Shown here piece after piece: positions 1-33,649 of a stretch of 33,649 bases of DNA (position 1 is the first letter of the stretch; each line of letters opens with the position of its first letter). The stretch is from Nanobdellota archaeon (GTDB lineage Archaea; Nanobdellota; Nanobdellia; Pacearchaeales; GW2011-AR1). The notes beneath the pieces were generated by a model. It made no database searches and was not told where the DNA came from. It saw only the letters and a list, made by a program, of their open reading frames with translations. Both the position numbers and the translations under genes were made by a program. The stretch lies in assembly GCA_027364705.1 (NCBI GenBank), contig DAHXOU010000045.1, positions 1-33,649 of the forward strand. Reading direction: 5' to 3'.

Positions 1-513
1 GTCGGTATAAATGAAACCCTTCAAAGTTTCGCAGGAATTTCGGCGACGAGAATGAACGCACGTTTCATGTCATATTTTTTCAAACAGGATCAGGAAAGAG
101 GAATTCCCCACAAACTAAGAGAATTAAAAAAGTACATAAAAAAATTTGATGTAATATTCTGCGGAGCTCTCGAATATAAACCGCATCAGACATCAGATTC
201 AACTTCCGCACAAATTGCAAAGGCACTGAAAACAGATTTCATAAATTTAAGCGACGTTCAGGGATTATATACAAAAAATCCAAAAAAATACAAAGATGCA
301 AAATTCATTCCTAAGATTTCATGGAAAGAATTTCATAAAATGGCGCACAAGGATAAATTCCAACCTGGACAACATTTTGTTCTTGACCAAACGGCATCTA
401 CAATAATTATGAAAGAAAAAATAACCACATATATTTTAGGCGAAGACATGAAACAATTAGACGCTGTTCTTCACAACCAAAAATTTAAAGGAACACTAAT
501 TGGGAATTTTTAG
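1..513 (+). CDS. pyrH: Archaeal-type UMP (uridylate) kinase, amino-acid-kinase fold, 5' truncated by window edge
   Basis: Frame 1 is open from base 1 (VGINETLQSFAGISATRM...) and continues into the 52..513 ORF; motifs TSDSTSAQIAKALKTDFINLSDVQGLYTKNPKK and D-x-TAS-x-IIMKEKI resemble archaeal PyrH. Confidence 0.75.
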   Translation, partial: VGINETLQSFAGISATRMNARFMSYFFKQDQERGIPHKLRELKKYIKKFDVIFCGALEYKPHQTSDSTSAQIAKALKTDFINLSDVQGLYTKNPKKYKDAKFIPKISWKEFHKMAHKDKFQPGQHFVLDQTASTIIMKEKITTYILGEDMKQLDAVLHNQKFKGTLIGNF

Positions 514-554
514 AATAGTTTTCTAAATGACATAAAAAAGTTTATATAGTAGAT

Positions 555-572
555 TATTACAATATTGTAATA
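555..572. promoter_or_regulatory. Perfect 18-bp palindrome TATTACAATATTGTAATA over the predicted TSS/start codon of the PadR gene; putative autoregulatory operator
   Basis: Direct reading: TATTACAAT/ATTGTAATA, last base is the A of ATG 572; TATA-like tttatata at 541-548 lies ~27 nt upstream of the ATG. Confidence 0.7.
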
Positions 573-1102
573 TGACAATATCAAATAAAGAAACAGCACT
601 TTTGGGACTTCTTTCAGAAGGAGCAATGCACGGATATAAAATTGAACAGGAAATTAAAAACAGATCTATGCGGGATTGGACAGAAATCTCTATGTCTTCC
701 GTCTATAAACTGCTTAGAAAGTTGGAAAAAGAAAAATTGATTAAAAGTGATATGAAAGTTTCCAGCAAAAACATTTCTCAAAAAGTTTATTCCATAACTA
801 GCGAAGGTAAAAAGGAATTAAAAGACAAAATAAAAAATCTTGTCAGCGAACCTGAAAAAACATTATCCAGAATTGACTTAGCAACTTCTCATTTAGATCA
901 ATTAACAAGAAAAGAAGCAACTGAATGTCTAAAAAAATACGAGAAGAAACTTAATGAAATGCTGACTTGCTATAAGGAACTTGAAAAATACTTGCAAAAT
1001 TGCAAATATCCAAAGCATAGTCTTGCATTGGCGAGAAGACCCCAATATCTTATTATTGGAGAATTAAATTGGATTAAGGAATATCAAAAGGAAATAAAAT
1101 GA
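572..1102 (+). CDS. PadR family transcriptional regulator
   Basis: ETALLGLLSEGAMHGYKIEQEIKNR...SSVYKLLRKLEKEKLI...YSITSEGKKEL is a typical PadR winged helix. Confidence 0.85.
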   Translation: MTISNKETALLGLLSEGAMHGYKIEQEIKNRSMRDWTEISMSSVYKLLRKLEKEKLIKSDMKVSSKNISQKVYSITSEGKKELKDKIKNLVSEPEKTLSRIDLATSHLDQLTRKEATECLKKYEKKLNEMLTCYKELEKYLQNCKYPKHSLALARRPQYLIIGELNWIKEYQKEIK

Positions 1103-2328
1103 AAAAAGATAATTTCCAGAATGAGTATGCAATAAAAGCAGGAAAATATATTAATAAATTTTGTAATGTAAAACCAAATAGACAAACAGGTTCTAAAGGA
1201 AATCAGGAAGCAACTAAATTCTTTGCTGAAACAATAAAATCATTTGGATATTCTATCGATACAACTCCGTTTAAATGCCTTGATTACAAAAAAGGAAAAT
1301 CATCTTTACAGCAAGGGAAAAATAAATTTGATGTGAAAATAAGTTCTTATTCGAAAGAATGTAATGTGACCGACGAATTGATAACAGTTTCAACGATAGA
1401 AGAACTTGAAAAGGTACCTTTCACAGGAAAAATATTATTAATGATAGGAGAGATATGCAATGAATCACTTATGCCCAAAAATTTTGTATTTTATAATCCA
1501 GACCATCATAAAAAAATATACAAACTTCTCGAAGACAAAAAACCTGCTGCAATAATTACAGCAATGACAAAGAGACCCGAACTTGTTGGTGCATTATATC
1601 CTTTTCCATTAATTGAAGATGGAGATTTTGATATCCCCATAGTTTATTGTACAGAAGAGGAAGGGAAAAAAATTGCTTCACAAACAGGAAAAATATTTAC
1701 TTTGAAAGCAAACGGAAAAAGAATACCTTCGACCGCAAGCAATATCGTTGCAAAAAAAGGAGACGGTCATAAAAAAATTGTCATTTGTGCACACATTGAT
1801 GCTTATGGAAGTACACCAGGAGCTTCAGACAATGCTTCGGGAACAACAGTATTATTGCTTCTTGCAGAAATGCTTAAGGGAGAGATTACAAAAAATAAAA
1901 TAGAAATCCTAGCATTTAACGGAGAAGATAATTATAGCGTCGGAGGACAAATGGATTATCTTAGAAGATATGAAAAAGAATTTGGTAAAACATTAATTTC
2001 AATAAATATCGACGACGTTGGTTTCAAAAAAGGAAAAACAGCGTACTCTTTTTACGGATGTGAGAAAAAAATGGAGAATGAAGCAGAAGATGTATTCAAA
2101 AAATATAATGGACTTGTTCGTGGTGGAGAATGGTATCAGGGAGACCACATGATTTTTGTCCAGAATAAAATTCCAACAATAGCCGTAACTTCAGACCAGA
2201 CAGTTTACTTAATGAAGAATATAACTCACATAGAAAAAGATATTCCTGAAATATTAAATATGGAAAAAATAGTAGAGGTAGCTTCAGCATTAAAAGAGTT
2301 TATAATAAAGTATGACCAAATAAACTAA
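1099..2328 (+). CDS. M28 family metallopeptidase/aminopeptidase
   Basis: [24 protein letters not shown] (HxD...D), [15 protein letters not shown], and C-terminal H-bearing THIEKD; overlaps the padR stop by 4 nt. Confidence 0.8.
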
Positions 2329-2335
2329 AGACAAA

Positions 2336-4591
2336 ATGGATAAGGATAAAATTATCATCAAAGGAGCAAGAACACATAATCTCAAAAATATTTCTTTGGA
2401 GATTCCAAAAAACAAAGTTGTAATATTTACAGGAGTTTCAGGTTCAGGAAAATCATCTCTAGTTTTTGATACCATTTATACTGAAGCGCAAAGACAGTTA
2501 ATAGAAACATTTTCATCTTTTGCTCGAGCAAGAATGCCTAAACTTTCCAAGCCAGATGTAGATGAAATAAGAAACATATCGACGGCAATTGTAATCGACC
2601 AGAAAAGGATGGGAACAAATTTAAGAAGCACTCTCGGAACAGCAACTGAACTTTACACTTATCTCAGACTTTTATTTTCTCGTGCTGGAGATAAATGGAT
2701 TGGTCCTTCATTTTTATTCGGATTTAATCATCCTCTTGGAATGTGTTCAGAATGTAAAGGTTTTGGAAAAAAAATAATTGTAGATGTAGATAAATTAATT
2801 GACAAAGAAAAAACTATTCGTGAAGGGGCAATTACTCACCCAGACCACAAAGTTGGCGGTTGGAACTGGAGAGAAATGGTAGCTACAAATTTATTTGACG
2901 TAGATAAAAAGCTAAAAGATTTTTCAAAAAAAGAGATGAACGATTTACTCTATGCTAAAGCAATTCCAATTGAAAAAAAACACGGAGCAGGAACATACGC
3001 TAAAGTTTTCGAAGGTATTGCAAGAAGACTTGAAAAGGCTTATCTGAATAAAGCAGAGGATGAATTGCCTGCAGAAAAGAAAAATGCATATCAAAAGTAT
3101 TTCATTTATTCAGATTGTGATTCCTGTCATGGCTCAAGAATAAATGAGAAAGCAAGAAGTGTTAAGGTAGAAGGAAAAACAATTCCTGAAGTTGTAAAAA
3201 TGGAATTAACAGAACTGGATAAATATCTAAGCACAATAAAAGGAGACATTGCAAAACCGATGGTTACCAAAATGCGACAGATTCTTTCACATATGATTGA
3301 AATAGGAATCGGATATTTATCTCTGAATCGTCCTGTTGCAACATTGTCTGGTGGAGAAAGTCAGAGAGTAAAAATGGCAAGGCAATTAGATTGCGATCTG
3401 ATAAATTTAATGTACATTTTAGACGAGCCTTCTATCGGTCTTCATCCAAGAGATAATCATAAATTAATTGAAATGCTTGGAAAATTAAGAGATAAAGGAA
3501 ACAGCGTATTTGTCGTCGAGCATGACCCAGATATAATCCAATCTGCAGAGTATATAATTGATATAGGCCCACATGCAGGAACAAAAGGCGGAGAAGTTGT
3601 TTATGCCGGACCTGCAAAAGGAATAAAAGATTCTAAGGGACTGACAGGAGAATTTTTGTCAAAGAAATTAAAAATATATGATAAAAGAAAAGAATGGACA
3701 GATTTCATCGAGATAAAAAATGCAACACTTCATAATTTAAAGAATGTCTCAACAAAAATTCCAAAAGGAATTCTAACTTGCATAACAGGAGTTGCTGGTT
3801 CTGGAAAAAGCAGTTTGATTAATGATTTATTCTTAAAACAAAATCCCGATGCAATTGTAATAAACCAGTCACCTGTTGGAAAATCATCGAGGTCAAATCC
3901 TGCAACTTACGTCGGGATATTTGATAACATAAGAAAAGAATTTGCAAAAGAAACAAAAACAAATCCTTCGTTGTTCAGTTTTAATTCAAAAGGCGCCTGT
4001 CCGAATTGTAAAGGTCTTGGAACAATATCTTATGAAATGAGTTTCCTCGATGAAGTCAAAGTAACCTGTGACGTGTGTCAGGGAAAGAGATACACCGAAG
4101 AAGTTTTGAAATTAAAGTATAACGGAAAAAATATATCAGATATTTTGAATATGACAATTTTTGAATTAAAGAATTTTTTCAAAGACCCAGAAATCAAAAG
4201 AAAACTGCAAGTATTATGCGATGTTGGATTAGAATATCTCGAAATCGGACAGCCACTGAGTACATTATCTGGAGGAGAAGCCCAAAGAATAAAATTAGCA
4301 TCAGAACTCCACAAAAAAGGAAATATTTATGTTATGGATGAACCGACAACAGGATTACACATGTCGGATATTAAAAAATTACTTGAGATAATAAAATCTC
4401 TCATCGACCATAATAATACCGTAGTTGTAATAGAACATAACTTAGATGTTATCAGACACGCAGATTGGGTTATTGACCTTGGCCCAGAAGGCGGAAACAA
4501 AGGCGGAGAAATATTATTTGAAGGAACTCCTGAAGATTTAATCAAAAGCAAAAAAAGTTACACGGCAGAATATCTCAAGAAAGTATTGTAA
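2336..4591 (+). CDS. UvrA-like ABC ATPase, short class (UvrA2/DrrC-like, lacking the UvrB-binding domain)
   Basis: Walker [15 protein letters not shown] and [10 protein letters not shown], two LSGGE-QR signatures, CxxC zinc modules; [22 protein letters not shown] runs almost directly into [17 protein letters not shown]. Confidence 0.88.
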
Positions 4592-4625
4592 TACCAAAAA
4601 ATAAAAACTCCTTTTTCTTAATTTC

Positions 4626-5072
4626 TTGATGGAACAAATTCTCATAACAGAAACAAACTTTGACAAAGTAAGGAAACTGATAAAAGAAAATAAGGATAAA
4701 GAAATAATTTTCTCGTCGGACGATGATGAACTGAACAGAAAAATTCTTGAGAAAGAAGAAATAAAAATTCTTTTGCTGAACATGGAAAAAAGAAAAGATT
4801 TTCAAAAGCAAAGAAATTCAGGATTAAATCAGGTTCTTGCAAAACTCGCGAAGAAAAAAGATATAATTATTGGAATAAATCTTGACGAGATTATAAATTC
4901 AGAATCAAAACAAAAAGCAAGGATTCTCGCTCGCATTTCTCAAAATGTAGAATTATGCAATAAGAATAAATTGAAAATGAAATTCATAGGAAAAAATCAA
5001 AGAAATATTTACGACTTGAAAGCGCTTGGTTTAGTTTTAGGAATGCCGACATCTATGGTTAAGGAACTATAA
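4626..5072 (+). CDS. rnp3: Ribonuclease P protein component 3 (Rpp30)
   Basis: RNSGLNQVLAKLAKKKDIIIGINLDEII, ARILARISQNVELCNKNKLKMKFI, LGMPTSMVK match the Rpp30/p30 pattern. Confidence 0.72.
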   Translation: MMEQILITETNFDKVRKLIKENKDKEIIFSSDDDELNRKILEKEEIKILLLNMEKRKDFQKQRNSGLNQVLAKLAKKKDIIIGINLDEIINSESKQKARILARISQNVELCNKNKLKMKFIGKNQRNIYDLKALGLVLGMPTSMVKEL

Positions 5073-5109
5073 CAAAAACCTTTTTAATTCATTTTATTTA
5101 ATCAATTAC

Positions 5110-6618
5110 ATGGATGAAAAACTAATTGAATCACTTAGTCCGAATGAGAGAAAAATTCTTCCTTATCTGAAGGAAAATATAAATGAAATAAGCAGACAGT
5201 CAAAACTGGACAGGACATCTGTTCTTCGTGCTTTGGAATATTTAGAGAACAAAAAGATTATAGTTTTATCGAGAGAGAGAAAAAAAATAGTTGAACTTGG
5301 AGTCAATGGTTCATTATATCATAAAAAAGGACTTCCAGAGAGAAGACTTCTTAATCTGCTTAATGAAAAAAGAATCTTAAGGTTGGATGAAGCTCAAAAA
5401 CAAAGTGCACTTTCAGATGAAGAATTCAAAGCGTCAATCGGTGCTCTGAAAAAAAAGGCACTCATAGAGATAAAAAATGAAAAATTAGTTCTGACAGGAA
5501 GCGGAGAAGAGATATCAAGAAAAACACTTGAAGAATTATTTTTAGAATTATTGCCGATGGAATATCATTTGCTAAGTCCAGAACAATTATATTCACTTAA
5601 ATCTCTGGAAAAAAGAAAAGATATTATTTTTATACGAGAAGAAGAACTTATCGATATAAGTATAACAAAACTCGGAGAAGAAGTTATCAAATCAGGAAAA
5701 GGAACAGGGGAATTAATTGAAGCGGTAACTTCAAAACTTCTTGAGAAAGAATCTGCCTGGAAAGGAAAAAAATTCAGAAGATATGATGTTACTTCTCCTT
5801 TACCGTCGGTAAACGGAGGGAAAAGACATTTTGTAAACCAGGCAACAGATTACGCAAGAAAAGTCTGGACAGAAATGGGTTTCCAGGAAATGAGTGGAAA
5901 CATAATTCAAAGTTCATTCTGGAATTTCGATGCACTTTTTACTGCGCAGGACCATCCTGTTCGTGAAATGCAAGATACATTCTTCATAAATAAAAAAGTT
6001 GAATTGCCAGATAAAAAATTAGTAAAGGCAGTAAAGGAAAGTCATGAAAAAGGAAATGATGGAAGTAAAGGATGGGGTTATGAATGGAATGAAGAAGAAG
6101 CGAAAAGATTAGTTCTTAGAACCCATACAACTTGTGTCTCTGCAAATACATTAGCAAATTTAGATAAAAAAAATATTCCCGCTAAATTTTTCGCAATAGG
6201 AAAATGTTTCAGAAATGAAACTGTGGATTGGAGTCATGGATTCGAATTTAATCAAACAGAAGGAATTGTCATCGGTAAAAATCTTAACTTCAGACATCTT
6301 CTGGGATATTTACAAGAATTCTTCAAAAAGATGGGTTTTGAAAAAGTCAGATTCCGTCCGAGTTATTTCCCTTACACAGAACCAAGCGTTGAAATTGATG
6401 TCTGGCATCCAGAGAAAAAAATATGGTTTGAGTTAGGCGGAGCAGGAATTTTCCGTCCCGAAGTTACAATTCCTCTTCTCGGAGAAAACATGACTGTCCT
6501 TGCATGGGGTCCAGGATTCGACAGAATGATAATGGATTATTATGAAATAAAAGATTTAAGAAATATGTACAAGAATGATTTATCTCAATTAAGAAAAATG
6601 AAATTTTGGATGAAATAA
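5110..6618 (+). CDS. pheS: Phenylalanine--tRNA ligase alpha subunit
   Basis: N-terminal winged helices; QSSFWNFDALFTAQDHPVREMQDTFF, RTHTTCVSA, EFNQTEGIVIGKN, FELGGAGIFRPEV. Confidence 0.95.
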   Translation: MDEKLIESLSPNERKILPYLKENINEISRQSKLDRTSVLRALEYLENKKIIVLSRERKKIVELGVNGSLYHKKGLPERRLLNLLNEKRILRLDEAQKQSALSDEEFKASIGALKKKALIEIKNEKLVLTGSGEEISRKTLEELFLELLPMEYHLLSPEQLYSLKSLEKRKDIIFIREEELIDISITKLGEEVIKSGKGTGELIEAVTSKLLEKESAWKGKKFRRYDVTSPLPSVNGGKRHFVNQATDYARKVWTEMGFQEMSGNIIQSSFWNFDALFTAQDHPVREMQDTFFINKKVELPDKKLVKAVKESHEKGNDGSKGWGYEWNEEEAKRLVLRTHTTCVSANTLANLDKKNIPAKFFAIGKCFRNETVDWSHGFEFNQTEGIVIGKNLNFRHLLGYLQEFFKKMGFEKVRFRPSYFPYTEPSVEIDVWHPEKKIWFELGGAGIFRPEVTIPLLGENMTVLAWGPGFDRMIMDYYEIKDLRNMYKNDLSQLRKMKFWMK

Positions 6619-6619
6619 A

Positions 6620-8314
6620 ATGGCAAACATAACAATAGATAGAAAACAATTTGAAAAAGAAATCGGAAAGCTCGACGAGAAAATGCAGAATAGAATTGCA
6701 ATGTTCGGAACTCCATTAGACAAATTTGACAATGAAACAATGGATATTGAAGTTTTCCCAAATCGCCCGGATTTACTTTCTTATCACGGATTCAAAAGAA
6801 GTTTTCTTTCTTTTATTGGAAAGCAAAAAGGTTTGAAAGAATACAAAGTAAACAAGCCAGAAAAAAATTATGAAGTAACGATAGACTCTTCTGTAAAAAA
6901 TATTCGTCCTTACACTGCCTGTGCAATTGTAAAAGGATTGAAATTTGACGACGATAAAATTAAGGAAATAATTGATGTTCAGGAAAAATTGCATTTCACG
7001 GTAGGAAGAAAAAGAAAGAAACTTGCGATAGGAATTTATCCTTTAGAAAAAATAAAACTTCCTATAACATTCAAAGCTCTTGAACCTGACAAAATAAAAT
7101 TCGTTCCACTTGAAACAGATAGAGAAATGTCTGGCTTGCAGATTTTGCAAAGACATCCAACAGGGAGAGAATATGCTCACTTGCTTGCAGGAAAATCAAA
7201 ATTTCCTATTTTTGTCGACGCAGACAATAATATTCTTAGTATGCCTCCGATTATAAATTCCAAGAATACAGGAAAGATAACTGAAACAACAACAGACGTG
7301 TTTGTAGAATGTTCTGGTTTTGATTTTCCTATCTTGCAAAAATGTCTGAATATGGTTGTAACAATTCTGGCAGATATGGGCGGAAAGATTTATTCAATGG
7401 AATTGAAAGAAGGAGGAAAAAAGAAAATAACTCCTGATTTAAATTCTGAAAAAATGAAATTAAATATCTCAAATACAAATTCTCTTTTGGGACTGGATTT
7501 AAACGAAAAGCAAATTAAAGAGCTAATTGAAAAAATGGGGCACAATTACAATAAAGGAGTTGTAGAAATAGCTCAATGGAGAACAGATATGCTTCATGAA
7601 GTAGATTTAATTGAAGACGTAGCAATAGCTTATGGTTATGAAAATTTCATTCCTGAAATTCCTTCAGTTGCAACAGTAGGTAAAGAAGAGGAAAAAGAAA
7701 TAATTAAAAGAAAAATTGCAGAGATTTTGGCAGGATTAAATATTCTTGAAACTTCAAATTATCATCTCACAACAAAACAGGACCAGTTCAAAAAAATGTC
7801 TGTGCAGGAAGAAGGCATAATTGAAGTAGAAGCATCAAAGACAGATTATACTATCCTAAGAAAAGATTTATCTCATTACATTATGAAAAATCTTTCAGAG
7901 AATGTTGATTCAGAATATCCTCAAAAAATTTTCGAAGTTGGAAGAGTATTCAATAATTACAAAGAAACAGAAAATCTAGCACTCGCAGTTACTCCTTCAA
8001 ATTTCACAGAAGTTAGACAGATTTTAGAATATCTTTCAAGAATGCTGAATGTGGAGATTAAAATTGCCGAGCCAAAAGATAAAATTCCAAACTGGTTTAT
8101 CGAAGGAAGATGTGCTGAAATAATTTTATCTGATGTTGAAACCGAGAATAAAAAATCAACTTCCGCTGGGGCGGGTGGGCGGGGCCCAAGTAATGAAAAA
8201 TTAATAGGTTACTTAGGAGAAATTCATCCAAAAATTCTTAAGAACTGGAAGATAAAAATGCCTGTAAGTTTATTTGAAATTAATTTGGAAGAAACTTTTA
8301 GGAAGTTAAATTAA
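6620..8314 (+). CDS. pheT: Phenylalanine--tRNA ligase beta subunit
   Basis: Follows pheS immediately; FPNRPDLLSYHGFKRS, WRTDMLHEVDLIEDVAIAYGYENF, IGYLGEIHP. Confidence 0.93.
   Translation: MANITIDRKQFEKEIGKLDEKMQNRIAMFGTPLDKFDNETMDIEVFPNRPDLLSYHGFKRSFLSFIGKQKGLKEYKVNKPEKNYEVTIDSSVKNIRPYTACAIVKGLKFDDDKIKEIIDVQEKLHFTVGRKRKKLAIGIYPLEKIKLPITFKALEPDKIKFVPLETDREMSGLQILQRHPTGREYAHLLAGKSKFPIFVDADNNILSMPPIINSKNTGKITETTTDVFVECSGFDFPILQKCLNMVVTILADMGGKIYSMELKEGGKKKITPDLNSEKMKLNISNTNSLLGLDLNEKQIKELIEKMGHNYNKGVVEIAQWRTDMLHEVDLIEDVAIAYGYENFIPEIPSVATVGKEEEKEIIKRKIAEILAGLNILETSNYHLTTKQDQFKKMSVQEEGIIEVEASKTDYTILRKDLSHYIMKNLSENVDSEYPQKIFEVGRVFNNYKETENLALAVTPSNFTEVRQILEYLSRMLNVEIKIAEPKDKIPNWFIEGRCAEIILSDVETENKKSTSAGAGGRGPSNEKLIGYLGEIHPKILKNWKIKMPVSLFEINLEETFRKLN
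8168..8184 (+). other. G-quadruplex-forming motif GGGGCGGGTGGGCGGGG inside pheT
   Basis: Direct reading: four runs of >=3 G separated by single-base loops, in an otherwise AT-rich gene. Confidence 0.85.
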
Positions 8315-8800
8315 TTACCCTAAATAATTCCCTTTCCCGTTTTCTTCTTTTGTATCCAAATTATTTTTTATAACATTAATTATATCAGAAAAATCTTTTT
8401 TTATTCTCTGCCACAACTCAAAATATTTTTTCACTGCCTCAGCCTCTTTCTTTTCAGAATATTCCAAATCAAGTTCAATAAGATCAATTTCTATCTTTGC
8501 AATTTCCTTATACATTTCAGTAAGCTTTTCCTTCTCCTTATTACCAAGAGATTTTATCACAGCAAACATAAACATTGGTCCATTGGAAGGATTAAGAATT
8601 GATTCTATAAATCTAAGATAGTTGATGAATTTATTTGTGATAATCTCACGGATTTCTCTTACAATAAAATCAGTCTCATATTCCGAAACTTTCTCAATCT
8701 GAAAGTCTTCATTGAGTTTTTCAAAAGAAGGAAGATTATATTTGTTCAAAAATATTTTATAGACTTCCTTTAATTTATTCAAATTCCATTCTTCAGCCAT
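8315..8800 (-). CDS. Hypothetical protein, helical/acidic
   Basis: 161-aa ORF whose stop abuts the pheT stop; no family recognised. Confidence 0.6.
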   Translation of the reverse strand: MAEEWNLNKLKEVYKIFLNKYNLPSFEKLNEDFQIEKVSEYETDFIVREIREIITNKFINYLRFIESILNPSNGPMFMFAVIKSLGNKEKEKLTEMYKEIAKIEIDLIELDLEYSEKKEAEAVKKYFELWQRIKKDFSDIINVIKNNLDTKEENGKGNYLG

Positions 8801-8874
8801 AGTTCCCGATAACAGAATGAATTTATAAATGTAATCAATTTGTAAAAATAATATTAGCAGTAGTGTCGTCGCAT

Positions 8875-8948
8875 GCCTGTGTAGCTCAGTCGGTAAGAGC
8901 GCAACATTGGTAATGTTGAGGTCCTGAGTTCGATTCTCAGCACAGGCT
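8875..8948 (+). tRNA. tRNA-Thr (anticodon GGT)
   Basis: Acceptor gcctgtg/cacaggc, D arm gctc..gagc, anticodon arm caaca-ttGGTaa-tgttg, T arm ctgag-ttcgatt-ctcag. Confidence 0.95.
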
Positions 8949-8969
8949 TAAACTAAAAATAAGAAAGAA

Positions 8970-9332
8970 TTATTCCACTAAAGTATACTTAATTTCTTTT
9001 TTTCTTTTAGAACTTTTTTTTCTTTTAGCAGATACAGGTTTCATAATAAGGTTTTTTCTTGTTACAAATCTTATCGCAATTAAAATCAAGAAAGCTATCA
9101 GAAATCCGACAGCCATAAATCCAAAAATCATTGATGTAATATAAAACAGACTAATCAAAAAAGGATTCTTGAAAAAATAAGCGTATAAAAGATAAGAAAT
9201 ACCAGACAAGATAATAAACAAAAATAAATTCTTTACAACAACAGAAATATTACTTCTTGTTTTGGGAGTTTTTAATTTTCTCGAGGATATTTTCTTAATT
9301 TCTCTTTTTTTTGCCCTCTTTTTCGCTACCAT
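8970..9332 (-). CDS. Small membrane protein with basic N- and C-termini, two TM segments
   Basis: Hydrophobic LFLFIILSGISYLLYAYFF and FGFMAVGFLIAFLILIAI flanked by Lys/Arg-rich tails. Confidence 0.55.
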   Translation of the reverse strand: MVAKKRAKKREIKKISSRKLKTPKTRSNISVVVKNLFLFIILSGISYLLYAYFFKNPFLISLFYITSMIFGFMAVGFLIAFLILIAIRFVTRKNLIMKPVSAKRKKSSKRKKEIKYTLVE

Positions 9333-9369
9333 TGTAATACTATCAATTAGAAAATATACTTTATAAATA

Positions 9370-9678
9370 TTATGTAGTTTTATTGCCCTGCCAGTTCATA
9401 TGAGTTACTTGTGCGGTAATTGTTTTCAAATTATCAAAGACACTTCCAACCCATGAAAAATAAAGTTTCACAACTTTCCCAACATCAGAAAAAGTTTTCA
9501 CTTCAACATTTCCGTCTCCAAATACTGCATTGAAACTAATTAATGCAAACAAAATTAATCCAACAAAAAAAACAGTAAGAAATTTTTGTTTGATATTTTT
9601 TGATTTAAAAAATATAAGCCCTGCTATAACAAGAACAGAAATAATAAGAATAATCATCCCCAAATCCATGTTAAACAA
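9370..9678 (-). CDS. Small membrane protein, hypothetical
   Basis: Two N-terminal hydrophobic segments (LGMIILIISVLVIAGLIFF; FLTVFFVGLILFALISF). Confidence 0.5.
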   Translation of the reverse strand: MFNMDLGMIILIISVLVIAGLIFFKSKNIKQKFLTVFFVGLILFALISFNAVFGDGNVEVKTFSDVGKVVKLYFSWVGSVFDNLKTITAQVTHMNWQGNKTT

Positions 9679-9726
9679 AGAAGAAGGCTGTATAAAAATT
9701 TTTCTTAAGTAAGTTAATAACTATTA

Positions 9727-9799
9727 TAGCCCCACCAGGATTCGAACCTGGGTCACCGCCTCCAGAGGGCGATATACTTGACCGCTGTACTATGGGGCT
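9727..9799 (-). tRNA. tRNA-Gln (anticodon CTG)
   Basis: Reverse complement agcccca..gtac..gtat..tcgcc-ctCTGga-ggcgg..ccagg-ttcgaat-cctgg..tggggct forms a full cloverleaf. Confidence 0.92.
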
Positions 9800-9885
9800 C
9801 TACTAATGAGATAAAATCAGAATATTAAAAGGTTGCTATAAGAAAATTTAAATATAATCTTTGACTCAAAAATAAGATAAAGAGA

Positions 9886-10524
9886 ATGATTCATAATAGA
9901 CATCTTCATAAAAAAATTCATAGAAGAATTCACAGAAAATTAGAAAAGCATAGTCCTGAAGCTGTAAAGAAAGCGAGGAAAATATTTTCTTTTAGATATC
10001 CTAAATTAATTTTCCTTGTTTTAATGATTATATCTGCATATTACATTTTCTCAAGACCATTTATGCATAATTTCCTAAATTCTTTTAAGGAACTTGGAAA
10101 TTTAGGAATTCTCCTCTCAGGAGCATTAACTGCAATCGGATTTACAGCTCCATTTGGGATAGGATTTTTGACTTCAATAGGTAAAGAAAAGATTTTATTC
10201 GCTGCGATAATAGCTTCGATAGGAGCAACCATAGCCGATTTAATTATCTTCAAAACAGTAAAATTTTCTTTTTTGGATGAATTTAAAAAACTTGAAAATA
10301 CTCCTGTGATTAAAGAGATAAAACATTTGGTTAAGAAACATAAACATCTTGCAATCAATCATTATCTACTCTATATTTTTGCAGGCATACTTCTGGCAAC
10401 CCCGCTCCCAGACGAACTTGGAATTTCTATGCTTGCAGGATTAACAACAATAAAACCAATAAAACTGTCTGTAATTTGTTTTCTTCTGCATGGTGCATTT
10501 ATTTCATTGATATTATTGATATAA
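9886..10524 (+). CDS. Multi-pass membrane protein, possibly VTT/DedA-like
   Basis: Several TM segments plus ATPLPDELGISMLAGL, reminiscent of VTT-domain proteins. Confidence 0.5.
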   Translation: MIHNRHLHKKIHRRIHRKLEKHSPEAVKKARKIFSFRYPKLIFLVLMIISAYYIFSRPFMHNFLNSFKELGNLGILLSGALTAIGFTAPFGIGFLTSIGKEKILFAAIIASIGATIADLIIFKTVKFSFLDEFKKLENTPVIKEIKHLVKKHKHLAINHYLLYIFAGILLATPLPDELGISMLAGLTTIKPIKLSVICFLLHGAFISLILLI

Positions 10525-10563
10525 GCAAATCTTTTAAATAAGAAGCGAGTTGTAAATTAGAAT

Positions 10564-10768
10564 GCCCCTGTAGTCTAGAGGCCAAGGATTCCACCCTCTC
10601 AAATGATTAGAGTTTGAGCAGGATAAAATCCTGTTTAACAGAATTTAATGAAAATTAAATTCATAATGAGAGGTGATCAAAACTCGATGAGAGCAGAGAT
10701 CTATGCATCTCAATGCAATCTCTCATTGGAGTACGGTGGCGACCCGAGTTCAAATCTCGGCGGGGGCA
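10564..10768 (+). tRNA. tRNA-Glu (anticodon CTC) with ~132-nt intron at 37/38 (intron ~10602..10733)
   Basis: Exon 1 gcccctg-ta-gtct..ggat-t-ccacc-ctCTCa, exon 2 c-ggtgg..cgagttcaaatctcg..cgggggc-a. A bulge-helix-bulge can be drawn: helix ctct/ggag, bulges caa and tac, cleavage giving 37|38. Confidence 0.9.
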
Positions 10769-10853
10769 TTAACATTGAATGAAAAACTAATTCAAATTAG
10801 ATTCTCTTCGGACAAAGTTTAAATATAAGAAATACCTTGAGAAATAAAGAGGA

Positions 10854-12182
10854 ATGAAAAAAAAATTTTTCATAGTAATATGTGCAGTAGTTGTTATTCT
10901 GATTCTTGGTTATTTTTTATATTCAAATACAATGATTAAACCAAAAATAATGCCTGGGGGAGAAGTAGGGTTAAAATTAATTGCAGACAATTTTGTTTCA
11001 CCTGTAGATATTAGATTTTATGATGATTCGGGAAAATTATTCGTAGTTGACAGACCTGGAATAATAAAAATAATAAATGCCGACGGAACAGTACAGAAAG
11101 AACCATTTTTGAATATAACAGATAGAGTAGTTTCATTAAACCCAAGTTATGACGAAAGGGGATTGTTAGGTTTAGCTTTTCATCCTGATTTCAAAAATAG
11201 CGGAAAATTTTATGTTTTTTACAACACTAAATTAAGAACAAGTGCAAGACAAAATTGGGATTCAACAATAAGAATTTCAGAGTTTAATATTCTAGAAGAA
11301 AATAAAGCAGACCCGAAATCAGAAGAAATTTTAATGGAAATTGACCACCCACAAATGAACCACAATGGAGGACAGATTTTATTTGGAAAAGACGGTTACT
11401 TATATATCTCACTCGGTGATGGAGGAAATGCAAATGATGTTGGAGAAGGACACAATCCTGAAACAGGAAATGGTCAAGATACATTTACTCTTCTTGGAAA
11501 AATATTGAGGATTGATGTGAACAACAAAACTTCATTAAGAAATTATGGAATTCCAGCAGACAATCCTTTTAGCGATGGTAAAAATGGATTAAAAGAGATT
11601 TATGCATATGGATTCAGAAATCCATGGAGAATGTCCTTTGATACGGAAACAGGAAATTTGTATGTAGGAGATGCTGGACAAAATATATGGGAAGAAATAG
11701 ATAAAGTTGAAAAAGGAAAAAATTATGGTTGGAATCTAAAAGAAGGAACTCATTGTTTTTCTCCAGAAAGTGCAAATAAATCTCCTGCAAATTGTTCGAA
11801 TGTAGGATATAAAGGCGAAGCATTAATTGATCCTTTTATAGAATATCTAAATGCCCAACAAAAAGGCGGAATTGGACATACTAACGTCGGAGGATTTATG
11901 TACAGAGGAATAGCAATCCCCGAATTTTTTGGAAAGTTTATATTCGGAGATTGGAGTACTGATTTCACAAAGACAGATGGAACATTGTTAATTGCAGAAC
12001 CATCACAGGGATTGTGGAAGATAAAGGAAATAAAAATAGCAAATCGAACTAACGGAAAAATTGGAGAAGCAATACTCGGATTAGGGCATGATGCAGATAA
12101 TGAACTATATGTTCTTACAACAAAAAAAATAGGTCCTGACAGCAATACAGGAAAAGTCTACAAAATAATTCCAAAAAGATAA
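10854..12182 (+). CDS. Membrane-anchored PQQ-type glucose/sorbosone (aldose sugar) dehydrogenase-like beta-propeller
   Basis: N-terminal TM; GLLGLAFHPDF, MNHNGGQILFGKDGYLYISLGDGG, AYGFRNPWRMSFD, GDAGQNIWEEI are typical of the GSDH family. Confidence 0.82.
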   Translation: MKKKFFIVICAVVVILILGYFLYSNTMIKPKIMPGGEVGLKLIADNFVSPVDIRFYDDSGKLFVVDRPGIIKIINADGTVQKEPFLNITDRVVSLNPSYDERGLLGLAFHPDFKNSGKFYVFYNTKLRTSARQNWDSTIRISEFNILEENKADPKSEEILMEIDHPQMNHNGGQILFGKDGYLYISLGDGGNANDVGEGHNPETGNGQDTFTLLGKILRIDVNNKTSLRNYGIPADNPFSDGKNGLKEIYAYGFRNPWRMSFDTETGNLYVGDAGQNIWEEIDKVEKGKNYGWNLKEGTHCFSPESANKSPANCSNVGYKGEALIDPFIEYLNAQQKGGIGHTNVGGFMYRGIAIPEFFGKFIFGDWSTDFTKTDGTLLIAEPSQGLWKIKEIKIANRTNGKIGEAILGLGHDADNELYVLTTKKIGPDSNTGKVYKIIPKR

Positions 12183-12785
12183 TTATTCAAAAACCATTCT
12201 GGCATCTACGACAATTGCTTTGTCTTTTTCAACCATTAAAGGATTAATATCCAGCTCAGTTATGTTAGAATATCTTTTTGATAATCTGCAGAGTTGAAAA
12301 ATATTTTTCTTAATCGCATTTAATTCTTCTTCAGTTATATTTTCCTTGATTTCTTTAATCATATTGACAGCTTCATCATCATTAAGCGGACAGACTCTGA
12401 ATGCAACTTTCTTTATTTGTTCAACACTTGTTCCACCTATTCCGAAAGCAAGAACATGACCAAACTCTTTTGTTGCTTTAAGTCCAAGAATAAATTCTTC
12501 TCCTGAAATTTGTTTCTGCAAAATAACACCTTCAGCATCCTGAATTTTTATAAAAGTATCAAAAATCTTCTCTGCCTGTTCAATAGTTTCTATTTTAGTT
12601 TTAACTCCACCAATTCTGTTCTTATGTAAAATTTTCTGCCCCGAAACTTTCATAACAAGAGGAAAACCCATCTTACCAACAGCGTCAGCAAGTTCACTTT
12701 TATCTTTGATGAAAAGAGTGTCAATAACTTCAAATCCCTGTTCATTCAAAAAAACTTCAGCTTCTTTTTCAGCAAAAATCTTCAT
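12183..12785 (-). CDS. ADP-forming acetate/acyl-CoA ligase beta subunit (ATP-grasp)
   Basis: GFPLVMKVSGQKILHKNRIGGVKT, ISGEEFILGLKATKEFGHVLAFGIGGTSVE, ELDINPLMVE. Confidence 0.85.
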   Translation of the reverse strand: MKIFAEKEAEVFLNEQGFEVIDTLFIKDKSELADAVGKMGFPLVMKVSGQKILHKNRIGGVKTKIETIEQAEKIFDTFIKIQDAEGVILQKQISGEEFILGLKATKEFGHVLAFGIGGTSVEQIKKVAFRVCPLNDDEAVNMIKEIKENITEEELNAIKKNIFQLCRLSKRYSNITELDINPLMVEKDKAIVVDARMVFE

Positions 12786-12833
12786 TCTGCAAAAAAGAAA
12801 TTTATTTATATATACTTTTCGCCATTAAATTGT

Positions 12834-14060
12834 ATGTTAAAATTTTTAAGAATAAAAGAGCTGGGAAAATTCCTTACCCCAAAGAACATAGCCGTAATCG
12901 GAGCGTCGGAAATAGAAGGGAAAGTAGGGTATACTTTAATGAGAAAACTTCTAAAGTTTGAAGGAGAAATAATCCCAATAAACATAGAGAAAGAAACAAT
13001 CTTTGAAAAGAAAGCTTACCATTCTGTTCTAGATTACCCAAAAAAGATCGACCTTGCAGTAATTGCAATTCCCTCAACGCATGTAAAAAATGTCCTCGAA
13101 GAATGTGGAAAAAAGAAAATAAAAAATGTAATTATAATCAGTGCAGGTTTTTCAGAATCTGGAAATAAAGAATTAGAAAATGAATTGACGGAGATAACAA
13201 AAAAATATGGTATTAATCTCATCGGACCAAATTGTTTTGGAGTTGCAAATCCTTACTTAAACTTAGACACAACTTTCGCAAATCGTTCTGCAAAAGAAGG
13301 AGACATTGCATTCATAAGTCAGAGCGGAGCATTGTGGAGTTACATTGCTGACGTATCTTCTTCCGACGGTAGTTTAGGATTTTCAGGATTTGTCAGTCTT
13401 GGAAATATGGCAGATTTAGAATTCTGCGATTTCATAGAATATTTTAGCAAGGATAAAAAAACAAAAAAAATAGTTCTTTACATTGAAAGACTAAAAGACG
13501 GAAAAAGATTTATCAAAGTCTGCAAAAAAAGCAAAAAAGAAATAATTGTAATAAAATCAGGAAGAACAAAAACAGGAAGCGAAGCAACTTTAAGTCATAC
13601 AGGAAGTCTTGCAACAGACTATGAAATCTACAAAGGTGCATTCAAACAGGCAGGAGTCAGATTAGAAAGTTCATTCCTTTCTGCATTCGGCATTTCAAAT
13701 TTGAAGATAGAACCCAAAGGGAAAAAAATTGGAATTATCACAAATGCAGGAGGAGCAGGAGCTTTAGTTACTGACCATCTTGTTGAAGAAGGATATGAAG
13801 CACTTCCGCCAGTTGATGTTCTGGGAACCGCTCTTGCTAAAGATTACAAAAATGCTTTTGAAGATTTGAAAGACAAAGTTGATTCTCTGATAATAATATT
13901 GACACCACAGAGCATGTCTCAGCCAGATGAACTTGCAAAAGAAATTGTCAAATTCTCGAAGGTAAAACCAGTAATTGCTTTTTTGCTCGGGGCAGAATCA
14001 ATAAAGAAAGCAAAAAGCATTTTAGAAAAAAATAAGATTCCCTGTATTACCAACATATAA
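12834..14060 (+). CDS. ADP-forming acetate/acyl-CoA ligase alpha subunit (CoA-binding)
   Basis: FLTPKNIAVIGASEIEGKVG, NLIGPNCFGVANP, AFISQSGALW, TGSEATLSHTGSLAT (catalytic His), ITNAGGAGALVTD. Confidence 0.88.
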   Translation: MLKFLRIKELGKFLTPKNIAVIGASEIEGKVGYTLMRKLLKFEGEIIPINIEKETIFEKKAYHSVLDYPKKIDLAVIAIPSTHVKNVLEECGKKKIKNVIIISAGFSESGNKELENELTEITKKYGINLIGPNCFGVANPYLNLDTTFANRSAKEGDIAFISQSGALWSYIADVSSSDGSLGFSGFVSLGNMADLEFCDFIEYFSKDKKTKKIVLYIERLKDGKRFIKVCKKSKKEIIVIKSGRTKTGSEATLSHTGSLATDYEIYKGAFKQAGVRLESSFLSAFGISNLKIEPKGKKIGIITNAGGAGALVTDHLVEEGYEALPPVDVLGTALAKDYKNAFEDLKDKVDSLIIILTPQSMSQPDELAKEIVKFSKVKPVIAFLLGAESIKKAKSILEKNKIPCITNI

Positions 14061-14062
14061 TC

Positions 14063-14719
14063 ATGAACAAGTTATCTGACAGAATTGACGCAGTAATGAA
14101 TATTCTTAGAAAAAAATTTCCAATAAGCAAAACCACTCTCAATAAAATGAGAAAAAATCCAAATGCTTTCAAAATTTTAATTTCTTGTCTTCTATCATTA
14201 AGAACACAGGACAAAAATACAGAAATAGCTTCAGGAAGATTATTTGCCGTCGCGGATACTCCAAAAGAAATTATCGCGCTTCCTATGAGAAAACTGGAAA
14301 AATTAATCTTCTCGTCAGGACATTACAGAAAAAAAGCCAGAACATTAAAACATGTTTCAAAAGTTTTACTTGAAAGATTCGACGGCAAAGTTCCTAAAAC
14401 AAGAGAAGAATTAATGAGCATAAAAGGAATCGGTCCAAAAACAGCGAATATAGTTTTAGCTTTTGCTTTCGGACAAAAAGTTCTTCCGATTGACACGCAC
14501 TGTCACAGAATTCCAAATCGCCTCGGTTGGGTAAAAACAAAAACTCCTGAACAAACAGAAGCAGAACTAAACAAAATTCTTCCAAAAAAATATTGGTCCG
14601 ATTTTAATTCAATTTTCATTCAATTTGGAAAAACAATTTGTCAGCCAGTTTCTCCTTTTTGCTCGACGTGCCCGATAAACAAATATTGCTCAAGAATTGG
14701 TGTTGTGAGAAGCAGATAA
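14063..14719 (+). CDS. nth: Endonuclease III
   Basis: HhH-GPD: SIKGIGPKTANIVLAFAFGQKVLPIDTHCHRIPNRLGW and C-x6-C-x2-C-x5-C Fe-S loop CQPVSPFCSTCPINKYC. Confidence 0.92.
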   Translation: MNKLSDRIDAVMNILRKKFPISKTTLNKMRKNPNAFKILISCLLSLRTQDKNTEIASGRLFAVADTPKEIIALPMRKLEKLIFSSGHYRKKARTLKHVSKVLLERFDGKVPKTREELMSIKGIGPKTANIVLAFAFGQKVLPIDTHCHRIPNRLGWVKTKTPEQTEAELNKILPKKYWSDFNSIFIQFGKTICQPVSPFCSTCPINKYCSRIGVVRSR

Positions 14720-14746
14720 TTTTATATTCTGTTTATTCATCAATTA

Positions 14747-14917
14747 ATGATGATAGAAAATTATGTAGAGTCCGTTAGAACAATTCCAATTAAAATAGAA
14801 AAGAATCCTAAGTTTTACAAAATTATCGACGATTATATAGAAAAGTCAACAGAGCTTCTTTTCAGAAAAAAGGAAAAAATTGAATCAGATGATTTTTATG
14901 ACAGAGCAGTTTACTAA
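14747..14917 (+). CDS. Small hypothetical protein (56 aa), below the ORF-track cutoff
   Basis: ATG ATG ATA GAA AAT TAT ... encodes MMIENYVESVRTIPIKIEKNPKFYKIIDDYIEKSTELLFRKKEKIESDDFYDRAVY*; fills an otherwise long gap. Confidence 0.45.
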   Translation: MMIENYVESVRTIPIKIEKNPKFYKIIDDYIEKSTELLFRKKEKIESDDFYDRAVY

Positions 14918-14954
14918 TCAAAATATTTAATAACACAAAAACATATATTTTACA

Positions 14955-15554
14955 ATGGTAGACATCAGAAAAATAATAATTATCTTCGTCGTTGCTGTTC
15001 TTTTTTCTGTTTTAGTCTTTGCAGTTATTGAAGCAGTTTATCCTTCTCCAGAATATAATGATTTCTGCAATACACCTAATTATTATATGGGTAAACCAGA
15101 TGGTACGACAGGAACTTGTCCGAATATAACTATTGACCAGGCAGACAGAAATTCCTGCGATGAACAAAAAGGTTATATCGAATTTTCAGAATATGATACA
15201 AATAATTGCCCACAAAATTATTTCTGTAATACATGTCAAAATGAATTAAGTTTAGCACAGGAACAGTATAATAGAATGGTATTCTACATTTCAGCAATTC
15301 TAGCACTGATAGCAATTTTCATAGGATTATTCCTTCCCGCAAAAGAAAACAGTTTAAATGAATGGATTGGAACCGGTTTCATGTTAGGTGGAACTTTCGC
15401 ACTAATTTTCGGAACTGCAACTTCATTTATCTCCCTTGACAGATACGCAAGACCAATAATTATCCTCGCGGAGTTAATCTTAGTAATATTTATTTCTTAC
15501 AAAAAGATAGGGAATTTAAGAGAAGATAAGAAAAAAAGTTCTAAAAAGAAGTAA
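14955..15554 (+). CDS. Membrane protein with N-terminal TM, Cys-rich extracytoplasmic region and three further TM segments
   Basis: IIIIFVVAVLFSVLVFAVIEA signal/TM; C-x-n Cys region; TATA-like atatttaata ~27 nt upstream of ATG. Confidence 0.6.
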   Translation: MVDIRKIIIIFVVAVLFSVLVFAVIEAVYPSPEYNDFCNTPNYYMGKPDGTTGTCPNITIDQADRNSCDEQKGYIEFSEYDTNNCPQNYFCNTCQNELSLAQEQYNRMVFYISAILALIAIFIGLFLPAKENSLNEWIGTGFMLGGTFALIFGTATSFISLDRYARPIIILAELILVIFISYKKIGNLREDKKKSSKKK

Positions 15555-15591
15555 TCAAAATCTTTAAAAACCAAATTTATCTCAACTCATT

Positions 15592-15708
15592 ATGAAAAGA
15601 TCAAGCCGTAGATGGAAAAAGAAACGCCAGATGAGATGGAAATGGCAAAGAAAGAGACTCAAGAAAGAAAAGCATAAGAGAAAGATGCGAAGAGAAAGAG
15701 CTAAATAA
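15592..15708 (+). CDS. rpl41e: eL41-like ribosomal protein, 38 aa, extremely basic
   Basis: Translation MKRSSRRWKKKRQMRWKWQRKRLKKEKHKRKMRRERAK*; the last 25 aa resemble eukaryotic eL41 [25 protein letters not shown]. TATA-like ctttaaaaa ~26 nt upstream of ATG. Confidence 0.65.
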   Translation: MKRSSRRWKKKRQMRWKWQRKRLKKEKHKRKMRRERAK

Positions 15709-15771
15709 ATATTATAATTAGCATAATTCTAGTATAAAAAAGATTAAAAATAAACTAAAATTTCTCGAACT

Positions 15772-16083
15772 ATGAGTCAGAGGAATCTAGCGATTAAAGG
15801 TTCAACAGAAATAGATGGTGAATTCTTAAGACATTTTATTCCATTAGAATGTTATCAAACGGCAAATTTAAGAATAGACAATAGCGTAGAGAAAAAATTC
15901 GAAAGAATCATTGAAAAAGAGGCAAACAGAATAAGAGCAGATTTAGCAGTTATAACCGCAATAAATGAAAGTAGAATAACTGAAACGTCTAACAAAGAGA
16001 TTATTTTCTATCAAAAAATATACCATTCAAGAAATAGACAAAGAACATATAATCATTACAATAATATTTATAAGTTCAGGTGA
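15772..16083 (+). CDS. Hypothetical protein (103 aa)
   Basis: ORF between eL41-like gene and rfcS; no family recognised. Confidence 0.4.
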   Translation: MSQRNLAIKGSTEIDGEFLRHFIPLECYQTANLRIDNSVEKKFERIIEKEANRIRADLAVITAINESRITETSNKEIIFYQKIYHSRNRQRTYNHYNNIYKFR

Positions 16084-16095
16084 AAAATAATATAT

Positions 16096-17055
16096 ATGAC
16101 TGCTATTTGGACAGAAAAATACAGGCCATCTAAATTCTCGGAACTTGTCGGCCAGGATAATATTGTAAAAAGAGTCGAAGCACTGACGGGTTCTATGAAC
16201 ATCCCGCACATGCTTATCGCAGGACCAGCAGGAACAGGAAAATCCAGCATGGCTGTAATAATCGTAAAAGAGCTGTATAAAGAAAACTGGAAAGATAATT
16301 ATCTGGAACTTAATGCTTCTGATGAAAGAGGAATAAATGTAGTAAGAGAAAAAGTAAAAAACTTCGCGAGAACAAAATCTCTCGGAAATGTTCCTTTCAA
16401 AATTATATTCCTTGATGAAGCAGATGCTCTAACTCCTGAAGCTCAGCAGGCACTAAGAAGAACAATGGAAAATTATTCTGCAACATGTAGATTCATTCTG
16501 TCGTGCAACTATTCAAGCAAAGTTATAGACCCAATCCAGTCACGATGTGCAATATTCAAATTCAAACTGTTAGAAAAAAAAGATATAGAAAAAGTAATTG
16601 CAAGAATTTCTGAAAAGGAAAAACTAACAATAGGTCCCGAAGCAATTGAAATATTGTACGAAGGATGTGAAGGAGATTGCCGAAGGTGCATCAATATACT
16701 TCAGTCAACATCATCAATTTCTCCGTCAATAACTCCTGAACTTATATCCACAATTATTTCAAACACAAAACCAAAAGATATCAAAGTAGTTCTTGATTAT
16801 GCAATTTCAGGAGATTTTCAGAAAGCAAAAGAAAAGCTTCTCGATATAATGTTAAAAGAAAGTATTTCTGGACAAGACGTTATAAAAGCTATCCAAAAAG
16901 AAATATGGAATCTTCCTGTTGAACCTACGATAAAAGTTAAATTGACAGAAAAAACAGGTGAGGCAGAATTCAGAATTGTCGAAGGCTCAGACCCTTTCAT
17001 CCAACTACAAGCTCTTCTGGCGAGTTTTGTTCTTGCTGGTTTGGGAAAGGAATAA
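16096..17055 (+). CDS. rfcS: Replication factor C small subunit
   Basis: WTEKYRPSKFSELVGQ, GPAGTGKSSMA, IIFLDEADALTPEAQQALRRTMENYSATCRFILSCNYSSKVIDPIQSRC. Confidence 0.96.
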   Translation: MTAIWTEKYRPSKFSELVGQDNIVKRVEALTGSMNIPHMLIAGPAGTGKSSMAVIIVKELYKENWKDNYLELNASDERGINVVREKVKNFARTKSLGNVPFKIIFLDEADALTPEAQQALRRTMENYSATCRFILSCNYSSKVIDPIQSRCAIFKFKLLEKKDIEKVIARISEKEKLTIGPEAIEILYEGCEGDCRRCINILQSTSSISPSITPELISTIISNTKPKDIKVVLDYAISGDFQKAKEKLLDIMLKESISGQDVIKAIQKEIWNLPVEPTIKVKLTEKTGEAEFRIVEGSDPFIQLQALLASFVLAGLGKE

Positions 17056-17056
17056 A

Positions 17057-17590
17057 ATGTCAGAAAATATTGAGGTAGAAATTCGCTCTTTCATATCAAT
17101 AGAACAATATGTAAAATTATTAAATTTTTTTAAAACAAATGCAGAATTTGTAAAAGAAGATTTTCAGGAAACTCATTACTTTGACTCTGAACAGGATTTG
17201 AGAATTCAGAAAAATAACTTTGGTTCAAAAATTTGGATGAAGAAAGGAAAAATCCACGACGATGCAAGAGAAGAAATTGAAATAAAAACTAAAAATGAAG
17301 ATTTTGAAAATCTGAGGAAATTGTTTGATAATTTAGGATATGGTGTAAATATAAAATGGTTGAGAGAAAGAAAACAATTCAGCTGGAACGGAATAAAAGT
17401 TTGTCTTGATTATACAAAAGGTTATGGTTATATAATTGAACTTGAAAAAATTGGTTCAGAAGAAAACAAAGAAAAAATATTGGAAGAGTTGAAACAAAAA
17501 ATGAATGAATTAAACATTCCACTTACATCAAAAGAAGAATTCAACGAGAAATATAATTTCTATAAAGAAAACTGGAGAGATTTGATATGA
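17057..17590 (+). CDS. CYTH-domain (CyaB/thiamine-triphosphatase-like) protein; the ORF track opens earlier at 16958
   Basis: From ATG 17057: MSENIEVEIRSFISIEQY...ETHYFDSEQDLRIQ...EEIEIKTK...WLRERKQFSWNGIKVCLDYTKGYGYIIELEKIG. The extension to 16958 would overlap rfcS. Confidence 0.8.
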   Translation: MSENIEVEIRSFISIEQYVKLLNFFKTNAEFVKEDFQETHYFDSEQDLRIQKNNFGSKIWMKKGKIHDDAREEIEIKTKNEDFENLRKLFDNLGYGVNIKWLRERKQFSWNGIKVCLDYTKGYGYIIELEKIGSEENKEKILEELKQKMNELNIPLTSKEEFNEKYNFYKENWRDLI

Positions 17591-18765
17591 GTACTTGGAC
17601 AGAAAAATACAGACCGAAAACGTTCGATGAAATAAAAGGGCAGGATGAAGCAATATTCAAGATTAAATTATTTCTGAAAAATTTTGGAAAAAAGAAAAGA
17701 GCAATAATTCTTTACGGACCGCCAGGAGCAGGAAAAACAAGTTTGGCTCATGCAACAGCAAGAGAGAACAATTCTGAAATTTTTGAATTAAATGCTTCTG
17801 ATTTAAGAAATAAACAAAAATTAAATGAGATACTGAGACCAGCAATAGAACAAAAATCTTTGGAAAAAGAAAATAAAATAATTCTCGTCGATGAAGTCGA
17901 TGGAATCTCAGAGTATGACTACGGCGGACTTTCTGAACTTCTGCGAATAATAGAAACAACCCCTTACCCGATGATAATAACTGCTAATGATATTTGGAGC
18001 AAGAAATTCAGTGCATTAAGAAAAAAATGTGAGCTTCTCCCCCTGAATGAAATAAACCATGAAATTGTAACAAAGGTAGTTAAGGATATTTCGCAAAAAG
18101 AAAATATTTCAATCACAGACGACCTGACAACAGAATTGATAATAAAATCAAAAGGAGATTTAAGAGCTGCAATAAATGATTTGCAAACACTTTCAAAACT
18201 TAAGGATTTTTTTGCAATTATTCTCGATGAAAGAAATAAAGAAACAGATATCTTTAATGCACTTAGAAAAGTTTTCAAGGAAAAACCTACAAATGAACTT
18301 CTTGGAGTTTTTGATTCAGTAAATATGTCAACAGATGATTTAATTCTCTGGCTGGAAGAAAATATTCCTGCCGAATATAAAGGAGAAGAACTTGCAAAAG
18401 CATACAATCTTTTGAGCAAGACAGATGTTTTCAGAGGAAGAGTTTACAAACAACAATATTGGAGATTTTTAGTTTATGAAAATATTTTCCTTAGTTATGG
18501 AATCGCTGCATCCAAAAAAATTGCAAAACCAGGATTTACTGCATACCAAAAGCCGTCGAGAATATTGCAGATTTGGTTGAACAATCAAAAAACAATTTAT
18601 AAAAAATCAATATGCGAAAAATATGCACAGCATGTACATATAAGTCAAAAAAAAGCCATGTATGATTTTCCCATAATAAAACAGGTAATAAAATCAAATC
18701 CATTAATTCAGAAAGAGCTTAAATTAGAAGAAGAGGAAATTGCTTATCTGAATTACAAAGTATAA
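17587..18765 (+). CDS. rfcL: Replication factor C large subunit
   Basis: WTEKYRPKTFDEIKGQ, GPPGAGKTSLAHA, IILVDEVDGISEYDYGG, DLRAAINDLQ. Confidence 0.94.
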   Translation: MSTWTEKYRPKTFDEIKGQDEAIFKIKLFLKNFGKKKRAIILYGPPGAGKTSLAHATARENNSEIFELNASDLRNKQKLNEILRPAIEQKSLEKENKIILVDEVDGISEYDYGGLSELLRIIETTPYPMIITANDIWSKKFSALRKKCELLPLNEINHEIVTKVVKDISQKENISITDDLTTELIIKSKGDLRAAINDLQTLSKLKDFFAIILDERNKETDIFNALRKVFKEKPTNELLGVFDSVNMSTDDLILWLEENIPAEYKGEELAKAYNLLSKTDVFRGRVYKQQYWRFLVYENIFLSYGIAASKKIAKPGFTAYQKPSRILQIWLNNQKTIYKKSICEKYAQHVHISQKKAMYDFPIIKQVIKSNPLIQKELKLEEEEIAYLNYKV

Positions 18766-19545
18766 TTAAATAATCATGAAATCAATTCTCAACCTAATTT
18801 TATACGGAGCAATTTCTCCTGCTTTTTTGACTTTCAATATTTTTATTTTCTTTCCTGCTTTCTCTGCTTCTTTCTTAACTTTATCGACGACAGAGTCAAT
18901 TTCCTCAACTTTACAAAAATCATAATAATAAATTCTTGTTCCTTTCTTGCTCAATAAAAAAGCCGATGGTAAAAACGTATCTTTCAATTGCGGACGAGGC
19001 ATTACAATAACATCAAATTTTTGATTTAGTTTGGGAGCAATTCTTTTAACATCTCCATTAACAAGTTCAACTCTGTTCTGAACTTTATTCAGTTTAATAT
19101 TTGTTTCAGCATATTTATTTGCTTCACGATTTATCTCATTTGAATAAACTTTCTTTGCTTTAGATTTTTTCGCAATGACAATTGAAAATGGTGCAACTCC
19201 CGCAAACATTACAAAGACAGTTTCATCTTTCTTTATCATAGATGCAATTTCTTTTCTCTCGTTGCTGAGTCGTGGAGAAAAATAAGTCTTGTCTATATTA
19301 AATCTAAAGACACAATCATTCTCTCGATATAGAACCTCTTTAGTATTTTCACCTGCAATAAAATTTGTAGATAATTTCCTTAATCTTCCCTTTATTTTTT
19401 CTTTTTTCTCAAGAACAGTTTTTACAGCTCGATTTGATTCTAATATTTTCTCAGCAAACTTTTTTTTGTCTTTAAGTTTAAAATTTTCAGGAAATTTAGT
19501 AAGAACAATATTTCCCAAAATATCAAAAGAACGAGGATTATTCAT
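18766..19545 (-). CDS. Trm5/Tyw2-family class I SAM-dependent tRNA methyltransferase
   Basis: YFSPRLSNERKEIASMI, VFVMFAGVAPFSIVIAKKS, VYSNEINREANKYAETNIKLN, DVIVMPRPQLKDTFL. ATG 19545 (MNNPRSFDIL) overlaps the upstream stop by 8 nt; the track ORF opens at 19578. Confidence 0.8.
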   Translation of the reverse strand: MNNPRSFDILGNIVLTKFPENFKLKDKKKFAEKILESNRAVKTVLEKKEKIKGRLRKLSTNFIAGENTKEVLYRENDCVFRFNIDKTYFSPRLSNERKEIASMIKKDETVFVMFAGVAPFSIVIAKKSKAKKVYSNEINREANKYAETNIKLNKVQNRVELVNGDVKRIAPKLNQKFDVIVMPRPQLKDTFLPSAFLLSKKGTRIYYYDFCKVEEIDSVVDKVKKEAEKAGKKIKILKVKKAGEIAPYKIRLRIDFMII

Positions 19546-20188
19546 CTTGAGTAACTGCCTTGGATAAGGCCTCTCCAACTTTTGCTCCTGTTTCCAATTT
19601 CAAACGATTTTCTTCTTCTTTTCTTTTCTTCTTGTTTTCTTTCATTTGTTTTGCAAATTGTTTTATAAAAAGGAAAACAAACACCAAAGCCACGACGATA
19701 ACTAATCCGAGAATTACTTTTACATACCAAGGGTTTTCCCCGAAGAACAATTGTATGATTAAATTAACAATCATTGAAAATAATCCAAACTGAGCCAGGA
19801 GTATAACAATTCCCAAAGAAATAAGTGTAGAAACCCATTTTGAAAAGAGACTCATTTGAAGAGCATTATTAATTACCAAAAAAGAATATATCCATAAAAT
19901 AATTATCAGAAGTAAAGCAAGAGATAATGAATAAGGCATTCCAAATAGAATCGAAAATAAAGGACTTATAGCATTAAAAAAAGAATCAATCGCCATAATG
20001 ACGGGGTTTTGAAGAAGATTATTTTTCAAATCAATTCCCCAAGTTTTCCAGTCAGAAGTTAAAGTAACTCCTTCAGCAGAAACTCCGAATATAGAATTAT
20101 CTAAAAGACTATCTTGAGCAATTACAAGGTTAGAAAATAATGAAATTGCTAACAATCCTAAAATAAAAAACACACAAACTTTTTTCAT
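19538..20188 (-). CDS. Multi-pass membrane protein with signal peptide and charged C-terminal tail
   Basis: MKKVCVFFILGLLAISLFSNLVIAQ signal; several TM segments; KQMKENKKKRKEEE tail. Confidence 0.65.
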   Translation of the reverse strand: MKKVCVFFILGLLAISLFSNLVIAQDSLLDNSIFGVSAEGVTLTSDWKTWGIDLKNNLLQNPVIMAIDSFFNAISPLFSILFGMPYSLSLALLLIIILWIYSFLVINNALQMSLFSKWVSTLISLGIVILLAQFGLFSMIVNLIIQLFFGENPWYVKVILGLVIVVALVFVFLFIKQFAKQMKENKKKRKEEENRLKLETGAKVGEALSKAVTQDE

Positions 20189-20229
20189 AATCTACAAAGA
20201 AAAAAGAACTTTAAAAATTTAATCAACTA

Positions 20230-20886
20230 TTATTTTCTTTTAAATTCTTGCTGAATCTCTCTTAATCCTCGGATTGCTGCACCGGCTTCACTTGAACTTT
20301 TGATTGATTTGATATATTCTTTTTGTCCTTTTCTCTTAGCAGCCCATTTAGCAATCCAGTTACTTCCAACAGATAACCCGATAAAGATAATTATAGAAAT
20401 TATTATTTCTATTGCAATTCCCAAAGCTCCAAATCCTGCGGCAAAAGAAATTAATCCATAAGTAATATTTCGGATTATATTAGTCAAAGCAGCGATTATA
20501 GACATACCAGCAGAAATAATTAGTATAACCCACCAGTTAGAAAAAATAGTAGTAAGTTCAAGCAAATCATAAATTCCTACAAAAAGAATTAATAAAACAA
20601 TTACAGAAATAATAACATCTTTCCATGTGTTTCCGACGAGATTAAGTGCATCCCAAATATTAGAAACAGTTTCAGGAGGAGCTTCATCCAAAAATACATT
20701 TCCCGTCATTGAAATTGTATTTTCTGAAATAATATTTCCTGTCGGCTTCCCTATTGCAGCAAGCATTAAGGTAATACAAATGAATGCAATAATTCCTAAA
20801 GCAATTAAAGGAAATTTCTCTTCAAGAGATCTTTTTTTCTTATTGGAAGAATTAATTTTCATCTTTCCCCCTCTCTTTTTCTTCAT
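20230..20886 (-). CDS. Multi-pass membrane protein (start could be the internal Met at 20862)
   Basis: PLIALGIIAFICITLMLAAIG plus three more TM segments and a Lys/Arg-rich tail. Confidence 0.6.
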   Translation of the reverse strand: MKKKRGGKMKINSSNKKKRSLEEKFPLIALGIIAFICITLMLAAIGKPTGNIISENTISMTGNVFLDEAPPETVSNIWDALNLVGNTWKDVIISVIVLLILFVGIYDLLELTTIFSNWWVILIISAGMSIIAALTNIIRNITYGLISFAAGFGALGIAIEIIISIIIFIGLSVGSNWIAKWAAKRKGQKEYIKSIKSSSEAGAAIRGLREIQQEFKRK

Positions 20887-20972
20887 AAGGAAAAAAGGAC
20901 TCAGTTATTTATAAATGTTTTTAGGAAATAAAACAAGAATAAATTTATAAAAACAATTTACTAAATAATCCG

Positions 20973-21524
20973 ATGAAAAAGAGTTGGTTATTTGTCTCAT
21001 TAATATTTCTAATTAATTTTGCTAGTGCACAGGGTATAAGTGAAATACTTGAAAGCATTGACGAATCGACGATGATTCTTTATGCAGTTTTCATACTTGC
21101 CTTCACACTTTTATTTTTCACCTTATCTAAAACTCTTTTCAAAGAACCTCAAAACAAGATATTTGCAGCAGTAGTTTCTGCAGTCATTGCATTACTAATG
21201 ATATACGGAATAAATAAAATGGACTTCGATGTGAGCGGATTTTTCTTTGACCTCGGAGTTTCTGAAAATACTCTGTTGACAATAGTCCCAATAATTATTA
21301 TAGTAGGAATAATTTTTGCAATAATAAAATTCGCTAAAGATTCTTTGTTTATAGTCGGCGGAGTTTCAATCGTGCTTGGATTTTTCGTAGAAGAAAAAGT
21401 TCTGCTTTTTGTAATCGGAGGAATTTTGATAATAACAAGATTATTTATCATTCCGAAAAATGTTTGGAATTCTTCATCAGGACGAGGTTCTGATTCTTCA
21501 TCAGTAAGAAATTGGAGACCTTAA
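20973..21524 (+). CDS. Membrane protein with signal peptide and several TM segments
   Basis: MKKSWLFVSLIFLINFASAQ signal; TATA-like tttataaa ~26 nt upstream of ATG. Confidence 0.65.
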   Translation: MKKSWLFVSLIFLINFASAQGISEILESIDESTMILYAVFILAFTLLFFTLSKTLFKEPQNKIFAAVVSAVIALLMIYGINKMDFDVSGFFFDLGVSENTLLTIVPIIIIVGIIFAIIKFAKDSLFIVGGVSIVLGFFVEEKVLLFVIGGILIITRLFIIPKNVWNSSSGRGSDSSSVRNWRP

Positions 21525-21536
21525 TTAGAAGTCAAA

Positions 21537-22574
21537 TTAAAACCACTTATCTAATCCCTTTTGTTTGTTCTTCTCATTAATTTCCCTTAGTCTTTCAAGT
21601 TGTTTCTGAACTCTCTCGTCGGAAAAATCATGTCTGTCTACAAGTATTTCTCGGATTTTCTTTTCATTTACTTTTTTAAACTCAAAGACAGAATGTGAAA
21701 CATTTGGCTTGTGAAATAATTCAAAAATTTCTCTCCAATCAAATTGGTCTTCTTCAGGTAAGTTTTTCATTTGTTCTTTAACGCTATCAAAAATTAAAAT
21801 CGGTTGTTTAAATCTCTGAACTACTTGCAAAGCTTTTTTCTGTCCGATTCCGGGAATTCCTTTCGGATTGTAATCTGTTCCAACTAAAATTCCGAGACAA
21901 ATCAATTGATCAATATTTATTTCAAGAGAATTCAAAACTTTGTCAAGTTCAATCATCTCAGGTTTTACTTCCATCCATCCACTAACTGTTTTTCTTTTTC
22001 TTGCAAGAGTTAAATTCCTAATCAATTTCGGCGCACCAAAAAGAAGACTATCATAATCTTGACTTGCACTCGCATAAATTCCTGCTCTCTTTGCAAGATT
22101 AGCTGCCTGCGCTTCTCCTTCTCCAGGTGCCTGAACAATAGCAATTCCCATCGCTTCAAGAAGTTCCTTGCTTTCACTAATCATTTCGTCGTTAAGTCGG
22201 ATAAGCTGACTGCTATATCTTTTCATTTTCTCAAGATTTTCCTCTCCCTTCGCCTCTTCATATCTTCCCTGTGCAATGTCTCTTGCCCCTCCACGTTTCG
22301 CAAAAGTTTTGTATTTCTGTTCTGGAGGTTTTCCGTCAAAGACATAAACAAGTTTAAGCCCATGTTCTAGAAGGGTTATATTTCTGTAAAAAATTCCTGA
22401 AAGATGACTCGTAATTCTTTTCTGGCTATCCATTAATGGCGTCCCGTCCGCTTGTCTCACCGACGACAAAAATTGATACAAACTGTTAAAAGCATCAACG
22501 CAAACTATTTTTCCCTTAAGGTCAGAAAGTTCGATATCTTTTCGGGTTATTATTTCCCTTATATTTAGTCCCAT
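21537..22574 (-). CDS. fen: Flap endonuclease 1
   Basis: VCVDAFNSLYQFLSS, YVFDGKPPEQK, APGEGEAQAANLAK, ASQDYDSLLFGA, GTDYNPKGIPGIGQKKAL. Confidence 0.95.
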   Translation of the reverse strand: MGLNIREIITRKDIELSDLKGKIVCVDAFNSLYQFLSSVRQADGTPLMDSQKRITSHLSGIFYRNITLLEHGLKLVYVFDGKPPEQKYKTFAKRGGARDIAQGRYEEAKGEENLEKMKRYSSQLIRLNDEMISESKELLEAMGIAIVQAPGEGEAQAANLAKRAGIYASASQDYDSLLFGAPKLIRNLTLARKRKTVSGWMEVKPEMIELDKVLNSLEINIDQLICLGILVGTDYNPKGIPGIGQKKALQVVQRFKQPILIFDSVKEQMKNLPEEDQFDWREIFELFHKPNVSHSVFEFKKVNEKKIREILVDRHDFSDERVQKQLERLREINEKNKQKGLDKWF

Positions 22575-22608
22575 TAATTATACATCTTACCCAAATATAA
22601 ATATTTTA

Positions 22609-22989
22609 TTATATTTTATCAATTCTTTCCATAGAACAATCAAGCATGTTTTTGTATATTTTGCCGACTTGCAAATCATTATAGGACTCAATATTCTGAA
22701 CACCTGTTTTTCGAAATTTAGGGAATATCAAAAGAGCTTTTCTTTTTGCTTCACTGTCGTTGCCGAAACTATTTTCATTTATTCTTGAATTTGCCCAAAG
22801 ATTGTAAAATTCCTCATATCTTTTCTGAACATTCTCTTTTCTTGGAGGAGTTTTCAATTTATTCCTTTCAAAATCCTTTTCTGCTAATATGCTAAGATAA
22901 ACTAAGTTAGCAATTTTATGTCCAACACTTCCAGTTGGATCTTTTTCAACATCATACTCTTTGTATAATCTTTCAAGTAAAGTCATCAT
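22609..22989 (-). CDS. Hypothetical protein
   Basis: 126-aa ORF divergent from polB; no family recognised. Confidence 0.5.
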   Translation of the reverse strand: MMTLLERLYKEYDVEKDPTGSVGHKIANLVYLSILAEKDFERNKLKTPPRKENVQKRYEEFYNLWANSRINENSFGNDSEAKRKALLIFPKFRKTGVQNIESYNDLQVGKIYKNMLDCSMERIDKI

Positions 22990-23041
22990 AATAAAATCCT
23001 CAAACGAGAATATTTAAATCTTATTAATGGCTGGATTAAAC

Positions 23042-25501
23042 ATGAAAATTGACTTCATTCCCGTTGATTATGACTATTTTGATTTTGAAGGTAGGAACTA
23101 TGCAAAAATAATCGGAAGAGACAAAAATGGAAAAAGAGTTTGCATAATTGATTCCTGTGATATATATTTCTGGGCAATTCTAAAAGAAAAGTTAAGTCAA
23201 AAAGAAATACAGAAACTTCAGGAAAAAATTGAAAAAATACAATTAGATGTTAAGGGAAGAAAAACCCGAGTTGAAAAAACAGAACTGCATGATAAAAAAT
23301 TTCTCGGACAGAATGTAAAAGCATTGAAAATATTCGCAACAAATTACAAAGACTTGCACGACATTGCCGACGAACTTGGAATGCCCGAAATAGAAAAGCG
23401 CCGAGGTTATGATATCGGTTTCATAAGTCATTATATCATCGAGAAAAAATTAAACCCCTTATGTTGGTATGAAATAGAAGGAGAGGTTCTGAATAACAGT
23501 TTAGATTTCGGAGGAATAGATTCTGCATTAAACGTCGATTTGTGTATCAAGACATTTTCAATAAAACAATTAGATAAAGAAAGTTTCACACCAAAAGTTC
23601 TAGCATTCGATGTCGAGGCAGACGAACTGAAAATTGGCGAAGGAGAAATTCTTATGATTTCATTTGTATCTGAAAATTTCAAGAAAGTAATAACTTGGAA
23701 AAAGCATAAAGAAATCCCGAATGTCGAATATGTAAAAGATGAAGCTGAACTTTTAGAAAAGTTCGCAGAAACAATAAAAAAAATTTCCCCCGATTTCCTC
23801 GTCGGATATTTCACTGATGGATTTGATTTTCCTTATATAAAAGCACGAGCAAATAAGTTTAAAGTTAAATTAGATATTGGGTTGGACGGAAGCCAGCCGA
23901 AATTCTCGAGAGGCGGTGCAAAAGTATTCAGCACAGCAAAAGTTGATGGAATTGTTCACATCGATTTATTGCGATTTATTGAAACAGCTTATTCACAATA
24001 TATGTCTTCGGAAACTTTGTCGCTGAATGAAGTTGCAAAAGAATTTCTCGGAGATACAAAAAAAGAGCACGAGCATAAACATTCTTCAAAAATCTCAGGC
24101 GACGAATGGACAAAATATTTTGAATACAATCTACACGATTCAGTTTTAACTTACAAGATTTTTGAAAAAATCTGGCCAGACTTAATTGAGTTCACAAGAG
24201 TTATGCACGAACCAGTTTTTGATGTTTCAAGAAATGGAATGTCAAGAAACGTCGAAGATTATATTATTCATAACCTAGAAAGATTTAATGAGATTCCCGA
24301 AAAACGTCCGACTTACGACGAGATTGGAGAAAGAAAAGGAAGAGAAAAATATGTCGGAGCTTTTGTTTTCGAACCAACAGCAGGATTGTATGAAAACTTG
24401 GGAATATTTGATTTCACAAGTTATTGGCCGAGTATAATTGTAACATTTAATCTTTCAAAATCGACGATGCTGGAGAAAAAAGAAAAAAATTCCTTTGAAG
24501 TTGATTTGGAAGATAAAAAAGTTTATTTCTCAAAAGAGCAGGGATTTTTTCCGCAAATGCTTCAGGAAATAATTGAGAAAAGAAAGAAATACAAAAAAGA
24601 ACTCGCTCAGAAATTTGATGTTATAAAAAAAGCAAGGAGCAATGCGTTCAAACTTTTAGCAAATGCTTCTTATGGATACATGGGATTTTTCGGAGCAAGA
24701 TATTATTGCCCAGAAGCTTCTGCATCAGCGACGTCGATAAGTAGGGATTTCATAAAAAAAATAATCGACAAGATAAATAATGAAGGTTACAAAACAATCT
24801 ACTCAGACACAGATTCTATTGCATTTTTGTTAAACAAAAATTCTAAAGAGAAAACTCTTGATTTTTTGAAAAAATTAAACTCTGAACTTCCGGGAGTGAT
24901 GGAACTTGAACATGAAGACTTTTACAAAAGAGGAATTTGGGTTACAAAAAGAACAGGCGAGTTTGGCGCAAAGAAAAAATATGCTCTGATAACTGACAAT
25001 GGAAAATTAAAAATTCGCGGTTTTGAAACGGTCAGAAGAGATTGGTGTATTCTGGCGAGAAATACACAGAATAAAATTTTGAGAATGGTATTGGAAGACG
25101 GAAATGAAAAAAAAGCGTTTGAATACATAAAAGAAATTATAAAAGAAGTTAAAGAAAGAAAAATCGATTTGAAAGATATGACAATCAGAACTCAATTAAA
25201 AAAACTCATAACCGAATATAAATCAATTACTCCGCACGTCGTCGCGGCACAAAAAATGGTAGAAAGAGAAATTCCCGTCGATATGGGGAGTTTGATTGAA
25301 TATTATATCTCAGAAACAGAAGGCAAGAAAAAATTAGTCCGTGATAAAGTAAAACTTATTGACGAAAAAGGAGAATATGACATAAAATATTATCTAGAAC
25401 ATCAGATTCTTCCAGCAGTTGAAAATATTTTTCAGGTTTTTAATATCGACATAAATGAAATTGCAAAAGACAAAAAACAAAGAACATTAGGAGAATTTTA
25501 A
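23042..25501 (+). CDS. polB: Family B DNA polymerase (track start 23027)
   Basis: Exo I FDVEAD, Exo III YNLHDS, DFTSYWPSIIVTFNLS, KLLANASYGYMGF, YSDTDS. TATA-like tatttaaat at 23011-23019 fits a start at 23042. Confidence 0.94.
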   Translation: MKIDFIPVDYDYFDFEGRNYAKIIGRDKNGKRVCIIDSCDIYFWAILKEKLSQKEIQKLQEKIEKIQLDVKGRKTRVEKTELHDKKFLGQNVKALKIFATNYKDLHDIADELGMPEIEKRRGYDIGFISHYIIEKKLNPLCWYEIEGEVLNNSLDFGGIDSALNVDLCIKTFSIKQLDKESFTPKVLAFDVEADELKIGEGEILMISFVSENFKKVITWKKHKEIPNVEYVKDEAELLEKFAETIKKISPDFLVGYFTDGFDFPYIKARANKFKVKLDIGLDGSQPKFSRGGAKVFSTAKVDGIVHIDLLRFIETAYSQYMSSETLSLNEVAKEFLGDTKKEHEHKHSSKISGDEWTKYFEYNLHDSVLTYKIFEKIWPDLIEFTRVMHEPVFDVSRNGMSRNVEDYIIHNLERFNEIPEKRPTYDEIGERKGREKYVGAFVFEPTAGLYENLGIFDFTSYWPSIIVTFNLSKSTMLEKKEKNSFEVDLEDKKVYFSKEQGFFPQMLQEIIEKRKKYKKELAQKFDVIKKARSNAFKLLANASYGYMGFFGARYYCPEASASATSISRDFIKKIIDKINNEGYKTIYSDTDSIAFLLNKNSKEKTLDFLKKLNSELPGVMELEHEDFYKRGIWVTKRTGEFGAKKKYALITDNGKLKIRGFETVRRDWCILARNTQNKILRMVLEDGNEKKAFEYIKEIIKEVKERKIDLKDMTIRTQLKKLITEYKSITPHVVAAQKMVEREIPVDMGSLIEYYISETEGKKKLVRDKVKLIDEKGEYDIKYYLEHQILPAVENIFQVFNIDINEIAKDKKQRTLGEF

Positions 25502-25509
25502 AAATAATT

Positions 25510-25749
25510 TTATTTCTTCATGGGACATTTACCGCCACGGATACAAGCACAATAAGAATGAACATTTGCACAAATTCCGCCGAAGATAGCTATTAAACTC
25601 CAGAATAAAGGTTTTGTAAGTATTCCTATAAGCGTTGGTTCGCTTTTAGGAAGAAGATAAATTCCCATAGTAAATCCAAAACAACCAAGGATTATCAAAG
25701 CGTGTCCAAACAATGCTAATTTTTTATTTCCCATAATAAAACTAATCAT
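25510..25749 (-). CDS. Small two-TM membrane protein with Cys cluster
   Basis: 79 aa, hydrophobic; NVHSYCACIRGGKCPMKK C-terminus. Confidence 0.55.
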   Translation of the reverse strand: MISFIMGNKKLALFGHALIILGCFGFTMGIYLLPKSEPTLIGILTKPLFWSLIAIFGGICANVHSYCACIRGGKCPMKK

Positions 25750-25817
25750 ATCTATTATTTAAATTTTTTTAAAACAATAATCATAAAAACTGTTGACTAT
25801 TTCTTTTTCTATGACAA

Positions 25818-25880
25818 TCAGCCCTGAGCACAAATTTAGTGGGAAATTCGAGCGGAAGAAACCGGAGGTGTCGTCGCATG
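25818..25880 (+). repeat. Copy A of a diverged ~60-nt dispersed element; putative structured leader/ncRNA
   Basis: tcagccctgagcacaaatttagtgggaaattcgagcggaagaaaccggaggtgtcgtcgcatg aligns with copy B at 29037-29099. Confidence 0.6.
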
Positions 25881-26843
25881 ACTAAAAGAACTTACGAACC
25901 AAAACCATTATTTCTTGAAAGAATGAAAAAACTTCTCGGAAATGATTTTGAAAATTATATGAAAATTCTGAAAGAAGACCCAGTTCGTTCTTTTCGTTGC
26001 AATACAATAAAAATTTCTCCTACAGATTTGAAAAAACGTCTTGAAGATAAAGGATGGAAAATAAAAATTCCTTTCAAAGATTATCCTGAAATTATGATTG
26101 TTGAAAATAAACTCCAGCCAGGAGAGTTAGGAAGAAGTTTAGAACATTTGCTGGGATATTATTATATCCAGGAAATTGCGAGTATGCTTCCTGCTCTTGT
26201 TCTAAATCCAAAAAGCAATGAAAGAGTTTTAGATTTGTGCGCGTCGCCAGGAAGCAAAACAACTCAAATGGCGTCGATGATGAAAAATTCTGGATTGCTA
26301 ATCGCAAATGAAGTTAAAGTCGGAAGAATAAAAATTCTCGCAGCAAATATTGAAAGATGCGGAGTCATGAATATAATTATGACAAGAAGAGATGGAATTG
26401 CATTGTGCAGAAGATTCAAGGAAGAAAATTTTCTATTTGATAAAATTCTGCTTGATGCACCATGTTCAGGAGAAGGAACAATAAGAAGTACACCTTCAAC
26501 ACTTGAAATGTGGAATATAAAAACAATTGAAAATCTTTCGAAGTTACAGAAATCACTAATCGCTTCAGCAATAGAAATTCTCAAACCCAACGGAGAATTA
26601 GTTTATTCCACTTGCACTCACGCGCCAGAAGAAAATGAAGAAGTCTTGGATTTTGCATTAAAAAATTTTAAAGTCAAAGTTGAAAAAATATCTCTGCCAA
26701 TGAAAACAAATCAGGGAGTTACAAAATGGATGGAAAAAGAATATCTTGACGATGTAAAATATTCATGCAGAGTCTATCCCCACACAGCTGATACCGAGGG
26801 ATTTTACATTTCTAAAATTAAAAAGTTGAAAACCAAAAATTAA
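25878..26843 (+). CDS. NOL1/NOP2/Sun-family RNA m5C methyltransferase (track start 25839)
   Basis: RSFRCNTIKI, VLDLCASPGSKTTQMASMM, ILLDAPCSGEGT, VYSTCTHAPEENEEVLDF. ATG 25878 preferred because 25839-25877 is repeat copy A. Confidence 0.9.
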   Translation: MTKRTYEPKPLFLERMKKLLGNDFENYMKILKEDPVRSFRCNTIKISPTDLKKRLEDKGWKIKIPFKDYPEIMIVENKLQPGELGRSLEHLLGYYYIQEIASMLPALVLNPKSNERVLDLCASPGSKTTQMASMMKNSGLLIANEVKVGRIKILAANIERCGVMNIIMTRRDGIALCRRFKEENFLFDKILLDAPCSGEGTIRSTPSTLEMWNIKTIENLSKLQKSLIASAIEILKPNGELVYSTCTHAPEENEEVLDFALKNFKVKVEKISLPMKTNQGVTKWMEKEYLDDVKYSCRVYPHTADTEGFYISKIKKLKTKN

Positions 26844-26844
26844 A

Positions 26845-27453
26845 ATGAAAACAAAAATGGATTATCTGATTAAAGAACTAAAGGAACACTTACCATTCAC
26901 AACATTAGCAACAGTGATTTCAATGGCCTCGATTTTATTGTTATTAAAAATTAATTCAATAAATTCATTTGTTCCTTTTTTCTACGTATTTCACCCAGCA
27001 CACATACTTTTTTCGGCGATGGTTTCAAGCGCTATGTTTTATTATTACAAGAAAAATATTTTATTTTCAATACTGACAGGATTGTTCATCTCAATAATAA
27101 TCGGCTCAATCTCAGACGTATTATTTCCTTACTTAGGAAGTTCATTATTAGGAATACCTATCTCATTTCACCTTCCTGCAATAGAAAATCCAGGATTAAT
27201 TTTAGGAGTAGGATTAATCGGAGCAACTTTTGGTGCAATAATTAAAAAAACAAAATTCCCACATTTCATCCACGTTTTTATCTCGGTGTTTGCTTCACTG
27301 TTATACATCTTTGCATACTCAACAAATTTTTCATGGGTAAGTTTAATTCTTATCTTAATTATAACTTCAATATCCGTCGTAATTCCGTGCTGTTTGGGAG
27401 ATATAGTCCTGCCAAGATTATTTCAAAATAAAATAAAAAGGAAGACAAAATGA
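26845..27453 (+). CDS. Multi-pass membrane protein, hypothetical
   Basis: Five or more hydrophobic segments, tightly spaced between the NSUN gene and 27450 ORF. Confidence 0.6.
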   Translation: MKTKMDYLIKELKEHLPFTTLATVISMASILLLLKINSINSFVPFFYVFHPAHILFSAMVSSAMFYYYKKNILFSILTGLFISIIIGSISDVLFPYLGSSLLGIPISFHLPAIENPGLILGVGLIGATFGAIIKKTKFPHFIHVFISVFASLLYIFAYSTNFSWVSLILILIITSISVVIPCCLGDIVLPRLFQNKIKRKTK

Positions 27454-27944
27454 TTCCACTAAAATTTTTCAATAAACAGGAAAAGGAAAAATTCATAAAA
27501 AAATTGAATGAACAATTCGGGATAAAAGAAATTCCGTTTGAATTAGCAAAACTCGGAAAAGAAAGAATCATGGCATTTTCAGGAGAGCTTTCAGAAAAAG
27601 AAATTTTGGAACTTGACAGAATTGCAAGGATAGAAGGAATTGGAGTCTACTTTGCAAAAATCGACGAGAACACAAAAGAGATAAGACTAAGTATTGAAGG
27701 AGTACAATTAATGCAAGAACAAATAACAAAAAATATTTTCGAACTCGACGAGAAACAAGCAGAGCAATGGATGATGGGGCAGGAAATAAATATTACTACG
27801 GGAAAAAAAGGATTTTACATTATGAGATACAAAAATGATTTTTTAGGAACCGGAAAAATATCTATAGAAAAAATCAGCAACTTCATTCCAAAAAGCAGAA
27901 GATTAAAATACAAAGAAAATAAGATAGAAGAATTAAAGCAATAG
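27450..27944 (+). CDS. PUA-like/RsmF C-terminal-like RNA-binding protein
   Basis: LSIEGVQLMQEQITKNIFELDEKQAEQWMMGQEI and NDFLGTGKISIEKISNFIPKSRRLK resemble the PUA-like tail of NSUN enzymes. Confidence 0.6.
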   Translation: MIPLKFFNKQEKEKFIKKLNEQFGIKEIPFELAKLGKERIMAFSGELSEKEILELDRIARIEGIGVYFAKIDENTKEIRLSIEGVQLMQEQITKNIFELDEKQAEQWMMGQEINITTGKKGFYIMRYKNDFLGTGKISIEKISNFIPKSRRLKYKENKIEELKQ

Positions 27945-27948
27945 TAAA

Positions 27949-28839
27949 ATGACACTCACATCAAGTCAAAAACAAAAAAGTATCAGGGCAGGAGAAATTG
28001 CTAAAGAAGTAAAAAAATGGATAAAACCCCAAATAAAAAAAGGAATGACTCTTTTAGAAATTGCAGAAAAGATTGAAGATAAAATAAGAGAACTAAAAGG
28101 GAAACCGGCTTTTCCAACAAACCTTTCAATAAATGAAATTGCTGCACATTACACTCCTTCTTACAGTGATGAAACAAAAGCAAATGGTTTATTAAAAGTA
28201 GATTTTGGAATTCACGTCGACGGCTGGATTGCAGACACAGCTTTTTCAGTTGATTTAGAAAACTCAGAAGAAAATAAAAAATTAATTGAAGCAAGCAAAG
28301 AAGCTTTGAAAAATGCAATTAAAGAAGTTGGAAAAAAAAGCTCACTTGGAGAAATTGGAAGAGTTATTCAAGAAACAATTGAATCTAAAAAATTTTCTCC
28401 GATAATAAATCTAACAGGACATCAGATGGAAGAGTATGAACTTCACGGAGAACAGACAATTCTAAATATAGAAAATTCAAGACAGGAAATTCTTGAAGAA
28501 GGTTTGTATGCAATTGAACCATTCGCAACAACAGGTTCTGGAAAAATTTACGAAGGAAAACAATCAGGAATTTATATTTTAATTAATGGAAAAAATGTCA
28601 GAAGCCCTGAAGCAAGAAAAGTTCTGGATTTTATCGGCGATGAATATCAGACTCTGCCATTCTGCTCAAGATGGATTGTAAAAAAATTTGGAACAAAATC
28701 CCTCTTCGCATTGAAACAATTAGAAGACAACGGAAATCTTCATCAATACCCGCAATTAGTTGAAGCATCTCACGCAAAAGTTTCACAAGCAGAAAACACA
28801 ATTCTCGTAGATGGCGGAGTTATTGTAACAACAGAATAA
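27949..28839 (+). CDS. map: Methionine aminopeptidase, type II/archaeal
   Basis: FPTNLSINEIAAHYTPS, KVDFGIHVDGWIADTAFSVD, NLTGHQMEEYELH, YAIEPFATTGSG. Confidence 0.93.
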   Translation: MTLTSSQKQKSIRAGEIAKEVKKWIKPQIKKGMTLLEIAEKIEDKIRELKGKPAFPTNLSINEIAAHYTPSYSDETKANGLLKVDFGIHVDGWIADTAFSVDLENSEENKKLIEASKEALKNAIKEVGKKSSLGEIGRVIQETIESKKFSPIINLTGHQMEEYELHGEQTILNIENSRQEILEEGLYAIEPFATTGSGKIYEGKQSGIYILINGKNVRSPEARKVLDFIGDEYQTLPFCSRWIVKKFGTKSLFALKQLEDNGNLHQYPQLVEASHAKVSQAENTILVDGGVIVTTE

Positions 28840-28841
28840 AA

Positions 28842-29030
28842 CTATATTCCGTATTTCTTTGAAACTTCAGATTCACAAGTAGGGCAACAACCATCACTAA
28901 TATTTTTGTAAAGATTCAAACTCAGCTCATAAAGTTCAGGGTCTTCTTTTTCAGACAACCATCTATCTTTATCGTCGATTAAAATACTTTTACAATAAGC
29001 ACATCTTGTTAATATTTTTTCAATTGTCAT
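28842..29030 (-). CDS. Small zinc-finger-like protein (two CxxC pairs)
   Basis: CAYCKS...CCPTCES in 62 aa. Confidence 0.55.
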   Translation of the reverse strand: MTIEKILTRCAYCKSILIDDKDRWLSEKEDPELYELSLNLYKNISDGCCPTCESEVSKKYGI

Positions 29031-29036
29031 TTTTTT

Positions 29037-29099
29037 ATCAGGCGTGACCCAAATTTAAAGGGAAGGTTAAGCGAAGGAAACCGATTAGGTGTCCTCGCT
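29037..29099 (+). repeat. Copy B of the ~60-nt dispersed element (intergenic)
   Basis: atcaggcgtgacccaaatttaaagggaaggttaagcgaaggaaaccgattaggtgtcctcgct aligns with copy A; ends at the cdc48 stop codon. Confidence 0.6.
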
Positions 29100-31403
29100 C
29101 TATCCTAAATAACTATTATCCATAGGAATTGCTGCTTTAGCAGATTTCAGATAAGTTTCTTCAATTTTTTTGTATAAATCAATAGTTGACTTTGTAACAC
29201 TTGGTTTTATTTTTTTCAGCGCTTCTTCAAAATGTTTTTTCTTTACTTGTTTGGAATTAATATCTTCTCTCAATGCAAAATAAGCTGCTTCTCTTGCAAC
29301 TGCTTCCAAATCAGCACCAGTATATCCGCTTGTATCTTTTGCTATTTCTTTCAAATCAACATCTTTTGCAAGAGGCATTTTCTTAGTGTGAATTCCCAAG
29401 ATATTCAGTCTTCCGTCGTCTTCTGGAGCATTTACTAAAAGTATTTTATCAAATCTTCCAGGCCTTAATAATGCAGTGTCCAACATATCAGGACGATTAG
29501 TTGCTCCGATAACAATAACATCATTCAAATCTTCAAGCCCATCCATCTCAGCAAGCATTTGATTCAAAACTCTTTCAGTAACTTTAGTTCCTGTTTCCAT
29601 TCCTCTCCGTCCTGCAAGTGAATCAATCTCGTCGAAGAAAACAACGCAAGGTGCAACTTGTCGAGCTCTCTCGAAAATTTTTCTCATTCCTTCTTCAGAT
29701 TTACCAACCCACATACTCAATAATGAAGGTCCTTTAACTTGAATAAAATTAGCTTCTGATTCTTTAGCAACTGCTTTAGCCAAAAGAGTTTTACCTGTTC
29801 CAGGAGGCCCGTAAAGTAAAATACCTCTCGAAGGTCTTATTCCCATTCTCTCAAAACTATCAGCATATTTCATCGGCCATTCAACTGCTTCTTTCAATTC
29901 TTGTTTAACACTATCTAATCCTCCGACGCTATTCCATTCAACATTTGGAGTTTCAACTAAAACTTCTCTCATTGCACTTGGTCTGACTGTCTTTAATGCA
30001 TCAACAAAATCTTCATGATTGACAATTAATTTTTCAAGAATTTCAGCAGGTATCTTTTCTTCTCCTTCAAGTTTCATTTGAGGAAGAATTTTTCTCAAAA
30101 CAATAATCGCAGCTTCTTTAGTTAAAGATTCTAAATCAGCACCAACAAAACCATGAGTCAGAGAAGCAATCTCGTCGAGATTTACTTTCTTATCCATCGG
30201 CATGTTTCTTGTGTGAATTTTCAAAACCTGAAGTCTTCCTCCTTTTCCTGGAACACCAACTTCAAGTTCTCTGTCAAATCGTCCTGGTCTTCTCAAAGCA
30301 GCGTCGAGAGCATTGGGTCTGTTAGTTGCACCAATTACAACAACCTTTCCTCTACTTTTCAGACCATCCATCATAGTCAGCAACTGTGAAACAACTCTCC
30401 TCTCAACTTCTCCCTGAACATCTTCTCTCTTAGGAGCAATAGCATCAATCTCGTCGATAAAAATAATCGCAGGAGCAGTCTTCTCAGCTTCTTCAAAAAT
30501 ATCTCTTATCTTTTTTTCAGACTCTCCGTAAAACTTCGACATAATTTCTGGGCCATTAAGTAAAATAAAATTTGCCTCCGATTCATTTGCAACTGCTTTA
30601 GCCAAAAGAGTTTTACCAGTTCCAGGAGGTCCGTGAAGTAAAATTCCTTTTGGAGGTTCAATTCCCAATCTCTCAAAAATCTCTGGATGTTTTAATGGGA
30701 TTTCGACAAGCTCTCTGATTTTTTTAATTTCATCAGTTAAACCACCTATATCTTCATAAGTAATCTCAGGAATTTTCTCGTCGGAAAGTTCAACTGCTTT
30801 TGAATTTAAAGTAACTTCGGTATTTTCAGAAATGTAAACCGGCTGAGAAGGATTTGTGCTGATAACGACAAATTTAATCTGAGTTATTCCTCCACCGAGA
30901 TTTCCAAAACCCATTCCTCCAAAAAGTTCTCCTAAATTTCCGAATATATCATCCATATCACCAAACTCTTCAGACATCAAATCTCTTCTCCTTTGAACTC
31001 CACCAAGAACAACAATGTCTCCTTTCAAAACTGCTCTACCAAGAAGTCCTCTTCGCAAATTGTCAGAATCTGCTTGAATCATAATTCCTTTTTGTGCAGG
31101 AGCAATTACAATTTTTTTAGCTTCCTTAACTTCTGCTTTGCTAATTGTTACTAAATCTCCAATTCCTGTTCTTGCATTTTTTCTAAGAATACCGTCGATT
31201 CTGATAATTCCTTCACCAAGATCTGCAGGGTAAGCTCTGTCAACGATTGCAATAGTCTCTCTGTTTCCTTTAATGATTATTCTGTCTCCTCTTCGCAAAT
31301 CTAATTGTCGCATTATTTCAGAATCTATTCTTGCAATTCCTTTATACGCATCGTCCTGCATTGCTTCGACGACCTTAAGTTGAATTTGTTTTTCTTTTGC
31401 CAT
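29100..31403 (-). CDS. cdc48: Cdc48/VCP-type double AAA+ ATPase
   Basis: N-domain plus two AAA modules: [65 protein letters not shown]. Confidence 0.96.
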
Positions 31404-31404
31404 T

Positions 31405-31764
31405 TTATTTTTTATTTAATTTAGTTTCTTCAGTAAAATTTAAACTAAGTTTTCCTATATCTTCAAAACATAATCTAACCATATCATTCATTATTTTTTC
31501 CTGCTCTTTCATAAACGAAACAATTTCTTTCGGAATTGAAACTGCATAACTGTTTCCTACAAGTCTCATCTTGACATGAAATTCTTTGTTTTTCAAGTTT
31601 ACGAATTTGTTGTACTCATTTTCGTCAGCAGGATGAATTATTTTCTCCCCGCATTTAGGGCAGACAACTGCTCTGAATAAAAAATTATTCTTTACAATTT
31701 TTGCTTTCTGCATTTGAGTATTGCATTTGTTGCATAAGATTGTGTTATCAAAAATGTCTGACAT
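31405..31764 (-). CDS. Zinc-ribbon plus SpoVT/AbrB-like domain protein (putative DNA-binding regulator)
   Basis: CNKC...CPKC N-terminus and FHVKMRLVGNSYAVSIPKEIVSFM AbrB-like strand/helix. Confidence 0.7.
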   Translation of the reverse strand: MSDIFDNTILCNKCNTQMQKAKIVKNNFLFRAVVCPKCGEKIIHPADENEYNKFVNLKNKEFHVKMRLVGNSYAVSIPKEIVSFMKEQEKIMNDMVRLCFEDIGKLSLNFTEETKLNKK

Positions 31765-31772
31765 GAGTATAA

Positions 31773-31800
31773 AGCCGCACTTACCTTGTAAGATACGGCT
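31773..31800 (-). promoter_or_regulatory. 5' leader hairpin AGCCG-TAT-CTTAC-AAG-GTAAG-TG-CGGCT just upstream of the AbrB-like start codon
   Basis: Reverse-complement reading; two perfect 5-bp stems separated by a TAT/TG internal loop. Confidence 0.6.
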
Positions 31801-31820
31801 GGTTGAAAGGGGTTAATGTG

Positions 31821-31843
31821 TGTGTACACATTTAGTATACACA
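31821..31843. promoter_or_regulatory. Dyad TGTGTACAC-ATTTA-GTATACACA, putative operator near TSS of the AbrB-like/cdc48 operon
   Basis: 8 of 9 arm positions are symmetric; minus-strand TATA-like atttatata lies ~31855-31865. Confidence 0.6.
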
Positions 31844-31906
31844 TAACATATATACTATATAAATATTTCCGTGATGGAGTAATAATAAAAAATTGATTAA
31901 AGATTA

Positions 31907-32347
31907 TTAACCAAGTCTTATCTCTTTTATTTTTTCAAGAATTTCTTTTCTCTTGTCGCTGGTAAGTCTTTTATCGAGGATAGGATAGAAATCATCTATC
32001 TCTCTCCCTTCATGTTTAAATAAAAGTTCTCGGAGAATTGAAGTGTTCGGTCTTATTCCATCGCCAATTTCTTCATCAAAATTATCTATTATTTTTCTTA
32101 TATCTTTATGGTCGTTGAGTAAACCCTGAATCTGATTAAGTTCTTTTTTGTTGGTTGAATCAACAACAGGAAAAATATTTTCCTCCTCAATAAAAAGATG
32201 TTTGTTAAGATTCCATTTGAACAAATTAAACAATTTTACAAATTGGTAAATATCATCTTCAGAAATTTTTTCAGAATCTTCAAGAAATTTATTTACAATT
32301 TGGTGTTGCTTTAACATTGCTAATGTTATTGGTCCCATTTCTGTCAT
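31907..32347 (-). CDS. Hemerythrin HHE-domain protein
   Basis: LKQHQIVNKFL, NKHLFIEEENIFPVVD, LLNDHKDIRKII, LLFKHEGREIDDFYPILD. Confidence 0.85.
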   Translation of the reverse strand: MTEMGPITLAMLKQHQIVNKFLEDSEKISEDDIYQFVKLFNLFKWNLNKHLFIEEENIFPVVDSTNKKELNQIQGLLNDHKDIRKIIDNFDEEIGDGIRPNTSILRELLFKHEGREIDDFYPILDKRLTSDKRKEILEKIKEIRLG

Positions 32348-32397
32348 ACCGAATATAAGATTGAAAGATTTATAAAATTATATTCCCAAAGAGTCTG

Positions 32398-33063
32398 ATG
32401 AATTTTAAAAAGGGGTTTTTGAGTTTTAAGAATGGTTTTAAGAAATTCTGGTTTCTGTTATGGAAAGATAACAGTCTGAAAGGCTGGATTTTTTCTCTGG
32501 TATTTTTATTCGTGTTCATAAAATTTATTTTTTTCCCATTGTTAAGTCTTTTGACTGGAACTGCTTTGCCTCTTGCAATAGTCGAATCGTGCAGTATGTA
32601 TCACGAAGGAAATTTCTTCTCAAATTTTAATGATTGGTATGACGGGCATGAATCAAAATACGCTGGAATAAATATAACCAAAGAACAATTTGAAGATTTC
32701 TCTCTCCGACGAGGATTTAGTAAAGGAGATATATTATTTATCATCGGAGCAAATACTGAAAAATTAAAAATTGGTGATATAATTTTATTTAATTCAGGAA
32801 ATCAGGGAACCCCAATAATTCACAGAATAATTAAGATAAGAGAAGAAAACGGAGAAAAAATTTTCACAACAATGGGAGACAACAATAATCAAATATTAAT
32901 TCCAAGTAATAATCCAGGGGGAGTTGATGAACGTGAAATAAACTCAGACCAAGTCGTCGGAAAAGCAGTATTTAGATTAACTCCGTGGTTTGGCTGGGCA
33001 AAGCTTATATTTTTTGAAGGATTAAAACCAGAATCTGAAAGAGGATTCTGTAAAGAGAATTAG
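32398..33063 (+). CDS. Signal peptidase I, archaeal/ER type
   Basis: VESCSMYHEGN (Ser), KGDILFI, TPIIHRIIKI (His in place of Lys), FTTMGDNNN, C-terminal WFGWAKLI. Confidence 0.85.
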   Translation: MNFKKGFLSFKNGFKKFWFLLWKDNSLKGWIFSLVFLFVFIKFIFFPLLSLLTGTALPLAIVESCSMYHEGNFFSNFNDWYDGHESKYAGINITKEQFEDFSLRRGFSKGDILFIIGANTEKLKIGDIILFNSGNQGTPIIHRIIKIREENGEKIFTTMGDNNNQILIPSNNPGGVDEREINSDQVVGKAVFRLTPWFGWAKLIFFEGLKPESERGFCKEN

Positions 33064-33105
33064 GAAAGTTTTTAAATAAAAATAAGGTAAAGAACAAATA
33101 ACAAA

Positions 33106-33414
33106 ATGGATTTTTGTCCCAAGTGTGGTGCGGTCCTTGTTCAGAAAAAAACAAGGGAAGGATGTCCTCGATGTAGTTACACAGCTAAGGGAAAAATAAA
33201 AATATGTTCATCAGAAAAAATTGAAGACAAAGGAGAAGGAATAGAAGTGATAAAAAAAGACGTGCAAGCATTCCCTATCGTTTCTGAAAAATGCAAAAAA
33301 TGCGGACATGATAAAGCATATTTCTGGACAGTTCAAACACGTTCTGGCGACGAAGCAGAAACAAAATTCTTCAGATGTGTCAAGTGTGAACATACTTGGC
33401 GAGAATATCGCTGA
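33106..33414 (+). CDS. tfs: Transcription factor S (TFIIS/RPB9-like)
   Basis: MDFCPKCGAVLVQKK...CPRC and CKKCGHDKAYFWTVQTRSGDEAETKFFRCVKCEHTWREY. Confidence 0.92.
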   Translation: MDFCPKCGAVLVQKKTREGCPRCSYTAKGKIKICSSEKIEDKGEGIEVIKKDVQAFPIVSEKCKKCGHDKAYFWTVQTRSGDEAETKFFRCVKCEHTWREYR

Positions 33415-33471
33415 TTAGCAGATAATAGTTAATTTCTAATTATATATCTTAAATAAATAATAAATATAAAA

Positions 33472-33546
33472 TGGCCCCGATGGGATTTGAACCCACGACA
33501 CCCAGATTAAGAGTCTGGTGCTCTAACCAAGCTGAGCTACGAGGCC
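33472..33546 (-). tRNA. tRNA-Lys (anticodon CTT)
   Basis: Reverse complement ggcctcg-ta-gctc..gagc..ccaga-ctCTTaa-tctgg..gtggg-ttcaaat-cccat..cggggcc-a. Confidence 0.94.
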
Positions 33547-33649
33547 ATTATTAAAATAATCTTATAATACTTTAAAAACTATTCTTTTTAATATTTCAAC
33601 AACCTTTATATATTTCTTAAGCTATTTTGAGAATAGAGAGGAAAGATGG

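What the first reader, a model, noticed from the sequence alone, without database searches (positions are those of the whole stretch)
25818..29099. Two diverged copies of an unnamed ~60-nt structured element (A 25818-25880, B 29037-29099)
Seen: A tcagccctgagcacaaatttagtgggaaattcgagcggaagaaaccggaggtgtcgtcgc and B tcaggcgtgacccaaatttaaagggaaggttaagcgaaggaaaccgattaggtgtcctcgc align over their whole length with small indels. B folds as AGCGA(A)GGA / TCCTCGCT with an inner ACC-GATTA-GGT. A can make the equivalent GCGG..GA / TC..TCGC with an inner ACC-GGA-GGT, so the apical loop varies in length while the ACC/GGT closing stem is kept. CAC/GTG (A) and CCC/GGG (B) can pair around the shared AAATTTA. 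A is the leader of the NSUN methyltransferase gene; B is intergenic beside cdc48. Plus-strand AT-rich TATA-like sequences lie roughly 25-30 nt upstream of both. Inference: a small ncRNA, leader element or short mobile repeat. I could not match it to a riboswitch, box C/D RNA or H/ACA RNA I know.
Basis: partly seen in the sequence, partly recalled or inferred. Interest (0 to 1): 0.75.

Follow-up and report, generated by a model that had tools for sequence, protein, structure and literature searches.

The report
Strand-polarised mobile hairpin repeat in Pacearchaeota
The two look-alike 60-letter stretches belong to an apparently undescribed family of tiny mobile DNA hairpins, scattered through the genomes of very small archaea, that almost always lie on the same DNA strand relative to chromosome copying, and some of which seem to have been reused as translation-start leaders for genes.

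Summary
In detail: A and B are diverged copies of one element. It is not a two-copy curiosity. The genome has about 9 copies, sister genomes 11-61, and 124 of 211 genomes of the order have at least one. No Rfam family matches. The 3' hairpin (GCGAAGGAAACC/GGTGTCCTCGC) is supported by strong covariation. Syntenic comparisons show insertions of about 60 bp that are absent from sister species, so the element is mobile. In a 623-kb contig all 28 copies lie on one strand whatever the gene orientation. Across contigs, 51 of 52 free copies agree, and the element lies on the A+C-rich strand wherever neutral skew is significant. The few exceptions abut a start codon or a tRNA 5' end. Copy A belongs to a subtype whose loop creates a Shine-Dalgarno sequence. 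That subtype abuts an ATG and carries a short ORF overlapping the start codon (8 of 9 such copies abut an ATG, against 0 of 80 others). Best reading: a non-autonomous palindromic element inserted strand-specifically at replication forks, with some copies exapted as leaders. The mobilising enzyme is unknown, and no Y1 transposase or TnpB was found in the genus.

The parts
25818..25877 (+). Copy A of the element (start-codon-abutting subtype, GGA loop)
   Evidence: CM R1 hit 63.9 bits, E 1.2e-16; alignment with B
25852..25877 (+). A: 3' hairpin GCGGAAGAAACC-GGA-GGTGTCGTCGC; its 3' arm and loop hold the Shine-Dalgarno sequence
   Evidence: covarying helix 2
25864..25870 (+). GGAGGTG, 7-nt complement of the 16S 3' end (CACCTCC), 7 nt before the ATG
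   Evidence: sequence; 16S tail GGATCACCTCC seen in sister genome G005
25811..25885 (+). Short upstream ORF MTISPEHKFSGKFERKKPEVSSHD*, overlapping the methyltransferase start codon
   Evidence: translation; the same arrangement in the other GGA-loop leader copies
25878..26843 (+). RsmB/F (NSUN-type) methyltransferase gene served by leader A
   Evidence: PF01189 E 9.4e-54
29038..29098 (+). Copy B of the element (free intergenic subtype, GATTA loop)
   Evidence: CM R1 hit 86.3 bits, E 2.3e-23; site empty in G005 and G003
29071..29098 (+). B: 3' hairpin GCGAAGGAAACC-GATTA-GGTGTCCTCGC; its end abuts the cdc48 stop codon
29100..31403 (-). cdc48 (AAA+ ATPase) gene whose stop codon is abutted by B
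   Evidence: PF02359, PF00004, PF02933
28842..29030 (-). 62-aa ORF on the other side of B, no Pfam match

Best explanation
A and B are two members of a family of ~60-nt mobile palindromic elements (a weak 5' hairpin plus a strong 3' hairpin) that carry no protein of their own. Shown: the element is repeated, has inserted at many sites that are empty in sister species, keeps its 3' hairpin by compensatory change, and is oriented by chromosome strand rather than by genes. Inferred: it inserts as single-stranded, hairpin-forming DNA into the lagging-strand template of the replication fork, using a factor supplied in trans, which fixes its polarity. Its 3' (CTCGC) end often lies exactly at a gene edge. 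Copies that landed in front of a start codon have been kept and tuned as leaders (subtype A). In these the apical loop became GGA, which creates a GGAGGTG ribosome-binding site, and a short ORF through the element overlaps the gene's ATG. Inferred for A: a ribosome translating that short ORF opens the hairpin and re-initiates on the methyltransferase gene (translational coupling).
For: Copies: 8 at E < 1e-8 in its own genome plus a nested long form; 11-61 per genome (E <= 3e-4) in G002-G004; 124/211 genomes of the order. Mobility: 45 of 48 syntenic comparisons lack the element, many with gaps shorter by ~60 nt, e.g. B's site in G005 reads GTCATTT|TATCCTAAATAAC; head-to-tail tandem copies. Structure: 119 distinct copies, 8 of 10 pairs of helix 2 change on both sides, 90.5% paired, 0/500 shuffles reach the score. 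Polarity: 28/28 copies at E < 1e-4 on one strand of a 623-kb contig with 417 + and 279 - genes; 51 of 52 free copies agree within contigs, p = 2e-14, and the one exception abuts a tRNA-Gly 5' end. The element lies on the A+C-rich strand at third codon positions in 8 of 8 contigs with significant skew; in G005 that skew begins at orc1/cdc6. Leader subtype: GGA-loop copies abut an ATG in 8 of 9, other loops in 0 of 80, p = 1e-10; all 10 abutting GGA copies found carry an overlapping upstream ORF. Gene edges: 3' end of the element within 6 nt of a gene in 22 of 56 free copies, 5' end in 3 of 56, about 10 expected.
Against: No candidate transposase: no Y1 transposase or TnpB above cut-off in the genus, though the genomes are incomplete drafts. 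No terminal inverted repeats, and no target duplication was visible at the empty sites examined. Leading and lagging strands are inferred from base skew and orc1/cdc6 position, not from mapped origins, and the 0-100 kb block of G005 has no skew. Skew agrees in 15 of 18 contigs in total; G002 C9 shows none. There are no transcript or translation data. The genus g51 genomes show mixed strands among low-scoring hits.
Confidence: 0.6

Rival explanations
1. A polar DNA signal (like Chi, KOPS or a fork-processing site): copies are placed anywhere, and selection keeps only the orientation that works with replication or segregation.
For: Near-absolute strand polarity of free copies and agreement with strand skew; conserved hairpin.
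Against: Sites are not conserved between sister species (45 of 48 empty); copy number varies from 1 (G001) to 61 (G002) within one genus, odd for an essential signal; low density (28 in 623 kb).
Confidence: 0.15
2. A structured RNA (small ncRNA or cis-regulatory leader) that spread by duplication.
For: Helix covariation; subtype A sits at start codons; G-T mismatches outnumber A-C in helix 2, 19 to 10, slightly favouring the + strand as the folding strand.
Against: Free copies ignore gene and transcript orientation; no Rfam match; nearly all compensatory states are Watson-Crick with few wobble intermediates.
Confidence: 0.1
3. A mobile archaeal tRNA-type (bulge-helix-bulge) intron family that also lands outside tRNAs.
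For: In other genera copies lie in what read, by hand, as tRNA anticodon-intron positions (L019, L037, L047, L026), in either orientation; a second repeat family sits in tRNA T-arms.
Against: Most copies are intergenic, with no exon to restore; both orientations occur at the tRNA site, which a spliced structure would not normally tolerate; no bulge-helix-bulge motif was demonstrated.
Confidence: 0.07
4. A remnant of an IS200/IS605-type transposon (end hairpin or omega-RNA end).
For: Single-strand hairpin, no target duplication at clean sites, lagging-strand polarity as for IS608 (PMC6006769).
Against: No TnpB (PF07282 above cut-off) and no Y1 transposase (PF01797) in any of six genus genomes; none found beside a copy.
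Confidence: 0.08

Closest known systems
REP / REPIN elements with their Y1 transposases (RAYT / TnpA-REP)
   Same: Short, mostly extragenic palindromic elements, many copies, also in tandem, mobilised in trans as non-autonomous units; Y1 enzymes act on lagging-strand ssDNA (PMC3116915, PMC6006769)
   Different: No GT[AG]G foot, not an inverted pair of REPs, no Y1 gene in these genomes, near-absolute strand polarity, and a subtype exapted as start-codon leader
IS200/IS605 insertion sequences
   Same: Hairpin ends, no visible target duplication, insertion polarity tied to the lagging strand (PMC6006769)
   Different: No TnpA or TnpB, whole element only ~60 nt
MITEs and small mobile repeats such as Rickettsia palindromic elements
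   Same: Tiny non-autonomous repeats, sometimes read in frame inside genes (here L063, L064, L066, L010)
   Different: No terminal inverted repeats at the two ends, different sequence and host, polarity by replication strand
Archaeal tRNA introns linked to mobile elements (Caldiarchaeum tRNA-Thr, PMC3293823)
   Same: Insertions in and beside tRNA genes with partial tRNA duplications (L011, L017, L018)
   Different: There a 1.9-kb element with a recombinase gene; here a 60-nt element with no gene, mostly outside tRNAs

Membership tests
REP / REPIN | GT[AG]G tetranucleotide at the 5' foot of the hairpin | tested here: not met
   Consensus around helix 2 is AAGGTTAAGCGAAGG..CCTCGC, with no GTAG/GTGG foot on either strand
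REP / REPIN | Cognate Y1 (RAYT/TnpA-REP) transposase gene in the genome | tested here: not met
   PF01797: no match in G000-G005; one in G034, three in G052; draft genomes
REP / REPIN | Many short extragenic palindromic copies | tested here: met
IS200/IS605 or TnpB-associated element | TnpA (Y1) and/or TnpB gene between hairpin ends | tested here: not met
MITE | Terminal inverted repeats | tested here: not met
   Ends TCAG.. and ..CTCGC are not inverted repeats of each other
MITE | Target-site duplication | tested here: inconclusive
   None seen by eye at the clean empty sites; 12-14 nt duplications beside tRNAs in L011, L017, L018
Archaeal bulge-helix-bulge intron | Bulge-helix-bulge motif at exon-intron junctions | not tested
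   Only position in tRNA genes was seen
Known Rfam RNA family | Covariance-model match | tested here: not met
   No match at gathering score; none for A at E <= 5; none to the element in eight loci at E <= 1
Start-codon leader with overlapping upstream ORF (copy A subtype) | Shine-Dalgarno plus ORF overlapping the downstream ATG | tested here: met
   function itself not testable here

The most novel reading that the evidence does not exclude
A new kind of archaeal mobile DNA: a gene-less two-hairpin element inserted in one orientation only relative to fork movement, by a host enzyme not of the Y1 class, landing exactly at gene edges and repeatedly domesticated into a 'ribosome-binding site plus overlapping short ORF' cassette that gives genes translational coupling.
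Probability: 0.3. Interest if true: 0.85.

Novelty: new variant of a known kind. Interest (0 to 1): 0.72.

Why it matters
It would give uncultured DPANN archaea a widespread, apparently unreported mobile repeat whose orientation marks replication direction, so that replichores could be read from draft genomes. It also offers a visible case of a mobile element being reused many times as a translation-start leader. It sets a concrete open question: what enzyme moves a 60-nt hairpin in genomes that seem to have no Y1 transposase.

Tried and rejected
TnpB tail or omega-RNA origin: the peptide tails of the long copies suggested it, but no TnpB was found in the genus. Y1/RAYT partner: none in the genus. 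Reverse transcriptase: only a broken one in G004 and one in G052. Leaderless-tRNA idea (that tRNA-abutting copies could not be processed): RNase P RNA is present in all seven genomes tested. A third copy in the window at 3441: weak local alignment inside a coding region, not found by the covariance model. Viral contigs: one degenerate core pattern gave no match. Conserved peptide as the primary unit: rejected because subtypes A and B read the core in different frames. Integron attC: considered from memory only; no cassettes are seen and it was not pursued.

Full report
Observation. A (25818-25877) and B (29038-29098) are real, full-length, diverged copies of one sequence: local alignment score 59 against a maximum of 36 for 2000 shuffled pairs, at G+C 0.48-0.52 in a 0.32 window. 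A precedes an RsmB/F (NSUN-type) methyltransferase gene and B abuts the stop codon of cdc48. No Rfam family matches the window at gathering score, A at E <= 5, or the element in eight related loci at E <= 1.

A family, not a pair. Searching the own genome with B found 8 matches at E below 0.003, seven of them element copies at E below 1e-7 and 89-100% identical. A covariance model R1 built from 19 copies finds 8 copies at E < 1e-8 in the genome, and a nested long copy lies at C29:9650-9751. In 211 genomes of the order, 124 have matches at E <= 0.01. Within the genus, G002 has 61, G003 17 and G004 11 at E <= 3e-4, and G005 has 28 at E < 1e-4 on one contig. Named relatives are Candidatus Pacearchaeota / Nanoarchaeia genomes, so the window is from that group (inference).

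Structure. On 119 distinct copies, helix 2 (GCGA.GGA.ACC / GGT.TCC.TCGC) is paired in 90.5% of cells, and 8 of its 10 pairs show changes on both sides. The covariation score of the whole structure is 0.285 against 0.134 in shuffles, and sliding the partner destroys it. Most variant states are Watson-Crick; G-T cells outnumber A-C cells in helix 2 by 19 to 10, a weak hint that the written strand is the one that folds. The alignment was fitted to the model, so the counts lean towards it, but the unfitted starting alignment shows the same. The 5' helix is weak in this genus; other genera read CYTGAG-loop-CTCAAGG there.

Mobility. I compared flanking orthologous gene pairs between G000, G002, G003 and G005. 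In 45 of 48 comparisons the element is absent from the second genome, often with a gap shorter by about 60 nt. Aligned sites show the insertion directly; B's site in G005 is GTCATTT|TATCCTAAATAAC, and the G003 copy at C30:2645 is missing in both G005 and G000. I saw no target duplication at these sites by eye. Tandem copies with a ~60-nt period occur in G002 and G005. In other genera copies also lie within or beside tRNA genes, three copies in all having 12-14 nt duplications of the tRNA end (L011, L017, L018), and some copies are read in frame inside genes (L010, L063, L064, L066).

Polarity. In the 623-kb contig of G005 all 28 copies with E < 1e-4 are on the minus strand, although genes are 417 plus and 279 minus. 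In G002, C4 has 16:0 free copies, C9 0:8 and C8 0:4. Removing copies that abut a start codon and merging tandem copies, 51 of 52 further copies in a contig share the strand of the first, p = 2.4e-14. The exception (G002 C5:60785) abuts a tRNA-Gly 5' end, and two opposite-strand copies in G002 (C4:28042, C9:6194) are start-codon leaders. So gene-abutting copies follow the gene and free copies follow the chromosome. Third-codon keto skew, corrected for gene orientation, puts free elements on the A+C-rich strand in 15 of 18 contigs and in all 8 contigs where the skew was tested per gene and is significant. In G005 the skew starts at orc1/cdc6 (99.95 kb) and reverses after 600 kb. Outside the genus, G034 shows its minus-strand exceptions on plus contigs abutting tRNAs. 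Reading this as fork polarity is inference, since no origin has been mapped. IS200/IS605 elements are known to insert into the lagging-strand template (PMC6006769), which is the model for the proposed mechanism.

Gene edges and exaptation. Among free copies in short gaps, the 3' end of the element lies within 6 nt of a gene in 22 of 56 and the 5' end in 3 of 56; about 10 would be expected. In G034 and others the 3' end lies exactly at a tRNA 5' end. Copies whose apical loop is GGA, like A, abut an ATG in 8 of 9 cases on the genus contigs, against 0 of 80 for other loops. The loop change creates GGAGGTG, complementary to the 16S tail GGATCACCTCC, 7 nt before the ATG in A. All ten abutting GGA copies found carry a short ORF overlapping the downstream start codon, nearly all of them in the same reading frame with a KPEV-type ending; in A it is MTISPEHKFSGKFERKKPEVSSHD*. 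In other genera GCA/GTA-loop copies also abut ATG exactly. The mechanism proposed for A (read-through of the short ORF opens the hairpin and re-initiates) is inference. ORFs were called by a simple longest-ORF rule.

What moves it. No TnpB and no Y1 transposase reach cut-off in six genus genomes, and only a broken reverse transcriptase was found in the genus. The genomes are drafts, so absence is not proof. Literature searches for a prior description found none, within an open-access library only.

Verdict. Mobile repeat family: about 0.97. Strand-specific insertion at the fork as the cause of polarity: about 0.6. Copy A as an exapted leader: about 0.8 on pattern, untested for function.

Noticed in passing
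G005 C3 and G002, G003, G000 contigs (e.g. L086, L085, L098); none in the window: A second ~54-nt repeat family (GAGAGTTTTCACGARTGC..GAGTGGGGGCTCGAGTT) occurs alone, in what look like tRNA T-arms, and nested inside long copies of the first family; G005 has 12 minus and 2 plus copies.
   Followed up: partly
L047 (JANBVM010000047.1), 321-346: A contig labelled Patescibacteria carries the element inside what reads as a tRNA-Tyr gene; probably a misbinned archaeal contig.
   Followed up: no
L011, L017, L018: Copies beside tRNA-Gly, tRNA-Lys and tRNA-Thr are flanked by 12-14 nt duplications of the tRNA end.
   Followed up: partly
G005 C3:99951-101048: orc1/cdc6 marks the start of a long block of strand skew that reverses after 600 kb; the 0-100 kb block has no skew and one element.
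   Followed up: partly
L094, G002 C5:60785: The 3' hairpin is replaced by TATTAGGAACC..GGTTCTTAGTGTC, another small palindrome, in two copies.
   Followed up: no
window 25878-26843 and 27450-27944: RsmB/F methyltransferase core and its PUA-like domain are encoded as separate genes.
   Followed up: no
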